Shown here piece after piece: positions 1 through 64,000 of a stretch of DNA of 64,000 nt. The stretch spans positions 1 to 64,000 of the forward strand of contig CAMECJ010000008.1 in NCBI GenBank assembly GCA_945913025.1, read 5' to 3'. The stretch comes from an uncultured Elusimicrobia bacterium (GTDB lineage Bacteria > Elusimicrobiota > Elusimicrobia > Elusimicrobiales > Elusimicrobiaceae). The notes beneath the pieces are model-generated. The model had not been told where the DNA came from and made no database searches. It worked only from the letters and a program-made list of their open reading frames with translations. The number at the start of each line of letters is the position of its first letter. Position 1 is the stretch's first letter. The translations under genes were made by a program, and so were the position numbers.

Positions 1-918
1 GACTTAAAAGATTATTCAGGCGCCATAGCAGACTATGACAAGGCCATAGAATTAGACCTGCAACATGCCACGGCTTATAATGCCCGCGGCGTTGCCAAGC
101 AAAGTTTAAAAGATTATGCAGGTGCCATAGCAGACTATGACAAGGCCATAGAACTAGACCCTCAAGATGCCAGTGCTTACTATAACCGCGGCATAGCCAA
201 GGATTACTTAAAAGATTATTCAGGCGCCATAGCAGACTATGACAAGGCCATAGAATTAGGCCTGCAACATGCCACGGCTTATAATGCCCGCGGCAATGCC
301 AAGGCAGACTTAAAAGATTATGTAGGTGCCATAGCAGACTATGACAAGGCCATAGAACTAGACCCTCAAGATGCCACGGCTTACTATAACCGCGGCGTTA
401 CCAAGAAAGACTTAAAAGATTATGCAGGTGCTGTTGCAGATTATGACAAAGCCATAGAATTAGACCCAAAAATGGCCGCCGCTTACAATAACCGCGGCAA
501 TGCCAAGGCGAACTTAGAAGATTATACAGGTGCTATTGCAGACTATGACAAGGCCATAGAACTAGACCCTCAATATGCCAGTGCTTACAATAACCGCGGC
601 AATGCCAAGGCGAACTTAAAAAATTATGTAGGTGCCATAGCAGATTTTGATGAAGCCATAGCCTTGAACCCGCAAGATGCGCTAACTTACTATAACCGCG
701 GCAATGCCAAGAAAGACTTAAAAGATTATGCAGGTGCCATAGCAGACTATGACAAAGCAATAGAACTAGACCCGCAATATATTAACGATTACAATAACCG
801 CAGCGTTACCAAGAAAGACTTAAAAGATTATGCAGGTGCTACCGCCGATTACAACAAAGCCATAGAACTCGCTCCCAAATACACTAGGGCTTATAACAAC
901 CTCATTACGCTTTATGAG
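1..918 (+). repeat. 102-bp tandem coding repeat array
   Basis: Nine consecutive 102-bp units begin at 1, 103, 205 and so on to 817, each encoding one TPR. Units 1 and 3 are nearly identical over their first 90 bases, and units 2 and 4 resemble each other more than their neighbours, giving a 204-bp higher-order repeat. The array begins before the window. Such arrays change copy number by unequal recombination. Confidence 0.9.
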
Positions 919-993
919 GCGTTAAAACAACCAGAAAAGGCCGAGGAAATACGGAAACTTAAACAAAAAATTGTCCCAAAAGATACTAATTAA
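1..993 (+). CDS. TPR-repeat protein, 5' end outside window
   Basis: The reading frame is open from base 1, so the N-terminus lies outside the window; about 330 residues are visible. They form successive 34-residue tetratricopeptide repeats of the pattern AYNNRGNAK-DLKDYAGAIADYDKAIELDP, about nine units, followed by a short tail ending in KPDTN-like polar residues after a final partial helix pair (LITLYEALKQPEKAEEIRKLKQK). TPR arrays are protein-protein interaction scaffolds; partner and cell location cannot be read from this part. It precedes an envelope gene cluster on the same strand, but a hairpin and about 200 bp separate them, so co-transcription is uncertain. The repeats are also almost identical as DNA, which marks recent expansion. 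Confidence 0.9.
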   Translation, partial: DLKDYSGAIADYDKAIELDLQHATAYNARGVAKQSLKDYAGAIADYDKAIELDPQDASAYYNRGIAKDYLKDYSGAIADYDKAIELGLQHATAYNARGNAKADLKDYVGAIADYDKAIELDPQDATAYYNRGVTKKDLKDYAGAVADYDKAIELDPKMAAAYNNRGNAKANLEDYTGAIADYDKAIELDPQYASAYNNRGNAKANLKNYVGAIADFDEAIALNPQDALTYYNRGNAKKDLKDYAGAIADYDKAIELDPQYINDYNNRSVTKKDLKDYAGATADYNKAIELAPKYTRAYNNLITLYEALKQPEKAEEIRKLKQKIVPKDTN

Positions 994-1018
994 CTTATCT
1001 TGCTTTATTTGTATTGCT

Positions 1019-1048
1019 CCCCGCGGAAATTTTTCCTCTTCCGCGGGG
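1019..1048 (+). terminator. Hairpin after TPR gene
   Basis: CCCCGCGGAA and TTCCGCGGGG form a perfect 10-bp stem around a 10-nt loop, 25 nt after the TPR stop codon. No T-run follows, so it may be a weak or factor-dependent terminator, or a 3'-end stabiliser. Confidence 0.55.
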
Positions 1049-1142
1049 ATTCTCGTCTATAATGTCCCTTTTTGGCACCTTCCAGTTTTTATAGTAGGAG
1101 ATAAACCGGTAATTTACTAGTTGTATAGGGAAATGTCCGTTT

Positions 1143-1158
1143 GTGGCAGGTGTGCCAC
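1143..1158. promoter_or_regulatory. Inverted repeat GTGGCA-N4-TGCCAC
   Basis: A perfect 6-bp palindrome with a 4-nt centre lies 30 bp before the 33-codon ORF. The stretch AATGTCC-N-TTT-N-TGGCA that leads into it is repeated imperfectly about 70 bp upstream, near 1060. Size and place fit a regulator binding site for the downstream cluster; this is inference. Confidence 0.35.
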
Positions 1159-1188
1159 TAATAATATAAGAACCAATGGAGGCTTGCT

Positions 1189-1290
1189 ATGAAAAACAGA
1201 TTCGGTTGTGAAATTGACGATAGTACACAGGAAGATTTTTATAGTTGGGGCTATTCGGAAGGGGAAATTTACGGTGATGGCAGTTATTAA
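1189..1290 (+). CDS. Small ORF, 33 aa, possible leader peptide
   Basis: An ATG at 1189 is preceded by GGAGG with 6-nt spacing, a better ribosome site than many genes here. It encodes 33 residues (MKNRFGCEIDD at the start, ending in GEIYGDGSY) that are acidic and rich in aromatic residues, with no signal peptide or membrane segment. I recognise no family. The stop is followed at once by a small hairpin and, 52 nt on, by the start of the envelope gene cluster, so it could be a leader peptide of that operon or simply its first small gene. A longer reading frame from 1208 overlaps it in another frame but lacks a ribosome site. Confidence 0.45.
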   Translation: MKNRFGCEIDDSTQEDFYSWGYSEGEIYGDGSY

Positions 1291-1306
1291 CGACAATACG
1301 TTGTCG
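1291..1306 (+). promoter_or_regulatory. Hairpin after small ORF
   Basis: CGACAA and TTGTCG pair around a TACG loop starting on the base after the small ORF's stop codon. A modest stem with a pyrimidine-rich tail (CTGTCTGTTT) could act as a weak attenuator between the small ORF and the next gene. Confidence 0.3.
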
Positions 1307-1342
1307 CTGTCTGTTTATAAACTACTTATAAGAGAGGTGAAA

Positions 1343-1864
1343 ATGAAAAAAATTATTGTGTTTTTGCTGTGTTTGACAGGTTTTGTACCTGCCTATGGGG
1401 CCAAATTCCAAACCTTGGACGAAGCCCTTACGGAAACTGCAACTAAAATTGCGCAAAATTCGTTTATTCCTAAAAACACTAAAATTGCCATTGTCGGCTT
1501 TTTGGAAAGCACTTCGCGGGTTCGCTATCCGTTAAGTAGTGTATTGGAAGATGATTTGAGTGGGTTTTTGATTGAAAAAATGCCTGGTCGTGTAATTGCT
1601 AAAAACCACATTGATACGGTCTTACGGGAACTAAAAATAACACGCGACGATATTTTTGATACGCGTAACCGCAAGCAATTCGGGCGGTTGGCTTCGGCGG
1701 ATTTGATTGTTAGCGGCAATTATTGGATTAATCGCCGAGAAGTGATTATTGTAGTAAATGTGGTAAATATAGAAAGCGGTCTAGCCTTTTTTTCACATCG
1801 GGTAAGAATCCGCAAATCGCAGTTTGATAAACATTTGTTAAATTCGGAAAATAAATACAAATAA
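1343..1864 (+). CDS. FlgO/CsgG-like exported protein
   Basis: 173 residues. The start at 1343 is chosen over an in-frame Met at 1208 because an AGAGAGGTGA ribosome site precedes it and it gives a clean signal peptide (MKKIIVFLLCLTGFVPAYG). The mature part has the fold signature of the FlgO/CsgG-type domain: a KIAIVGFLES strand, a DDLSGFLIEKMPG helix, GRVIAKNHIDTVLRELKI, and SADLIVSGNYW. These periplasmic or outer-membrane-associated domains occur in FlgO, CsgG and LpoB. No lipobox is visible, so it is probably soluble in the periplasm. It heads a cluster with 10-bp spacing to the next gene, an LPP20-like lipoprotein, the same pairing seen in FlgO/FlgP systems. No flagellar genes are present in the window. 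Confidence 0.7.
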   Translation: MKKIIVFLLCLTGFVPAYGAKFQTLDEALTETATKIAQNSFIPKNTKIAIVGFLESTSRVRYPLSSVLEDDLSGFLIEKMPGRVIAKNHIDTVLRELKITRDDIFDTRNRKQFGRLASADLIVSGNYWINRREVIIVVNVVNIESGLAFFSHRVRIRKSQFDKHLLNSENKYK

Positions 1865-1874
1865 GGAGAAAAGT

Positions 1875-2501
1875 ATGAAAAATACTTGGGTTGTACCGCT
1901 TGTAATAAGCGCTTGGTTGTTTGTTGGTTGCAGTTCCAAAAATATTGTTTCCACGCCGCAGTTAAATGTAAAGGTAGTGGAAACCATTCCCAATACATCT
2001 GCTCCGTCCTGGGTAAATGCTACCACGGAATTTTGGGAAGACAAGGGATTCTATTATTATCGGGGGACCGCAGAAGGGATGACCAATCTGGAAGCCGCCA
2101 AGCGGGCTGGCAATGCTTCTGCCCGTACCAATATGGCTGAACAGGTTAAGAGCACTATCCGCAGCGAGTTTGCGCGGGCGTTAGAGAGTGGAAACTATGA
2201 CGAAAATACCGGTGGGTATTTGAAGGATGTTTTCTTTTCTGCGGTGGATAATTTGACGGTGAATGGTATTGTAATGCAAGAATCCTATTTGCAGCACTTG
2301 TTAGAAAGCGATAGTGTGCAGGAGCGTATGTATTACCGTGCATATGTACTGGCCCGTATCAGTGTGAAAGATTATAATACCGTTGTAAGACGTGCTTTTA
2401 GCGATACCAAAGAACAGGTTGCCGCTAATAAAAGTGCCAAAGAATTGGTAAAAGAAACGGAAACTCGCTTTTGGGAGCAACAGGGTGAAAACAAACAATA
2501 A
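1875..2501 (+). CDS. LPP20/FlgP-like lipoprotein
   Basis: 208 residues, start preceded by AAGGAGAAAAGT. A signal peptide ends in a lipobox (LFVGC, Cys19), so this is a predicted outer-membrane lipoprotein. After a linker, PSWVN and YYYRGTAEGMTNLEAAKRAGNASA match the LPP20/FlgP-type domain, whose hallmark is a Gly-containing strand followed by a helix rich in Ala (EAxxxAxxxAR). A helical C-terminus rich in Lys/Glu follows. It overlaps the next lipoprotein gene by 17 bp, so the two are translationally linked. The role is not known; family members support surface structures or envelope assembly. Confidence 0.7.
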   Translation: MKNTWVVPLVISAWLFVGCSSKNIVSTPQLNVKVVETIPNTSAPSWVNATTEFWEDKGFYYYRGTAEGMTNLEAAKRAGNASARTNMAEQVKSTIRSEFARALESGNYDENTGGYLKDVFFSAVDNLTVNGIVMQESYLQHLLESDSVQERMYYRAYVLARISVKDYNTVVRRAFSDTKEQVAANKSAKELVKETETRFWEQQGENKQ

Positions 2502-3267
2502 GTTCTCCATTGGGAGTATTATTGTTTGCTTGCTGGGGAGTGCCGGTTGTGCTACGGCACCCTCCCAGCCGGAGTGGGCCGGAAAACTGTGGCAGGAAAA
2601 GCAAACTGTGTTAGTCAGCGGGATTTCTTCTAATTGTGCGGATATGGCTTGCGCGCAGAAAATTGCTTATGCCAATGCGTTATCTTCTTTGGCTGAATAT
2701 ATGGGCCTACGGATAAAAACCCATACTCGGGTAGATTTAAGTAGTGATGAACAAAGTGTCAATGCGGTGTATGAGGCCTATACACAGGAATTAGAAATAA
2801 ACAATTTAAAGATAGAGAAATTTGAGGCGGTGCGTAGCAAAACGGGCCTGACAGGCTATGTGTTGATTAGCGTAGAACAAAAAGAGTTACGGGCTGCTGT
2901 TATGCGCCGCGAACAACGGGAAAGAGCGACAGAACAGGAAAAATTACGAAAACAGCGGTTAGGGGCTTTTCGTGTAGTTGCTCCTAGAACTTGGCAAGAT
3001 TTGGCTCGCGGGGTAGAAAAAGTATTAAGAGAACAAGGTTACTTGGTGGGAAAGAACGGACAGACGGTACGACTATCCGTTGCCCCAATATCGTGTTGGT
3101 GGAGTCAAACAGGTACGATAGAAGTGTGTATATTGCAGGCTAGTATATTAGTTGGCAATAAGAAACAAACTTTTAGTGCCAAAGGATATGGGCAGGATGT
3201 TGCGCAGGCTCGTAAAGAAACGATTGAGGTGTGGTTGCGGGAATTGCCGGATAATTTAATGGAGTAA
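2485..3267 (+). CDS. Second LPP20-like lipoprotein
   Basis: 260 residues from a GTG start at 2485, supported by GGAG 7 nt upstream inside the preceding gene. The signal peptide ends in lipobox GSAGC (Cys22). Residues about 30-140 carry an LPP20-like domain: EWAGK, VLVSGISS, then AQKIAYANALSSLAEYMGLRI and later TGYVLISVEQKEL. Residues about 150-170 are a charged helix (RREQRERATEQEKLRKQR), and the C-terminal part contains two Cys (CWW, VCI) that could pair. It lies 3 bp before the autotransporter-like gene, which suggests that the lipoproteins serve that surface protein; this is inference from order only. Confidence 0.65.
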   Translation: MKTNNKFSIGSIIVCLLGSAGCATAPSQPEWAGKLWQEKQTVLVSGISSNCADMACAQKIAYANALSSLAEYMGLRIKTHTRVDLSSDEQSVNAVYEAYTQELEINNLKIEKFEAVRSKTGLTGYVLISVEQKELRAAVMRREQRERATEQEKLRKQRLGAFRVVAPRTWQDLARGVEKVLREQGYLVGKNGQTVRLSVAPISCWWSQTGTIEVCILQASILVGNKKQTFSAKGYGQDVAQARKETIEVWLRELPDNLME

Positions 3268-3270
3268 ACG

Positions 3271-5424
3271 ATGAAGAAATATATTTTAGTGTGTATGTTA
3301 GTTCTGTGCGCCTGGGCGGCGTTTGCACAAGATAAAGAAATTATGGATAATCGGTATGGTTATTCATATGAATATTACAGATACAACGCGGTGGAAAACA
3401 AATCCTTTCAAGATATTAGTGGTTGGGATTCTGCTGTGCGAGTATCTGGTAGTTGGCCTTTATATTTTAAAAATGTGGATTTTCTTCGTAACCATACAGG
3501 GATTAGTTTAACAGGTGGCAAGGCGGGTTTTATAGATGTAAATTTCACTAATAATGACTCCGGTGGCATACGAATTGCCAGTCCTAGTAGTTCCCTATTA
3601 GGCGCGGAACGGGTATTATTTTCACAAAACCAGGCGACTAATGGTGCGGGTATTTATTCTGCCATTTTAGATAGTACCTCTTTCGGCGCATTTAAAACTG
3701 TTCGGTTTGATTATAATACGGCTTCGCAAAATGGCGGGGGAATGTATGTTAAGCATAATTATCAAACTATGCAAGACGTGCAATTTACGGGTAACCGCGC
3801 TATGCTGGGTGGAGGTATTTATGCGGAGAACGATTTTACCTTATCAGGAGGGAATATATCGTTTGTCAACAATGCGGCTAACCAGGGCGGGGGCATTTAT
3901 TCGGCAAAAAATTTAACTCTGCACGCTGAAAATGGGGATATTGTTTTTACTAATAATACAGGAAACGGGGTATATATGGGAGATTCCAATGCTATTTTGC
4001 GCTTGGAAACAACCCCTACGGGGAATATTATTTTTAACGATAGCATTGGTGGTAGTGCTGATATTGTGGCAGCTGGACAGGGAAATGTATCTTTTTATAA
4101 GCCGTTTGGATCTTCGCAGTTATTTTTAAACTCCGGTAGCGTTTATTTAGATCCAACCCAAAATTGGGATCATTCTAAAATAGTGGCCCAAGGGGGATTT
4201 TTAGCATTGACCGATGAGCAAGCCAATGAATTAAAACTGGGAACATTAACCTTGGACTCTAATTTATCTGTTAAGCCAGAAGTGGATATGCTAGGTGGAA
4301 AGATGGACTCTTTAAATATCCAAAATGTATTGGGATTACAAAAAATACGTGTGGACGGGTTTCATTTACTTTCTGTTAATAGCGAAGCCCCAACGACATT
4401 ATCTTTTATGAAAGGTAACGGAAAGGACAAAGTAAATGTGGCGGTAGATGCCTATGATGATATTTTTAGGTATCAGGCCAGTTATGACTCTATTTCGGGG
4501 AATATTACTTTTACACCGCAAAAGTTGCTGTTAGGCCAAGGAACGGCATCTGCCGATGCTTTTGCTCCTAAAACAATGATGCTACCGTTGTTCGCCTATG
4601 AAGCGGCGGACAGCGTGGTGCAAATGCTAAATAGTCGCAGTGAATTGCGTTTGGCGCAGGTGTGGCAGTTTGATGAACCGCGTTCGGGGCTTTATTTCCA
4701 ACCTTATTACCAAAGCGGGAAAAAGAAATTTACAAACGATGCCCAAGTGGATGATACTCGCCAAGGAGTTGCTTTCGGTGGGTTTAGTGGAGATTTGGAG
4801 TATTTTGACTCTATGGTTCTTTCGGCGGGTTGGTATGGTAACTATCAGCAGGGAAAATCGGATTATTCAGCCCTGCATTTAAAGCAAACACAGTACCAAG
4901 TAGGTGGCGATTTGTTCTTATATTCTTATCACTTTTTTATGGGGTTAACTGCCCAAGTTGGAATGAGTAATCAAAAGAAGCAAGAGAACAGTTCCGTATT
5001 TTTAGGCGGCGCAGAAGCCCAATTAGGATTTAATTGGGATTTATCGGCATCAGAATTATTTTTGCAACCATTTGGCAAATATAGTTATGCTTATGTCGGT
5101 GCCGGAGATGATGCAAGAAATGGGGCGGCGATATTAACGAGTGAAGCCTTTTCATTTACCCAGGCGCAGGGCGGGGTAAGGTTATTAAAAGTCTATAACG
5201 ATAATTGGAGTGCTCATTTGGGTGGAAGTTATGTAAAACAAATGCCACTCAACAACAATTTTAGTGCGGGTAATGTTTTGCTACCCAAATTTGAACTGGA
5301 CGGTTACGCACAAGCCTCGGCAGGATTTCAGTGGAGCGGAGAAAAAAGAAGTTTTTCTGCTGATATACAGGCTCAATTGGGAAAAGTAACGGGTTGGGGT
5401 CTAATGTTGTCAGTCGCTTTTTAG
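3271..5424 (+). CDS. Autotransporter-like surface protein
   Basis: 717 residues. A signal peptide (cleavage near AAFA-QDKE) is followed by a beta-helix-like passenger with repeated GGGIY/GGGMY and FTNN/FxxN motifs at about residues 90-240, the pattern of polymorphic outer-membrane proteins and other Pmp-type passengers. From about residue 450 the sequence switches to alternating aromatic beta-strands typical of an autotransporter barrel, ending in LSVAF with the C-terminal Phe used for outer-membrane insertion. Predicted to be displayed at the surface. It starts 3 bp after the lipoprotein gene with a weak ribosome site (TGGAGTAAACG), so coupling is likely. The ligand or enzymatic role of the passenger is unknown. 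Confidence 0.8.
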   Translation: MKKYILVCMLVLCAWAAFAQDKEIMDNRYGYSYEYYRYNAVENKSFQDISGWDSAVRVSGSWPLYFKNVDFLRNHTGISLTGGKAGFIDVNFTNNDSGGIRIASPSSSLLGAERVLFSQNQATNGAGIYSAILDSTSFGAFKTVRFDYNTASQNGGGMYVKHNYQTMQDVQFTGNRAMLGGGIYAENDFTLSGGNISFVNNAANQGGGIYSAKNLTLHAENGDIVFTNNTGNGVYMGDSNAILRLETTPTGNIIFNDSIGGSADIVAAGQGNVSFYKPFGSSQLFLNSGSVYLDPTQNWDHSKIVAQGGFLALTDEQANELKLGTLTLDSNLSVKPEVDMLGGKMDSLNIQNVLGLQKIRVDGFHLLSVNSEAPTTLSFMKGNGKDKVNVAVDAYDDIFRYQASYDSISGNITFTPQKLLLGQGTASADAFAPKTMMLPLFAYEAADSVVQMLNSRSELRLAQVWQFDEPRSGLYFQPYYQSGKKKFTNDAQVDDTRQGVAFGGFSGDLEYFDSMVLSAGWYGNYQQGKSDYSALHLKQTQYQVGGDLFLYSYHFFMGLTAQVGMSNQKKQENSSVFLGGAEAQLGFNWDLSASELFLQPFGKYSYAYVGAGDDARNGAAILTSEAFSFTQAQGGVRLLKVYNDNWSAHLGGSYVKQMPLNNNFSAGNVLLPKFELDGYAQASAGFQWSGEKRSFSADIQAQLGKVTGWGLMLSVAF

Positions 5425-5486
5425 AGGGGAATTGTCCTCTTTTGGCAGGATTTTTTCTAATAATAGCCATACAAAGGGAGAAAAGT

Positions 5487-6308
5487 ATGTTTACCTTAAA
5501 AGAATATACCCAAGAAATTAAAACTAATTTAAATGTCCCGCAAAAGATTGCGTTTCAAATGCCTTATTTGTGTCCTTTTCCAACTTCCGAACTTGTAGGG
5601 GGATTTGAACAAGATAAAGCCTATTTTTTCTTTGCAAAAGAGAACAGCCTTTCTCTGCGGCATTTGCGAACTTTTTTCTTGCGTCAGGCATTAATGCAAA
5701 AATTGCGCGTATTGGTGCAAGATCCTGGTTATTTACATTATGAGGATATGCGTGCTTTGTTATCTGTGGAAACGAGTCAAAATGTGAGTATGTTATTTGA
5801 CTTGTTGTTAAACCGCCAAGAAATGTTGTTCCCTGAATTGGACAAATTAGCCCAAGGGGATATTACTTGGTTGCGTGCAAAAGCCAGTGTCTTTCCGACT
5901 ACATTGGGACATAAAGTAGTTATTGGTGAGGCGGAATATAACTATGATATGATTTTACTCTCTATGACACAGGCGGAATTGATTTCTACTCCCACCTTGC
6001 CTCAAGAGTTAGCCCGTAATAGCCATAGCGTGGTGATTGTATTTGTTACACAAACAAATGAGGAAGCAGTCGCCCCTTATCCATTACGCTGTTTTCAGCA
6101 GGAAGAACCAAATCTGGAAAATATTGGCGAAGAATTTAATTTTGTGGCAGATACGTCGGTTGAGGAATATGGAAAAAATGACGAATTAATAGAAACTAAA
6201 CTAATAGAGATAATTTCTTATGCTAAGATAAATTCTTATTTCCCCAATTGCAAGGAATATGATTTCCACGACGGAATTTTAGAGTGGTATGTTAGAGAGG
6301 CGGAGTAA
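5487..6308 (+). CDS. Unknown protein, 273 aa
   Basis: The start at 5487 is preceded by AGGGAGAAAAGT; an upstream in-frame Met at 5394 would overlap the previous gene and has no ribosome site. I do not recognise the family. There is no signal peptide, no membrane helix and no Walker motif. Residues 60-130 are helical and leucine-rich; a strand-like stretch near 170 (YDMILLSM) and another (SVVIVFVT) suggest an alpha/beta core. The C-terminus is acidic. It lies between the surface protein and the ClpX-like gene; as a probable cytoplasmic protein it could be a partner or substrate adaptor of the unfoldase, which is only a guess from position. Confidence 0.75.
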   Translation: MFTLKEYTQEIKTNLNVPQKIAFQMPYLCPFPTSELVGGFEQDKAYFFFAKENSLSLRHLRTFFLRQALMQKLRVLVQDPGYLHYEDMRALLSVETSQNVSMLFDLLLNRQEMLFPELDKLAQGDITWLRAKASVFPTTLGHKVVIGEAEYNYDMILLSMTQAELISTPTLPQELARNSHSVVIVFVTQTNEEAVAPYPLRCFQQEEPNLENIGEEFNFVADTSVEEYGKNDELIETKLIEIISYAKINSYFPNCKEYDFHDGILEWYVREAE

Positions 6309-6331
6309 TCCGTCATACCAGAGTAAATGTG

Positions 6332-6356
6332 GCGGTCGGAACACCTCCCCGGCCGC
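6332..6356 (+). terminator. Hairpin before ClpX-like gene
   Basis: GCGGTCGG and CCGGCCGC form an 8-bp stem (one G-T pair) with a 9-nt loop, followed within 15 nt by TTTATATTTTT. It could be a partial terminator setting a lower level of the last gene of the cluster. Confidence 0.45.
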
Positions 6357-6384
6357 TACTTTATATTTTTAACGGGTGTTATTT

Positions 6385-7881
6385 ATGGAAATAAAAGAAG
6401 GAAATATAGAGAAGGACTCTGCAAATGTGTTATCTTTTTTGGAACAGCCCGAAGGCTATCACGCCAACGAAGAATATGTAGCCGATGTAATAAAATTATT
6501 TCACTTGCTAGAGCACCCAGTAAATCAAAAACAAGCGTTTGCTTGTATGCAATATTTGGATAAATGCGTGGAACTAAGTGCTCCAAAAATTGCATTTGAA
6601 AAAGAACTCAAAAAATATAATTTATCCGTTGTGGAAAAATTTTGTTTACTCAAACTAATTTATGTGGATTTGTTTGGGGCACATTATACACGGTTTACTA
6701 TGCGGGACTTGTTTCAATTTGTTATAAATAGCAAACTTTGCCCCATCGAGTATGCGGTACGGGTGATTTTACAACCTTCTTCTACTATTTATAAACAAGG
6801 CTTGGTACTGTGTAATAAGGGCAGTATTAGTTTGCGGCGGGATTTAATAGATTTATTCATCAATGGCAAGTGCACTAACTATCATGTAAATAGAACGGAT
6901 AAATTGCCAAGATGTTCTATTCTTTCCATTTATAAAGGTTTAAATCGTTTTATCATTGGACAGGAGCAGGCCAAACAGGACCTTGCTAGTGCCGTATATG
7001 AACATTTTTTGCGTTGTAAAATTGCCCAAAAGGAAGGCCGTCCTATGGAAAAGAATAATATGCTACTAATCGGTCCGACCGGAACCGGCAAGACTTATTT
7101 ATGCCGGATATTGGCGCAGATTTTGCAAATACCGTTTTATATAGCTGATGCCAGCCAAATGACGGATACCGGTTATGTTGGGCCTAGTGTAGATAGCGTA
7201 TTAATCAACCTGCGAAAGCAAATTCCAAATATGGGGTCTGTTTTTCCACCAGCGATTGTATATTTGGATGAAATAGATAAACTGGCCTTTAAGGATACGA
7301 TAAAAGATGTAAGCGGGCGTGGTGTACAAGAAGAGTTATTGAAATTGTTGGAATCAACAGTTTATACTACATCTGCAGATAAATTTAGAGAGGGTCAACA
7401 GTATGATATTTCTAATATTATGTTTATTGCAGGCGGTTCTTTTGCTGGTATAGAAAATATTGTTTTAAATCGTACACATCAACACCAAATTGGTTTTGGA
7501 ACCCCAAAGGGGAAAGTCCTTGTCCCCAATAACATTACTCCTTGCGATTTGGAAACCTATGGCTTTATGCCAGAACTGATAGGGCGGTTTAGTCATATTA
7601 GTCAACTATCCTCTTTAACGGAACAGAATTTAATGGATATTTTAAGCAAAGCAAAAAACAATCCGTTGGAACAGTATAGACGCATTTTTAATGAGGCTGG
7701 GATTGCCTTGCATGTCCCCAATACAGTATTGAGAACTCTTGCCACGCAGGCATTAACAAATCAAACGGGGGCCCGCGGATTAAAAACAGTTTTAAGCACC
7801 TTGCTTGGCAAGGCTCTTTTTGATTGCCACTTGCACAAAAAGAAAGAGTACACTTTGTCCTTACTTGGAACAAATGTTTGA
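6385..7881 (+). CDS. ClpX-like AAA+ unfoldase, no zinc finger
   Basis: 498 residues from ATG 6385; GTG at 6376 is an alternative. From about residue 190 the protein follows ClpX closely: IGQEQAKQDLASAVYEH, Walker A GPTGTGKT near 230, pore-loop GYVG, Walker B IVYLDEIDK near 291, GRGVQEELLKLLES, an IGFG loop near 369 equivalent to the ClpP-docking loop of ClpX, the arginine-finger region PELIGRF, and sensor-2 GARGL. ClpX unfolds proteins with ATP and feeds them to ClpP. Here the usual zinc-binding N-domain is absent; instead about 185 residues of unknown helical sequence precede the AAA+ core. So it is a paralogue with a different substrate-recognition domain, and it probably keeps ClpP contact. 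It closes the surface-protein cluster. Confidence 0.85.
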   Translation: MEIKEGNIEKDSANVLSFLEQPEGYHANEEYVADVIKLFHLLEHPVNQKQAFACMQYLDKCVELSAPKIAFEKELKKYNLSVVEKFCLLKLIYVDLFGAHYTRFTMRDLFQFVINSKLCPIEYAVRVILQPSSTIYKQGLVLCNKGSISLRRDLIDLFINGKCTNYHVNRTDKLPRCSILSIYKGLNRFIIGQEQAKQDLASAVYEHFLRCKIAQKEGRPMEKNNMLLIGPTGTGKTYLCRILAQILQIPFYIADASQMTDTGYVGPSVDSVLINLRKQIPNMGSVFPPAIVYLDEIDKLAFKDTIKDVSGRGVQEELLKLLESTVYTTSADKFREGQQYDISNIMFIAGGSFAGIENIVLNRTHQHQIGFGTPKGKVLVPNNITPCDLETYGFMPELIGRFSHISQLSSLTEQNLMDILSKAKNNPLEQYRRIFNEAGIALHVPNTVLRTLATQALTNQTGARGLKTVLSTLLGKALFDCHLHKKKEYTLSLLGTNV

Positions 7882-7940
7882 TCTATTAAGTTATAGTTTG
7901 TGCTGCAATAAAAATAGATTATATATAACGTGAGGGGTTA

Positions 7941-8075
7941 ATGATGCCGGAGCAACCACTTAATGCGGAATAACAGAAAATTTTTGATAATGTTATACGA
8001 CGCAATAAAAAAGAAAACGAATCCGACGAAAGAAGATATCCGGTATTTTTCCATTTTTGGGAAAATTACAACTGA
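7941..8075 (+). pseudogene. Possible small ORF broken by an in-frame stop
   Basis: ATG ATG after GAGGGG reads ten codons (MMPEQPLNAE), meets TAA at 7971, then continues in the same frame for 33 more codons of protein-like sequence (QKIFDNVIRRNKKENE, then RRYPVFFHFWENYN) to TGA at 8073. It could be a decayed small gene or chance. No family recognised. Confidence 0.25.
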
Positions 8076-8189
8076 TACAAGGGACAGACGAGGTCCTTTG
8101 TATGTCCACAAACCCGTTCTCTATTACCCAAAATGTTCAGCGCATACCCATCACATACTTATAAGAGATTTTATATTGTCGGGAGAAAA

Positions 8190-8327
8190 CTAAAAATAGG
8201 GGTTAGAATTTAATCTAGCCCCTATCTCTTGCCCCAAAAATCTCGTATAGGGTTCCTTGCATGTTCTGCATATCCTGTTAATTTTGGCAATCTCGGTTTC
8301 CAATGTTTCTTGTTCTTTTTCTGTCAT
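8190..8327 (-). CDS. Possible 45-aa protein or gene fragment
   Basis: A minus-strand frame from ATG 8327 to TAG 8190 reads MTEKEQETLETEIAKI and continues with ICRTCKEPY and a polar C-terminus. The composition (Glu/Lys-rich amphipathic start, CxxC) is more protein-like than chance frames nearby. No Shine-Dalgarno site is visible, and the frame stays open six codons upstream without a start, so it may be the 3' remnant of a longer gene. The hairpin at 8196-8225 lies within its last codons. Confidence 0.3.
   Translation of the reverse strand: MTEKEQETLETEIAKINRICRTCKEPYTRFLGQEIGARLNSNPYF
8196..8225. other. 12-bp hairpin
   Basis: ATAGGGGTTAGA and TCTAGCCCCTAT pair over 12 positions (one G-T) around a 6-nt loop. 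It sits about 315 bp after the ClpX-like gene; no strong T-run follows on the + strand. Possibly a terminator relic or transcript end. Confidence 0.4.
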
Positions 8328-8584
8328 ATGTAGGTCTAATTTTTAAAGAGATATAATTACCACTATCGGCACGAACTTATATTGCTATTGGAATATACAA
8401 TATTCCATCAATTTAATATCCATTAGGGCGCCTATTTAAAATTATTAAGATTAAAATCCCAGTACCATTAATCAAAACGCAATTTATTCTCTATTTTCCA
8501 CTTTTTTTTCCTGATAAACAGGAAATTACCCCCCTCCTCTAGCGACCCTAGAAGTATATCAGTCTACCCGCCCACCATTTAACG

Positions 8585-8620
8585 CAAATCCTCCACTCCC
8601 GTGGGGGATTTGTGTTTTAT
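8585..8620 (+). terminator. Rho-independent terminator
   Basis: CAAATCCTCCAC and GTGGGGGATTTG form a 12-bp stem with a TCCC loop, followed by TGTTTTAT. It insulates the accessory block from the murein-recycling operon that begins 90 bp downstream. Confidence 0.7.
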
Positions 8621-8709
8621 ATCCGCGCCACAGACCGCGGCGTTCCGTTTTATATTTTCTTTTTCACGCACCCCGCTCGGTATGCTATACTAAATACAAG
8701 AGAGGACTT

Positions 8710-9726
8710 ATGCCCACAAATAACATTCACGATAAAGTAGCCCCCATCAACAACATCTGTCTGATGATTTTGGCCGCCACAGCCGCCACTATCATCTTAG
8801 TATATACCAAAGTAATGCTGATGCCGTTTGTTATTGCTTTGTTTATTTCTATGGTAGCCAGCACGTTGGCCGAAAACCTAAAACGCAAGTGGAAGGTGCC
8901 ATATGTTTTGGGATTAGTCATCGGTTTTGCGGCGTTTTTGGCACTTATTATTCTGTCGGTACTGTTTATTTCCAGTTCCATTGAAAGCTTCATCGCCGGA
9001 GCGGATATTTATTCCGAGCGCGTGAGCGACACCATAGACTGGTTCCTTCTCAGCGCACAAAAATACGGAATTAAGATGAACGCCGAATTTGTAACAGAAA
9101 CTGTTTCCAAACTACCGATATTTAATGTAGTAAAAAGTTTAGGCGGCACGCTTGTATCCATTTTGACCAACTTAATGCTGATTACGCTTTTCCTTATCTT
9201 TATTTTTATGGGTAAAGCGGCGGAGGACAAACCCGCTCTCGTGGGCAATATCCAGCGGCAAATTTCGTTTTACTTAATCGTTAAAATTTTCGTATCGCTT
9301 CTGGCAGCCGGATTTACCTGGATTGTACTGGCGTCCATCAAAACGGAACTGGCCTCAATGCTCGCGGTACTGACGTTTGTGCTTAATTTTATCCCCAACA
9401 TTGGGCCGTTTATTTCCACCTTGCTTCCTATGCCCGTATTGTTCTTGCAGTACGGGTTTGACTGGCATATCCTTTTGGCGCTTATTTTGCTGACCGCTAT
9501 TCATTTTATCATCGGAAATGTACTTGAAACAAAATGGCTCGGCAAAGGGATGGACCTGGACCCGATTGTCGTCATCGCCAGCTTGCTTTTTTGGGCGATT
9601 GTATGGGGAATTATGGGCGCACTGTTAGCCGTGCCGCTTACGGCCATTATCAAAATGGCGCTTGAACGCAACGAAACCACCAAACCTTTGGCCGACTTAC
9701 TGGCCGGAAAATACGCATTTAAATGA
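8710..9726 (+). CDS. AI-2E family transporter (TqsA/PerM type)
   Basis: 338 residues with about eight hydrophobic segments: a pair at the N-terminus (ICLMILAATAATIILVYTK and onward), a soluble stretch at about 95-155, and a C-terminal bundle containing FIPNIGPFIS and ETKWLGKGMDLDP, the signature region of the AI-2E/PerM exporter family (PF01594). Members export signalling molecules or act as ion antiporters; the substrate cannot be told here. AGAGAGGACTT precedes the ATG, and a TATACT -10 box lies 25 bp before the start. Its TGA overlaps the ATG of the ampG-like gene (ATGA), so it is translationally coupled to the murein-recycling genes and may be part of that function. Confidence 0.85.
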   Translation: MPTNNIHDKVAPINNICLMILAATAATIILVYTKVMLMPFVIALFISMVASTLAENLKRKWKVPYVLGLVIGFAAFLALIILSVLFISSSIESFIAGADIYSERVSDTIDWFLLSAQKYGIKMNAEFVTETVSKLPIFNVVKSLGGTLVSILTNLMLITLFLIFIFMGKAAEDKPALVGNIQRQISFYLIVKIFVSLLAAGFTWIVLASIKTELASMLAVLTFVLNFIPNIGPFISTLLPMPVLFLQYGFDWHILLALILLTAIHFIIGNVLETKWLGKGMDLDPIVVIASLLFWAIVWGIMGALLAVPLTAIIKMALERNETTKPLADLLAGKYAFK

Positions 9727-11063
9727 AAAAATTATCTCCGTGGGCGTTTATCCCCACCTTATATTTAGCGGAAGGATTTCCGTATATCGTCATCAACACG
9801 GTATCAGCAGTGTTATATGCAGACCTCGGCTTCTCCAACGCAAAAATTGCGTTTTGGACGGGGTGGCTGTATCTGCCTTGGATTTTAAAAATGTTTTGGA
9901 GTCCGATCGTAGACGCCCGCAGCACCAAACGGCATTGGCTTTTGGCGGGGCAAGCCGTTCTGGCGGCAGTATTTTTACTGGTGGGAATATGCACAGCCGT
10001 CTCGGCGTTTTTACAAAATGCGGGAAGTATGACGTTTTTTACGTTATCACTCTTCGGCTTTTTATTCGGCGCATTTGCGTCCGCCACGCTGGACGTCGCC
10101 ACAGACGGCTACTACCTGCTTGCGCTTACGCCGCGCGAACAAGGCTATTTCGTCGGTATCCGTACTATTTTTTATCGTCTGGCAATGATTTTGGGCAGCG
10201 GTGTATTGATTTCCGTTACGGGCGCGCTTGCTAACCCGAACCCGAAGTGGTCTTTTGATATAATGCCGTGGCCGTACAACTGGGCTGCGCTGTTTGGGTT
10301 TCTCGGTCTTTTGTTCGCTGCGTTCGCCGCATGGCACGGCAAAATTTTACCTGTTCCGGCAGCGGACAAACCCGTTTCATCCAATCGTGCAAACGCTTGG
10401 AAAGAATCCTTTCAAACGTACTTTTCGCAGCGAAACATCATCTACATTTTATTATTTATTTTATTGTACCGCTTGGGCGACGCGCTGCTTGAAAAAATCG
10501 TACCGCTCTTTTTACTCAAACCGCAGGATACGGGGGCAATGGGAATGTCTTTGCAGTATTACGGGCTGATTAAAGGAACGCTCGGCCTGGGAGCGGTGAT
10601 TGCGGGCAATTTGGGCGGAGGCTGGCTGCTCGGCAAATTCGGTTTCAAAAAGTGTATTTGGCCGTTTGCCGTTATTTTAATTCTGCCCAACTTTTTTTAC
10701 GCTTATATGGCGTGGGCCAAACCGGGGCTGGCTGTTACGGCGGCCTTAATCACCCTGGAGCACCTGGGCAACGGCCTTGCGATGATGGCGTTTTCCGTTT
10801 TTATTATGTACGTATCGCAGGGGAAATATAAAACATCCCACTACGCCATTTCCACGGGGATTATGGCCCTTGGCATGATGGTTCCTTCCATGCTTTCGGG
10901 CAAAATGCAGGCCGCGCTGGGATATGAAACGTTTTTTATAATTGCTTCCGTCATCAGCCTGGTTACGCTGGCGGTTATCCCGCTGACGGGAAAAATTAAA
11001 TCCATCGAAGAAACCGAACAGGCGTTTAAACAACATAAAATGAGCCTTTCGGACGGAGATTAA
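9723..11063 (+). CDS. ampG: AmpG-like muropeptide permease (MFS)
   Basis: 446 residues, about 12 membrane segments. The N-terminus reads PTLYLAEGFPY, then GFSNAKIAFWTGWLYLPW and KMFWSPIVDARSTKRHWLL, matching AmpG rather than sugar MFS proteins. AmpG is the inner-membrane proton symporter that brings GlcNAc-1,6-anhydroMurNAc muropeptides into the cytoplasm. The context makes this firm: the next three genes (murQ, anmK, nagZ-like) encode the enzymes that take those muropeptides apart. It overlaps the upstream gene by 4 bp and is directly followed by murQ with no gap. Confidence 0.85.
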   Translation: MKKLSPWAFIPTLYLAEGFPYIVINTVSAVLYADLGFSNAKIAFWTGWLYLPWILKMFWSPIVDARSTKRHWLLAGQAVLAAVFLLVGICTAVSAFLQNAGSMTFFTLSLFGFLFGAFASATLDVATDGYYLLALTPREQGYFVGIRTIFYRLAMILGSGVLISVTGALANPNPKWSFDIMPWPYNWAALFGFLGLLFAAFAAWHGKILPVPAADKPVSSNRANAWKESFQTYFSQRNIIYILLFILLYRLGDALLEKIVPLFLLKPQDTGAMGMSLQYYGLIKGTLGLGAVIAGNLGGGWLLGKFGFKKCIWPFAVILILPNFFYAYMAWAKPGLAVTAALITLEHLGNGLAMMAFSVFIMYVSQGKYKTSHYAISTGIMALGMMVPSMLSGKMQAALGYETFFIIASVISLVTLAVIPLTGKIKSIEETEQAFKQHKMSLSDGD

Positions 11064-11951
11064 ATGAACACGAACGCGCTGCCCACCGAACAGGTAAACC
11101 CGCGCACCCAAGGGCTTGATAAAATGACGCCGCGGCGTTTAGCCCGCGCTTTTAACGCCGAAGATTTTAATGCCGCCAGAGCCGTACAACAAGCGAACAA
11201 AGAAATTGCGGCCGCCATTGTACTGGCCGCACAGGCATATGCTGCCAAGAAAAAAATTATTTTTATAGGAGCGGGAACCAGCGGACGCCTCGGCATTTTG
11301 GAAGCAGTGGAATGTGTTCCCACTTTTGGAACGAAACCGTCGCAAATTATCGGGCTGATCGCCGGCGGAAAACAAGCTGTATTCCGCGCCAAAGAAGGGG
11401 CGGAAGATGACGATAAACAAGGTACAGCTGAAATTTTGAAAACGGCCAAACGCGGGGATCTCGTCATCGGGTTGACGGCCAGCGGCCGCACGCCGTACGT
11501 AATGGGCGGCTTAAAAGCGGCCAAAAAATTAGGCGCGCGTACCGTATTAATTTCCTGCAACGCAGGCGCGGACGTAAGCAACGCCGAAGCACATATTTGC
11601 TTAGCCACGGGGCCGGAGGCCCTCAGCGGTTCCACGCGCATGAAAGCGGGTACCGCCACCAAAATGGCGTTAAACGCCATCACTACGGGAGCCATGACGC
11701 TGTGCGGCAAAACCTACGGAAACTTGATGATTGACGTCCGCCCCACCAACGAAAAGCTGGTGGCGCGCGCCGTACGGCTTATCTGCCAGGTGGCGGGCAC
11801 GGACGAAAAAACCGCCCAAAAATTATTGGTTTCTTCGGGCCGAAGCGTTAAAACGGCCGTCGTAATGCACAAAAAACATGCGGACAAAACGCAGGCGGAA
11901 AAACTCCTTAAACAACAAAACGGTTTTTTAACCAAGGTAATTGATGACTAA
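11064..11951 (+). CDS. murQ: N-acetylmuramic acid 6-phosphate etherase
   Basis: 295 residues, the usual MurQ length. It cleaves the lactyl ether of MurNAc-6-phosphate to give GlcNAc-6-phosphate and D-lactate in the cytoplasm. A SIS sugar-isomerase domain is clear: IFIGAGTSGRLGILEAVEC, GLTASGRTPYV and ALSGSTRMKAGTATKM, the MurQ signature. Its ATG directly follows the ampG TAA, and its 3' end overlaps anmK by 8 bp. D-lactate released here could feed the D-2-hydroxyacid dehydrogenase encoded at 53.8 kb, though nothing links the two genetically. Confidence 0.97.
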   Translation: MNTNALPTEQVNPRTQGLDKMTPRRLARAFNAEDFNAARAVQQANKEIAAAIVLAAQAYAAKKKIIFIGAGTSGRLGILEAVECVPTFGTKPSQIIGLIAGGKQAVFRAKEGAEDDDKQGTAEILKTAKRGDLVIGLTASGRTPYVMGGLKAAKKLGARTVLISCNAGADVSNAEAHICLATGPEALSGSTRMKAGTATKMALNAITTGAMTLCGKTYGNLMIDVRPTNEKLVARAVRLICQVAGTDEKTAQKLLVSSGRSVKTAVVMHKKHADKTQAEKLLKQQNGFLTKVIDD

Positions 11952-13032
11952 AATCGCACTCGGCCTTATGAGCGGTACTAGCGCGGACGGACTGACCGTC
12001 TGCGCCGTGCGCCCTGCGCCGTTTAAAATTTTGCATTTTAAAAATTATTCCTATCCCGCAGAACTTCAGCGCCGTCTGTTAAACGCGGTAAAGCTGACCG
12101 TTCCTGCACTCAGCCAACTTAATTATGAACTGGGTGCGCTGTACGCTAAAATAGTACGTAAGTTTTTGAAAGAATTTAACCTGCGCGCACAAGATATTTG
12201 CGTGATTGGTTCGCACGGGCAGACCGTTTATCATGGGCCGCACGACAAAACCCCCAACACACTGCAAATCGGCGATCCGTCGTTTTTGGCGTGTGAAACG
12301 GGTGCGCCCGCGGTGAGCGAGTTCCGCGCCAAGGATATTGCGCTGGGCGGTGAAGGCGCGCCGCTGCTTCCTTTTTTTGATGAATACATTTGGGGACAAG
12401 GTTCTCCAAAAATTTTACTTAACGTAGGCGGAATCTCCAATTTTTCCGTTGTGGGTAAAAAGATAAAAACATTTGGGTTTGACGTCGGCCCCGGCAATAC
12501 TCTTATTGATTTAACCTGCCAGCATCTTTTACACCAACCGTTTGATAAAAATGGTCAAACCGCCGCCGAAGGCACGCCGGATAAAGCGTTGGTAAAAAAA
12601 CTGCTCAAACAAAAATTCTTTGCGCAAAAACCGCCCAAAAGTTTGGATAAAAACGAATTTGGAAAAACGTATTTAGAAAAATATTTTGCGTTGCCGCACT
12701 GCCAAAATGTGCCGGATCTGCTCTCCACGCTCACCTATTTTACGGCGGCGGCAGTGGCAAAAGCAGTAACGGATTTTGTGCCCAAAAGCGCACAAAAAGA
12801 ACTGGTAGTTTCCGGAGGCGGCTGTTACAACCAAACGCTTTTAAAATTTCTGCGCGAACTGCTGCCGCACATCAACGTAACCACCACGCTTGCCTACGGT
12901 ATTGACCCGCAGGCCAAAGAAGCCGCCGCGTTTGCGCTGTTTGGCTGCCTTGCGCTTAAACGCAAAACCAACCATTGCGCCCGCGCGACGGGCGCGCGGG
13001 AAAATACCGTTTTGGGGAAAATTACTTTATGA
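11944..13032 (+). CDS. anmK: Anhydro-N-acetylmuramic acid kinase
   Basis: 362 residues from ATG 11944 (an in-frame TTG at 11941 is less likely). AnmK opens and phosphorylates 1,6-anhydroMurNAc to MurNAc-6-phosphate, the substrate of MurQ. Seen motifs: GLMSGTSADGL phosphate-binding strand, GSHGQTVYHGP, RAKDIALGGEGAPLLPFFDE, NVGGISNF, FDVGPGNTLID and VVSGGGCYNQTL, all standard for the family (actin-like ATPase fold). It overlaps murQ by 8 bp and nagZ by 4 bp (ATGA). Confidence 0.97.
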   Translation: MTKIALGLMSGTSADGLTVCAVRPAPFKILHFKNYSYPAELQRRLLNAVKLTVPALSQLNYELGALYAKIVRKFLKEFNLRAQDICVIGSHGQTVYHGPHDKTPNTLQIGDPSFLACETGAPAVSEFRAKDIALGGEGAPLLPFFDEYIWGQGSPKILLNVGGISNFSVVGKKIKTFGFDVGPGNTLIDLTCQHLLHQPFDKNGQTAAEGTPDKALVKKLLKQKFFAQKPPKSLDKNEFGKTYLEKYFALPHCQNVPDLLSTLTYFTAAAVAKAVTDFVPKSAQKELVVSGGGCYNQTLLKFLRELLPHINVTTTLAYGIDPQAKEAAAFALFGCLALKRKTNHCARATGARENTVLGKITL

Positions 13033-14435
13033 ACGCCAACCGCTTAATTTATCCCGGCTTTTGGTTCGGAAAAACGGACAAAAAAGACGCGCTGAAACTG
13101 GCGCGGCGCGGAGTGGGCGGTTTTTGCATTTACGGCGGCACGCGCGAAACGGTAAAAGAACTTGTGCGCGAACTGCGCGAAAATTCCCCGCTGCCCCATT
13201 TATTTATCTGTGCCGATTATGAGGACGGATTGGGCCGCTGGATGAGCGGAGAAGCGTGGGTCTTGTCTAATTTGGCTGTCGGTGCAAGCACAAGCGCGGA
13301 CACCGCCTATCAAAAGGGGCTGACGCTGGCGCGCGAAGCGCGCACGGTCGGAGCGGACTGGGTATTTGCACCCGTACTGGATTTATGCGATGAACCGCAA
13401 AACCCCATCGTCAACACCCGTTCGTTCGGTGCGGATCCGCATCTTGTTGCCCGTTTGGGTGCGGCCTTATGCAAGGGCCTTTCGGACGGCGGCGTTCTAA
13501 ATAGTATTAAACATTTCCCCGGGCACGGGCGCACCTCGCAAGACTCGCATTTGGGGCTTCCCGTTTTACCTCGCACGCTGAAAGACTTGCAAGAAAATGA
13601 ACTCGTTCCGTTTGCCGCCACCCTTCCATACGCAGACAGTGTAATGATTGGGCACCTGTTACTCCCGTCTTTAGACGAACAGCGTCCTGCGTCGTTGTCG
13701 CGCAAAATCATTACGAACCTTCTTAAAGGAAAAATGAAGTTTAACGGTCTTGTGCTGACGGACGCACTTTGTATGAAAGCAATCGGAGATGAACAACAAG
13801 CCGCACTAAACGCTTTGCGGGCGGGCGCGCATATTTTATTGGCGGCGGAGGATTCTGTGGCGCTTTCCGATTTTTTAGAAAAAAATCCGCCGGCGGACGA
13901 AATTATCGCTGCGTCCGAAAAATTGCAGGATACGCTCGTACAAAAACTTAACTGCACCCCGAAAGAAGGATTATCCCCTCAAGCCTTTAATGCGCGCTAC
14001 GCGCCCGAATGCGCCGTTTGGACGGGCGAAAAGGTACGGTTGGAACACAACCAAACTGCCGCCTATTTGGAACTGGGAAATAACGAAAGTTTCGCCGCAC
14101 AAGACTTCTTAAACACGCTGAAAACCGCAGGCATACACCTGGTGAAAGCGGGAGAAAAAGCCGACGTACTGCTCGCCGTTTCATTCTCCAACTACAAAGC
14201 GTTTAAAGGGCATATTAATTTGTCGTCCGAAGAACAAGCCATTTTGGAAAACGCAGCCAAGCAACACAAAAAATCAGTTTTTATCAGCTTTGGAAGTCCT
14301 TTCGGCGCGGAAAAAATTTCCGCCTTAACGACAAGTCTTTTTCTGTTCAGCCCCGCGCGGGAAGCACAAACGTGTGCGGCGCAAATTCTGCTCGGGCGTC
14401 AAACTGCGCGCGGGAAAACCCCCGTACAATTATAA
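13029..14435 (+). CDS. nagZ: GH3 beta-N-acetylhexosaminidase (NagZ-like)
   Basis: 468 residues; the start at 13029 overlaps the anmK stop (ATGA). Glycoside hydrolase family 3: KHFPGHGRTSQDSHLGLP carries the His/Asp loop typical of NagZ, and LVLTDALCMKA supplies the catalytic Asp. NagZ removes GlcNAc from imported GlcNAc-anhydroMurNAc, the first step after AmpG. No signal peptide, so cytoplasmic as expected. It is about 130 residues longer than the 340-residue E. coli-type enzyme; the extra C-terminal domain (about 330-468) has an alpha/beta look (VLLAVSFSNYK, KSVFISFGSPF), like the C-terminal domain of two-domain GH3 enzymes. It ends tail-to-tail with comEC, overlapping by 6 bp. Confidence 0.92.
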   Translation: MNANRLIYPGFWFGKTDKKDALKLARRGVGGFCIYGGTRETVKELVRELRENSPLPHLFICADYEDGLGRWMSGEAWVLSNLAVGASTSADTAYQKGLTLAREARTVGADWVFAPVLDLCDEPQNPIVNTRSFGADPHLVARLGAALCKGLSDGGVLNSIKHFPGHGRTSQDSHLGLPVLPRTLKDLQENELVPFAATLPYADSVMIGHLLLPSLDEQRPASLSRKIITNLLKGKMKFNGLVLTDALCMKAIGDEQQAALNALRAGAHILLAAEDSVALSDFLEKNPPADEIIAASEKLQDTLVQKLNCTPKEGLSPQAFNARYAPECAVWTGEKVRLEHNQTAAYLELGNNESFAAQDFLNTLKTAGIHLVKAGEKADVLLAVSFSNYKAFKGHINLSSEEQAILENAAKQHKKSVFISFGSPFGAEKISALTTSLFLFSPAREAQTCAAQILLGRQTARGKTPVQL

Positions 14436-16280
14436 GACAACTCTTACCGTATCGTTTAACCGGCCGCGCGTAATTTTGTTGTCCGCGCGGACAAAATGAG
14501 CGTGCGCGCCCACACAAATTTCTTTGCCGGAATTTTCAATACAATAGGACACATCGTCCTCCTCCGTTCCCGAATACCCCTTGTTTTCCCAAATACGTCC
14601 GTCCTTAGTTTCGTGCAGTCCCCACAGCACGCGGACACGGCTGTTTCCCACGAAAAAGGCGTCTTCGGGCCATACCGCCCCGAAGGGAACAACCGTCTTT
14701 TCCGCATACACATTTCCATCCGGATACTTACCTTCGGTAAAACTCAAAAACGCGTCCGCTTTTCGCACCCCCGTCTTATATAAAGCGCGCAGTATTCGGT
14801 CTGGTTTAATTCCGTCTCCCAACACAAAAGCTTCGCCCGTGCGCGTGCAGATAACAGCGGAGGAACGATTCCATTCGTTTAACAGGTACACCGTCAGCGC
14901 GGGGCGGAAAACATATTGCGCCGCCAAAGAAAGTATCATTACCGCCAGTCCGTACGGCGCGATTTTTCGCACAAAATTTTTAAGCGGCAAATTAAATAAA
15001 AGAAACAGCCCAGTATAATAACAGACGACCGTACCCGTCCCCCACGATGATGCGGGCAATGCCGAAAAACGGAACGAAGCGAACAATTCCACCAATGTTT
15101 TAAACAATCCGAGTGCGCCCCACAACGGCCAATACAACAAACCACCAAGATGAAGCAACTGCGCCACATAATATGCAAAAGAAAGACCCATTACGCACGA
15201 CGCCAGCGGCACCAAAATCATATTGGACAAAAGCCCCGTCAGCGAAACTTTATAAAAGACATTGGTAAAAACAGGCAGCAATACCAGTTGAGTGGAAAGG
15301 GTGGCCAGAAAAATCTGTGCAAAAAAACGTACCCACCGCGGCCAAGCAGCGGGAGGAGAATAGTTATTCAAACCAATAATAATCGCCAGCGCGGCTAAGA
15401 AGGACATCTGAAATCCCGTCTCGAACACCGCCGCCGGCTGAAAAATCAAAATGGCAAAACACGAAACCAGCAATCCTTGAAAAACGCCGCTGTTGCGCCC
15501 GAGCAAATATCCCATACAGGCGCACAGCGTCATCAAATACGCACGAACGAGCGGCGCGTCCGCTCCCGCCACCAACGTATACACGCCTGCCGTAAAAAGC
15601 GCGGCGAGCATCATCTTTCTGCGGCCGACACCGGCCAGCGAACAAATAAAAAGCGTAATGAGCGTAACAAACCCCACATTCCCGCCCGAAGCAACCAGCA
15701 GATGAATAGCACCGCTGTCTTGAAACGAAGCATATAACGCTTCCGAAAATTCCCCGCGTTCGCCCAACAGCACACCGCCCGCAATACCCGCCGTTTCCGG
15801 CGGAAAAGACGCATCAAAAACACGTAAAATATCCGAGCGCACTGCCCGTATCCAACGAAGGAAAAACGGCGCAGGTTTTAAGACAAAAGCCTCCGATACT
15901 TTAATTTCCGTAAAAATATGCTTTAGCGACAAATAGCGCCGCCAGTCGAAATTGCCGAGCAAATTAATACCGTACGGTTGTTGCAATTTTCCCGTAACCG
16001 ACACTGTGTCCTTCCACTCCGGCTCGAAATCTTTAAACCGCGCATACACCGTTCCGTCCGCAGGAAAACCGTTTACGGATAATACTTTCACCGCCGCGTT
16101 GCGGACGCCTTTCTTGGAAACGGCAAACCCGTCCACACGGCCGGTAAGCGTTACTTGTTTGTGGGGAAGAAAATGGAAAACGTCCCGCTTGGAAGGAGCG
16201 GGACTATAACAGAAAACGAGGGTGACAATATACGCCGCAAGCACCCACAACAGCGACCTTTTGTAGACATCCGGATGCAT
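14430..16280 (-). CDS. comEC: ComEC/Rec2-type DNA channel, degenerate C-domain
   Basis: 616 residues. ComEC passes transforming DNA strands across the inner membrane. The N-terminal part has one membrane helix and an OB-like domain; the competence domain follows with GGVLLGERGEFSEALYASF and SGAIHLLVASGGNVGFV, then some ten hydrophobic helices to about 460. The last 150 residues occupy the place of the metallo-beta-lactamase nuclease domain but lack the HxHxDH metal motif (the region reads AFLSFTEGKYPDG), so that domain looks inactive. The protein is shorter than the usual 700-800. It is the last gene of an operon with recR and dnaX; its ATG overlaps the recR stop by one base. Confidence 0.88.
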   Translation of the reverse strand: MHPDVYKRSLLWVLAAYIVTLVFCYSPAPSKRDVFHFLPHKQVTLTGRVDGFAVSKKGVRNAAVKVLSVNGFPADGTVYARFKDFEPEWKDTVSVTGKLQQPYGINLLGNFDWRRYLSLKHIFTEIKVSEAFVLKPAPFFLRWIRAVRSDILRVFDASFPPETAGIAGGVLLGERGEFSEALYASFQDSGAIHLLVASGGNVGFVTLITLFICSLAGVGRRKMMLAALFTAGVYTLVAGADAPLVRAYLMTLCACMGYLLGRNSGVFQGLLVSCFAILIFQPAAVFETGFQMSFLAALAIIIGLNNYSPPAAWPRWVRFFAQIFLATLSTQLVLLPVFTNVFYKVSLTGLLSNMILVPLASCVMGLSFAYYVAQLLHLGGLLYWPLWGALGLFKTLVELFASFRFSALPASSWGTGTVVCYYTGLFLLFNLPLKNFVRKIAPYGLAVMILSLAAQYVFRPALTVYLLNEWNRSSAVICTRTGEAFVLGDGIKPDRILRALYKTGVRKADAFLSFTEGKYPDGNVYAEKTVVPFGAVWPEDAFFVGNSRVRVLWGLHETKDGRIWENKGYSGTEEDDVSYCIENSGKEICVGAHAHFVRADNKITRGRLNDTVRVVL

Positions 16281-16873
16281 TAGAGTTTGGTGCGGCCTTT
16301 TAATGAATATCCCAGCGTCATTTCATCGATATAATCGATATCGCCCCCCAGCGGCACGCCATAGCCGATACGCGTTACCTGCCCGACAAGGCCGCGCAGC
16401 AAATCCGCCAGATATAACGCGGTGGTTTCGCCCTCGCTGTCCGGATCGGTGGCGATGATCACTTCTTTTACCGGCGGCAGGGAATGTTGTACGCGCTCCA
16501 GTAGTTCGCGCACTTTTACCTGTTCTGCTCCGCGCCCGTCCATTGGGGAAATGGCGCCGTGCAGCACGTGATACAATCCCTTATACGCGCCCGTTTTTTC
16601 AATAGCCTCGATATCCTGCGGATCCTCCACTACACAGATAAGGCTATGGTCGCGGTCTTGGTCGCGGCAGACGGGGCAGAGATCGCTCTCGCTGTAGGAA
16701 AAACACACAGAGCAGAGTTTTACGTCCTGCTTCATCGTTAAAAGAGCGTTTACAAATTCTTCCGTTTCCCCCTGCGAAGCACGCAAAAAATATGCGGCAA
16801 AACGCTCCGCCTGACGGGGCCCTACCCCGGGCAAACGGCGAAGCGCGCGGACTAAACGGTCTAAACTTTTCAT
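16280..16873 (-). CDS. recR: Recombination protein RecR
   Basis: 197 residues, standard length. RecR with RecO/RecF loads RecA at single-strand gaps. Seen: the helix-hairpin-helix LRRLPGVGPRQAERFA, a C4 zinc finger (CSVCFSYSESDLCPVC), and a Toprim domain with EDPQDIEAIE and TDPDSEGETTALYL. dnaX lies 3 bp upstream. The ybaB gene that often sits between dnaX and recR is missing here. Confidence 0.97.
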   Translation of the reverse strand: MKSLDRLVRALRRLPGVGPRQAERFAAYFLRASQGETEEFVNALLTMKQDVKLCSVCFSYSESDLCPVCRDQDRDHSLICVVEDPQDIEAIEKTGAYKGLYHVLHGAISPMDGRGAEQVKVRELLERVQHSLPPVKEVIIATDPDSEGETTALYLADLLRGLVGQVTRIGYGVPLGGDIDYIDEMTLGYSLKGRTKL

Positions 16874-16876
16874 AAA

Positions 16877-18772
16877 CTAAGCGAGTAACTCCCCGGGGAT
16901 AACTTCCAAAATTTCTTTCAGTTCTTCCGGCGTATCCTGCGCCGCCGTGTAAGCAGACGGTTCAATATCCGCCGCAAAATTGCCGTTTACAAAAGGCTCT
17001 TCGTTCGAAATCACGTTACGGTTTGAATCGGCGGATTGTTTAACCGCGGCCGGTTTTCCGGCGTGCGCGGAGGCGCGTTTGGCGGCGGGAAAGGCGGCTT
17101 CCGCCGCCGGAGCCGAATTCAATTTAAATTTAATCACGCGGCCGGAAATTTGTTTAGCAGAGGCTTCCAAATCCGCCAGCTTATTTTGTGCGGGAATTTG
17201 ATAAAATTCTTTTCCGGCTGGGAAACCGAGCGTCCATTCCCCTTCGCCAAACGTAACGGAGCAGTTGGTCATTACATCATAGACAAACGGACTCTTTTCA
17301 AAATGTTTCAGCATTTTATCCCAAATCTGGCGGTTGGAAATGGCGGTGTTCAGCGCGGGAGCGTCGTCCTGCGGTGCGGCGGAGGTAATTTTTTCCGCCG
17401 CCGGAGTCGGGGTAAAAGCGGGTTTGGCGGCCGTTTGCGGCGCGGCGGCTTGCGGCGCGGGTTTGGCAAAAGAAGGTTTTTCAAACGAGGCGGAGGCAAA
17501 CGGTCTTTCCTCCGGCTTTGGCGCGGCAGCCTTTAACGCAGAAGATGGCGCGGAACGCACAGCAGGCTTTTGGACAGCCCCCGTTTGACGCGCAGGCGGC
17601 ACGAACGGTCCGGACGAAACGGCTCCGCTGCGTTCCAACGCTTCCAGGCGGCGCACAAAACCTTCAATATCCAGACAGCTGTCCATTACCGTAAACATTC
17701 CAACTTCCGCGCTGATAAGTGCGTTGTCGGAAAATTTTACCTCTTCAATAATTTTATTCGTCTTGCGCGACAGCTGCGCCAAAAACCCCGCGCTTACGCC
17801 TTCAATCACTTGTTTGGCGCCTTCAAAGGGTTCCTCCCCCTGCCCGAGGGCAAAATAAAACAAATCACCCAACGCGTTTTTTAAATCTTTCAAAAACGAA
17901 TTTGCATCAAATCCTTCGGCTTTCAGCGTATCAAACACTTGGTGAAGGGCCGCATTGTCTTTTTGTACAAGAGCACGCACAGCGTTCCCAATCAGTTCTT
18001 CCGGTGTAAGACCCAGCATTTCGCCCACAAGTTTTTCGTCTATTTTATTACCGGAATACGCAATCGCGCGGTCCATCAGCGTCAACGCGTCGCGCATGGC
18101 GCCGCCCGCATTTTTGGCGATGATTTTCGCCGCGGCGGGCGTTAAATCGATATTTTCCGCACCGGCAAGGTCCAACAGGTGGGTAATAATTTCTTCCGTC
18201 GTAATCGGGCGGAAGCGGAACGTCTGGCAGCGGCTGACGATGGTGGCGGGCACTTTGTGTTTTTCCGTAGTCGCCAAGATAAATACCACATGGGCGGGCG
18301 GTTCCTCAATCGTTTTTAAAAGCGCGTTGAACGAGCTGGTAGAAAGCATGTGTACTTCGTCCAGGATAAACACTTTAAAACGGTCGCGCGTAGAGGCCAG
18401 CGCAACGGTATCAATAATCGCCTCTCGTACTTTTTCCACCTGCGTATTACTGGCGGCGTCTAGTTCCAACACGTCCAAATCCGCGCTTTGCGCAATTTCC
18501 ATACACTGCGGGCACTTGCCGCACGGTTCGGCAGTCGGTTTATCCGTTCCTGCGCCGGTACAGTTTAATGCTTTGGCCAAAATACGCGCCGTGGTGGTTT
18601 TCCCGCAGCCGCGCGGACCGTAAAATAAATACGCGTGCGCGATACGGCCCGAGGTCAGCGCGTTGCGAAGCGTTTTGGAAATGCTTTCCTGGCCGACCAT
18701 ATCCTCAAATTTCTGGGGACGGTATTTGTTGGCCAAACTGACGTACTGCGTAGTCGCTTCTGTATTTTCCAT
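16877..18772 (-). CDS. dnaX: DNA polymerase III subunit gamma/tau
   Basis: 631 residues. Clamp-loader ATPase of the replisome. The AAA+ core shows KYRPQKFEDMVGQ, Walker A GPRGCGKTT, the zinc module C-x(14)-CGKCPQC, DEVHMLS (Walker B) and the SRC motif (VSRCQTFRF). Residues about 385-470 are a Pro/Ala-rich linker, followed by a C-terminal tau-like domain. I saw no obvious slippery A6G signal for making a shorter gamma form. Three bp separate it from recR and from the upstream doxX-like gene. Confidence 0.97.
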   Translation of the reverse strand: MENTEATTQYVSLANKYRPQKFEDMVGQESISKTLRNALTSGRIAHAYLFYGPRGCGKTTTARILAKALNCTGAGTDKPTAEPCGKCPQCMEIAQSADLDVLELDAASNTQVEKVREAIIDTVALASTRDRFKVFILDEVHMLSTSSFNALLKTIEEPPAHVVFILATTEKHKVPATIVSRCQTFRFRPITTEEIITHLLDLAGAENIDLTPAAAKIIAKNAGGAMRDALTLMDRAIAYSGNKIDEKLVGEMLGLTPEELIGNAVRALVQKDNAALHQVFDTLKAEGFDANSFLKDLKNALGDLFYFALGQGEEPFEGAKQVIEGVSAGFLAQLSRKTNKIIEEVKFSDNALISAEVGMFTVMDSCLDIEGFVRRLEALERSGAVSSGPFVPPARQTGAVQKPAVRSAPSSALKAAAPKPEERPFASASFEKPSFAKPAPQAAAPQTAAKPAFTPTPAAEKITSAAPQDDAPALNTAISNRQIWDKMLKHFEKSPFVYDVMTNCSVTFGEGEWTLGFPAGKEFYQIPAQNKLADLEASAKQISGRVIKFKLNSAPAAEAAFPAAKRASAHAGKPAAVKQSADSNRNVISNEEPFVNGNFAADIEPSAYTAAQDTPEELKEILEVIPGELLA

Positions 18773-18775
18773 AAG

Positions 18776-19216
18776 TTAACCTCTGAATGTTTTCTGCGCG
18801 CGGCGCACCGCGTGTTTATAATCCAAACTGATTTTCCCCGGACCAAGTATTACGGACGGCAGAAGGGATGTAATCAACAACAAAATAAGCGCAACGTAAA
18901 TTTTATTTACGTCCGCCGCAAAGAAAATTCCCCCCGCCCCCACGGTACATATCACACTTGCGGCGGCGGCGGAGCGCGTGAACCAGCCTAAAATAAGAAA
19001 AAGTGCCAGAAATAACTCCGCTACCAATACTCCGATGCCCAGCGGGACGGGCAGCGGAAGCCCGAGTGCGGTGGCGTTGTATAAAAATTCCCGATAAAAA
19101 AACAGACATCCCGCCGACACATACAGGAGCGTCAGTCCGCTTAACAAACGGGTTAAAAAAACGGTAAGCGAAAAAAGATTTTCGTCTATATTACAATGTA
19201 AATCAATCTGGCGCAC
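18776..19216 (-). CDS. DoxX-like membrane protein
   Basis: 146 residues from a GTG start with GGAGG 6 nt before it. Four hydrophobic helices: FLTRLLSGLTLLYVSAGCLFF, LGIGVLVAELFLALFLILGWF, AAASVICTVGAGGIFFA and IYVALILLLITSLLP. The pattern of a small four-helix protein with an AELFLAL-F-LGWFTR segment fits the DoxX/MauE-like family, whose members pair with redox enzymes; a substrate cannot be named. It lies 3 bp before dnaX and 14 bp after an outer-membrane protein gene. Confidence 0.65.
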   Translation of the reverse strand: MRQIDLHCNIDENLFSLTVFLTRLLSGLTLLYVSAGCLFFYREFLYNATALGLPLPVPLGIGVLVAELFLALFLILGWFTRSAAAASVICTVGAGGIFFAADVNKIYVALILLLITSLLPSVILGPGKISLDYKHAVRRAQKTFRG

Positions 19217-19230
19217 AACAAGCCTCCGTA

Positions 19231-20085
19231 CTAAAAATCCACTTCAGCGGACACAGAAAAATAGGTTTTGCGGTTTGCTTCGCGCCGCGGTTCAAACACT
19301 TCCACACCGCCGGAAAGAGAAGTGCGGCCCCAATTTACCCGCATCCCCGCGCTGACGGACAATGCCGTTCCGCTGCGTTCGGCGTAATTGTACCGCCCGA
19401 CGGACGCGTACGGCGTGATAAAACTGGTCCGGTAACTGATGCGCACCGCGGCTGCGTCCTGAATAAACCCTTGGATAACCGCCGTCATAAACGGGATATC
19501 CGCCCAACCGAACGTTACATCAGCAGGGAAACGGCTGTTCTTATATTGTATCACTTTCTGCCACGCGGCTTTCAAGTCCCAGGCGGCCAGTTCCGTCTGT
19601 GCCTGCACTAAGGCAAAAGTTTCCACTTGATGAAACGGAGCGGACAAATCGTTGCCCATTTTATCCACATACGTTTTATAGCGGTTCTGCCCGAAACTTA
19701 CCCCCAACAACGGATTTTTTAAAAGGCCCCAGCGGTAAAACGGTTTCCACTCCGTTCCGGCCAGATACCCCACCGCGCGGTATCCCGCTGCAGTAGGCTG
19801 CCAGAATGCGGCGGCAGTCAGCAGCCAGTCGTCGTTTAATTCGTACGAACTCTCCAGTTTGTAGCGGGAAATGGAGCCGGATTCATCGTATTCTTTATCG
19901 GTTTGGCGGTAGTATTCATAATGGGGAACAAACACAAAGCCGTTGTCCAAATCCGCCCGAAAAAAACCGCGCACCGCCGAATAACCGCGTTCTCCGTTTA
20001 CCCCCGAAAAACTGAGCTGCCCGTAGCATAACGCACACGGGCAGATCAGCAGGACTAAACTTATGAACGCGTTTTTTAGCCGCAT
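19231..20085 (-). CDS. Outer-membrane beta-barrel protein, unknown role
   Basis: 284 residues with a signal peptide (cleavage near CYG-QLSF) and, after it, amphipathic strands rich in Tyr/Trp throughout, ending in VSAEVDF with a C-terminal Phe. That is the profile of an integral outer-membrane barrel of about 12 strands. I do not recognise a specific family. The ATG overlaps the stop of the deoxyhypusine synthase-like gene by one base, so both are read from one transcript ahead of doxX-like, dnaX, recR and comEC. Confidence 0.75.
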   Translation of the reverse strand: MRLKNAFISLVLLICPCALCYGQLSFSGVNGERGYSAVRGFFRADLDNGFVFVPHYEYYRQTDKEYDESGSISRYKLESSYELNDDWLLTAAAFWQPTAAGYRAVGYLAGTEWKPFYRWGLLKNPLLGVSFGQNRYKTYVDKMGNDLSAPFHQVETFALVQAQTELAAWDLKAAWQKVIQYKNSRFPADVTFGWADIPFMTAVIQGFIQDAAAVRISYRTSFITPYASVGRYNYAERSGTALSVSAGMRVNWGRTSLSGGVEVFEPRREANRKTYFSVSAEVDF

Positions 20086-21161
20086 TATTTTTTCGCTTTT
20101 TTGGCTTTTAGCGCGGCGATTTTGGCGTCCTCGTCTTGTAAGAATTTAATGTAGTTGGACGCTTTGCGTTTCTTCCATGCGCCTTTATGGTAGCCGTAGC
20201 CGATGATGAACGGAATCAGCGTCGTGCATTCGCCGTACACCATCTGCTCGAGAGCAGTGGAAACTTTACCCCAAGAAGAGGCTTCTTTAAGGGTAGAGCC
20301 GGAGAGCGCACCGTCGCGCACGTCCGCCACGGTAATTTGCACGGCGTACTTGTGCATCGGAGAGTCCGCTCCCAAAATTTCGGCAGCCACTACGGTGTCC
20401 TGCGCGAAATTTTTCGGTACGCCGCCGGACCACATCATAAGGCCGGTTTCTTTGGCTTTAATTTTGATTTTGGTCAGTTCCAAAAAGTCTTTGGCACTGT
20501 CAATAGACACGTGGGCTTCGGGGTGTTCTGTCTGGTGGGCGACAAAGCCGAAACCGGCGGAGCAGTCCGAAAACGCAGGCACAAACACAGGCACGCCGTA
20601 TTTGTACGCGTTGTAGACAATAGAATCTTTACCTTTGCCTTTTTTCTCCAGCCATTTGCCCATTTCCCAAATAAATTCGCGGGAGGAGTAGGGGCGGGGT
20701 TCGAGGGAATTGCAAATTTTATGAATGGTTTCGTCGCATTCTTTCAGTTGGTCTTCGTCGATATAGGTATCGTAAATGCGGTCGATGTGCAGATCGCGCA
20801 GGAGGTTATCGTCCTGGTTGTAAGGGGTGCCGATGTAGTGTTTGTAACCAAGGGCTTCAAAGAAATCTTGGTCCACAATGTTGGCGCCGTTGGAGACAAT
20901 CGCGTCGACCATGTTGTTTTGAATCATGTCCACCACTACTTTTTTCATACCGGCGGACACCAACGACCCCGCGATGCACAAAATGACGGAGCATTTCTTG
21001 TCGGAAAGCATCATATTATAGATTTTGCTCGCTCTGGCTACTTCGCGGGAAGCGTAAGCCATACTCCCAAAGGCATCCACCAAGGGAACCACATTGTATT
21101 TTTTCAAATCAATGTGTTTGATGGTGTCTTTGAGAAAGTCTTTTTTGGTAAGTTTTGCCAT
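20085..21161 (-). CDS. Deoxyhypusine synthase-family protein
   Basis: 358 residues, full length for the family. Seen: CSVILCIAGSLVSAGM, DAIVSNGANIVDQDFFE, VPVFVPAFSDCSAGFGF, and SGGVPKNFAQD, which keeps the Lys on which the enzyme-aminobutyl intermediate forms in deoxyhypusine synthase (GGGxxKH in eukaryotes). The archaeal/eukaryotic enzyme modifies eIF5A, which bacteria lack. Bacterial relatives are thought to act in polyamine chemistry (homospermidine synthase belongs to this fold); which reaction occurs here is open. It is the first gene of the operon running to comEC. Upstream 140 bp is shared with divergent glyA. Confidence 0.88.
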   Translation of the reverse strand: MAKLTKKDFLKDTIKHIDLKKYNVVPLVDAFGSMAYASREVARASKIYNMMLSDKKCSVILCIAGSLVSAGMKKVVVDMIQNNMVDAIVSNGANIVDQDFFEALGYKHYIGTPYNQDDNLLRDLHIDRIYDTYIDEDQLKECDETIHKICNSLEPRPYSSREFIWEMGKWLEKKGKGKDSIVYNAYKYGVPVFVPAFSDCSAGFGFVAHQTEHPEAHVSIDSAKDFLELTKIKIKAKETGLMMWSGGVPKNFAQDTVVAAEILGADSPMHKYAVQITVADVRDGALSGSTLKEASSWGKVSTALEQMVYGECTTLIPFIIGYGYHKGAWKKRKASNYIKFLQDEDAKIAALKAKKAKK

Positions 21162-21299
21162 TTCTTTTACACCTCTGCTGGATTTATTTACTTCTATTTA
21201 GTAAATTATATTAAATAACACGCGGATTTCCTAGAAAAATATGTAAAAATTCCGCACGGGGCGGCCCCCGTTTGTCAATCCCCGCCCAAGGAGCGTTTT

Positions 21300-22550
21300 A
21301 TGATGTATCCCTATTTGCAAAAAACCGATCCCGAAGTTTTTGGCGCGGTAGCCCAAGAACTCGCCCGCCAACGCGAAAAACTGGAGCTTATTGCATCCGA
21401 AAATTTTACTTCGTTAGCCGTTATGCAGGCGCAGGGCTCCGTGCTTACCAACAAATACGCCGAAGGCTATCCCGCTAAACGCTATTACGGCGGCTGCGAA
21501 TATGTAGACGCAGTGGAAAACTTGGCGGTTGAACGCGCCAAAAAAATCTTCGGCGCCGAACACGCCAACGTACAGCCGCACTCCGGTGCGCAGGCCAATA
21601 TGGCCGTTTACTTTGCGCTGTTGCAGGCGGGTGACACCGTTTTGGGCCTTAATCTTTCCCATGGCGGACACTTAACGCACGGACACCCGATGAATTTTTC
21701 GGGAAAACTCTACCATGTTATTGCGATGAACGTCCGCCGCGATACGGAACAAATCGATTATGACGAAGCCGCCAGACTAGCCCTTGAACATAAACCCAAA
21801 CTGATTATGGCGGGCGCGTCCAACTATTCGCGCGTATTTGACTGGCAGCGCTTAAGAGAAATCGCCGATTCGTGCGGCGCATATTTGGCGTGCGATGTGG
21901 CGCACTATGCGGGGCTTATCGCTGCGGGAGAATACCCGAATCCTGTGCCGTATGCCGACGTTGTTACCACCACCACGCATAAAACCCTGCGCGGGCCGCG
22001 CGGCGGGCTGATTCTGTGCAAAGAATCGCTGGCCAAACAAATCAATTCCGCCGTATTCCCGGGGGTGCAGGGCGGGCCGCTGATGCACGTTATCGCCGCT
22101 AAAGCTGTTTGCTTCGGCGAAGCGTTAAAACCCGAATTTAAAACGTATCAGCACCAGGTAAAAATAAACGCTGCCGAACTCGCCAAACAGCTGATGGCGC
22201 GCGGTTACCGGTTGGTGGCCGGCGGCACGGACAGCCATGTGATGTGCATTGATTTGCGTTCCAAAGGCTTAACGGGCAAAGCGGCGGAAGCCGCGCTCGA
22301 CAAAGCGGGCATTACCGCCAACAAAAATACCATTCCGTTTGATCCGGAAAAGCCGTTTGTTACAAGCGGCCTGCGCCTGGGAACGCCCGCCGTTACCACG
22401 CGCGGAATGAAAGAAGCAGATATGGCGCAGGTGGCCGCGTTTATCGACGAGGCAATTTTGCACCATACAGACGAAACATTCCTGCAAGAGGAAGCCGGAC
22501 GCGTAAAAGCATTTTTGGAAAAATTCCCGCTGTATCCGGAGTTACACTAA
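21300..22550 (+). CDS. glyA: Serine hydroxymethyltransferase
   Basis: 416 residues. PLP enzyme interconverting serine and glycine with tetrahydrofolate, the main source of one-carbon units. Seen: [37 protein letters not shown] and [14 protein letters not shown] with the PLP lysine. AAGGAG lies 6 nt before ATG 21300 (9 nt before ATG 21303, equally possible). Single gene, divergent from the operon to its left and closed by a strong terminator. Confidence 0.98.
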
Positions 22551-22562
22551 TCTGCGCCGATG

Positions 22563-22592
22563 AAAAAGCCCCGAAGAAATCCGGGGCTTTTT
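22563..22592. terminator. Bidirectional terminator glyA / pilin A
   Basis: AAAAAGCCCCG and CGGGGCTTTTT form an 11-bp stem with an 8-nt loop and T- or A-runs at both ends, between the convergent glyA and pilin genes. Confidence 0.92.
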
Positions 22593-22617
22593 ATATTTAT
22601 ATCCGTATGCACGACCT

Positions 22618-23136
22618 TTAATAATAAAAAACATAGACGTTAGTATTGCCAGAACTTAGTGCGTCGCGTTTTTTTCCCATAGATTGGCAAACGCGTTCTG
22701 CCACCCCGCCGGACTTATGGGGATAGCAAAGCCCGCTGGGGTTGGATAAGGGCCCATAATAATCGATAGTATATCCTCTTCCGGCGTTAAAAACAATGGG
22801 AGAGGAATTAACCCATAACGAAAAGTTCCCGCCATCCACCGTATATTCTATACTGCTTGCAGTTTCAGTTTTTGACTTATAATTTACTTCTATGTCCAAC
22901 AAATCCAAATCCGCAGTATTCATTCCGTTAGCCAGTTTGTAAGCTTCCCGCGCGAGTTGAATATTTTTAAAAAGAGGCAGCATCCGCGCCACCCGAGCTT
23001 TTTCCACCGCCGCTTGATACTGCGGCAAAGCCACTGCCGATAAAATACCGACAATTAAAACAACCACTAACAGCTCTATTAACGTAAATCCGGCATTTTT
23101 CTTGCCGGAGAATAATTTTTGATAAATTCCGTTCAT
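22618..23136 (-). CDS. Type IV pilin-like protein A
   Basis: 172 residues. A 16-residue leader ending in Gly precedes FTLIELLVV, the prepilin peptidase site with Glu at +5 and the N-methylated Phe, then a hydrophobic helix and LPQYQAAVEKARVARM. The globular part ends with a Cys-bounded region (LCYPHK ... RVCQSMGKK), a short disulfide loop like those of other pilins here. Subunits of this kind build type IV pili, pseudopili or competence fibres; no assembly genes are in the window. The ATG stands only 6 nt after the predicted -10 box, so the transcript may be leaderless. Single-gene unit. Confidence 0.92.
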   Translation of the reverse strand: MNGIYQKLFSGKKNAGFTLIELLVVVLIVGILSAVALPQYQAAVEKARVARMLPLFKNIQLAREAYKLANGMNTADLDLLDIEVNYKSKTETASSIEYTVDGGNFSLWVNSSPIVFNAGRGYTIDYYGPLSNPSGLCYPHKSGGVAERVCQSMGKKRDALSSGNTNVYVFYY

Positions 23137-23142
23137 ATCCCC

Positions 23143-23170
23143 AGTTTATCAAAAAAAAAAAACGGGTCAA
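23143..23170 (-). promoter_or_regulatory. T-tract promoter of pilin A
   Basis: Read on the minus strand: -35 TTGACC (23170-23165), spacer CG-T12-GA of 16 nt, -10 TAAACT (23148-23143), then 6 nt to the ATG. The homopolymer fills most of the spacer. The same design precedes the other four GFTLIE pilin genes. Confidence 0.65.
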
Positions 23171-23223
23171 GGCGCCGCAGAGCGCAGTCTGCAAACAGCC
23201 CGCAAAAGGCCGCAACATACAAA

Positions 23224-23248
23224 AAACTCCGGTTTCAAGCCGGAGTTT
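23224..23248 (-). terminator. Terminator after pth
   Basis: AAACTCCGG and CCGGAGTTT pair around a 7-nt loop; on the minus strand a run of T follows. It ends the glmU-prs-rplY-pth transcript before the pilin A promoter. Confidence 0.85.
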
Positions 23249-23273
23249 CTAGGGGTTAACAGCATAAAAATAG

Positions 23274-23834
23274 TTAATTAAATCGGTTCATCGCTTTTTC
23301 AATCCCGTCGGAAAAAAAGGTCTCCAGCGCTTCCACCGCGCGGGACAGCGCGTCCTCTAAAGCACTTTCCTGGGATTTGGGGAAATTGGACAATACAAAA
23401 TCGGCCAAATCAAATTTATCGGGTTTTGGGCCGACCCCTACGCGCAGGCGGGGGATATCCTGCGTGCCCAGCTGTTCAATCACGCTCTTCATGCCTTTTT
23501 GGCCGCCGGCGGATCCGTTTTTGCGAATACGCAGTTTGCCAATCTCCAAAGCCACCTCGTCAAAACAAATCAAACAGTTTTGCGGCGAGATTTTATAGAA
23601 TCGGGCCAAGCTGGATACAGCCCGACCCGATTCGTTCATATAAGTAGACGGCTTGAGCAGGAAAACTTCGTGCCCGCCCAAAGTAACCTTGGCATATTCT
23701 CCCAGCCTCTGCCAGGCGTTCCAAGATGCTCCCCACTTGCGCGCGGCTGCGTCCAACACCATAAATCCGGCATTGTGCCGCGTACGCGCATATTGGGTTC
23801 CCGGGTTGCCCAGCCCTGCCAAGAGATATTGCAT
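23274..23834 (-). CDS. pth: Peptidyl-tRNA hydrolase
   Basis: 186 residues. Recycles tRNA from peptidyl-tRNA dropped by the ribosome. Seen: LLAGLGNPGTQYARTRHNAGF with the catalytic His, LLKPSTYMNESGRAV, DEVALEIGKLRIRKNGSAGGQKGM. Last gene of a classical glmU-prs-rplY-pth order, 3 bp after rplY. Confidence 0.97.
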   Translation of the reverse strand: MQYLLAGLGNPGTQYARTRHNAGFMVLDAAARKWGASWNAWQRLGEYAKVTLGGHEVFLLKPSTYMNESGRAVSSLARFYKISPQNCLICFDEVALEIGKLRIRKNGSAGGQKGMKSVIEQLGTQDIPRLRVGVGPKPDKFDLADFVLSNFPKSQESALEDALSRAVEALETFFSDGIEKAMNRFN

Positions 23835-23837
23835 AAG

Positions 23838-24497
23838 TTATTTTTTGGCCAAATTGCCTTCTTCGTCTTTTTTGCCTTTGGTGGAAGAGCTTTCCGGCTG
23901 CGCGGCGGCATCGGCGGCAGGCGCGGCAGGAGCTTCTTCTTCTTCTTTCGGAACCATCAAGTGCACGACGGGGGCTTCTTTGTCGGTTATGAGTTCCACG
24001 CCTTCGGGCAGTTTTACTTCTCCGGCCAAGATACCTTTGTTAATCGTCATCGGAGTGATATCCAACACGATTTCGTGCGGAATAGCGCTGACCAACGCGC
24101 GCACTTCGAGTTCGCGCAAGATGTGTTCCACGATAGCGCCGTATGCGGTAACATCGGCGGGGGTACCTTCGAGTTTAAGCGGAACGACGACGTCCATTTT
24201 ATCTTTCATGCTTACGCGCTGAAAGTCGGCATGGATTGGATTGTCGGTCACGGCGTGGTATTGGATTTCTTTGACAAGCGCGAGTTCTTTTTCGCCGTTC
24301 AAAGCGATTTCCACGATGGTGTTTTTACCGGCTTTGACGATTTTTTCCAAATCTTTTACGCTCACGGTAACGCTGACGGGTTCTTTATGGCCGCCGTACA
24401 CCACGGCCGGAACTTTCTTCTCCGCTCTGATTTGGGAGAGAGCTCCTTTCACGCCGATCCCTTCGCGGGTAACGGCAGAGATGCTAACTTTTTCCAT
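23838..24497 (-). CDS. rplY: Ribosomal protein bL25, CTC form
   Basis: 219 residues from ATG 24497, which has GGAGG 5 nt upstream; an in-frame TTG at 24509 would include that ribosome site and is rejected. bL25 binds 5S rRNA. The N-terminal L25 domain (VSISAVTREGIG, VPAVVYGG) is followed by the TL5/CTC-type C-terminal beta domain (VPLKLEGTPADV, LPEGVELI) and an Ala/Glu-rich tail. Between prs and pth. Confidence 0.95.
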   Translation of the reverse strand: MEKVSISAVTREGIGVKGALSQIRAEKKVPAVVYGGHKEPVSVTVSVKDLEKIVKAGKNTIVEIALNGEKELALVKEIQYHAVTDNPIHADFQRVSMKDKMDVVVPLKLEGTPADVTAYGAIVEHILRELEVRALVSAIPHEIVLDITPMTINKGILAGEVKLPEGVELITDKEAPVVHLMVPKEEEEAPAAPAADAAAQPESSSTKGKKDEEGNLAKK

Positions 24498-24533
24498 TGT
24501 ATCCTCCAAGTATTTTTCGTTAAAAAATTTATT

Positions 24534-25478
24534 TTAATTAAACATATCGCTGATGGACCGTCCGTCATGGTTTCGCTTAATGGCGTCCGCCAGCAAATAC
24601 GAAACAGACAGCACGTCCACTTTCGGCCCCAAGTCGCGAATCGGAAGCGAATCAGAAATGATTAACTTTTTGATATCGGACTTGTTGATTTTATCCATCG
24701 CGTTGCGCGACAAAAGGCCGTGCGTACACGCCGCGTAAATTTCGCGCGCGCCGCGTTCTTTAATCTTTTGCGCCACGGTGGTAAGCGTACCGGCCGTGTC
24801 TACGATGTCGTCAAAAATAATCGCTACTTTATCTTTCACGTCGCCGATGACGTTGTACACCACGGCTTCGTTGGCTTTGGGACGGCGTTTATCAATAATA
24901 ACAAGCCCTGCGTCCATACGCGCGGCGAATTTGCGGGCGCGTTCCACACCGCCGACGTCCGGCGAAATAACCACAAGGTCGTTGCGGTCAAAATCTTTAA
25001 AATAATCCAAGAACACTTTGCGTGCACGCAAATGGTCTACGGGAATATCAAAAAACCCCTGTATCTGGCCGGCGTGAAGATCCACTGTCATAATACGGTC
25101 CGCGCCCGCTTCGGTAATCAAGTTGCTGGCAAGTTTGGCGGTAATCGGCACACGCGGGGACGCTTTGCGGTCCGCACGGGCGTAGCCAAAATACGGCATC
25201 ACGGCCGTGATTCTGCCCGCACTGGCGCGTTTAAACGCGTCAATCATAATTAAAAGTTCCATCAAGTTTTCGTTGACGGGCGGACAGGTAGGCTGGATGA
25301 TATAGCAATCATGCGCACGTACGCTTTCCAAGATTTGCACGTCAATTTCGCCGTCGGCAAACCGTTCCACGCGCAATTTGCCCAACTCCATATTCAGGTG
25401 TTCGCAAATTTTCTGCGACAGAGCAATATTGGAATTGCCGGAGAAAATTCTCAAATCACCGTTTACGCTTTTAGTCAT
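24534..25478 (-). CDS. prs: Ribose-phosphate pyrophosphokinase
   Basis: 314 residues, standard. Makes PRPP from ribose-5-phosphate and ATP for nucleotide, His and Trp synthesis. Seen: FADGEIDVQI, MPYFGYARADRK, the VDLHAGQIQGFFDIPVDHL binding region and the PRPP loop IIFDDIVDTAGTL. Its ATG overlaps the 3' end of glmU by 8 bp. Confidence 0.97.
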   Translation of the reverse strand: MTKSVNGDLRIFSGNSNIALSQKICEHLNMELGKLRVERFADGEIDVQILESVRAHDCYIIQPTCPPVNENLMELLIMIDAFKRASAGRITAVMPYFGYARADRKASPRVPITAKLASNLITEAGADRIMTVDLHAGQIQGFFDIPVDHLRARKVFLDYFKDFDRNDLVVISPDVGGVERARKFAARMDAGLVIIDKRRPKANEAVVYNVIGDVKDKVAIIFDDIVDTAGTLTTVAQKIKERGAREIYAACTHGLLSRNAMDKINKSDIKKLIISDSLPIRDLGPKVDVLSVSYLLADAIKRNHDGRSISDMFN

Positions 25479-26874
25479 TTTTTTTCACACCTTTCTTTTC
25501 CAAAACAACCTGACGCGTACGGGCAATGGCCAGAGCTTCCGCCGGAACCTCTTTGGTAATTGTCGACCCCGCGCCGATTTTTGCATATTCGTGCACCGTT
25601 ACCGGCGCCACAAAATTGACGTTAGACCCTACAAATACGTGATCTTCCAATACGGTTTGGTGTTTGTTTTTACCATCGTAATTGCAGGTAATGGCCCCCG
25701 CGCCCACATTCACACCGGCGCCCATAACGGTATCGCCGATGTAACTCAAGTGGTTGACTTTGGAACCTTCCCCAATGACAGATTTTTTAATTTCGGAAAA
25801 ATTGCCTACTTTTGCGCCTTTTTTCAGCACCGATTTCGGACGCAAATGCGCATACGGCCCCAGCTGGCAGTTTTCTTCCACCTCGGACTCTTCGATATAC
25901 GTTCCCATTTTAAGGGTAACATTATCGCCGATGACGGAATCCTTAATATAGCAGTTGCCTTCGATATAACAGTTCTTGCCGATGACCGTTTTGCCGCTGA
26001 TATAACACCCCGGGCAAATCCACGTATCCACGCCGATTTGGACGTCGGGATCGATGAACACTTCTTTCGGACGCACAAGCGTTACGCCTTCGTCCATCAG
26101 GCGGCGGGCAACGCGGTCGCGCAAAATTTGTTCCGCTTCGGCCAACTGCGCCTTGCTGTTGATGCCAAGTGCCTGCTCGTAATCTTCGCTGCCGAACACA
26201 AGAACGGACGCGTTCATCTGTTTGATAAGCGCAAGCGTATCGGTCAAATAATATTCGTGCTTAGATCCTTGCGGCGTAAGCTGGGTAAGCGCGTTTTGCA
26301 GCAGTTTGGAATTAAAAACGTACATTCCGCTGTTGATTTCGGCGATTTTTTTTGTTTCTTCATCCGCATCGGCATCCTCAGTAATGTTTTCAAAATTTCC
26401 GTCCACGGCGCGCACGATACGCCCATATCCTGCCGGATTAGGAACCGTTACACCCAGCACTAACGCGCCGCAGCCATTGGCTTCATAAACGTCAAACATC
26501 TGTTCCAGCGTTTGAACACGCAACAGCGGTGTATCTCCGTTAAGCACCATTACGGTTTCAAATTTTTCAATTAAAGGAAGCGCAGCTTTAACCGCCGAAG
26601 CGGAGCCGGATAAATCGGTTTGGTGCGCAAACACAACGGGCGCACTAACGCCCCACGCGGCTAAATTATTTTTTACGGTATTAATTACTTCGTCCGCGCC
26701 GTGGCCGACGACAATGCCTATCGCCGCAGGGCCAAGCGCCTGCGCCGCTTTTAGAATATGGGCAATTATCGGGATTCCGCAAACAGTATGAAGCGGTTTG
26801 GGAAGAGGGGATTTCATCCGCGTGCCTTTGCCGGCCGCCAGAATGAGTACACACAGATTTTTTTTGGCTACCAT
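25471..26874 (-). CDS. glmU: Bifunctional GlmU
   Basis: 467 residues. Acetylates glucosamine-1-phosphate and then makes UDP-GlcNAc, the entry point to peptidoglycan and lipopolysaccharide. N-terminal nucleotidyltransferase: LILAAGKGTRMKSPLPK, VVLNGDTPL region and EINSGMYVF. C-terminal left-handed beta-helix of hexapeptide repeats (IGKNCYIEGNCYI, VIGDNVTLKMGTYI) with GAGAITCNYDGKNKH at the acetyltransferase site. First gene of the operon; a TTGGCT-N17-TATAAT promoter lies 60-90 bp upstream. Confidence 0.97.
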   Translation of the reverse strand: MVAKKNLCVLILAAGKGTRMKSPLPKPLHTVCGIPIIAHILKAAQALGPAAIGIVVGHGADEVINTVKNNLAAWGVSAPVVFAHQTDLSGSASAVKAALPLIEKFETVMVLNGDTPLLRVQTLEQMFDVYEANGCGALVLGVTVPNPAGYGRIVRAVDGNFENITEDADADEETKKIAEINSGMYVFNSKLLQNALTQLTPQGSKHEYYLTDTLALIKQMNASVLVFGSEDYEQALGINSKAQLAEAEQILRDRVARRLMDEGVTLVRPKEVFIDPDVQIGVDTWICPGCYISGKTVIGKNCYIEGNCYIKDSVIGDNVTLKMGTYIEESEVEENCQLGPYAHLRPKSVLKKGAKVGNFSEIKKSVIGEGSKVNHLSYIGDTVMGAGVNVGAGAITCNYDGKNKHQTVLEDHVFVGSNVNFVAPVTVHEYAKIGAGSTITKEVPAEALAIARTRQVVLEKKGVKKND

Positions 26875-26931
26875 TTTGTTTAACTCTTGCCTAAAAAGAA
26901 TCTAACTTGTTTAAAAACAAATTATACAAAT

Positions 26932-26960
26932 ATTATATCAAAATCCCGTTTGACAGCCAA
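26932..26960 (-). promoter_or_regulatory. Sigma-70 type promoter of glmU operon
   Basis: On the minus strand -35 TTGGCT (26960-26955), 17-nt spacer, -10 TATAAT (26937-26932). A second possible -10, TACAAT within GCTACAATAT, lies farther upstream near 27008. Confidence 0.6.
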
Positions 26961-27039
26961 GCGGACGGATTTTGACACCTCCTGCCTTAGGCCCGGGCAT
27001 TGGATATATTGTAGCATTTGTACAAACGCCGCACACGCC

Positions 27040-28278
27040 TTATAAGAGCGCCGCGCCATAACAAAGCGGCCCTTCGGCGCGGGTAATTGTGGCGCGGACT
27101 AATCCGTGCATTGGAGCGGAGGAATTTTCCAACACCACCTGCTGGAAATTGGACGTAATCCCATGAGGCAGACCGTCTTTATGTTCTTCCACAAAAACGG
27201 TTTGCTCCGTACCGACCAGCGACAAGGCGAACGCGGCGCGCAGTTCTTTATCGAGTGCGCGCAGGACTTCCGCGCGGCGTTTAATTTCCTGCAACGGCAA
27301 CTGTTTTAAAAGGGCGGCTTTCGTCCCGGGACGGGGCGAATAGCTAAACACGTGAAGCCCTGCCAGTTTTACCTCGCGGATGAACGCAGCCGTTTTTTCA
27401 AAATCTTCTTCCGTTTCGGTGGGATATCCGGCAATCACATCGGCAAAAATACCGATTTGCGGAACCTTCGCGCGCAAATCCGCCACGCGCGCACGGTAAG
27501 CGGCGGTGTCGTAATGACGGTTCATATCCGCCAAAATTTTATCGCACCCCGCCTGTAACGGCAGGTGGAAATAATTGCAAAAGCGATCCGGCCGCGCGGC
27601 CATCGCGTCTATGATTCCGCCCGTTACCGTTTGAAGTTCAATAGACGAAAACCGGACTCGGAACCTGCCGGACTGGCGGGCGATGTACGCACACAGTTCG
27701 GCCAAATCGGCCCCCGTCTGCGGGCAGCGGTAATTGCCGATGTTAATTCCCGTCAGCACGATTTCAGAAAATCCTTTTTCTTCCAATGTTTTGATTTCAC
27801 AAAGTACGTCCGCGAGCGGTTTGGAACGCTTTTCGCTGCGGGCAAACGGAACAATGCAATAAGAACAGAAGCAGTCACACCCGTCCTGGATTTTGATAAA
27901 TGCGCGGCTGTGCCCTTCGTGGCCGGAAACGGTCCAACACACGTCCTCTTCGTTAAAAAGAACGCGGCCCAACTCGTACTTGCCGACGATTTCGGCCTGC
28001 GGGAATTTTTTTTGCACTTCGGCCTTGTGCGCCATGGCATAGCACCCTGTCAGCACGAGGCGCGCGGACGGATTGCGGCGCAAAATCTGGCGGATTTGTT
28101 TTTCCACGTCTTTATCGGCTTGGTGGGTAACGGTGCACGTATTGAGCACGCAAATATCCGCCATTTCAAAAGAATACGCGGGTTTATAGCCGGCACGCAA
28201 AAACTGTTCCAAAACGGCTTGGCTTTCCACTTGGTTGACGCGGCAACCGAAAGTTTTAATAAAAAAAGTGTTACTCAT
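27040..28278 (-). CDS. mtaB: tRNA t6A37 methylthiotransferase (MtaB)
   Basis: 412 residues. Radical-SAM enzyme that adds a methylthio group to t6A at position 37 of tRNAs. N-terminal UPF0004 domain with its cluster cysteines (KTFGCRVNQVES, LNTCTVTHQAD, LTGCYA); radical-SAM motif CDCFCSYCIVPFARSEKRS (CxxxCxxC); C-terminal TRAM-like stretch (VGTEQTVFVEEH). RVNQ after the first Cys and the overall length favour MtaB over MiaB or RimO. The ATG overlaps the rsmE stop by one base. Confidence 0.93.
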   Translation of the reverse strand: MSNTFFIKTFGCRVNQVESQAVLEQFLRAGYKPAYSFEMADICVLNTCTVTHQADKDVEKQIRQILRRNPSARLVLTGCYAMAHKAEVQKKFPQAEIVGKYELGRVLFNEEDVCWTVSGHEGHSRAFIKIQDGCDCFCSYCIVPFARSEKRSKPLADVLCEIKTLEEKGFSEIVLTGINIGNYRCPQTGADLAELCAYIARQSGRFRVRFSSIELQTVTGGIIDAMAARPDRFCNYFHLPLQAGCDKILADMNRHYDTAAYRARVADLRAKVPQIGIFADVIAGYPTETEEDFEKTAAFIREVKLAGLHVFSYSPRPGTKAALLKQLPLQEIKRRAEVLRALDKELRAAFALSLVGTEQTVFVEEHKDGLPHGITSNFQQVVLENSSAPMHGLVRATITRAEGPLCYGAALL

Positions 28279-28973
28279 TATAAAAGTTTGGCGGCTACGG
28301 CTATACAGGCCGTTTCGGCCCGTAAAATGTTTACGCCCAGCGTAACGGGCAATACGTTATACTGCGCCGCCACGACGATTTCTTCGTCCGTCCACCCACC
28401 CGCGGGACCAACAAACACGCGCAGACGTTTGGGATGCCCCAGCTTTTCCAATCCCCAAAAGAGCGTGTGAGATTCTTCGGCCTCGTACGCGATAAGAGAC
28501 GGAAGCCCTTCCGAAATGGCCTGCGGAAATTTAAGCGGCGGCAGAATGGCAGGAACGAACGGAGTATCGCATTGTTTGCAAGCGGAAATCATAATCTGCC
28601 GCCAGCGGTCGCTCTTGCCGTCCCATTTTTTCAACACATCATATTCGCTGCGTTCCGTAATGATAGGGCGGAACGCCGCTACGCCCAGCTGCGTGCCTTT
28701 GTCAAGCACGTCCTCGAGCCCCGTGCGGGAATTGGGCGCAAAACAAAGTTCCAGCTCAAGCGCGGGGCGGCGCGTTTCGCGCGGTTTTAACAGCGTGCCG
28801 CGCACAAATTTTTTTTGAATACGGTCAATCCGCCCGACGAACTGGCGGCCGGAGCCGTCAAACACCAACACTTCATCGCCCTCTTCGTGGCGGGCGACGG
28901 CGGACGCGTGATGCGCTTCCGCATCCATGAGGAAAAATTCGGTTTCTTTGATATCTGCAAAATACTGGGGCAT
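28278..28973 (-). CDS. rsmE: 16S rRNA m3U1498 methyltransferase
   Basis: 231 residues from ATG 28973; the frame extends upstream to 29066 but that part has no start signal and runs into a terminator. SPOUT-type methyltransferase acting on 16S rRNA U1498. Seen: N-terminal PUA-like part (HHASAVARHEEGDEVLVFDGSG), CFAPNSRTGLEDVLDKGTQLGV, FVGPAGGWTDEEI and the knot LGVNILRAETA. No Shine-Dalgarno site; a TACAAT box lies 7 nt before the ATG, suggesting a leaderless mRNA. Co-transcribed with mtaB. Confidence 0.93.
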   Translation of the reverse strand: MPQYFADIKETEFFLMDAEAHHASAVARHEEGDEVLVFDGSGRQFVGRIDRIQKKFVRGTLLKPRETRRPALELELCFAPNSRTGLEDVLDKGTQLGVAAFRPIITERSEYDVLKKWDGKSDRWRQIMISACKQCDTPFVPAILPPLKFPQAISEGLPSLIAYEAEESHTLFWGLEKLGHPKRLRVFVGPAGGWTDEEIVVAAQYNVLPVTLGVNILRAETACIAVAAKLL

Positions 28974-28980
28974 AATAGAT

Positions 28981-28986
28981 ATTGTA
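28981..28986 (-). promoter_or_regulatory. -10 box, leaderless start of rsmE
   Basis: Minus-strand TACAAT within GTTACAATAT, then 7 nt, then the ATG. No clear -35. Matches the arrangement at tatD (33960) and the DMT permease gene (47160). Confidence 0.5.
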
Positions 28987-29005
28987 ACTTTTTCCGTACA
29001 AAAGA

Positions 29006-29033
29006 AAAACCCGAGCTTAAATACGCGGGTTTT
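29006..29033 (-). terminator. Terminator after pilin B
   Basis: On the minus strand AAAACCCG and CGGGTTTT pair around a 12-nt loop and are followed by TCTTTTG. It begins 8 nt after the pilin B stop codon and is only about 30 nt upstream of the rsmE -10 box. Confidence 0.8.
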
Positions 29034-29041
29034 GAACCATA

Positions 29042-29581
29042 CTACAAGTAATAAAAATCGCCCCAATTATTTGTTTCTTTTTTCCCGCCTAAAGATTGGC
29101 AGACCCTCTCCCCAAAGGAACGAACCTGCTCCGAGGCGGAATACGGTCGGCAGCTGGGGGCCCGACCCATTAAGGAATGATGAACCTGGTAAGGAACTTG
29201 ATATATAGCACAAACACCGCCACCAACAGGATATTTCTTTATATAAGCCATAATACCTCCGTAACCTACGTACAACTGTAACCCGACATCGGGGCAATCC
29301 AGTTGGTCATAGGCCCAGCCGTTGGTCTGAGAGGTTTGTTTATATGTACAAGAAGGGGGGTAATCAATATCCAGTTCGGTCAAATCGTTGGAATAAGAAC
29401 CGTTTGCCATATAGTAAATTTCCTGCGCCGAAACCAAACTGTTTACCAAGGGCCGTATTCTGGTAAACCGCGACTTGTATACTGCTAATTCATACTGCGG
29501 CAAAGCGACGGCGGCTAATATACCGATGATTAATATGACGACCAATAATTCGATTAAAGTAAACCCGCCTCTTTGATACAT
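29042..29581 (-). CDS. Type IV pilin-like protein B
   Basis: 179 residues. The start at 29581 is preferred over ATG 29590 because AAGGGGGG then stands 9 nt upstream, and because pilin E uses the same MYQR start. Leader MYQRGG, then FTLIELLVVILI, the prepilin peptidase site, and LPQYELAVYKSRF. The C-terminal part has Cys pairs (PSCTYK, LDCPDV, CRPYSASEQVRS, RVCQSLGGKK) and the same CQSLG ending as pilins A and D. Stand-alone gene with its own T-tract promoter (the only one with T11) and terminator; the untranslated leader of about 155 nt contains a palindromic repeat. Confidence 0.92.
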   Translation of the reverse strand: MYQRGGFTLIELLVVILIIGILAAVALPQYELAVYKSRFTRIRPLVNSLVSAQEIYYMANGSYSNDLTELDIDYPPSCTYKQTSQTNGWAYDQLDCPDVGLQLYVGYGGIMAYIKKYPVGGGVCAIYQVPYQVHHSLMGRAPSCRPYSASEQVRSFGERVCQSLGGKKETNNWGDFYYL

Positions 29582-29627
29582 AGGATACATCCCCCCTTAT
29601 TACGGTTTGGCGGCGTACTTTACTTAC

Positions 29628-29704
29628 GTCATTCCCGAATGTTTCTATCGGGAATCTCGTTGTTGCGTAACGACAGATTCCGTACTAAAACTATACGGAA
29701 TGAC
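29628..29704. repeat. GTCATTCC palindromic repeat, copy 1
   Basis: A 77-bp palindrome bounded by GTCATTCC and GGAATGAC and made of two hairpins (CATTCCCGA/TCGGGAATC; GATTCCGTA/TACGGAATG). It lies in the untranslated leader of pilin B. A 78-bp copy occupies the same place before pilin E. Confidence 0.8.
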
Positions 29705-29743
29705 GCACTGAAAAGGCAAAGCCGCCAAGCCTTATTTATCTCC

Positions 29744-29770
29744 ATGGTATCAAAAAAAAAAACAAAACAA
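29744..29770 (-). promoter_or_regulatory. T-tract promoter of pilin B
   Basis: Minus strand: -35-like TTGTTT (29770-29765), spacer TG-T11-GA of 15 nt, -10 TACCAT (29749-29744). This copy has the shortest T-run and the poorest -35 of the five. Confidence 0.5.
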
Positions 29771-29812
29771 CCCCTCCGTGTTCCCCCAAAAAATCCGTTT
29801 CCTTATTTCATA

Positions 29813-30042
29813 CCCGCCCTTCGTCCTGCTTATAAAAAGCGTCCGAAACGGAAAAGGCGTTTTATTTGTTCGAGCAAAGCGAGTTGTAAAACGCCCCGTT
29901 TCGGACTGCTTTTTATAGGACCAGGGCGGGCAGTCTTTTTGATTCTTTTTCTGCTGCCAGAAAAAGAAGGAAGAAGATTTTTTGCTTACTTTTTGCCGAC
30001 GCAAAAAGTAAGAACGATTTTTCTGTTACCAGAAAAAGTAAG
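29813..30042. repeat. Palindromic multi-hairpin element, copy 1
   Basis: The core at 29813-29930 is a 118-bp imperfect palindrome: CCCGCCCT ... AGGGCGGG outside, then TTATAAAAAGC/GCTTTTTATA, GTCCGAAACGG/CCGTTTCGGAC and GGCGTTTTA/TAAAACGCC around a loop with CGAGCAAAGCGAG. A tail of further hairpins follows (TTCTTTTTCTG/CAGAAAAAGAA; CTTACTTTTTGC/GCAAAAAGTAAG; TTTTTCTG/CAGAAAAA). Copies at 40740-40950 (inverted) and 61787-61973. The frames across it give low-complexity basic peptides and I do not regard them as genes. It fills most of the 540-bp gap between dnaK and pilin B. Confidence 0.85.
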
Positions 30043-30070
30043 GAGAAAATATTTAAGGAAGAGCAATTAA

Positions 30071-30096
30071 AAAGGGGAACCTTTCGGTTCCCCTTT
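30071..30096 (-). terminator. Terminator of hrcA-grpE-dnaK
   Basis: AAAGGGGAACC and GGTTCCCCTTT form an 11-bp stem with a 4-nt loop; TTTTTAATT follows on the minus strand, 28 bp after dnaK. Confidence 0.92.
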
Positions 30097-30123
30097 CTAC
30101 TCTCTGATTTACCACCCAAATAC

Positions 30124-32007
30124 TTATTTGTCGACTACTTCGGCTTCCACCACGTCGTCTTTACCGTCGTTTCCGGCGGCTCCGGCTTGAGCGCCCGCAG
30201 CTTCGGGGCCCGCTTGGGCTCCGGCTTGCGCCTGCGCGCCGGCTTGGGCATTTGCCTGCTGGGCTTTATACATCGCTTCGCCCAGTTTCTGGCTGGCCTG
30301 CATCGCCGCGTCGGTGGCGGATTTGATTCTGGCCGCGTCGTCGCCTTTCAAGGCTTCTTTCAGGTCGCCCAAGGCGCGTTCAATGGCCAAGCGGTCATCC
30401 TGCGACACTTTATCGCCGTATTCTTTGAGCGATTTTTCGGTTTGGTACAGCACACTGTCGCCCTGGTTCTTCGCTTCGATAAGTTCTTTGTGTTTCTTAT
30501 CTTCTTCGGCGAATTTTTCGGCGTCTTTTACGAATTTTTCAACTTCCGCATCGCTGAGCTTGCTGGAAGAAGTAATCGTAATGTGCTGTTCCTTGTTGGT
30601 GCCCAAGTCTTTGGCGGACACGTTCAAAATACCGTTGGCGTCGATATCGAAGGTAACTTCGATTTGCGGCACACCGCGCGGAGCGGGCGGAATACCGTCG
30701 AGGTCGAATTTACCGAGCGGCACGTTGTCTTTGGCCATGGGGCGTTCGCCCTGCAAGACATTAATGGTTACCGCCGGCTGGTTATCGGCCGCCGTAGAGA
30801 ATACCTGCGATTTGCGCGTAGGAATCGTGGTGTTGCGCTCGATTAAGCGCGTGCATACGCCGCCCAGGGTTTCGAGGCCAAGGGAAAGCGGAGTGACGTC
30901 GAGGAGCAGCACGTCTTTAACGTCTCCGGTCAAAATACCGGCCTGTACGCTCGCCCCGATCGCCACACATTCCATTGGGTCAATGCCGCGTTCAATTTTT
31001 TTGCCCACGAGGTCTTCCACGAATTTCTGCACAATCGGCATACGGGTCGGGCCGCCAACCAAAATAATGCGGTCAATCTGGCTGGGAGAAAGTTTGGCGT
31101 CGGACAAGGCCTGATTGACAGACTTGGCGCAGCGTTTGACGATATCGTCCACCAAGCTTTCCAGTTTGGCGCGGGACAATTTCAGTTCAAGGTGTTTCGG
31201 GCCGTCCGCACCGGCGGAAATAAACGGTAAATTAATGTCCGTTTCCATGGTGGTAGACAGTTCGATTTTGGCTTTTTCGGCCGCGTCTTTCAAGCGTTGC
31301 TGGGCTTGTTTGTCTTTGGACAAATCGATACCCGTCTGTTTGCGGAACTCGTCCACCATCCAGGCGATGATGGCATTATCCATATCCGTACCGCCCAACT
31401 GCGTATCGCCGGACGTAGCGATTACTTCAAACGTGCCTTCTTTACCCATTTCCATAATGGTTACATCGAGCGTACCGCCGCCCAAGTCAAATACGAGCAC
31501 TTTCTGTTCTTTGCCCGCTTTGTCGATACCGAAAGCCAATGCGGCCGCGGTCGGTTCGTTTACAAGGCGCACCACTTCCAAGCCCGCGATGCGGCCCGCG
31601 TCTTTGGTGGCTTGGCGTTGGTTATCGTTAAAATACGCCGGAACGGTGATGACCGCTTTTTCCACGGGTTCGCCCAAAAAAGCTTCCGCGTCTTTTTTCA
31701 CTTTTTGCAAGACGAAAGCGGACAACTGCTGGGGCGTAAATTCCTGCCCGCGCAAGTTAAATTTATAGTTTTCCCCCATTTTGCGTTTGAACGCGGTTAC
31801 GGTGCCTTCGGGGTTGGCGATCGCCTGGCGGCGGGCCGGTTCACCCACGAGGCGCTGGCCGTCTTTCGTAAACGCGACATAAGACGGAAACGCTTTCCCG
31901 CCGATAGAGCTGCCTTCGGCGGACGGAACGATCGTTCCTCTGCCTCCTTCCATTACCGCCGCTGCAGTGTTGGAAGTACCCAAGTCAATACCAATAATTT
32001 TAGCCAT
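30124..32007 (-). CDS. dnaK: Chaperone DnaK (Hsp70)
   Basis: 627 residues. Hsp70 chaperone in the cytoplasm. Seen: [65 protein letters not shown], the [14 protein letters not shown] linker region, and a C-terminal lid followed by an Ala/Gly/Gln-rich tail ending [25 protein letters not shown] precedes the ATG. Third gene of the heat-shock operon; dnaJ is not in this window. Confidence 0.99.
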
Positions 32008-32067
32008 ACTTTTTTATCTCCTTTTGAGTAAAACTTTTTACCCCACATCTAAGCGAAAAATTAGTTT

Positions 32068-32640
32068 TTAACCTTCCGCGTGCTGTCCGACAATGACCCG
32101 CGCGGGGCGCAGAACTTTGCCGTCCATTAAAAATCCCATTTGAATTTCCTGCAATACAAGGCCGTCTTGCTCTTTAGACGAGGGGACCATCGCCACCACT
32201 TCCTGCGTCTGCGGGTCGTAGGGTTTATCCAGCACGTCCATTCGTTCTATTCCTTCGGAACGGAATGCTTTTTCCATTTCGGAAAGGACCATTTTAATCC
32301 CGTCTTTCAAGCCTTTGAGTTCTGCCGGACATTCTTCGGCAGCGTCCTGCTTATCCATTTTGTCGGCCTGTCTTAAAAGCACTTCATAGGAAGGAAGCAG
32401 TTTTTCGGCCAGCTGTTTTTTGCCATAAGCCAAAAAAGATGCTTTTTCGCGTTCGGTGCGTTTGCGGAAGTTATCAAAATCCGCGCTGAGCCGTACAAGC
32501 TGGGCGTAATAATCGGGCTTTTCTTCTTTAGCCGGTTCGTCTTGCGGTTTGGCTTCCGTTTCCGGTTCGGCATTTTTTGGCAAATCCCGTTCGTCCAATT
32601 CCGGCACGGCGGACTTATCGTGTTTGTGTTTCTTACTCAT
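32068..32640 (-). CDS. grpE: Nucleotide exchange factor GrpE
   Basis: 190 residues from ATG 32640, 9 nt after GGGGGAG; ATGs at 32649 and 32646 in the same frame are closer to the ribosome site and less likely. GrpE releases ADP from DnaK. A charged N-terminal tail, a long helix (YAQLVRLSADFDNFRKRTERE) and the C-terminal VVAMVPSSKEQDGLVLQEIQMGF with LRPARVIVGQ are family marks. It overlaps the 3' end of hrcA by 8 bp. Confidence 0.95.
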   Translation of the reverse strand: MSKKHKHDKSAVPELDERDLPKNAEPETEAKPQDEPAKEEKPDYYAQLVRLSADFDNFRKRTEREKASFLAYGKKQLAEKLLPSYEVLLRQADKMDKQDAAEECPAELKGLKDGIKMVLSEMEKAFRSEGIERMDVLDKPYDPQTQEVVAMVPSSKEQDGLVLQEIQMGFLMDGKVLRPARVIVGQHAEG

Positions 32641-33730
32641 AATCATCATCTCCCCCAGCGGGCAGCACAGACCAGTTTTGCATAGACGCTTCCAATAAGT
32701 CTCCGATGAAATTCACCAAAGACATTACCCGCGTATATTCCATATGTTTCGGTCCTATAATGCCCAACATACCAACCGTTTTATCCCCCACGCGGCAGGC
32801 GGTGGTAACAATACTTAAATTTTTAAGTTCTTTCAGTTCGTTCTCGCTGCCGATGCTTACGCTTAATTTTTGGTTGGATTTTTCCATATCCGTCATTTTT
32901 TCGCTTAACAGCGAAGAAAACCTGTCGCGCTCCTCTACCACGCGCATCATTTGTTTCAAATCTTCGTAATCGTCCTCGGTCGTGTTTTCCAGCAGCCGCC
33001 CAATGCCTTCCACATACAATTCATCCCCCGTTTGCGGGCGTTCAATATCTTTTAACACTTGGGCAGCAAGGTCTGCCACGCCCGCCAATTCGCGGTGGCC
33101 GGACTGCACATGCTGCCATAAAATGCGCCGTGCTTCAGCCAAGGTAAGACCGGATATTTCCTCGTTAATAAAACGGCTGAGTACACGCAGGCGGGACGGT
33201 TCAATCGTATATCCCGTACGCACCGGCCAATGGCGCACCGCACCGGACTGGGTTACCAGTACCGCCAAAATCATCCCGGGAGCAAGCGGAATAAAATCAA
33301 GCCGCTGGACCCGCTGGCCCTGTACATTGGACGTATAGACAAAGCCCGCCGCGCCGGACAGCATAGCCAGTAAACGCGACGTCTGTACAAGGATATTGTC
33401 TACTTCGTTTACGCGGGCGTCGTACTGTTCTTCAATACGCTGGCGTTCCTGAACGGCCATTTTTTGCACATTGGCGAGGTAATCGACGTAATAACGGTAA
33501 GCTTTGTCCGTAGGAATACGTCCGCCGGAAGTGTGCGGCTGATAGAGATATCCTTCTTCTTCCAGCTCTTTCATAATGTTGCGCACGGTAGCGCTGGATA
33601 CGTCCTGTAATGCGGACGATACAATCATCTGCGAACCCACGGGCCGGCGGGTTTCCACAAATTGTTGGACCACCCACCTCAAAATTTTTTCTTTACGCGC
33701 TTTGGCGATTTCCGGTTTTAAGATTCTCAT
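32633..33730 (-). CDS. hrcA: Heat-inducible repressor HrcA
   Basis: 365 residues. Represses heat-shock genes by binding CIRCE. N-terminal winged helix: ILRWVVQQFVETRRPVGSQ, SSATVRNIMKELEEEGYLYQPHTSGGRIPTDKAYRYYVD; C-terminal GAF-like domain with GMLGIIGPKHMEYTRVMSLV. First gene of hrcA-grpE-dnaK and probably autoregulated through the operator 38 bp upstream. Confidence 0.97.
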   Translation of the reverse strand: MRILKPEIAKARKEKILRWVVQQFVETRRPVGSQMIVSSALQDVSSATVRNIMKELEEEGYLYQPHTSGGRIPTDKAYRYYVDYLANVQKMAVQERQRIEEQYDARVNEVDNILVQTSRLLAMLSGAAGFVYTSNVQGQRVQRLDFIPLAPGMILAVLVTQSGAVRHWPVRTGYTIEPSRLRVLSRFINEEISGLTLAEARRILWQHVQSGHRELAGVADLAAQVLKDIERPQTGDELYVEGIGRLLENTTEDDYEDLKQMMRVVEERDRFSSLLSEKMTDMEKSNQKLSVSIGSENELKELKNLSIVTTACRVGDKTVGMLGIIGPKHMEYTRVMSLVNFIGDLLEASMQNWSVLPAGGDDDYE

Positions 33731-33767
33731 ACTGTGTCCCGGGGTTCCTTGGGAAAGTGCATTTATT

Positions 33768-33794
33768 TTAGCACTCTTTTAAACCCTCTGCTAA
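33768..33794. promoter_or_regulatory. CIRCE-like operator
   Basis: TTAGCACTC-N9-CTCTGCTAA. The left half matches the CIRCE half-site exactly; in the right half the three inner bases are changed (CTC for GAG), leaving TTAGCA/TGCTAA as the palindrome. It begins directly after the -10 box of the hrcA promoter. Confidence 0.85.
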
Positions 33795-33795
33795 A

Positions 33796-33824
33796 ATTAT
33801 AAGCAATTATTTTATTTTTGTCAA
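33796..33824 (-). promoter_or_regulatory. Promoter of hrcA-grpE-dnaK
   Basis: Minus strand TTGACA (33824-33819), 17-nt spacer, TATAAT (33801-33796): a perfect housekeeping promoter, with the HrcA operator covering the start site. Confidence 0.9.
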
Positions 33825-33935
33825 CCCCCATTTTAGACTGCTAATTTTGAACCATCTTTTATCAAAGACCATTTGTCACTGTTAATTATAATAGGTACGG
33901 CACAGTTTTACGCAATGTAGTTTTTTGTATTAGTT

Positions 33936-33965
33936 TTGCCGCAGCTCTTGCTAAAAAGTTACAAT
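33936..33965 (+). promoter_or_regulatory. Promoter of tatD, leaderless start
   Basis: TTGCCG, 18-nt spacer, TACAAT at 33960-33965, then ATAACT and the ATG. No ribosome site, so the transcript probably begins at or very near the start codon. Confidence 0.55.
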
Positions 33966-33971
33966 ATAACT

Positions 33972-34778
33972 ATGAAATTTATTGATTCACACGCCCATTT
34001 AAATGACCCTGCCTTTGATACGGACCGCGGGGAAATTATTGCCCGTCTGCCACAGGCAGGCGTTACGCTTAGCGTGGAAATCGGCTGCGCGCCCGAGGAA
34101 TGGCAGCCCGCTTTGGATTTATCCGCCCAATATCCGGCACTCGTCCGTGCCGTACTGGGTATCCACCCCGAATACGCGCCGAAACTCACGCAGGCGGGCT
34201 TGCGCGAACTGGAAAATTTACTCGCGGATAAAAACAATGTGGCCGTGGGAGAAATCGGCCTGGATTATACCTGCTTGGAAATTGCAGACAAAAACCTCCA
34301 GCAAGACGTTTTTACCCAAATGCTGGGGCTGGCTGGTAAGACCCACCTGCCCGTGGTATTACACGTACGGCGCGAAGGCGAAGATTATGCTGCTTACGAA
34401 GATACATTTGCCGCGTTAAAACGGGATTGGAAACCCGTTTCCGGCCGCAAACACGCGGGCGTATTACACTGTTTCTGCGCGCGGTACGAAGAAGCCAAAA
34501 AAGCGCTGGACCAAGGGCTCCTGTTGGGAATCAACGGCTGTTTTACATACAAAAAAAATGAATATATCCGCGAAGCCGTCAAAAAAGCGGGCGCGGACAA
34601 AATTATCTTTGAAACGGACTGTCCCTATTTATCCCCGCAGGGCAAGCGCGGCACGAGAAACGACCCGTCCAACATTCCGCTGATTGCCCAATTTACGGCC
34701 GATTATTTAAACGTTTCGCTGGAAGAACTGGCGCAAATCGCCACAAATAACGCGCGGGAATTGTACGGACTCGCATAA
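33972..34778 (+). CDS. tatD: TatD-family metal-dependent hydrolase
   Basis: 268 residues from ATG 33972 (a frame start at 33936 lies in the promoter). TIM-barrel DNase family. Metal ligands seen: FIDSHAHLND, GEIGLDYT, PVVLHVRREGED, VLHCFC, ETDCPYLSP. Members degrade DNA 3'-5' and act on tRNA or D-aminoacyl ends. A lipoprotein gene follows 30 bp later. Confidence 0.93.
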   Translation: MKFIDSHAHLNDPAFDTDRGEIIARLPQAGVTLSVEIGCAPEEWQPALDLSAQYPALVRAVLGIHPEYAPKLTQAGLRELENLLADKNNVAVGEIGLDYTCLEIADKNLQQDVFTQMLGLAGKTHLPVVLHVRREGEDYAAYEDTFAALKRDWKPVSGRKHAGVLHCFCARYEEAKKALDQGLLLGINGCFTYKKNEYIREAVKKAGADKIIFETDCPYLSPQGKRGTRNDPSNIPLIAQFTADYLNVSLEELAQIATNNARELYGLA

Positions 34779-34808
34779 ATTTGTTATAGTGCTGTTGGAG
34801 GAAACTTT

Positions 34809-35396
34809 ATGAAAAAACAACTCTTTTTTATTCTTATCGCCGCTGTGCTGCTTGCCGCGGGATGTACTTCCCCTGAACAGGACCAGCAAATCCGGATGTT
34901 CTGGCTGCAGCAATATACGAATCTGATGATGAAACGTTTGGGCGATATGACGCTCCGCACCGCGCCTCATATTCCCGACACAACAATGTTTCCGTCCGGC
35001 TCCGCCGCACGTAAAGAGGCTGCTCCGCGCAAAGAAACAGACTCCCAGCCGCAGCTTATGGACGTAACGATGGAAACGGATGCATTAGACGGCAAAGCCT
35101 CCTATCAAGACCGCGTGCGGATGAAACGCGCTTGGAACGCGGTACAATCCTCCAACCAAAAAACGGTAAATGATATCGGCACCGCTTTCGGGGAGCAGGT
35201 CAAAGCCAAAGCGTTTATTATTACGACCAATACCGAAAAACAACTGAAAGAGGAAGCCAAAAACGCCGCGGATTTCGCCTCTTATTTTGCGCGGCAGCGG
35301 GAACTGCTTACCAAACAAGAGCAAGACATTACCCAACTTATGGTACAAAACCGCGGACGTATTAAAAAGCTGAAACAAATAAACACTCCTTTATAG
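34809..35396 (+). CDS. Predicted lipoprotein, unknown
   Basis: 195 residues, start preceded by TTGGAGGAAAC. Signal peptide with lipobox LAAGC (Cys19). The mature part is low-complexity Pro/Ser/Lys at 60-85 and helical at 100-190 (ARQRELLTKQEQDITQLMVQ), likely a coiled coil in the periplasm. No family recognised. It is followed after 15 bp by a membrane-anchored protein gene of similar make-up; the two probably work together. Confidence 0.75.
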   Translation: MKKQLFFILIAAVLLAAGCTSPEQDQQIRMFWLQQYTNLMMKRLGDMTLRTAPHIPDTTMFPSGSAARKEAAPRKETDSQPQLMDVTMETDALDGKASYQDRVRMKRAWNAVQSSNQKTVNDIGTAFGEQVKAKAFIITTNTEKQLKEEAKNAADFASYFARQRELLTKQEQDITQLMVQNRGRIKKLKQINTPL

Positions 35397-35411
35397 AACA
35401 AAGAACAGCTT

Positions 35412-36089
35412 ATGCGCTTACGCTTTATTGTGGGCTTGATTTTATTAGGAATATCGCTGCAATTTATCGCCAAAACATTAACCGGCCTACTGCCAATGGT
35501 GAAAGAAGCCGCCCTATATCCAGTAAGCGGCCGCATTTTGCAGCGGCCGTTTAAACAACAAAGACGTACGCCCGATCGCCGAGTCACAATGCTCCAACAT
35601 TTAAAAATGAGATTCCCAAAAAGAAAACCGGTAAAAATAGTTGACTCTGCCGATAAAACAATGTCTCCGTCCAAAGACTCCGGCAATGCATTTATGCAGA
35701 TTGTACTCGAGGATTTCCGTCCGCCCGTAAACAATACGGCTTTGGGAAAAGATGCCTCGGAACGGCTGGAAGCGTTTTTAGTTCACAAAAGAAACGAAAA
35801 CGCACAGTTGGTCAACGAAACGGACGCTCTATTTGGCAAAGAAGCAAAAAAAGAAATTATATATATTTTAATCCAAGACGAACAAGCCAGCTTAGCCAAC
35901 GCCAGCCAAAGCAAAACCGCCCAAGAATATGCCCTTCGGCAAGAAAAAACAGACAGAAATACTTCTCAAAAACTAACGAAGCTGTTTGAAAAATACAAAA
36001 AACAATTCAACCGCCGGCTATATGAAAATTCGCCTGAGTGGAATAAGTTTTTCAAACGGGTAAATGACTTTCAAAAAGCGGCAGATTAG
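35412..36089 (+). CDS. Membrane-anchored helical protein, unknown
   Basis: 225 residues with one N-terminal hydrophobic helix (FIVGLILLGISLQFIA) that probably anchors it, a basic linker (RPFKQQRRTPDRR) and a long helical C-terminus. The segment GKEAKKEIIYILIQDEQA resembles GKDAAKEISYIVMDDFEL in the protein encoded at 41013-41501, which also has an N-terminal anchor, so the two may be distant paralogues. No function known. The ribosome site is weak (AAGAACAG). Confidence 0.65.
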   Translation: MRLRFIVGLILLGISLQFIAKTLTGLLPMVKEAALYPVSGRILQRPFKQQRRTPDRRVTMLQHLKMRFPKRKPVKIVDSADKTMSPSKDSGNAFMQIVLEDFRPPVNNTALGKDASERLEAFLVHKRNENAQLVNETDALFGKEAKKEIIYILIQDEQASLANASQSKTAQEYALRQEKTDRNTSQKLTKLFEKYKKQFNRRLYENSPEWNKFFKRVNDFQKAAD

Positions 36090-36154
36090 CGTTTGTCTTT
36101 TGAAAAGCCTTGTCCGTGGATATTTATCCGCCAGCCGATAGTTTACCATATACA

Positions 36155-36186
36155 AAACCCCCGCCTCACACAAGAAGCGGGGGTTT
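36155..36186. terminator. Terminator between convergent operons
   Basis: AAACCCCCGC and GCGGGGGTTT form a 10-bp stem with a 12-nt loop; TTTTGT follows on the minus strand, after rplT. It also lies 65 bp after the + strand gene. Confidence 0.88.
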
Positions 36187-36205
36187 CCTGCAAACAAATG
36201 TTAAC

Positions 36206-36559
36206 TTAGTTCGCGGCGGCTTTGGCGGCATCGACCAACTTCTTAAAAGAAGCCGGATCCTTAATCGCCATTTCAGACAACATTTTGCGGTTAAGCGTAA
36301 TGTTGGCTTTGGTAAGCCCGCTAATGAACTTAGAGTAAGACAAACCTTCCTCTCTTACCGCAGCATTGATACGGGTAATCCACAACTGGCGGTAAGTAGT
36401 TTTTTTGTCTTTACGGTCCACGTAAGCGTGTACGCCGGATTTATCCAGCTGCTGCGTGGCCATGCGCAAGCGGCGGGATTTATCTCCGTAATAGCCGCTG
36501 GCTCTTTTCAATACTTTTTTCTTTCTTGCGTGTCTGGGAACGCTGAATTTAATTCTCAT
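36206..36559 (-). CDS. rplT: Ribosomal protein bL20
   Basis: 117 residues: MRIKFSVPRHARKKKVLKRASGYYGDKSR, LWITRINAAVREEGLSYSKFI. An early 50S assembly protein that binds 23S rRNA and, in other bacteria, represses its own operon. Last gene of infC-rpmI-rplT. Confidence 0.97.
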   Translation of the reverse strand: MRIKFSVPRHARKKKVLKRASGYYGDKSRRLRMATQQLDKSGVHAYVDRKDKKTTYRQLWITRINAAVREEGLSYSKFISGLTKANITLNRKMLSEMAIKDPASFKKLVDAAKAAAN

Positions 36560-36571
36560 GTTTCTAACCTC

Positions 36572-36778
36572 TTATTTGGCCATAGGGAGATATTTTTCCA
36601 AGATCTTCCCTTTGTTGGACTCGGGCGTAATGACGCCGGTCTTTCTCATACCGTGTTTAATGGAGGCAGAAACAGGCGTTAACAAGTGTTTTCTGCCGGC
36701 TTTTCTGTGGGTGAATTTACCCGTGGCGGTTTTTCTGAAGCGTTTTTTTCCGCCGCTGTGATTTTTTAATTTAGGCAT
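36572..36778 (-). CDS. rpmI: Ribosomal protein bL35
   Basis: 68 residues, basic: [33 protein letters not shown]. Component of the 50S subunit, 12 bp before rplT. AAAGGATAATACA stands before the ATG. Confidence 0.96.
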
Positions 36779-36800
36779 TGTATTATCCTTTATGTAAACT

Positions 36801-36867
36801 GGTTCTTTTTACCCAACCCGTGCCGGGAGCCGGTCAAGCCCCGAACCCGTTCACTACAAAAAGAACC
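36801..36867 (-). promoter_or_regulatory. infC-rpmI intercistronic stem-loop
   Basis: GGTTCTTTTT and AAAAAGAACC form a perfect 10-bp stem that encloses a 47-nt G/C-rich insert with its own pairing potential. It fills the 100-nt gap between infC and rpmI, the place where E. coli has the bL20-binding operator. A candidate bL20 autoregulatory site; a folding or binding test is needed. Confidence 0.5.
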
Positions 36868-36878
36868 TGAAAAATCGG

Positions 36879-37418
36879 TTAATTTTTAGGCACAAACGTC
36901 ATCGACATGCGGTTGCCCATCTGCTGAAGGCCGCCGTCCACGTTGGCGAGTTCTTCCAACCGTTTGGCGGTATCGTTTAAAATTTGCATGCCAATGTCTT
37001 TATGCTGGTTTTCGCGCCCGTGGAATACCACCACAAAACGCACCATGTCTTTCTTGCGCAAGAAATCTTCAATTTGGCGGATTTTAACATCCAAATCGTG
37101 CGGAGCAATGCGCGATTTAATGCGCAGCTCTTTCATCGTTACTTTTGCTTGTTTCTTTTTGGCCTCGGCGGCTTTTTTGCCCTGTTCGTATACATACCGG
37201 TTATAATCCAGTATTTTGCAAACGGGAGGAACCGCGTTGGGGGAAATTTCCACCAAATCCAGTTCTTGCTCTTTGGCCAGCGCAATGGCCTGAGCAATCG
37301 GCTTAATGCCAATCATAGTTCCGTCGGAATCAATTACGCGCACTTCCGCCGCGCGGATGTTTTGGTTTCTGGTGTACAAATCTTTTTTGTACGTTCTTCT
37401 GTTATCAAATCTGGCCAT
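36879..37418 (-). CDS. infC: Translation initiation factor IF-3
   Basis: 179 residues. Keeps subunits apart and checks the initiator tRNA. Seen: NQNIRAAEVRVIDSDGTMIGI, DLVEISPNAVPPVCKILDYNRYVYEQGKK, ELRIKSRIAPHDLDVKI. The start codon is ATG, not the rare AUU of E. coli, and no strong ribosome site is visible (GAAAGAATAATTAA). Confidence 0.97.
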   Translation of the reverse strand: MARFDNRRTYKKDLYTRNQNIRAAEVRVIDSDGTMIGIKPIAQAIALAKEQELDLVEISPNAVPPVCKILDYNRYVYEQGKKAAEAKKKQAKVTMKELRIKSRIAPHDLDVKIRQIEDFLRKKDMVRFVVVFHGRENQHKDIGMQILNDTAKRLEELANVDGGLQQMGNRMSMTFVPKN

Positions 37419-37621
37419 TTAATTATTCTTTCAAAAAAATAGTCCTCGTTTAGGACTTTTCTATTATACAAACTTAGCGGGAAAGGTGTCAACGCGCCGC
37501 CACGCACAAGGCCCTTAAATGCCTTACTCCAATAACCAATACGCCGAATGGACAGACAAGCAAGAACGTCTGAAATTTGCTAAAATGAATATAACTTTAT
37601 TATCACGGCAAGAGGATAATT

Positions 37622-40032
<2,411 letters not shown>

Positions 40033-40041
40033 TTTTAACAC

Positions 40042-40075
40042 AAAAAAGCGGAGAATAAAAATTCTCTGCTTTTTT
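40042..40075. terminator. Bidirectional terminator ligA / pilin C
   Basis: AAAAAAGCGGAGAAT and ATTCTCTGCTTTTTT form a 15-bp stem (one G-T pair) with a 4-nt loop between convergent ligA and pilin C. Confidence 0.92.
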
Positions 40076-40088
40076 ATCTAAAGAAAAC

Positions 40089-40586
40089 TTAATCCGCGTA
40101 ATAACAGTCTAAACTGCCACAAGAAGCACCCTGGCTAAAAGTACAGATATCTAAATCCCCGTAAGCATATTTGGTAAAACCTATTTTGGCACAACCGGCT
40201 CCCTTACAAGACCGGCGGCCGGTTTTGGGATTAACAAGAAGCTCCAACTCGACAGGAAGAGAAGATTTACTTACCGCCCTAAATATAATCGGATAATCCG
40301 AATTACATCCCACCGCCCCTTGATAATCAAAATAGTTTGAACTCTTCACTTCAACAGCTAACTCAGGAGCTGCACGATCGGAAAATGCACTATGAAAATC
40401 TACCCACCCACCCGGATTTTCCAAACAAAATGCATTACCCGCCATATTGAGGGTGTTCAAGGTTGGCCACACCTCCGCCGTACGGCTTTTAAGCACCGCT
40501 TTTTGGTATTGAGGGAGTGCAATACTCGCCAAAATACCGATAATTAATACGACAACTAATAATTCAATCAGCGTAAAACCTTTCAT
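40089..40586 (-). CDS. Type IV pilin-like protein C
   Basis: 165 residues from ATG 40586 with AGGAG 8 nt upstream; the frame start at 40622 would give an unusually long leader and has no ribosome site. Leader MKG, then FTLIELLVVVLI and LPQYQKAVLKSRTAEV. The C-terminus has five Cys (RRSCKGAGCAK, LDICTF, ASCGSLDCYY), more than the other pilins, suggesting two disulfides. Otherwise as pilin A. Stand-alone gene with T-tract promoter. Confidence 0.92.
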   Translation of the reverse strand: MKGFTLIELLVVVLIIGILASIALPQYQKAVLKSRTAEVWPTLNTLNMAGNAFCLENPGGWVDFHSAFSDRAAPELAVEVKSSNYFDYQGAVGCNSDYPIIFRAVSKSSLPVELELLVNPKTGRRSCKGAGCAKIGFTKYAYGDLDICTFSQGASCGSLDCYYAD

Positions 40587-40693
40587 TTTATTTTCTCCTA
40601 TTTTAAAAGGTCGCTTCCGCACGGGATCTACCGATTTTGGCGAAATAAACCCTAATCGGGAGATCCCGAACAGAAACCCTACAGAACACCCCT

Positions 40694-40721
40694 ATCGTAT
40701 CAAAAAAAAAAAACGAGTCAA
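40694..40721 (-). promoter_or_regulatory. T-tract promoter of pilin C
   Basis: Minus strand: TTGACT (40721-40716), 16-nt spacer CG-T12-GA, TACGAT (40699-40694). The leader that follows, about 100 nt, has a pairing CGGGATCTCCCGAT segment. Confidence 0.65.
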
Positions 40722-40739
40722 GGGCTAATTAGATTCCTT

Positions 40740-40950
40740 CTTTTTCTTTCGACAAAAAATAAGCAAAAAATCTTCTTTCTTCTTTTTCTGACAGCAGCTG
40801 GCCCTAAGGGTAAAAAGAAACAAAAAGACTGCCCGCCCAGGTCCTATAAAAAGCAGTCCGAAATGGGGCGTTTTACAACTCGCTACGCTCAAACAAATAA
40901 AACACCTTTTCCGTTTTCGGACGCTTTTTATAAACAGGACGAAGGGCGAC
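40740..40950. repeat. Palindromic multi-hairpin element, copy 2 (inverted)
   Basis: The reverse complement of the element at 29813-30042: the core palindrome is at about 40832-40950, and the hairpin tail lies toward the pilin promoter, so it is flipped relative to copies 1 and 3. The loop reads TTTGAGCGTAGCGAG on the minus strand. It fills most of the 426-bp gap between pilin C and the next operon's terminator. Confidence 0.85.
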
Positions 40951-40966
40951 AAAAAAACAACACAAA

Positions 40967-40994
40967 AAACGGCCCTCCTAATGGAGGGCCGTTT
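40967..40994 (-). terminator. Terminator of the LpoB-FKBP operon
   Basis: AAACGGCCCTCC and GGAGGGCCGTTT form a 12-bp stem with a TAAT loop; T6 follows on the minus strand. Confidence 0.92.
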
Positions 40995-41012
40995 CATCAG
41001 CAAATCTAAAAC

Positions 41013-41501
41013 TTACTGGGCCTTCATATCACTGCGGACTTTGTTAAACAGATTGCTCTGCGTCGCACGCCGCAAGAAATCTTCCCATTCCTGTTGGGTG
41101 AGTTCAAAATCATCCATCACGATGTAGGAAATTTCTTTCGCCGCGTCCTTGCCTTTTCTATTCTCTTTAGCATAATTGTTTTCCAATTCCACATAGCGGC
41201 TGGCAACGGCATAATCAATATCTTCCTGCGAATATGTAGGTACGGGCAGCATCTCATCATTTAACGTATTGGTATCAAATACGCTTGGCTGCGCGGCAGG
41301 ATCGCCCTTTTGCGTGCGGTCCCCCGCGGGAATAAACATCTCGCGGTGGACATCCGCCGCGTGTTCAAGGATAATCTCTTTATCGGACGAATTAGTCACA
41401 CGGCCTAACATCAAGTTGGAACACGCCGCCGGATGGACAATAAAATAAATACTTAAAATGATAAAAACTAAAATTACGGCTTTGAGTAAAATCTTAAGCA
41501 C
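41013..41501 (-). CDS. Membrane-anchored protein, unknown, 162 aa
   Basis: One N-terminal hydrophobic helix (LLKAVILVFIILSIYFIV) with a Cys shortly after (PAACSN), then a polar, mostly helical domain. The Cys context is not a proper lipobox, so a transmembrane anchor is likelier. Contains GKDAAKEISYIVMDDFEL, similar to a segment of the 225-residue protein at 35412. Last gene of the operon starting with the LpoB-like gene. No family recognised. Confidence 0.65.
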   Translation of the reverse strand: MLKILLKAVILVFIILSIYFIVHPAACSNLMLGRVTNSSDKEIILEHAADVHREMFIPAGDRTQKGDPAAQPSVFDTNTLNDEMLPVPTYSQEDIDYAVASRYVELENNYAKENRKGKDAAKEISYIVMDDFELTQQEWEDFLRRATQSNLFNKVRSDMKAQ

Positions 41502-41546
41502 GGTTCAGCCTCCTGATATTCTATAGAATACAATATTTTCCAAAAA

Positions 41547-42131
41547 TTATTCAGTTTTTTTCGCAGCAGCCGTTCCACCCGCTTCGTGTTGTTGCAAATC
41601 CTGTACGCTTTTTACAAACTGCGGATTGGTTAAAATTTGCTGTACAGTTTTGGCAAAATCAGGGTTTTGCAAGTGCTTGGACACGACGGCACTAATCTCG
41701 GGATTATCCGCCAATACCTGTTTCAAATCTCCGCCCGAAAGCGCGCGTAAATCCATCGCTTTACCGTCAGTAGCGGCGGCCAAGTCTTGATTGAAAGACT
41801 GAAGATTAACGTCCGTTTTATAATCCTCCAAAATAGAAGAAATCGTATCCCTTGCCTGTTGAATTTCCTGCTCCGCGGCCAGGGGAATATCCTCTAAAAA
41901 GACGTCTTTCGTAGAGGAAGGGTCAAATAAAACGGGATAAGAAACCGGTTCCGCCTGCGGCGACGCCAGCGACAAAGGTACGTTTTGAAAAGAAAAGGCC
42001 CCCTCTTCTCTTCGGCGCTGTTCTTCCCACTCGGCCGTTTTGCGTTCGTAAAGTTGATAACCGCGGACCGCGCCCATAAAAATGAGCGCGGCCGCGATAA
42101 TACCAATGAAAACATAACTAAGTTTGGACAT
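41547..42131 (-). CDS. Membrane-anchored protein, unknown, 194 aa
   Basis: N-terminal helix LSYVFIGIIAAALIFMGAV, a charged segment (YERKTAEWEEQRRREE), then a mostly helical periplasmic or cytoplasmic part. Near the C-terminus HLQNPDFAKTVQQILTNPQFVKSV has paired NPxF/NPQF helices reminiscent of STI1-like chaperone-associated motifs; this likeness is weak. Its ATG overlaps the stop of the FKBP-type isomerase gene by one base. Confidence 0.65.
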   Translation of the reverse strand: MSKLSYVFIGIIAAALIFMGAVRGYQLYERKTAEWEEQRRREEGAFSFQNVPLSLASPQAEPVSYPVLFDPSSTKDVFLEDIPLAAEQEIQQARDTISSILEDYKTDVNLQSFNQDLAAATDGKAMDLRALSGGDLKQVLADNPEISAVVSKHLQNPDFAKTVQQILTNPQFVKSVQDLQQHEAGGTAAAKKTE

Positions 42132-42811
42132 TACAGCCCCATGTCAAGCATTTCCACATCAAACACCAAAACGGAGTTCGCCGGAATCTGCCCCACAGGG
42201 CGGCTCCCGTACGCCGTTTCGGGCGGGCAGACCACTTTGGCGCGGGCGCCTTTTTTCATTTGCTGCATCGCTTTGGTCCAGCACGGGATAACGTCGGTCA
42301 GTTTAGTTTGGAACGCTTCCCCCCTGTCAAGGGAGCTGTCAAACTTGGTACCGTCGATAAGCGTACCCGTATAATGCACTTTAACCGTATCGTCCGCTTT
42401 GGGGGTTTTGCCTTTGCCGGCGCGGGAAAGCTGAATCAGCGCACCGTTGTCCAATTCTTTTACGCCTTTTTCTTTCTTAAAATTTTCCAGATATTCCTGC
42501 TGCTGTGCCGCGCGTTTGGCGAAAATCAGCTGTGCGTCGCGCTCATATTTTTCGATAATCTGCGGTTTATACTTTTCCACATCCGTCTGCGATTTTTTAT
42601 TCAACAGACTGTCGCGCATCCCTTGTGACAAGGCTTTGAAATCATCCTCGTTGTCTAATATCAGCTGGCGTTTTAAGTTGTCTCCCAACAAAAAACCCAG
42701 CGAATACAACATTTTGTTACGTTCGGCCAAGTCTTCCGCCGGTGCGGCTGCATCCTGAGCAACAACCGACAACGGCATTAAAAGGGCGGTTAACAAAATT
42801 ATTTTTTTCAT
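42131..42811 (-). CDS. FKBP-type peptidyl-prolyl isomerase
   Basis: 226 residues with signal peptide MKKIILLTALLMPLSVVA, so periplasmic. An N-terminal FkpA/Mip-like dimerisation helix region (LAERNKMLYSLGFLLGDNL ... QGMRDSLLNKKSQTD) precedes the FKBP domain: VKVHYTGTLIDGTKFDSS, VIPCWTKAMQQMKKGA, PPETAYGSRPVG, LVFDVEML. Assists folding of exported or outer-membrane proteins. It follows the LPP20-like lipoprotein gene by 8 bp, so the operon couples lipoproteins with a folding factor. Confidence 0.92.
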   Translation of the reverse strand: MKKIILLTALLMPLSVVAQDAAAPAEDLAERNKMLYSLGFLLGDNLKRQLILDNEDDFKALSQGMRDSLLNKKSQTDVEKYKPQIIEKYERDAQLIFAKRAAQQQEYLENFKKEKGVKELDNGALIQLSRAGKGKTPKADDTVKVHYTGTLIDGTKFDSSLDRGEAFQTKLTDVIPCWTKAMQQMKKGARAKVVCPPETAYGSRPVGQIPANSVLVFDVEMLDMGL

Positions 42812-42819
42812 ATACTCTC

Positions 42820-43758
42820 CTATCTTGTTTTTAAATATGCTTCCAATCGTTTGGTAATTTGGGCGGAGGCTTCTTCCCCCGCGCTTTGCATACTGCGGCG
42901 CATAGAGTCAGCCAAGCGGGAAGTACCCGCACGTTCGTGCACATTAAAACGTGCAAACGTCATGCCGCGCTGCGCATCCATCAGACTGACGGCGGCGCTG
43001 CTGGCGCACCATGTTAATCCATCCACCTTTCTGGAGCCGTATTCGTCCGTCTCCGTTACCACTTTTACCAAAATAACTTTATCCGGATCGGTCATGTCCG
43101 CCACCCCCAAACCCATCTGGTTCAGCGCGTCCACTACGTACGTTACAAAAACCTCACTCTGCACTCCTTCCACGTCCACCGCCACCAATACGGCGGACAG
43201 TTTTTCTTTTAACGCATTTTTGTAAGGCTGAAAAGAGTCCGGTTCAAAACTTTCGCGGTCGGCGGATAAGAATTGGTACAAATCGTCAAGTGCTTGGCGG
43301 CGCATCACGAGCGGCTGCATTTTATAAGCAATTTTTAAATCGGCAAGCGGATCTGCCGGAGAAGCAAACTGTGCGGCCAATCCCGCCAGTTTTAAATCAG
43401 CCTGTTTTAAAAGCGGCTCCAATGTTTTACGCGCATTGGCGCGCGGCAGCACGGACAGCGCGTAATAATGTTTGGCGGAAGCGTCCACGTCACGCCATAC
43501 TTTATCTACGGACGCATTGGCCATCAAATCCGGCACCACGCCCTGATTGGCTGCATCCGGCGCGTTTTGAATCATCTCCCGCCGCATATTATCCAAGGCG
43601 TTTTGGGAGGCTTCCGTCTTCGTCATCCCCTCGCCCGCCACCACATAGTATTTGGCGGTGTCATACTTGGCCGTTTGATAAGAAACCGTATTTTTATTAA
43701 GCCCCGAACAAGCGCATAACCCCATAACGGTCAAAGCAAGCATCGTTAATTTTCTCAT
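42820..43758 (-). CDS. LPP20-like lipoprotein, 312 aa
   Basis: Signal peptide with lipobox GLCAC (Cys17). The first half has YYVVAGEGMTKTEASQNALDNMRREM, the same Gly-strand plus Ala-rich helix layout as the LPP20-like lipoproteins at 1875 and 2485. The second half (about 170-312) forms another alpha/beta part with SAVLVAVDVEGVQSEVFVTYVVDALNQMGLG, a CsgG/TolB-N-like look. A predicted outer-membrane lipoprotein that acts with the LpoB-like and COG3014-like proteins encoded just upstream. Confidence 0.7.
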   Translation of the reverse strand: MRKLTMLALTVMGLCACSGLNKNTVSYQTAKYDTAKYYVVAGEGMTKTEASQNALDNMRREMIQNAPDAANQGVVPDLMANASVDKVWRDVDASAKHYYALSVLPRANARKTLEPLLKQADLKLAGLAAQFASPADPLADLKIAYKMQPLVMRRQALDDLYQFLSADRESFEPDSFQPYKNALKEKLSAVLVAVDVEGVQSEVFVTYVVDALNQMGLGVADMTDPDKVILVKVVTETDEYGSRKVDGLTWCASSAAVSLMDAQRGMTFARFNVHERAGTSRLADSMRRSMQSAGEEASAQITKRLEAYLKTR

Positions 43759-43769
43759 AACACCTCACG

Positions 43770-45077
43770 TTAATAAGCGGTACGGAAATGTAAAAATATC
43801 CGTCTGCCGCGTTGGACGCGTACATTTTCAAATACGCGCTCTCCTACTATATTACCATATCCGTCGCGCAGTAAGAGCCGGATATTATATATTTCCGGCG
43901 GCACAAACGCGCGCACCATACGAATCTCGGCGGGAAGCGTAAACCACTGCCGGGTATCGGCTTTTTCCACCGCTGCGCCCAACGCTCCGGCAAGCATTCC
44001 GGCCAAATCCCCCAGAGAATCATCCTTTGACGATTGTGTTACAAGCTCCCGAACCGCTTTGCTTGCCGCCGCTTTGGAAACGGCGCGCGTAGCCGTACGG
44101 AACAAAATGGCCGGCATTTTTTCATTCAAATCCAGTTTCGCCGAAGCGGCCAAATCGGCTACTTTTTGAGTATAAAACCGCTGTCCGCCGATTTCCAACC
44201 ACGACTCTTTGACACTGTAAGCCTGGTCAACAAACTCCGGAAAAGACAGCGTGACCGATCCGCCGGAAAGCCCCGCATTGATGGCGTTTTGCACCTCGGG
44301 GGAAACGGAATCCCCCTCTGCGGCTGACGACGCAAGAACAAGCGCACGGTCCCACGCCACCTGGAAAGTGGCATTCCTTTTAAGAGGCATCAACCCGTTG
44401 GAATGAATAAAAATAATTTCCCCCAGTTCGGCGGCATTGGAAGGAACCGGAAAATCCGGCACAGTAACATTTAGCTTCGCGCCCAACCGCCGGTACGCAT
44501 TTAATGCGTTGGTACGGGCGATGCGCGCGTCCGACCGTTGGCCGGCTGACTCAAACACCAAACTGGCAAAGTATTGCACAAAAGGATCATCGTTGTATCC
44601 TTGTTTCTTTTGGCCGCGCAAATGATCCAAAAAAAATACGGCGCGGCGCGCTTCCACGGCAGCGGCAGACACATTGCCTGCCCGCAAAAAATTCAGCGCC
44701 CTGTAATAATAAGTCAGCGCCTGCTCATATGCGGGCGCATAATAGGGAGTCGTTAAATCATTAATAAAAAGACGGCCCGCCTCCCCCGAAACGCTTCGGG
44801 CGGAAGTCTCTATCATCATTTGCGCACCGGAAAAAATTTGGTCGGTTTTATCAATGTCGCCCGCGTCAAAAGCCACAAGAGCGCGGTCCAAATAAAAAAG
44901 CGGCGCGTCTTTGCGGGAATACAGTTTGTTTTTTTTGGAAACCAGCAATTCCTCCGCCTCTTGGTATTTTTCGGCAGCAAGGAGGCTGCTCATTTCCTTT
45001 TTATAACGCAAAGAAGGCGCCGCACACGCGGAGCAAAAAAGAACCAGCCCCAACAAGCATATACGCGCCTTCTTCAT
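43770..45077 (-). CDS. COG3014-like lipoprotein
   Basis: 435 residues, lipobox CSAC (Cys18). Residues 25-190 are TPR-like helices (LLAAEKYQEAEELLVSKKNKLYSRKDAPLFYLDRALVAF is the start of this region, and ALTYYYRALNFLRAGN follows). The C-terminal part is strand-rich and ends with LLLRDGYGNIVGERVFENVRV. This layout matches the COG3014 lipoproteins, which in several Gram-negative groups sit beside lpoB, as here. They are thought to belong to envelope or peptidoglycan maintenance. Ten bp downstream of the LpoB-like gene. Confidence 0.75.
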   Translation of the reverse strand: MKKARICLLGLVLFCSACAAPSLRYKKEMSSLLAAEKYQEAEELLVSKKNKLYSRKDAPLFYLDRALVAFDAGDIDKTDQIFSGAQMMIETSARSVSGEAGRLFINDLTTPYYAPAYEQALTYYYRALNFLRAGNVSAAAVEARRAVFFLDHLRGQKKQGYNDDPFVQYFASLVFESAGQRSDARIARTNALNAYRRLGAKLNVTVPDFPVPSNAAELGEIIFIHSNGLMPLKRNATFQVAWDRALVLASSAAEGDSVSPEVQNAINAGLSGGSVTLSFPEFVDQAYSVKESWLEIGGQRFYTQKVADLAASAKLDLNEKMPAILFRTATRAVSKAAASKAVRELVTQSSKDDSLGDLAGMLAGALGAAVEKADTRQWFTLPAEIRMVRAFVPPEIYNIRLLLRDGYGNIVGERVFENVRVQRGRRIFLHFRTAY

Positions 45078-45086
45078 ATAAAAAAC

Positions 45087-45677
45087 CTACCAGGTTACTT
45101 TGCTTCTTTTAACGTATTTTTTAATCTGCTTTTGTCCGTTCCAAACGATTTGATTTGTTTCAATGTTAATCAGTTTTAAGTTGACCTGATAAAATACAAG
45201 CGACTTGGAACCGGCTTGGTCCACCACCGAATTGAGCACGCCGCTTAACATATAATCTGCGCCCACTTCTTTGCCAAACGCTTTGCGCGTAGCTTCGGAA
45301 GCGAATTCATCCTGTTCCAACCGTTCGGTGCGGATTTCGCCCCGTTCGGCAGCCGAGGCCACAAAATCCACCTTGGCGGAATTGATGAGAGCACGCTGCA
45401 TTTCTTCAATAAATACGGCGGTATTGATGTGTTCCATCGTATTGTTTACAACCGTACCGACGATCACCGTAGGCTCTTTGCCGTAACGGGTGGTAAATTT
45501 GGAATACCAGCCGCTTTGCAGACAGTCCGTAATCATTTCCTGCGCCACCATCTGCGCGTCGGTATCGTTCCAACCGCCGCCCACGTCTTTTACCAGATTG
45601 GTTTCCACGCGTTTAACGCTGGGAGAGCACGCAAATAAAAACGGCAAGACGAGCAACCCTGCTAATGTTTTTTTCAT
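45087..45677 (-). CDS. lpoB: LpoB-like penicillin-binding protein activator
   Basis: 196 residues, lipobox LFAC (Cys17), with TTAGGAGTTATCGCT before the ATG. The mature part has the LpoB/CsgG-like fold: DVGGGWNDTDAQMVAQEMITDCL, PTVIVGTVVNNTMEHINTAVFIEEMQRALI, VDFVASAAER, VGADYMLSGVLNSVVDQ, VNLKLINIETNQIVWNGQKQIKK. LpoB is an outer-membrane lipoprotein that activates the bifunctional peptidoglycan synthase PBP1B. First gene of the six-gene envelope operon; no partner synthase gene lies in the window. Confidence 0.85.
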   Translation of the reverse strand: MKKTLAGLLVLPFLFACSPSVKRVETNLVKDVGGGWNDTDAQMVAQEMITDCLQSGWYSKFTTRYGKEPTVIVGTVVNNTMEHINTAVFIEEMQRALINSAKVDFVASAAERGEIRTERLEQDEFASEATRKAFGKEVGADYMLSGVLNSVVDQAGSKSLVFYQVNLKLINIETNQIVWNGQKQIKKYVKRSKVTW

Positions 45678-45713
45678 AGCGATAACTCCTAATTAAGAAT
45701 TTATTCTATCTTA

Positions 45714-46163
45714 TCAAATTTTAATGGGAAACGAAGTGTTAATTCCTTCGCAAAGATGGCGTCCCGCATCCGAATCGTCCGCGTGGGAACAGTCCACCAT
45801 TCCGCCGTCCAAGTCAAACTCAAACCATTTTGGAAAGCGTACGTGAGCGGCTGTTAATATACCTCCCTCCTGCGTAAAGCGGTACTCCCCGCACAAGAGT
45901 GCCTTGCCGCCCTCCTCCAACGTACATCCGGCCAGTTCCTCCGGCAAATCCAACTGCGAAAAATCCTGTGTGTACACCCCATAACGCTGTTTATAGCCAG
46001 ACAATGTAAAAGACAACGCCCCGCCGCGGTTCAGCGCGCGGCGGCCTTCGGTAATATTTTTATGTTTCCGGTATTGGGGCAATCCTAACGCAAGACCGAA
46101 ACCGAAAAAAACAATTAAAACAAACATCAGCGTGTGCATAGAACCGCGTGTGGAAAAAAGCAT
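45714..46163 (-). CDS. Degenerate type IV pilin-like protein F
   Basis: 149 residues from ATG 46163 (AGGAG 6 nt upstream; an in-frame Met at 46199 lacks a ribosome site). It keeps the pilin layout: short leader with Gly (MLFSTRG), a 20-residue hydrophobic helix, LPQYRKHK, a polar globular part and a C-terminal Cys pair (VDCSHADD ... HLCEGI) like the other pilins. But the GFTLIE signal is gone and the Glu at +5 is lacking. It also has no T-tract promoter; instead a TACAAT -10 box at 46190. Possibly a minor pseudopilin not cut by the usual peptidase, or a decaying copy. Confidence 0.65.
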   Translation of the reverse strand: MLFSTRGSMHTLMFVLIVFFGFGLALGLPQYRKHKNITEGRRALNRGGALSFTLSGYKQRYGVYTQDFSQLDLPEELAGCTLEEGGKALLCGEYRFTQEGGILTAAHVRFPKWFEFDLDGGMVDCSHADDSDAGRHLCEGINTSFPIKI

Positions 46164-46205
46164 AATATCTCCTGAAAGTAATTTTTTATATTGTAGCAAA
46201 AGGAA

Positions 46206-47153
46206 TTAATGATAAGGGAATAAACCCGGATGAATCCGGCGCACGCGCGTTAAATAGACCAACTTTCCCCGCCGATATGTTTTCTTGAGTACGGGAGACA
46301 TTACCACCAGTCCCACCGCACATAAAATAAGCGCCATTCCCCAAAATAAAGAAGGAGTAAACGGCTCATCAAACACCAACACCCCCACCCACATTGCCGT
46401 AACCGGCTCAAACGCACCGAGCACCGCAGAAAAAGTGGACCCGATGTTTTTAATCGCATAGACAAGTGACCAGTTGGAAACTACTGTGGGAATCAATGCC
46501 AAAAGCAATAAATTAAGGCCTGCCGACGCACTTGGAACAGGCTGCAAGCCGCCCGTAAACAAAGCAAAAAAGAAGAAAGTGAGCGCATCAAATAGAAACA
46601 CGTAAAAAGTAAGTTTCCATGCCCCCATACTTTTGACGCAAGACTGGTTTACTCCCACAATGTATAACGCGTAAGACAACGCCGAACCCACTTCAATCAG
46701 CACGCCTGTAAACTGCACGCCCTGTGCAGAACCGGCGCCGGACAAGAGCGCCACCCCCGCAAAGGACAGCACAATAGCCGCAAAGGTAAACGCGGAAGGT
46801 TTTTCCCCAAAGAACAGCATCATCAGCGAGGCCACAAAAACGGGGTACAAAAAAATAATAGTGGTCGCCACGCCGCTGGGCAGATAATGATATCCCCAAA
46901 ACAAAAACAAAGCGGACCCCGTATATAAAAGACTCAGCCAAAAGAGTGTGAAAAACTGTTTGCGCGATATGAAAAACCGTTCACGCACAGCTGCCAGAAT
47001 AAGACCCAAAAGAAGCGCAGAAAACAAAAAACGGTAGCACAATACAGACGGCACTTCTATCCCCGCCGCCAAGAGCGGCAGCGTGAAAAGAGGAATCAGA
47101 CCAAACGTGGCGGAAGTAAGCACTCCGCAAAGAAATCCTTTTAGGCGTGACAT
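46206..47153 (-). CDS. EamA/DMT-family permease
   Basis: 315 residues from ATG 47153; the frame runs back to 47354 but over palindromic repeat DNA. Ten hydrophobic helices in two EamA halves (GFLCGVLTSATFGLIPLF; VGSALSYALYIVGVNQ), with PSGVATTIIFLYPVFVASLM and IGSTFSAVLGAFEPVTAMWVG, standard for drug/metabolite transporters. Substrate unknown. TACAAT stands 6 nt before the ATG with no ribosome site, so leaderless translation is likely. Confidence 0.88.
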   Translation of the reverse strand: MSRLKGFLCGVLTSATFGLIPLFTLPLLAAGIEVPSVLCYRFLFSALLLGLILAAVRERFFISRKQFFTLFWLSLLYTGSALFLFWGYHYLPSGVATTIIFLYPVFVASLMMLFFGEKPSAFTFAAIVLSFAGVALLSGAGSAQGVQFTGVLIEVGSALSYALYIVGVNQSCVKSMGAWKLTFYVFLFDALTFFFFALFTGGLQPVPSASAGLNLLLLALIPTVVSNWSLVYAIKNIGSTFSAVLGAFEPVTAMWVGVLVFDEPFTPSLFWGMALILCAVGLVVMSPVLKKTYRRGKLVYLTRVRRIHPGLFPYH

Positions 47154-47159
47154 AATAAT

Positions 47160-47165
47160 ATTGTA
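47160..47165 (-). promoter_or_regulatory. -10 box, leaderless start of permease gene
   Basis: Minus-strand TACAAT in GCTACAATAT, then ATTATT and the ATG. No convincing -35. Confidence 0.5.
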
Positions 47166-47463
47166 GCTTTTTAATGCTCCCAAAAACTTGTAGGTTGCCC
47201 TTTCTAGGATGACGCCAAGCGGAAAAATCGTCAGTTTAGGATGACGGCAACGAGGAAACGACTCCGATTCTGGATTCCGGCTCCACGGCCGGAATGACGA
47301 CAAAATAAAGCGGTAGATCCCGAGACCCTGCGGGCCGCACCCTGCGAGCCGCACTCTGCGGGAATGACGGCAATAAAAAGCTAGATACCGAGCAGAAACG
47401 CCTCAGTATGACTTTATATAGTATGCCGTGCAGGGCAGAATAACATTGTAGATGATTATATGA
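47166..47463. repeat. Gene-free stretch with GGAATGACG relics
   Basis: Together with the next element this is a gap of about 490 bp. It contains four GGATGACG/GGAATGACG ends (near 47207, 47239, 47291 and 47360) and a GGATTCCGGCTCC/GGCCGGAATGACG half palindrome, degraded relatives of the GTCATTCC repeats before pilins B and E. I see no gene. Confidence 0.55.
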
Positions 47464-47563
47464 TTTTTCAAAACCGCTCCGTATTGCGCGGACGAGTTGG
47501 GGCGCAGCGTAGTGGTAATTACGTAAGCCCCAAGGTAGGCGCAAGACGGCAGGTTTTGGAAAA
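47464..47563. repeat. 100-bp palindromic element
   Basis: TTTTTCAAAACC ... GGTTTTGGAAAA outside, CCGTATTGCGC/GCGCAAGACGG next, TTGGGGC/GCCCCAA inside, loop with GCAGCGTAGTGG. It differs in sequence from the other two palindrome families but has a similar architecture. Only one copy in the window. Confidence 0.7.
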
Positions 47564-47582
47564 TTGTTTATTCTAAAAAAGA

Positions 47583-47616
47583 CACAAGGGACGAAAAAAT
47601 ATTTTCGTCCCTTGTG
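47583..47616 (-). terminator. Terminator of RND efflux operon
   Basis: CACAAGGGACGAAAA and TTTTCGTCCCTTGTG form a perfect 15-bp stem with a 4-nt loop; TCTTTTTT follows on the minus strand. Confidence 0.93.
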
Positions 47617-47642
47617 CGTAAAACGTCAGTTAACATCAGTTA

Positions 47643-49079
47643 TTATTTTTTCAGATCGGCTTGCTGTTTTTTTACCAACTCTTCATACGGGCCAAATCCG
47701 CCTTCCGCATTCCACCCGCCGCCAAGCGCTTTGGACAAATTGACCACCGCGGCCAATTCATCGTTACGGGCGGAAGCCAAGTTCATTTCAGCCGACAGTA
47801 AATTCTCTTCCACGTCCAGTAAGTCCGTCACGCCGATAAGCCCCGCATCCTCCTGCTTTTTCGTCAAGTCGTAGCTCCGCTGCATAGCGGCCGTTTGCTG
47901 TTTGTACGATTCAAAAATTTCGCGGTTCAAACGGTTGGCGGCCAACGCGTCGTACGCTTCTTTAAACGCTCCCTGCACTGTTTTTTCGTACGAGGCCAGC
48001 ATTTCCTGATATTCGGCTTCGGCTTTTTTATTTTGCGCGCGGATTTTTCCGCCCTCAAAAATCGGAGCAAGCACCTGCCCGCCCAGCGCCCATACTCCGG
48101 ACGGCCCCATAAACAAACTGTCGAGAGCCCCGCTGGCGTATCCGGCTGAGGCCGTCAGCGGAATGGACGGGAAATACGAAGCGCGCGCCGCGCCGATATT
48201 GGCGTTGGCGGCAATCAGCTTTCCTTCTGCCGAACGTACATCCGGCCGGCGGGCCAAAAGGTCGGAAGGCAGATTTTCCGGCACGTCGGGAATCAGCGTT
48301 ATTTCGGTAATACTTTTACCGCGGGGAACATTGTTCTCCACAATTTCGCGCGGCGATTTGCCCAACAATACGGACAACGCCGTTTCGGTCTGGGTAAGCT
48401 TTAACTGAAGCTGGCGTTCCTGCGCCTGCACGCTGGACATATTGGCTTCCACACGTTTTAAATCCACTTCCGTACTGTAGCCGTTTTTATAGCGGCTTTC
48501 GTAAATGCGGACGTTTTCCTGCCGCGCTTTTAACGTACGTTGGGCGATTAAAAGCTGTTCGTCAAGCATTAAGATCGTAAAATAATTGTTTGCTACATCG
48601 GCGGTCAGCGTCAAACGCACCGTATCGCGCGCACTTTCGCTGGCGAGCAGCTGCGCACGGGCCGCTTCGCTTAAACGGCGGTATTTGCCCCACAAATCAA
48701 GCTCAAACGAAGCCGATACGCCCGCCGTACTCTGCGTTTGGCCGGATCCGTTGTTATTGCCGGCGCGGCCCGATTCGGCGGCGGCGGAGATACTGGGAAG
48801 CTGGTCCGCACGGGCAATTCCCACGGCGGCGCGGGCTTGGTCCACGCGCGCGGCGGCGGCTTGTAAATCTTTATTGTACGCCAATGCTTCGGCTTCCAGT
48901 TGGTTTAATACGGGATCATCAAACACCTCCCACCATTTGACATTTGTAAAAATACTGAAATGGTCGGCAGCTTCTCCCGTAGGCAAATCCAACTCCGGCC
49001 GTTTATAATTTGGGCCCAACATACATCCGGCAAGAAGCACCATACACGATGCCAGTGCGGTAAAACGGGTTACTTTCAT
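47643..49079 (-). CDS. Outer-membrane efflux lipoprotein (OprM/NodT)
   Basis: 478 residues, lipobox LLAGC (Cys19). TolC-type channel: GPNYKRPELDLP at the mature start, WWEVFDDPVLNQLEAEALAYNKDL, LWGKYRRLSEAARAQLLASE, and the repeated half with FEGGKIRAQNKKAEAEYQEM. Third component of the tripartite pump encoded by the two genes upstream; it overlaps the RND gene by 4 bp. Confidence 0.96.
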   Translation of the reverse strand: MKVTRFTALASCMVLLAGCMLGPNYKRPELDLPTGEAADHFSIFTNVKWWEVFDDPVLNQLEAEALAYNKDLQAAAARVDQARAAVGIARADQLPSISAAAESGRAGNNNGSGQTQSTAGVSASFELDLWGKYRRLSEAARAQLLASESARDTVRLTLTADVANNYFTILMLDEQLLIAQRTLKARQENVRIYESRYKNGYSTEVDLKRVEANMSSVQAQERQLQLKLTQTETALSVLLGKSPREIVENNVPRGKSITEITLIPDVPENLPSDLLARRPDVRSAEGKLIAANANIGAARASYFPSIPLTASAGYASGALDSLFMGPSGVWALGGQVLAPIFEGGKIRAQNKKAEAEYQEMLASYEKTVQGAFKEAYDALAANRLNREIFESYKQQTAAMQRSYDLTKKQEDAGLIGVTDLLDVEENLLSAEMNLASARNDELAAVVNLSKALGGGWNAEGGFGPYEELVKKQQADLKK

Positions 49080-52000
49080 ACATTCTCCTCTTTCTGTTCC
49101 GTCTGTTGGACAGACTCAGGCTGCGCCGCTTTCTTGCCGCCCGAAAACCAGCAGAAGAAAAGCGGGATAAACAGCGGCGCAATACACGTGGCCGCCAACA
49201 TTCCAAACACCACAGCAGTACCAATGGCGTGGCGGCTCGCGGCGCCCGCGCCGGAGCTAATGGCCAGCGGCACGCAGCCTAAAATAAACGCCAAAGACGT
49301 CATCACAATCGGGCGAAAGCGCAGCTTGGCCGCCTGCACGGCGGCTTCGGCGGCGGATAAGCCCTGTTCTTTCAAAAGCACCGCAAATTCCACAATCAAA
49401 ATGGCGTTCTTAGCGGCCAAACCGACTAACGCCACCAGCGCGATTTGGAAATAAATATCGTTGGACAAACCGCGCGCCCACGTACCCAAAAGCGCACCGA
49501 AAATGGCGAACGGAACCGCCAGCAACACGGCTACAGGCAGGCTCCATTTTTCATACTGCGCGGCTAAAATCAAGAATACCACGAGCATACCCAAGAGGAG
49601 CGCATTGGCAGACGAACTGCCGGCCAGCTGCTCTTGATAGGTGGTACCCGTCCACGCCAGCGTAAAGTTGGAATCCAATACCGACTTGGCCGTTTCTTCC
49701 ACCGCGCGGATAGCGTCGCCGGAGCTGTAGCCGGAAGCGGGGTTGGCGATAATTTTTGCCGCAGGGAATACGTTAAACCGTTCCACCATATCCGGCCCCA
49801 AGGCAGGCGTCAGCGTAATCAGCGTAGAGAGCGGCACCATCGCACCTTTTGACGAGCGCACATACACGCCGGAAATCTGGTCCGGCGTAGCGCGGTAACT
49901 GCCGTCAGCCTGCATCATTACTTTAAAACTGCGGCCGGAATATGTAAAGTCGTTTACATAGGTTACGCCAAACGTACCCTGCAGGGTAGAATACAATTCC
50001 GAAAGCGTCACGCCCATTGCCTGTGCTTTAATTTCGTCTACGGTCATTTTATACTGCGGTACGGCCGAGGAAAAAGTGGTGCTGACGGAAGCAAGTTCCG
50101 GCCGTTTTTTGGCGGCTTCAAGAAATGCTTGCACTTGTTTTTCCAATTCGTCGCTTCCGCCGGAACCGCGGTTTTGGATGTAACCTTCCAACCCGCCCGT
50201 CGTACTCATACCCATAATGGGCGGCGGGTTAAACGGCATCACAACGGCGGCGGGGATTTTATATACAGATTCCCCGTAAATTTTCGCCACCACGTCTTTG
50301 GCTGACAGTCCTTTTGCCTTGCGTTCTTTCCACGGTTTAAGCGCAACGAAAGAAGAAACACCGTTGTTTTTTTGCGTGTTGCTCAGCAAATCAAATCCGG
50401 TAAACGTCAGTTCCTGCGATACGGCGGGCTGCGATAAAATAATTTTTTCCAGCTGTTCCCCCACTTCCGTACTGCTGGAAAGCGAAGCGGACGGATCAAG
50501 CTGCGCCGCCACCATTAACATACCCTGGTCCTCTTCCGGCAGCAAACTGGTCGGAACAATTTTAAAAAGCCCCAACGCGCCTGCAAAAACAAGCGCGATG
50601 ATTACGGCAGATACCGGAATGCGCCGGATAAAAAACGACACCCAGCCCGTATATTTACCTGTAAACTTTTCAAAAAATTGGTCAAACTGGTAGAAAAATC
50701 CCTTGGAGGGATGTTCCTGCTTTTTAAGAAGGAGCGCGCACAAGGCAGGCGTAAGCGTTAACGCCACCAAACCGGAAATGACCACAGACACCGCAATCGT
50801 AATGGCGAACTGCTGGTACATCACGCCCGTGAGTCCCCCCATAAATGCCACGGGAACGAACACGGAACACAATACGAGGACAATCGCCACAACGGGGCCG
50901 GACACTTCGTCCATAGCTTTAATGGTGGCTTCCTTAACGTCAAGCCCTTCATCGTGCATAATACGTTCCACGTTTTCAATAACAACGATTGCGTCGTCCA
51001 CTACCATACCAATCGCCAGCACAAGCCCAAACAGCGTCAGCGTATTAATGGAGAACCCGAGGAGTAACATTCCCGCAAACGCACCGACAATAGATACCGG
51101 CACCGCCAAACAGGGAATCAAGGTGGCGCGCCAGTCTTTTAAGAACAGGTACACCACCAAGAATACCAAAATCATCGCTTCGATAAGCGTATGAATAACT
51201 TCTTCAATAGACGCCGAAACGAAGAGCGTAGTGTCGTACGCTACCGTGTAATCAATATCCAAATCCGCCGGAAAATTCTGCGCCAGCGTTTTGAGATGCG
51301 CGGAAACGGCTTTGGCGGTCGCAACGGCGTTTGCCCCCGGGGACAAATACACGCCCACCGGAACGGCGGGTTTACCATTATAACTGCCGTTAAATTCGTA
51401 TGTCTGGCTGCCGAGCTCCACGCGCGCCACGTCTTTTAAGAGAAGCGTCGTTCCGTCGGCATTGGCGCGAAGAATAATGTTTTCAAATTCTTCCGGTTTG
51501 GTAAGACGCCCTGGCGCAATAATGGAATACGTGCGGTCCACGCTCACGGGCAGCGGCGGCTGGCCGATTTTCCCCGCCGCGCGCTGGGCGTTCTGTGCCT
51601 GTACGGCGGCCACCAAATCGCTGACGGAAAGACCGCGTTGGGATAACACGTCGGGCTTAATCCAAATACGGATAGAATAGTCGTTAGCGGACATTACATG
51701 CGCGTCGCCCACACCGTCAATACGTTTTAAATCGTCCACAATGTTCAAGAGCGCATAGTTGCCGATAGTCGTCGTGTCGGACTGGCCGTTCGGCGAATAG
51801 AACGCAATCAACTGCAGAATGGAAGAAGATTTTTTATTTACTTCAATCCCGTACCGGCGCACGTCCTCGGGCAATGTTGCCGTTGCCCCCTGCACGCGGT
51901 TGTTGACGTTAATCATTGCTTCGTCCGGATCCGTTCCCACTTTAAAGGAAACGGTCAGCGTCATATCGCCGTTGGAAGAAGAAGTGGAGTTCATATACAG

Positions 52001-52228
52001 CATATTCTCCACTCCGTTGACCTGCTGCTCCAAGGGAGCGGCCACCGTGTTGGCGATTACTTCGGGGCTGGCCCCCGGGTAACTGGCCGTTACCGCAATG
52101 GTGGGCGGCGTCAGGTCCGGATACTGCTCAATGGGCAGCATGGTAATAGACACAATACCCGCCAGCAAAATAAGAAGCGAGATGACCGTAGCAAAAATCG
52201 GCCGGTTAATAAAAAATTTAGAAAACAT
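49076..52228 (-). CDS. RND multidrug efflux pump (HAE1/AcrB type)
   Basis: 1050 residues. Proton-driven inner-membrane pump. Seen: FFINRPIFATVISLLILLAG, PIEQYPDLTPPTIAVTASYPGAS, the TM4 proton-relay pair in LAIGMVVDDAIVVIENVER, GGLTGVMYQQFA, and the duplicated second half with LVGLAAKNAILIVEFA. The AcrB-type periplasmic domains imply export of hydrophobic drugs or bile-like compounds; the actual substrate is unknown. Between the adaptor and outer-membrane factor genes. Confidence 0.97.
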   Translation of the reverse strand: MFSKFFINRPIFATVISLLILLAGIVSITMLPIEQYPDLTPPTIAVTASYPGASPEVIANTVAAPLEQQVNGVENMLYMNSTSSSNGDMTLTVSFKVGTDPDEAMINVNNRVQGATATLPEDVRRYGIEVNKKSSSILQLIAFYSPNGQSDTTTIGNYALLNIVDDLKRIDGVGDAHVMSANDYSIRIWIKPDVLSQRGLSVSDLVAAVQAQNAQRAAGKIGQPPLPVSVDRTYSIIAPGRLTKPEEFENIILRANADGTTLLLKDVARVELGSQTYEFNGSYNGKPAVPVGVYLSPGANAVATAKAVSAHLKTLAQNFPADLDIDYTVAYDTTLFVSASIEEVIHTLIEAMILVFLVVYLFLKDWRATLIPCLAVPVSIVGAFAGMLLLGFSINTLTLFGLVLAIGMVVDDAIVVIENVERIMHDEGLDVKEATIKAMDEVSGPVVAIVLVLCSVFVPVAFMGGLTGVMYQQFAITIAVSVVISGLVALTLTPALCALLLKKQEHPSKGFFYQFDQFFEKFTGKYTGWVSFFIRRIPVSAVIIALVFAGALGLFKIVPTSLLPEEDQGMLMVAAQLDPSASLSSSTEVGEQLEKIILSQPAVSQELTFTGFDLLSNTQKNNGVSSFVALKPWKERKAKGLSAKDVVAKIYGESVYKIPAAVVMPFNPPPIMGMSTTGGLEGYIQNRGSGGSDELEKQVQAFLEAAKKRPELASVSTTFSSAVPQYKMTVDEIKAQAMGVTLSELYSTLQGTFGVTYVNDFTYSGRSFKVMMQADGSYRATPDQISGVYVRSSKGAMVPLSTLITLTPALGPDMVERFNVFPAAKIIANPASGYSSGDAIRAVEETAKSVLDSNFTLAWTGTTYQEQLAGSSSANALLLGMLVVFLILAAQYEKWSLPVAVLLAVPFAIFGALLGTWARGLSNDIYFQIALVALVGLAAKNAILIVEFAVLLKEQGLSAAEAAVQAAKLRFRPIVMTSLAFILGCVPLAISSGAGAASRHAIGTAVVFGMLAATCIAPLFIPLFFCWFSGGKKAAQPESVQQTEQKEENV

Positions 52229-52231
52229 AAT

Positions 52232-53641
52232 TTATTTCCCCGTTTCGGCGGACGCAGCGGGCTGCGCGTTGGCTTGCGGCTGCTTTGTGCCGTCCTGTAC
52301 CGGCTGCGGCACGGAAGCGGACGCGGCGGCCGCTTGCGCTTCGGAAACGGCGGTTTGGGCGGGGTCGGAACCGGCAGGAACCAACGCTGCCCCCAAACCG
52401 GCGCCGAGATCGCCGTCTTGCGTGCCGGACGTATTTTGCGGTACTTTTACGTCAAATTCTTTCAGCTGTACCTGCACTTTTTCGCCGGCGCGGATTTTAA
52501 TCAACCCCTCGCTGATAACGCGTTCTCCCGCTTTTAAACCGTCGGTAACAATGTACATATTGTCCTGAAGTTCGGCCTGTACGGGGCGGGCAACCACCGT
52601 ATCGTTTTCATCCACCACATACGCCAACAAACCGTTTTGCGTATTGAGTAACGCCGAGGAAGGGATCAACAACGCATTTTTATATACGGCGCCCACCAGG
52701 TGAATACGCACAAACTGGCCGGGCATTAAAGCACGGCTGTTTTTGGGATTGGAAAATTCCGCTTTCATCGCCAAACTGGAGGTTTGGGAGTTTTCCGTAC
52801 TGTCAAAGAAAATAATTTTGCCGCGTTCGGGATACGTTTTCCCGTTGGCAAGAACAGCTTCTACATAGACGGGTGCTTCCTGCGCGCTGACGGCGCGGTA
52901 TTTTTCGGCCTTGAGCAATTCCCGTTGATCTTCCCCGCCAAGCGTAATTTGGCCGGACAAAAAGCCGCTGGCCAATTTTTCAAACTGGCGGCTGGGCATA
53001 GCGAAATTGACGTACAGCGGATTAATTTGCACCATCGTCGTCAACAAGCCGGACTCTCCCGCAGGAGAAATCAAACTGCCTACGGACTGCGTTTCTTTGC
53101 TTGCAATACCCGAAATGGGCGCGGTAACTTTTGTATATCCCAAATTGATTTCCGCATCGCCCACGCCGGCTTTGGCTACTTTTACATTGGCTTGAGCAGA
53201 TTCGTATGCGGAGAGGGCGTTATCGTAATCCTGTTGGCTGACGGCATTGTCGGCGCGGAGGCTCTTAATGCGCTGGTAGGTGCGCTGGGTGCGCTTTTCT
53301 TCCGCAATGGCCTGTGCGAGCGCGCCCTGCGCTTTTTCGAGCGCCACCTTATATTCTTTATCGTTAATTTGAAAGAGCTGCGTTCCTTCGGTTACGTATT
53401 CGCCCTCGTTATACAAACGGGCTTCCAAAATACCGCCCACTTGCGCGCGGATTTGAATTTCCAAAGAGCCCGCCACCTGTGCAGGGTATTCAATGTTCCA
53501 CGGCAAATCCCGTTGGATAACCTTTACCGCGCTTACGATAGGCGCAGGCATTGCAGCCTGCTCTGTTTTTTTACCGCAAGCTGCTAAAAAAACACACAAT
53601 CCGCACGCCAAAAAAGCGGCAGATGTAAATATACGCTTCAT
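52232..53641 (-). CDS. RND periplasmic adaptor (AcrA type) lipoprotein
   Basis: 469 residues from ATG 53641, 6-8 nt after AAGGGGGAT; the frame start at 53824 overlaps the divergent gene and is rejected. Lipobox LAAC (Cys22). Barrel-sandwich half EIQIRAQVGGILEARLYNEGEYV, a coiled-coil hairpin (QGALAQAIAEEKRTQRTYQRI), second half GYTKVTAPISGIASKETQSVG. The last 65 residues are an Ala/Pro/Gln-rich tail, unusual for the family. No regulator gene is next to the operon. Confidence 0.95.
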   Translation of the reverse strand: MKRIFTSAAFLACGLCVFLAACGKKTEQAAMPAPIVSAVKVIQRDLPWNIEYPAQVAGSLEIQIRAQVGGILEARLYNEGEYVTEGTQLFQINDKEYKVALEKAQGALAQAIAEEKRTQRTYQRIKSLRADNAVSQQDYDNALSAYESAQANVKVAKAGVGDAEINLGYTKVTAPISGIASKETQSVGSLISPAGESGLLTTMVQINPLYVNFAMPSRQFEKLASGFLSGQITLGGEDQRELLKAEKYRAVSAQEAPVYVEAVLANGKTYPERGKIIFFDSTENSQTSSLAMKAEFSNPKNSRALMPGQFVRIHLVGAVYKNALLIPSSALLNTQNGLLAYVVDENDTVVARPVQAELQDNMYIVTDGLKAGERVISEGLIKIRAGEKVQVQLKEFDVKVPQNTSGTQDGDLGAGLGAALVPAGSDPAQTAVSEAQAAAASASVPQPVQDGTKQPQANAQPAASAETGK

Positions 53642-53801
53642 TATATATCCCCCTTGGGAAAAATAAACGACTTTCCCAAATTGTATAAAATTTTCTATTT
53701 TACTCAACGCATTTTTTATGATTAGGAAAACTAATACAAAAATCCATGGGGGCAAAAGTACCGCTCCCATTATACTGAAATAGATTAAACAGGGGGTATT
53801 T

Positions 53802-54833
53802 ATGAAAATTGTATTTTTTGACACGGACCGCCTTACGCGGGACTATCTGCACGATAAAAAAATGTGCGACTGCGACGTCATCTATCTGGAAAACAGCATT
53901 GAAAATACGGACGCGCACACATATGAAAAAATTAAAGATGCCGATGCCGTTTCCGTTTTTGTACACACCGCGGCCAAAATGAACGGCGAAACCTTGGACA
54001 AATATCCTAAACTGCGCCTGATTGCCGCACGCTCCACCGGTATTGACCATATTGATTTGGACTACTGCCGCAAACGCAATATTGAGGTCGTCCACGTGCC
54101 GAAATACGGCGAAGCCACTGTGGCGGAATATACATTTGGTCTGCTGCTCAATTTATCTCGCAAAATCATTGAAGCGCGCAACGATATGAAAAACGCTTCC
54201 GTCCACATCAACGATTATTTGGGGTTTGATTTATACGACCACACGATCGGCATTATCGGCACAGGGGCCATCGGCCGCCATGTGGCCAAACTGGCGCGCG
54301 GATTTGGGATGCATGTGTTGGCGTACGACTTATATCCCAATGAGGAATTCCAGCGCATTTACAACATTCATTATGTATCGTTGGACGAGCTGTATGCCCG
54401 TTCGGACATTATCACGCTGCACGCGCCGTCCACCAAAGACAACCGCCACTTACTTAACGACGCCGCGTTTGCTAAAATGAAAGACGGAGTAATAATCATT
54501 AACACCGCACGCGGCGATTTGATTGATACCGAAAGTCTGTACAGACACATCGTAACGGGCAAAGTGGCGGGCGCGGGGCTGGACGTACTGGAAAACGAAG
54601 ATTTCCTGCTGCACGATGATATTATCATCAAAGACCAAGATATCGGGCTGGACTTTGCTATGAATACCATCGCCAACAACAAGCTCCTGCAGCATAAACG
54701 TGTGATTATCACGCCGCACATCGGGTTTAACTCCATTGACGCGGTACACCGTATTTTAAATACCACCGTCAAAAATATTGAATCGTTTTTTGCGGGGAAA
54801 ACGCAAAACTCGGTGATGGGAGCCAAAAAATGA
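53802..54833 (+). CDS. D-2-hydroxyacid (D-lactate) dehydrogenase
   Basis: 343 residues. NAD-dependent, reducing pyruvate or another 2-oxoacid to the D-hydroxyacid. Seen: AARSTGIDHIDLDYCRKRNI, VPKYGEATVAEYTFGLLL, nucleotide loop IIGTGAIGRHVAKLARGFGM, NTARGDLID with the active-site Arg, GLDVLENED, and ITPHIGFNS with the catalytic His. The length and DxxxR pattern fit the LdhA/D-LDH branch. CAGGGGGTATTT precedes the ATG. Overlaps cysK by 4 bp. Confidence 0.92.
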   Translation: MKIVFFDTDRLTRDYLHDKKMCDCDVIYLENSIENTDAHTYEKIKDADAVSVFVHTAAKMNGETLDKYPKLRLIAARSTGIDHIDLDYCRKRNIEVVHVPKYGEATVAEYTFGLLLNLSRKIIEARNDMKNASVHINDYLGFDLYDHTIGIIGTGAIGRHVAKLARGFGMHVLAYDLYPNEEFQRIYNIHYVSLDELYARSDIITLHAPSTKDNRHLLNDAAFAKMKDGVIIINTARGDLIDTESLYRHIVTGKVAGAGLDVLENEDFLLHDDIIIKDQDIGLDFAMNTIANNKLLQHKRVIITPHIGFNSIDAVHRILNTTVKNIESFFAGKTQNSVMGAKK

Positions 54834-55741
54834 AAATAAGTACGTTTGAACAAGCCGTCGGAAATACGCCGCTTGTTCCGATTACCCGCCTCCATTCGGG
54901 AACGGGTACAGTATGGGTTAAGCTGGAAATGTGCAACCCGTTCAGCGTCAAAGACCGCGCCGCCCTGTTTATGTTAAATGCGGCGGAGCGGGAAGGACGG
55001 TTAAGCGCGGGAGGAACGATTGTGGAACCCACCAGCGGCAACACGGGCATCGGGCTTGCTTTTTTGGCCGCCGCGCGCGGGTACAAGTGTATTTTAACCA
55101 TGCCGGAAAGTATGAGTGCGGAACGCGTCAAACTGCTTAAAGCGTTGGGAGCGCAAATCGTGCTTACCCCCGCCGCCAAAGGTATGCAGGGCGCGGTGGA
55201 CGCCGCCTTGGAAATCGTGAACAACACGCCCAATTCCTTTCTGCCGAGCCAGTTTGACAATCCGAACAACGCGCTCGCGCACGAAGAAACCACAGGCCCC
55301 GAAATCTGGCGCGATTTAAACGGTAAAGTGGACGCGTTTGTAGCCGGCGTCGGCACCGGAGGAACCGTTACGGGCGTAGGGCGTTTTTTAAAGAAACAGA
55401 ACCCGAATATAAAAATTATTGCGGTGGAACCGGCCGACTCGCCTTTATTATCGGGCGGAAAAGCGGGGCCGCATAAAATTCAGGGAATCGGAGCCAACTT
55501 TGTACCGTCCTTGCTGGACCGCTCCGTATTGGACGAAATCGTCCCCGTTACGTATGAAAACGCCGTAAAAACGGCGCGCGAACTGGCTAAAACGCAAGGC
55601 GTACTGGCAGGGATTTCAGGCGGAGCCGCGCTGTGGGCCGCCCTGCAGGAAGCCCAAAAACCGCAAAATGCGGGCAAGAATATTGTTACATTGCTTCCCG
55701 ACGGCGGCGAACGGTATTTGAGTACGGGTTTATTTGAATAA
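54830..55741 (+). CDS. cysK: Cysteine synthase
   Basis: 303 residues. PLP enzyme making cysteine from O-acetylserine and sulfide. Seen: NTPLVPITRL, NPFSVKDRAALFML with the PLP lysine, PTSGNTGIGLAFLAAARGY, GTGGTVTGVGRFLK, GISGGAALWAAL. Translationally coupled to the dehydrogenase gene (ATGA). Confidence 0.95.
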   Translation: MKISTFEQAVGNTPLVPITRLHSGTGTVWVKLEMCNPFSVKDRAALFMLNAAEREGRLSAGGTIVEPTSGNTGIGLAFLAAARGYKCILTMPESMSAERVKLLKALGAQIVLTPAAKGMQGAVDAALEIVNNTPNSFLPSQFDNPNNALAHEETTGPEIWRDLNGKVDAFVAGVGTGGTVTGVGRFLKKQNPNIKIIAVEPADSPLLSGGKAGPHKIQGIGANFVPSLLDRSVLDEIVPVTYENAVKTARELAKTQGVLAGISGGAALWAALQEAQKPQNAGKNIVTLLPDGGERYLSTGLFE

Positions 55742-55756
55742 TCAGCCGCGCAACAC

Positions 55757-55787
55757 ATAAACGCCCTTATAGCAGTAGGGCGTTTAT
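55757..55787. terminator. Bidirectional terminator cysK / pilin D
   Basis: ATAAACGCCCT and AGGGCGTTTAT form an 11-bp stem with a 9-nt loop, followed by TTTT on the + strand. Confidence 0.88.
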
Positions 55788-55799
55788 TTTCTTTAACAT

Positions 55800-56309
55800 T
55801 TATGGCATTGGCAAAATATAAGCATCCCCCTGTATGCCGTACACCGTTGATGTAAAAGCACCCCCTCCCAACGATTTGCAAAATTTACTGTTATTCCGAT
55901 CCACACAGACCCATCTCCCTGGATAGGAAGATTGTTGTAAAAAATGAACTACTACAAATTTATCTTTACTTGCATCAAAATATATCGCCGCATACAAACC
56001 GCCCGTAATATACGCCGCATTTGCCAATAAATCCAATGTTCCGTTTGGATAACGAATAAAGCCCTTATCACTTTCATTTATGACACCACCGGCGGGGAAA
56101 TCAATATCCAAGTCCTCGGCAGAAGGAGTATATTGACCATTAGCCATATAATATAATTCTTCTGCATCTCCAAACGGCTTAATGAGAGAAATAATGTTGG
56201 ATAATTTACTCTTTTTTACCGCTTTTTCATACTGCGGCAGCGCAACGGCCGCCAGTATTCCAATAATCAACACGACCACCAATAGCTCCATTAACGTAAA
56301 ACCTTTCAT
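55800..56309 (-). CDS. Type IV pilin-like protein D
   Basis: 169 residues; AAGGAG 8 nt before the ATG. Leader MKG, then FTLMELLVVVLI (Met in place of Ile, Glu at +5 kept) and LPQYEKAVKKSKLSNI. The C-terminal region has a Cys pair (RWVCVDRNNSKFCKSLGGG) with the CKSLG ending that pilins A and B also have. Stand-alone gene, divergent from the exported protein at 56410, convergent with cysK. Confidence 0.92.
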   Translation of the reverse strand: MKGFTLMELLVVVLIIGILAAVALPQYEKAVKKSKLSNIISLIKPFGDAEELYYMANGQYTPSAEDLDIDFPAGGVINESDKGFIRYPNGTLDLLANAAYITGGLYAAIYFDASKDKFVVVHFLQQSSYPGRWVCVDRNNSKFCKSLGGGAFTSTVYGIQGDAYILPMP

Positions 56310-56342
56310 CCGATTTACTCCTTGTAATTAAGAATAATTCTT

Positions 56343-56370
56343 ACTGTATCAAAAAAAAAAAACGGTGCAA
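56343..56370 (-). promoter_or_regulatory. T-tract promoter of pilin D
   Basis: Minus strand: TTGCAC (56370-56365), 16-nt spacer CG-T12-GA, TACAGT (56348-56343). The leader is about 27 nt. Confidence 0.65.
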
Positions 56371-56374
56371 GGCC

Positions 56375-56403
56375 TTGGCGCGCGAACGCCAAAATGATAC
56401 ACT
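56375..56403 (+). promoter_or_regulatory. Promoter with palindromic -35 region, leaderless
   Basis: TTGGCG (56375-56380), 17-nt spacer, TACACT (56398-56403), then GGGAAC and the ATG at 56410. TTGGCG-N6-CGCCAA at 56375-56392 is a perfect palindrome overlapping the -35, so it may bind a repressor. Only 4 bp separate it from the -35 of the divergent pilin D promoter. Confidence 0.55.
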
Positions 56404-56409
56404 GGGAAC

Positions 56410-57264
56410 ATGAAACGTTTTATGATAACCCTGCTGTCGGTTTGGCTCGCAAGTCCGGCGGCCGCGGCACCGTATTACCAGGAAGAGCCGGAAATCGTTA
56501 TCGAAATGCACGGTGAGCAGACCGTGCCCGTAAAAACCGTCTCCCTTTGGGATAAAAACGCACGGCAGCTGACCCGTTTGCTCCGCGGCAAGGACCGGAC
56601 ATTCGTGCTTTATTCCGTGGAAAATGTATCCACCAAAGACGATATCCTCCGCGCGGCCAACGGTAAAGAATACGCGTTTGTGCGCTACGGAACAGATGAC
56701 GGAGACTACCGGAAATTTTTATTTAAGGCCGAAGACCCGCAAACCTTCGTCGCCTGTGCGGCAAATTTAAAAGACGTGCTGGCCGTCAATTTAAAATACG
56801 GCGTAAACATGGGCGTCAGCCTGAAAGATTTTCTGCACACATACGGCCAGACCGCCCAATCTTCCGCGCTGACGGACGAAGCTGCGGGGAAAACCTATAC
56901 CGTATACAAACAAACTTATTCCGACGTAAACCACAAAACACCTGCCCCTTACTATTTTGTGTTCGACGGCGACGAACTGACCCAAACGCTGACAGGGGAA
57001 AAAGCATACGCCGATTACACAAAAAAATTAACGGAAGCCAACGAAAAACTCCGCGCCCAAAACAAACAGGCACAAGACAAAGCCGCCCAGCTTGAAAAGC
57101 AAAAACAAAGTCAAGCCGCGCGACGCCAACCCATTAAAGCCCTTGCTTACGGCGGTACGGTGGAAGACCAAATGTATATGCCGCGCGTAAATAATCCCAA
57201 ATTTCCGCCGCCCACGCCCAGTAAAGTTCCCGCCGGAACGCCTATGCCCGTCAGGCCGTTTTAA
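56410..57264 (+). CDS. Exported protein of unknown function
   Basis: 284 residues with a signal peptide (cleavage near PAAAA-PYYQ). The mature domain (25-195) is a mix of strands and helices with two Cys-free halves; FVLYSVENVST and YAFVRYGTDDGDYRKFLF look like beta-hairpins. Residues 205-240 are a Lys/Gln/Ala coiled coil, and the last 40 residues are Pro-rich (NNPKFPPPTPSKVP). No family recognised. No ribosome site; probably leaderless. Confidence 0.75.
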   Translation: MKRFMITLLSVWLASPAAAAPYYQEEPEIVIEMHGEQTVPVKTVSLWDKNARQLTRLLRGKDRTFVLYSVENVSTKDDILRAANGKEYAFVRYGTDDGDYRKFLFKAEDPQTFVACAANLKDVLAVNLKYGVNMGVSLKDFLHTYGQTAQSSALTDEAAGKTYTVYKQTYSDVNHKTPAPYYFVFDGDELTQTLTGEKAYADYTKKLTEANEKLRAQNKQAQDKAAQLEKQKQSQAARRQPIKALAYGGTVEDQMYMPRVNNPKFPPPTPSKVPAGTPMPVRPF

Positions 57265-57307
57265 CTAACCCGTTTTTAGGCTTGGCCGCACCGCAAGCGG
57301 AGTGTAC

Positions 57308-57313
57308 TATAAT
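57308..57313 (+). promoter_or_regulatory. -10 box before cls
   Basis: TATAAT 3 nt before ATG 57317 and 9 nt before ATG 57323. The expected transcript start falls between them, so translation may begin near the very 5' end, favouring 57323. Confidence 0.45.
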
Positions 57314-57316
57314 AAT

Positions 57317-58753
57317 ATGAATATGGATATCAATCTTCATTCTTTCGGTTTGGCAGGTCTTTTTTATCTAACGCTGCAAATTTGCGTTACCGCGCACATT
57401 CTGCTTAAAAAAGATGACGTCAAAAGTGCTATCGGCTGGATAGGCCTTGTGTGGCTTGCCCCCATATTGGGAAGCGTGATTTATATTTTATTCGGCATTA
57501 ACCGCATCCGCCGCCGCGCACTCTCCTTGCGCAACAAAGGGCCGGATATTTTTACGCTGACGGGCAAAAGCCCAAAAGAAATTGAACAGCAAATCCCCGC
57601 CCCGTTTTTACAGCTGATACGGCTGGGGTATAAAGTACACCCCCAGCGTTTTGCTTTGGGCAATACCGCCAGACTGCTTGAAAACGGCGACGAGGCCTAT
57701 CCCGAAATGTGCAAGCTGATTGCCGGCGCGCAAAAAGAAGTGTTGCTGCAAAGCTATATTTTTGACAACGATAACGCAGGCCGCCTTTTTCTCCCCGCGC
57801 TGACGCAAGCCGTCAAGAACGGAGCAAAAGTGAAAATTATAGTTGATGGCGTAGGAATCAATTATTCCAAGCCCACGATTGCGTCCGCGCTGAAAAAATT
57901 AGAAGGCGTGGAATTTTCCGTGTTTTTACCTTCTAAAAAACCCGTCTCATTACCGTTTTTAAATTTACGCAACCACCGCAAAATGCTTATCGTGGACGGC
58001 CAAAAAGCCGTTTTCGGCGGAATGAACATCGCCGCCGGCAACTTGGTGTTACAGCGCCCCAAAGACCCGATTCAGGATGTCACGTTTTTGGTTGAAGGAC
58101 CGGTGGTGGACCAAATGTCGCGCGTGTTTGAAGAAGATTGGATTTTCTCCGGCAAAAAGCATTTTATTCCCGCTTCGTTCCGCGCCAAAGGCCACACGGG
58201 CGGAAAAATACCCGCGCGCATTATCCCCGACGGGCCGGACAGCGATTTCGGCAAAATCGAAATGATGGCGCTCGGTGCGCTGTCCTGCGCGCAAAAGAGC
58301 GTTAAAATCGTTACGCCGTACTTTCTGCCCGAGGGAAACATTCTCACCGCGCTTGAATTGGCTGCTATGCGCGGGGCGGACGTGGAAATTATTCTTCCGT
58401 CTAAAAGTAACATCTTCGGTATGGATTATGCCATGCGCGCCAACTTTGCGCGGCTGCTTAAAAAAGGCGTAAAAATTTACCGCTCAAAACCGCCGTTTGA
58501 CCACAGCAAAATACTGCTGGTGGACGGCGCATGGCTGTTTTTCGGTTCCGCCAACTGGGACGTCCGCAGTTTTAAATTAAATTTTGAGTGCAATTTAGAA
58601 TGTGTGGATAAAGACTTGGCAGTACAGGTGGGAAAAATTATTGACCGCAAAAAGACTGGATCCCACAGCGAAAAATTAGAGGACTATTTGCACCCGCCCT
58701 TTTGGCGGCACATAATGGATAACGCCTTCAGGCTGCTAACTCCGTACTATTGA
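57317..58753 (+). CDS. cls: Cardiolipin synthase (phospholipase D family)
   Basis: 478 residues (476 from ATG 57323). Two N-terminal membrane helices (FGLAGLFYLTLQICVTAHILL; SAIGWIGLVWLAPILGSVIYIL) and two HKD motifs: LRNHRKMLIVDGQKAVFGGMN and PFDHSKILLVDGAWLFFGSANWD. Condenses phosphatidylglycerol or related lipids to cardiolipin in the inner membrane. The next gene starts 2 bp after its stop. Confidence 0.95.
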   Translation: MNMDINLHSFGLAGLFYLTLQICVTAHILLKKDDVKSAIGWIGLVWLAPILGSVIYILFGINRIRRRALSLRNKGPDIFTLTGKSPKEIEQQIPAPFLQLIRLGYKVHPQRFALGNTARLLENGDEAYPEMCKLIAGAQKEVLLQSYIFDNDNAGRLFLPALTQAVKNGAKVKIIVDGVGINYSKPTIASALKKLEGVEFSVFLPSKKPVSLPFLNLRNHRKMLIVDGQKAVFGGMNIAAGNLVLQRPKDPIQDVTFLVEGPVVDQMSRVFEEDWIFSGKKHFIPASFRAKGHTGGKIPARIIPDGPDSDFGKIEMMALGALSCAQKSVKIVTPYFLPEGNILTALELAAMRGADVEIILPSKSNIFGMDYAMRANFARLLKKGVKIYRSKPPFDHSKILLVDGAWLFFGSANWDVRSFKLNFECNLECVDKDLAVQVGKIIDRKKTGSHSEKLEDYLHPPFWRHIMDNAFRLLTPYY

Positions 58754-58754
58754 T

Positions 58755-59498
58755 ATGCTTTACCGACAACCCCGCCCGGAAGAAATTGTGACGCAATCCG
58801 GCTGCGCGCCAGAAAGGATGCTGCCGCGCGAGTTGACTGTTTGCGTGTGGAACTGGCAAAAATCCAAATGTGCCGGCTGGACGGAAGAATTTAACGCATT
58901 GGCGGGTGCGGCGGATTTATTTTTGGCGCAGGAAGTACGATGCTCCCCTCTAGTCAAAAAACAGATGGAAAAAACCCGCTTATGTTGGACGCACGCCGCC
59001 GGATTTTTATCCTTAAAAAACAAGTATCCCGTCGGCGTTGCCACGGGGGCCTGTGCCGCGCCGGAAAAAATCCGCTTTAAACAGGGGGCGCGCGAACCGC
59101 TTTTAAAAATACCCAAAATGATGCTTGCCGCCGCTTTTGCGCTTGAAACGGGGCAAACGCTTCTTACTGTAAACGTACACGCCATTAATTTTACGGGGAT
59201 AACGCCTTTTCAAGAAAATATGCACCACGCAGCAGAATTGCTTTGCGGATTTAAAGGCCCCGTCATTTTAGGCGGCGATTTTAACGCGTGGAATCAAAAA
59301 AGGCGCAATTTGCTGGGCGAACTGGTTTCCGCCGCCCATTTGACGGAAGTGGTTTTTTCACCCGACACGCGCACCCGCTGTTTGGGCCGGAAAGTGGATT
59401 TCTTATTTACGCGCGGTTTAAAAACGCTGGCTGCGGGCGTGCGGTGCACAGACGCATCCGACCATAACCCGCTTTTGGCGCGCCTTATCCTCCAATAG
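58755..59498 (+). CDS. Endonuclease/exonuclease/phosphatase-family protein
   Basis: 247 residues. EEP fold: LTVCVWNWQKSK, LFLAQEVR with the metal-binding Glu, VNVHAINF, GGDFNAWNQKRR, and SDHNPLLARL with the catalytic His. The RCLGRKVDFLFTRG segment before it matches the YafD-type branch. Cytoplasmic; may act on DNA or on a phosphodiester lipid. It follows cls by 2 bp, so a lipid-linked substrate is worth considering. Confidence 0.85.
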   Translation: MLYRQPRPEEIVTQSGCAPERMLPRELTVCVWNWQKSKCAGWTEEFNALAGAADLFLAQEVRCSPLVKKQMEKTRLCWTHAAGFLSLKNKYPVGVATGACAAPEKIRFKQGAREPLLKIPKMMLAAAFALETGQTLLTVNVHAINFTGITPFQENMHHAAELLCGFKGPVILGGDFNAWNQKRRNLLGELVSAAHLTEVVFSPDTRTRCLGRKVDFLFTRGLKTLAAGVRCTDASDHNPLLARLILQ

Positions 59499-59531
59499 AA
59501 TACCCCCAAATATGGTAAAATATAAATAATT

Positions 59532-61007
59532 ATGAACACATCAGACAATAAAGCCGTATACTTTAAACGCGAAGCGTTAAAACGCGTCGTGAAAGCCTTT
59601 GACGAAGGCACGCTTGAAACCAAAGCGTACCGGATTCCTTTTGACGTCATTCCGCAGGATTCCAAATCCGCGGTGCGCTGCTGTATCTACAAAGAACGCG
59701 CGGTCTTCCGCGCCCGCACGCTGGCTGCCCTGGGCTGCAGCGTGGAAAAAGACGACGAAGCCACCTCGCTCAACGACTACGCCAAGGAGGCGCTCCTGCG
59801 CAAAGACGTGCCCGAAGCACCGCTGACCGTTATGGACATCGCCTGCAAAGGCTGCGTAAAAGCGCGGCACATCGTAACCGAAGCCTGCCAGGGCTGTTTG
59901 GCCCGCCCGTGCCAGCAGGCGTGCAAATTCGGCGCGATTTCGTTTGAAAACGGACGCTCCAAAATCGACGCCGACAAATGCAAAAACTGCGGACAGTGCA
60001 AGGAAGCCTGCCCCTACAACGCCATTACCTATGTGCCCGTTCCGTGCGAACAATCCTGCCCTGTAAACGCCATCCACAAAGGCGAAAACGGTTTTGCGGA
60101 AATTGATTTCGAAAAATGCATTTCCTGCGGCCACTGTATGGAAGCCTGCCCGTTCGGCGCCATTATGGAACGCAGCCAGTTAATCGACATTTTAAGTTCC
60201 ATTAAAAGCACCCGCAAAGTGTGCGCGATGATTGCGCCGTCCATCGTCGGCCAGTTTAACTGCACGCTCCCGCAGCTGATGACCGCCGTAAAAAAAGCCG
60301 GATTCGACAAAGTAACCGAAGTCGCCGAAGGCGCGGACATCACCACCGCCAACGAAGCGCGCGAACTCATTGAACGCTTGGAAGGAGGTGCGCGGTTTAT
60401 GACCACTTCCTGCTGCGCGGCGTGGATTCAAGCCGTCAAAAAACACCTGCCGGCGTTGAAAGAGTTTGTATCCCACACCAAAACGCCGGCTTCGTATACC
60501 GCCGACATTGAAAAGAAAAACGGTTTTACCACCGTGTTCATCGGGCCCTGCGTGTCCAAACGTGTGGAAGGCATGGAAGACCCCAATATTGACTACGTAA
60601 TGACGTACGAAGAATTGGGCGCTATGCTGGAAGCCAAAGGCATTAATCCCGCCGAATGCGAAGATACGCCGCTGGACCCGAACATTTCCGGCGAAGCGCG
60701 CTACTACGGCGTAACGGGCGGCGTAGCCCAAGCGGTGGAAAACGCTTTAAACGGCAAACGTCCGTTCAAAAAACTGGCGATTAACGGCCTTGATAAAAAA
60801 GCCATGTTGATGCTCAACGCTTACGCCAAAGGCGCGGGCGACTTCCAACTTTTGGAAGTGATGAGCTGCAAAGGCGGATGTATCGGCGGCCCGTGCACGC
60901 TTAAAAAACAGGCGCAGGTGATTAAGCCGATTAAAGACTTGGTGGCCGAAAGTCCGAAAGTAAAACCCGCGTTTGACGAAGAAGAAAAGAAAGAAGAAAC
61001 AAAATAA
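59532..61007 (+). CDS. [FeFe]-hydrogenase, group B-like
   Basis: 491 residues. N-terminal region with ferredoxin-type clusters: ACKGC, ACQGCLARPCQQACKFG, CKNCGQCKEACPYNA, CEQSCPVNA and CISCGHCMEACPFGA. C-terminal H-cluster domain with motif 1 TSCCAAW (usually TSCCPxW), motif 2 GPCVSKR and motif 3 MSCKGGCIGGPC, giving the four ligand Cys. The short monomeric layout with CPVNAI/CPFGAI clusters fits group B enzymes of fermenters; sensory group C or D enzymes usually carry extra PAS or other domains. Likely evolves or senses hydrogen. No ribosome site is seen before the ATG; maturases HydEFG are not in the window. Confidence 0.88.
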   Translation: MNTSDNKAVYFKREALKRVVKAFDEGTLETKAYRIPFDVIPQDSKSAVRCCIYKERAVFRARTLAALGCSVEKDDEATSLNDYAKEALLRKDVPEAPLTVMDIACKGCVKARHIVTEACQGCLARPCQQACKFGAISFENGRSKIDADKCKNCGQCKEACPYNAITYVPVPCEQSCPVNAIHKGENGFAEIDFEKCISCGHCMEACPFGAIMERSQLIDILSSIKSTRKVCAMIAPSIVGQFNCTLPQLMTAVKKAGFDKVTEVAEGADITTANEARELIERLEGGARFMTTSCCAAWIQAVKKHLPALKEFVSHTKTPASYTADIEKKNGFTTVFIGPCVSKRVEGMEDPNIDYVMTYEELGAMLEAKGINPAECEDTPLDPNISGEARYYGVTGGVAQAVENALNGKRPFKKLAINGLDKKAMLMLNAYAKGAGDFQLLEVMSCKGGCIGGPCTLKKQAQVIKPIKDLVAESPKVKPAFDEEEKKEETK

Positions 61008-61029
61008 AACTTTTCTGACAGAAAGCAAG

Positions 61030-61070
61030 AAATAACAAAAACCCTAGAAAAACTAGGGTTTTTGTTATTT
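61030..61070. terminator. Bidirectional terminator hydrogenase / pilin E
   Basis: A perfect 18-bp stem (AAATAACAAAAACCCTAG and its complement) with an AAAAA loop between the convergent genes. Confidence 0.95.
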
Positions 61071-61081
61071 TAAGAACGAAA

Positions 61082-61603
61082 TTAAAAATAATAGTAAGTT
61101 AAATTAGGAGGGGAAGACGGGGCCTTTTGTCCGCCCAACGCCAAACAGATATTACTATACCATTTGTTTACAGCCCGGTTCCACACCCGACATATCCGCT
61201 GACCCGAGTTACGATACTCCTCATTATAAATAACTAGTTCGACCCCATCGTGTTTGCCATACGCCAGGCCAATATATGTGGGTGTTATTTCTATCCGAAC
61301 CTCTTTATTATGAACCATTTCTTGCTCCCGCGCGCCGCCGGAATTTGGATCCGAAATAAAGTATCTTTCTAAATTAGCAGGGAGAGAAATATCCAAGTTC
61401 TCAAATAAACCAGTATATTGTCCGTTAGCCATATAATAACGTTGTTCCGCCTGGATTATATTGGTGAGTAAGGGCATATATTTGGCATAGCGCGCCTTAG
61501 CCACCGCCATGCGGTACTGCGGAAGGGCCACCGCCGATAAAATACCAATGATTAATACGACGACTAACAACTCTATTAACGTAAAACCATTTCTTTGATA
61601 CAT
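61082..61603 (-). CDS. Type IV pilin-like protein E
   Basis: 173 residues from ATG 61603 with AAGGGGG 6 nt upstream; the frame start at 61630 is rejected. Leader MYQRNG, then FTLIELLVVVLI and LPQYRMAVAKARYAKY. The C-terminal part has a Cys pair (RICRVWNRAV ... NICLALGGQK), the latter resembling the CQSLGGKK ending of pilin B. Pilins B and E share leader, ribosome site, palindromic leader repeat and upstream element, so they look like a recent duplicate cassette. Confidence 0.92.
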   Translation of the reverse strand: MYQRNGFTLIELLVVVLIIGILSAVALPQYRMAVAKARYAKYMPLLTNIIQAEQRYYMANGQYTGLFENLDISLPANLERYFISDPNSGGAREQEMVHNKEVRIEITPTYIGLAYGKHDGVELVIYNEEYRNSGQRICRVWNRAVNKWYSNICLALGGQKAPSSPPNLTYYYF

Positions 61604-61625
61604 GGATATCCCCCTTGAAATAAAT

Positions 61626-61703
61626 GTCATTCCGTAGAGTTTCTATACGGAATCTCATCCTTTTTATAACGACAGATCCCGTATAAAAAACTTACGGGAT
61701 GAC
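61626..61703. repeat. GTCATTCC palindromic repeat, copy 2
   Basis: A 78-bp palindrome GTCATTCCG ... CGGGATGAC of two hairpins (ATTCCGTAGA/TACGGAAT; GATCCCGTA/TACGGGATG), in the untranslated leader of pilin E, homologous to 29628-29704. Confidence 0.8.
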
Positions 61704-61719
61704 GGCTTGAATTATTCCC

Positions 61720-61747
61720 ATGTTATCAAAAAAAAAAAACGGGTCAA
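61720..61747 (-). promoter_or_regulatory. T-tract promoter of pilin E
   Basis: Minus strand: TTGACC (61747-61742), 16-nt spacer CG-T12-GA, TAACAT (61725-61720). Leader about 110 nt, mostly the palindromic repeat. Confidence 0.65.
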
Positions 61748-61786
61748 CCCCCTTGGTCCTCACAAAATCCGCTTCCTTATTTTATA

Positions 61787-61973
61787 CCCGCCCTTAGTCC
61801 TGCTTATAAAAAGCGCCCGAAACGGAAATGGCGTTTTATTTGTTTGAACGTAGTGAGTTGTAAAACGCCCCGTTTCGAGCTGCTTTTTATAGGACACGGG
61901 CGGGCAGTCTTTTTGGTTCTTTTTCTGCTGCTAGAAAAAGAATAGAAACATTTTTGGCGACCCAAAAAGTAAA
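61787..61973. repeat. Palindromic multi-hairpin element, copy 3
   Basis: Same orientation as copy 1; core at 61787-61904, 118 bp as in copy 1, with loop TTTGAACGTAGTGAG, then TTCTTTTTCTG/CTAGAAAAAGAA and a shortened tail. With flanking DNA it fills the 430-bp gap between rpsI and pilin E. Similarity with copy 1 runs on toward the T-tract promoter (AATCCGYTTCCTTATTT). Confidence 0.85.
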
Positions 61974-62005
61974 ACAAAAACCCGCTCCAAAGAGCGGGGT
62001 TTTGT
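61974..62005 (-). terminator. Terminator of rplM-rpsI
   Basis: ACAAAAACCCGCTC and GAGCGGGGTTTTGT pair around a 4-nt loop, with TTTTGTTTT on the minus strand; 31 bp after rpsI. Confidence 0.9.
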
Positions 62006-62036
62006 AAAACATTTCCTGCAAAGTTCCAACCAACGA

Positions 62037-62432
62037 TTAACGTTTGGAGAACTGGAAGCGTTTGCGGGCGCCGGGCTGACCGGGTTTCTTTCTTTCCACC
62101 ATACGGGGATCGCGGGTAAGATAACCGGCTTTTTTCACGGCTTTTTTAATATCTTCGCTGATTACGGCCAAAGAGCGCGCAATCGCGTGGCGCAAAGCGC
62201 CGGCTTGGGAAGATACGCCGCCGCCCACTACTTTAGCGGTAACGTCGTATTCTTTTTCCAAGTTGGTAACCACGAGCGGAGCCTTAACGGCGGCTTTGCA
62301 GCGGGCGTGGTTGCCGAAGTATTCATCCAAAGATTTGGCGTTGACGGTGATAACCCCGTTGCCTTTGGCCAAGGCCACGGTGGCGACGGAGGTTTTTCTT
62401 CTTCCGGTTTTGAGTTCTTTCGTATTGTTCAT
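62037..62432 (-). CDS. rpsI: Ribosomal protein uS9
   Basis: 131 residues. KTGRRKTSVATVALAKGNGVITVN, LVVTNLEKEYDVTAKVVGGGVSSQAGALRHAIARSL region, and the C-terminal KRFQFSKR that reaches the P-site tRNA. GAGGGATAGAAATTT precedes the ATG; 15 bp after rplM. Confidence 0.98.
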   Translation of the reverse strand: MNNTKELKTGRRKTSVATVALAKGNGVITVNAKSLDEYFGNHARCKAAVKAPLVVTNLEKEYDVTAKVVGGGVSSQAGALRHAIARSLAVISEDIKKAVKKAGYLTRDPRMVERKKPGQPGARKRFQFSKR

Positions 62433-62447
62433 AAATTTCTATCCCTC

Positions 62448-62873
62448 TTATTTACCAAAGCGTTCGGTGAAGGAATGTTCTTCGCCGGCGAACAGTCTTA
62501 AGCGTTTCATTCTGGGCGCGCGGAGTTTGTTTTCGTCCAACATTCTCTTAACGGCCAGTTCCAGTACTCTGGTGGGGTTGTTTTCCAACACGCGTTTAAC
62601 CGGCGTTTCTTTACCGCCTTTGGCGTAACCGGAGTGGGAAAAATAAACTTTCTGTTCCAGTTTTTTACCGGTGAGTTTTACCTTGCCGGCATTGGTAACG
62701 ACGACGAAATCGCCGCAGTCCATATTAGGCGTATAGGTTTTTTTGTGTTTGCCCATAAGAAGAACGGCAATTTGGGTAGCCAGTCTGCCCAGGGTTTGAC
62801 CCGTGGCGTCGATATGATGCCATTTGCGGGTGGTTTCAACTTCCTTTACGGAAGGCAAAAAAGTTTTTGTCAT
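62448..62873 (-). CDS. rplM: Ribosomal protein uL13
   Basis: 141 residues. KWHHIDATGQTLGRLATQIA, GKHKKTYTPNMDCGDFVVVTNA, KVYFSHSGYAKG, RVLELAVKRMLDENKLR. First gene of the conserved rplM-rpsI pair. Confidence 0.98.
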   Translation of the reverse strand: MTKTFLPSVKEVETTRKWHHIDATGQTLGRLATQIAVLLMGKHKKTYTPNMDCGDFVVVTNAGKVKLTGKKLEQKVYFSHSGYAKGGKETPVKRVLENNPTRVLELAVKRMLDENKLRAPRMKRLRLFAGEEHSFTERFGK

Positions 62874-62993
62874 ATTTTTGTTTCTACCTTTTGTAATTAA
62901 TGCGCAGCGGAGTGGTGGCCGCTGTCTTAATGACTCGTGGTTTCCTATATATTATATCAAAATGCGGAATTTTTTTGCAGAAAATATCAGCTG

Positions 62994-63968
62994 TTACAAA
63001 CCGGCAAGCGTCTGGGCAAACAGCTTGCGAATATCAGAAAGCGCGTCCAGGCGCACAAATACGCCGCGCACCTGGGCAGCGTTGGGAAAATCTTTTATCC
63101 AGTATCCGGCCGTTTTGCGGCTGCGGTTTACGCCGATACGCTCCCCGTAGAAAGAAGCATTTTCCTCAATCAGCCCCAAATACGTTTGGAGACGTTTTTT
63201 GGGGTCATGAGAGGACGGCGTTTTGCCTGCCAGCTCATCAATAATATCCTGGAAAATAAACGGGTTGCCCACCGCGCCGCGGCCGATCATCACGCCTTGG
63301 CAGCCCGCCTCTATAAATTCTTTCACGCGCGAAGCGTTAAGCACCCCGCCGTTGCCGATGACGGGAATTTTTACCGCCGCGCACGCCTTGGCTAAAGCGT
63401 CCACATCGGGTTCGCCGCTGTGCACGTCCACCGCCGCGCGCGCGTGCAAGGTAACCGCCGCCGCGCCACAATCCTCGGCTAGTTTGGCTAATCTTGCCCC
63501 CAAAAATTCTTTATGATTAAGCGCAATACGCGTTTTAAGCGTAACAGGAATTGCAACGCTTTTGACTGCGGCAGACAGCAGCCGCGCTAATTTGGCTTCG
63601 TCCTTCATCAGTACGCAGCCCGCACCCGCCTTATTGATTTTTTTTACGGGACAACCGGCATTCAAATCCACGATATCCGCCCCCGCCGCTTCGGCGTTTT
63701 TGGCGGCCTCGGCAATGGTCTCTTCGTCAGAGCCGAAAATCTGCATAGATACGGGGTGTTCTTTCGGATTTACCTGAAGCATTTTCCCGCTTTTGGCGTT
63801 GCCGTAATGAAGCGCGTGCGCCGACACCATTTCCGCACACACCAGCCCCGCGCCGCCGCGCAGGCAAAGCACACGGAACGGCGAATCGGTAATCCCCGCC
63901 ATAGGGGCGAGAATTAAATTATTTTCTGTTGTAACGGAACCTATTGTTAAAGGGCGGATAAACGTCAT
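62994..63968 (-). CDS. dusB: tRNA-dihydrouridine synthase (Dus family)
   Basis: 324 residues. FMN enzyme that reduces uridine in tRNA D-loops. Seen: LILAPMAGITDSPFRVLC, VSMQIFGSDEETI, DLNAGCPVKKINKAGAGCVLMKD with the catalytic Cys, VTLKTRIAL, VTLHARAAVDVHSG, IGNGGVLNASRVKEFIEAG, GVMIGRGAVGNPFIF. Length and motifs fit DusB. The usual Arg-His after VTLHARA-TRxQ is replaced by AAVDVHSG, a small deviation. Probably a single gene; its upstream region lies partly outside the window. Confidence 0.94.
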   Translation of the reverse strand: MTFIRPLTIGSVTTENNLILAPMAGITDSPFRVLCLRGGAGLVCAEMVSAHALHYGNAKSGKMLQVNPKEHPVSMQIFGSDEETIAEAAKNAEAAGADIVDLNAGCPVKKINKAGAGCVLMKDEAKLARLLSAAVKSVAIPVTLKTRIALNHKEFLGARLAKLAEDCGAAAVTLHARAAVDVHSGEPDVDALAKACAAVKIPVIGNGGVLNASRVKEFIEAGCQGVMIGRGAVGNPFIFQDIIDELAGKTPSSHDPKKRLQTYLGLIEENASFYGERIGVNRSRKTAGYWIKDFPNAAQVRGVFVRLDALSDIRKLFAQTLAGL

Positions 63969-64000
63969 TGGGCAACTTTCCAGTGTGGTTTAAAAGCAGG

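Follow-up and report, generated by a model that had tools for sequence, protein, structure and literature searches.

Does the adjacency of a surface autotransporter, FlgO/LPP20-type proteins and a ClpX-like unfoldase in an uncultured Elusimicrobia bacterium reflect one system, or the meeting of separate ones? The window (the whole stretch of 64,000 nucleotides analysed) holds a same-strand block of six such genes, here called A to F, for which the initial annotation offered either a surface protein served by dedicated helper proteins of the outer membrane, together with a cytoplasmic quality-control pair, or a mobile trait with unrelated parts. We favor, with moderate confidence, an explanation in which a serine-recombinase element at tRNA-Val carries a surface-display module (module 1) and a cytoplasmic E-F module (module 2).

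Layout and composition of the block

The ORF calls bore out the block at the coordinates claimed for it and with the spacings claimed between consecutive ORFs (10, −17, 3, 62, and 76 bp); for F, an alternative GTG start lies at 6376. Its left boundary had to be moved, as a truncated TPR gene and a 33-aa ORF belong on that side. The window starts at a contig end, inside the TPR gene, and the left side of the cluster is therefore cut off. The features are as follows.

1-993, +, tpr, 3' part of a TPR-repeat protein gene (TPR_1, E = 2.2e-37), 5' end lost at the contig end
1018-1049, +, strong hairpin in the interval between tpr and the small ORF (z −4.2; 0/200 shuffles as stable; position from sequence)
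1189-1290, +, small ORF s, 33 aa, ending in GYxExEIYG, with a Shine-Dalgarno-like GGAGG at 1178-1182
1343-1864, +, A, secreted FlgO/CsgG/LpoB-like protein, 173 aa (homolog family matches)
1875-2501, +, B, LPP20/FlgP-like lipoprotein, 208 aa (lipobox LFVGC by eye; LPP20 matches; synteny)
2485-3267, +, C, second LPP20/FlgP-like lipoprotein, 260 aa (lipobox SAGC by eye)
3271-5424, +, D, autotransporter, 717 aa (POMP_repeat, E = 1.7e-14; AlphaFold; Foldseek)
5487-6308, +, E, 273 aa, of a small family usually found beside ATPases
6329-6359, +, G+C-rich hairpin between E and F, 11-bp stem followed by a T/A-rich run
6385-7881, +, F, ClpX-derived AAA+ unfoldase (NCBIfam ClpX, PDB alignments, family alignment, tree)
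8570-8582, +, 13-bp repeat GCCCACCATTTAA, identical to the tRNA-Val(CAC) 3' end on contig C15

The family hints given for A, B, C, D, and F held, and E matched no library family. Base composition confirmed the low G+C content relative to flanking genes (GC3 of 0.34 to 0.44 in A to F versus 0.54 to 0.57 in genes to the right); for ABCD, low GC3 was restricted to this genome, homologous units elsewhere being host-like. A pseudogene-like stretch was seen at approximately 7890-8500. Rfam searches of positions 1 to 12000 gave no match, and consensus scans for promoters and terminators gave sites not above shuffled-sequence counts. The hairpin between E and F (−27.8 kcal/mol, z −3.5, 0/200 shuffles) appears terminator- or attenuator-like. 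The terminal motif of s recurred in small ORFs of other loci, located upstream of A in genome G016 and immediately upstream of F-type genes at approximately 11 loci, and the F-type copies of s showed dN < dS.

A probable integrated element at tRNA-Val(CAC)

The AI-2E-type gene at 8710, downstream of the block, is core and syntenic; in all 10 relatives it was preceded by host genes (marC-uvrB-birA or others) and no block, with tRNA-Val(CAC) adjoining it in 7 of the 10. In the genome studied here, marC-uvrB-birA and tRNA-Val sit on contig C15 and the block on contig C8. On C15, tRNA-Val is followed by terminase, DUF5681, ParB/methylase, and serine-recombinase genes (41% GC in these element genes versus 50% beyond). 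The 13-bp repeat is present in a single copy in the window (0.01 expected), and it is likely the right attachment site of the island. A recombinase, a tRNA target, a direct repeat, and an empty site in relatives, by which tRNA-integrated elements are recognized, were thus all found, and together with low GC3 in this genome alone they uphold the mobile-trait reading. That the block is cargo which a serine-recombinase integrative element would have brought in on inserting at the tRNA-Val(CAC) 3' end is well supported by these comparisons; since the piece between C15 and C8 is unassembled, we infer from synteny that both ends belong to one insertion. Like other serine-recombinase tRNA elements, the island combines a large serine recombinase with ParB/methylase, DUF5681, and terminase genes and has the 3' end of a tRNA gene as its insertion point, marked by a short repeat. 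It differs from known serine-recombinase integrative elements in its cargo, and its middle part falls in the unassembled gap.

A proposed surface-display module

Five further genomes from the genus share the syntenic order tpr-A-B-C-D, F being absent in every one. For A to D this supports the reading of a surface protein with dedicated helpers in the outer membrane, but not the six genes as a unit, as the unit conserved at genus level stops after D; the cluster is best read as two modules, the tpr-A-B-C-D surface-display unit and an accessory unfoldase part. A TPR gene held the same position upstream of A in four further loci (L065, L066, L102, and L105) and was fused to a kinase-like domain in a fifth (L067), and by gene order the conserved envelope module opens with tpr.

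The signal-peptide-like N terminus of A was recognized by eye. All five A homologs matched CsgG, FlgO, and LpoB (best E values of 1.8e-5, 5.4e-5, and 0.0024, respectively), in agreement with the assignment proposed at the outset, with A itself scoring 14.7 against Pfam FlgO (gathering score, 22.6). B is among the most conserved members of the module (58 to 67%). LPP20 likeness, also proposed at the outset for B and C, was weak (3/4 B homologs matched Pfam LPP20 at an E value of 0.012 or weaker, below the gathering score); by hhalign, B is a homolog of C (96.8%), and B-C synteny was seen in other classes too. The AlphaFold model of D (mean pLDDT, 83) comprises a signal peptide, a beta-helix passenger with PMP repeats (residues ~23 to 420), a linker helix (433 to 464), and a C-terminal barrel (473 to 716) with Phe as the last residue, and its best Foldseek matches were EstA, AaaA, EspP, AIDA-I, and NalP (E = 7e-9). 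As modeled, passenger, linker helix, and C-terminal barrel give D a type V autotransporter architecture, as the initial annotation had anticipated. Chlamydial Pmp-type and EstA/AIDA-I/EspP autotransporters share this order of parts and the PMP/POMP repeats; D departs from known autotransporters in a barrel outside the Pfam autotransporter models, none of which matched it, and in its tie to the A-B-C genes.

FlgP is an LPP20-type protein, and the FlgO/FlgP system resembles the block in having a FlgO/CsgG-family protein beside LPP20-type lipoproteins. In Vibrio, FlgO and FlgP make up the H-ring of the flagellar motor (PMC6375700). The block differs from the Vibrio system in that a single gene run encodes an autotransporter along with two lipoproteins, in its weak sequence similarity, and in a host genome without the flagellar rod-protein family: a genome search for Flg_bb_rod, the flagellar family searched, found none, and a flagellar role was rejected on this ground. 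Module 1 (tpr, s, and A to D) would instead act as a surface-display unit, in which periplasmic A and the lipoproteins B and C may assemble into a scaffold or ring associated with the outer membrane, and D would cross this membrane via its own barrel and display the beta-helix passenger.

Proteins E and F and the relation between the modules

F matched NCBIfam ClpX at an E value of 3.1e-83, yet under the cut-off (279.9 bits versus 359, and 248.5 versus 370.75). Its motifs GPTGTGKT, DEIDK, GYVG (pore loop), and GARGL aligned with solved ClpX chains (E = 2e-61), and its IGFG aligned with that of ClpX, GF being invariant in 13 family members. NCBIfam and the solved chains thus agree with the first description of F as a ClpX-like AAA+ protein, and by its motifs it looks like an active unfoldase. 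With the ClpX of ClpXP it shares the AAA+ core, Walker motifs, GYVG pore loop, IGF loop, and sensor-2 GARGL, but the RKH loop is absent (F is shortened there), Pfam detected no zinc domain, and a family-specific N-terminal domain of approximately 180 aa, common to the family, takes the place of the latter. Unlike ClpX, N-type F genes are accessory and often WYL-linked (a WYL gene within 3 kb in 19/36 loci), and they coexist with core-only ClpX matches in several genomes. Searches of phages and plasmids with F gave matches to the ClpX core alone, none covering 80% of F, and viral-contig matches were nearly all core-only. F is apparently an accessory unfoldase of an undescribed type. ClpP is present in this genome (ClpP-family matches in 61/61 genomes searched), and F, as a hexameric ClpX-type unfoldase whose N-terminal domain would pick substrates or partners, probably passes substrates to this housekeeping ClpP.

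Elsewhere, the E family has double-AAA+ or DnaB-like ATPases as neighbors and, in several genomes, adjoins serine recombinases, WYL genes, and ATPases. No Walker A/P-loop was found in 10 aligned members. Comparison of E with DnaB-like partners/DnaB_C by hhalign gave 64% (E = 6.5e-5, 158 columns), falling to 4.6% with a smaller alignment, and E may be a DnaB/RecA-fold relative without a Walker A motif. Its profile found nothing credible among solved structures, and a single-sequence structure model was uninformative (pLDDT, 34). In genome G086, E directly follows D (46% identity for D and 44% for E) and is followed by an opposite-strand ORF, the closest F relative lying elsewhere, beside a WYL gene. 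The cytoplasmic quality-control pair first suggested is only partly supported: F looks like an active unfoldase, but no fixed link joins E to F, E being found next to D without F or next to other ATPases. E may be an adaptor- or partner-type protein, kin to the companions of AAA+/DnaB-like ATPases on sister elements.

Envelope genes and F never occurring together had been set in advance as evidence against a joint cluster. No other ABCD locus contains F, and the two were mostly found apart, the exception being the distant genome G038, in which a run of genes on one strand starts with an F homolog, includes a kinase and an FHA protein, and closes with an LPP20 lipoprotein (passing the Pfam gathering score). 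Each half occurs apart in relatives, and functional coupling of the modules, though conceivable, is in our view doubtful. The G038 run, the D-E adjacency kept in G086, the presence of s in both A-type and F-type loci, and the same-strand order with uniform low GC3 would all suit a single system, in which F, using E as an adaptor, would govern the amount or quality of surface-apparatus components or of the regulator of this apparatus, s being a small regulated substrate or signal. We regard such a system as unlikely, given that five genomes of the genus keep tpr-A-B-C-D without F, that a strong hairpin lies in the E-F interval, and that a shared mobile element accounts for adjacency without function.

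WYL-regulated defense or mobile loci are known (PMC4012209), and WYL/HTH regulators likewise lie beside F-type and ABCD-type loci. No WYL gene was visible in the window, whose contig begins inside the TPR gene. An anti-phage or inter-element conflict system comprising F (and E), travelling by chance with the surface-protein module, would fit the WYL regulators near F, the ATPase partners, the company kept by the E family, and the terminase on the same element, and the PADLOC WYL model matched one F-associated regulator. This explanation is quite improbable in our estimation, as PADLOC matched F only to generic AAA+ parts (DolB, IetA, and TRIP13), the block has no nuclease or toxin-like effector, and effector genes of known WYL-linked defense systems were not found. 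That F replaces ClpX in housekeeping ClpXP work would suit its IGF loop and an order with ClpP-family proteins but no core-only ClpX matches, but we consider it highly implausible. It was rejected on the patchy distribution of F, which is missing from the majority of genomes in the order and coexists with core-only ClpX matches in several other genomes; the zinc domain and RKH loop are also lost.

The best reading thus remains a surface-display module and a putative accessory unfoldase on one island. A literature search for ClpX, autotransporters, or PMP repeats in Elusimicrobia returned nothing relevant. More speculatively, and with low probability, Elusimicrobiota may harbor undescribed mobile-element systems of WYL-regulated F, E-type/DnaB-like partners, and s. 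The version in the window would be wired to an outer-membrane apparatus of FlgO, LPP20, and autotransporter proteins, with unfolding in the cytoplasm serving to control a surface structure or to protect the element.

If the two-module explanation is correct, two transferable modules would be named in a poorly known gut phylum. Use of FlgO/FlgP-like proteins beside a beta-helix autotransporter would be nonflagellar and could reveal a role outside the flagellar motor. The host order appears to be without standard ClpX yet keeps ClpP, and an accessory ClpX with its substrate-recognition domain replaced would be a natural case of rewired ClpXP specificity. The island would likewise illustrate the exchange of surface proteins among uncultured gut bacteria.

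Probable insertion of the block at tRNA-Val(CAC)

The six open reading frames described in the initial annotation, with gaps of 10, -17, 3, 62 and 76 bp, are indeed present on this 97-kb contig (C8) of the 1.76-Mb genome, of which the window covers the first 64 kb. The features concerned are as follows.

1189-1290: s, a small ORF of 33 amino acids that precedes A
1343-7881, plus strand: genes A (FlgO/CsgG-like), B and C (lipoproteins), D (beta-helix autotransporter), E (273 amino acids) and F (ClpX-derived AAA+ unfoldase)
8570-8582: single recurrence in the window of 13 bases of the tRNA-Val 3' end, immediately before host sequence restarts
8710: AI-2E-type gene, a core gene with 60 to 83% identity in the genus

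The block was correctly described as more AT-rich than its flank (GC3 of 0.34 to 0.44 in A to F versus 0.54 to 0.57 in the genes to the right). In relatives, the G+C content of ABCD homologs matches that of their own surroundings, and the low GC3 of the window's genes thus indicates that this copy was acquired. In 10 relatives, the AI-2E-type gene is followed by the same MFS gene (and in 9 of the 10 also by murQ) and preceded by host genes, with no A-F block there; tRNA-Val(CAC) lies nearby in 7 of the 10. In the window's genome, marC-uvrB-birA and tRNA-Val(CAC) are located on another contig, C15, where the tRNA 3' end is followed by a Terminase_6C terminase, DUF5681, a ParB/N6-N4-methylase and a large serine recombinase before the contig ends. 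From synteny, we infer that C15 and C8 are joined across an assembly gap. The suggestion that the block is a mobile trait is well supported by its absence from the 10 relatives, the recombinase and the tRNA-end repeat.

The stretch at about 7890-8500, near the island's right end, is low in G+C and its reading frames are interrupted; it may be a decayed gene. Contig C23 of the same genome (L357, 1-1840) carries the end of a second TPR gene (81% identical over 67 amino acids) and, with 92% identity, an 87-bp counterpart of window positions 8496-8581 that takes in 12 bp of the att-like repeat; it may be another copy or a missing piece of the element.

The putative surface-display module

Relatives were searched with B, C and D, and the neighborhoods of the matches were read. 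The order TPR gene(s), A, B, C, D recurs in G010, G029 and G016, and a GTDB scan added two genomes with tpr-A-B-C-D (same contigs as G079 and G090); these five genus genomes, among which the window's own record is not counted, are MAGs. A WYL regulator lies upstream of the unit in four of the five, and none of the genes 3' of D in the five loci is related to E or F. A is CsgG/FlgO/LpoB-like across all homologs, and B and C are lipoproteins homologous to each other with weak LPP20 likeness. D contains PMP repeats. In its model (mean pLDDT, 83), a beta-helix is followed by a linker helix and a C-terminal barrel, and the best structural matches are to autotransporters. Other classes of the phylum have B-C pairs too, and G322 encodes a PMP-like protein two genes ahead of B. 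Since no Flg_bb_rod protein, the sole flagellar family searched, was found in the window's genome, a flagellar role for FlgO-like A is unlikely.

In G082 (L298, 7701-11300), two B-type lipoproteins with proteins of 510 and 267 amino acids between them constitute a variant envelope module that lacks A and D. By eye, a candidate Cas9-like gene lies about 3.7 kb past the ABCD unit of G010 (L065, 13714-15825).

The accessory ATPase module

F is ClpX-like yet scores under curated cutoffs. Alignment to solved ClpX chains shows that F retains Walker A and B along with the GYVG pore loop, IGFG and GARGL and that it no longer has the RKH loop (roles of these loops, PMC7112951); the zinc domain is replaced by an N-terminal region common to its family. 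A stand-alone relative of this region, n (about 170 amino acids), is encoded 3' of F in 11 genus loci. An F-family profile run over 341 genomes of the phylum yielded full-length N-type proteins versus core-only matches, the latter of which we take as canonical ClpX. The window's order has N-type matches only, in a minority of its genomes; searches of about 60 genomes of this order turned up no canonical-type ClpX, and ClpP-family matches occurred in 61 of the 61 searched. Both classes occur together in G235, G291, G314, G316, G322 and G325. In 19 of 36 loci, F has a WYL gene no more than 3 kb away. In the tree, the window's F clusters with F from G086, from one genome of another family in the order and from genomes distant at class level, apart from the common genus type, which suggests that F spread horizontally. 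A second F copy, on contig C4 of the window's genome, has two recombinase-like genes upstream; downstream (L101, 11834-15286), two vWA-like genes, a PP2C-like phosphatase and a Ser/Thr-kinase-like gene stand in a row by eye.

Of the 341 genomes, 10 had E-family proteins, whose neighbors were a double-AAA+ protein at five loci and a DnaB-like ATPase at three. Profile comparison of E with these DnaB-like partners gave a probability of 64% across 158 columns; E has lost the P-loop and may have a degenerate RecA-type fold. Recombinase and methylase families of the island also accompany E in G021, G073 and G092.

Possible coupling of the two modules

The other initial reading was of a surface protein with its helpers and a quality-control pair. 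In the window E adjoins D as well as F; in G086 it adjoins D, and an opposite-strand ORF comes after E; with identities of 46% (D) and 44% (E) between the two, the D-E linkage is old. The closest relative of the window's F is in G086 as well, beside a WYL gene on a different contig from D-E. The small ORF s ends in a conserved motif, GYx[DE]xx[IV]Y, also found ahead of A in G016 and directly ahead of F-type genes in about 11 loci; s-type ORFs precede A-type or F-type genes in the window and in L036 to L040, L067, L137, L139, L140, L142 to L144 and L148. The DNA pattern occurs twice in the window's genome, before A and before an F-type gene, and copies at F-type loci had dN < dS in those comparisons that could be computed. 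A same-strand run in G038 comprises F, proteins of 209 and 912 amino acids (the latter zinc-finger-like by eye), a kinase-like protein, an FHA protein, a 471-amino-acid protein and a bona fide LPP20 lipoprotein; beside it (L044, 1-720) are repeats resembling, by eye, a CRISPR array. Against coupling stand the E-F hairpin and the lack of F at the five other ABCD loci.

An open-access literature search found no prior work on either module. The block is real and is the cargo of a mobile island. Its two modules, one a conserved putative surface-display unit and the other an accessory ATPase unit, usually occur apart from each other, and each is a variation on known kinds.
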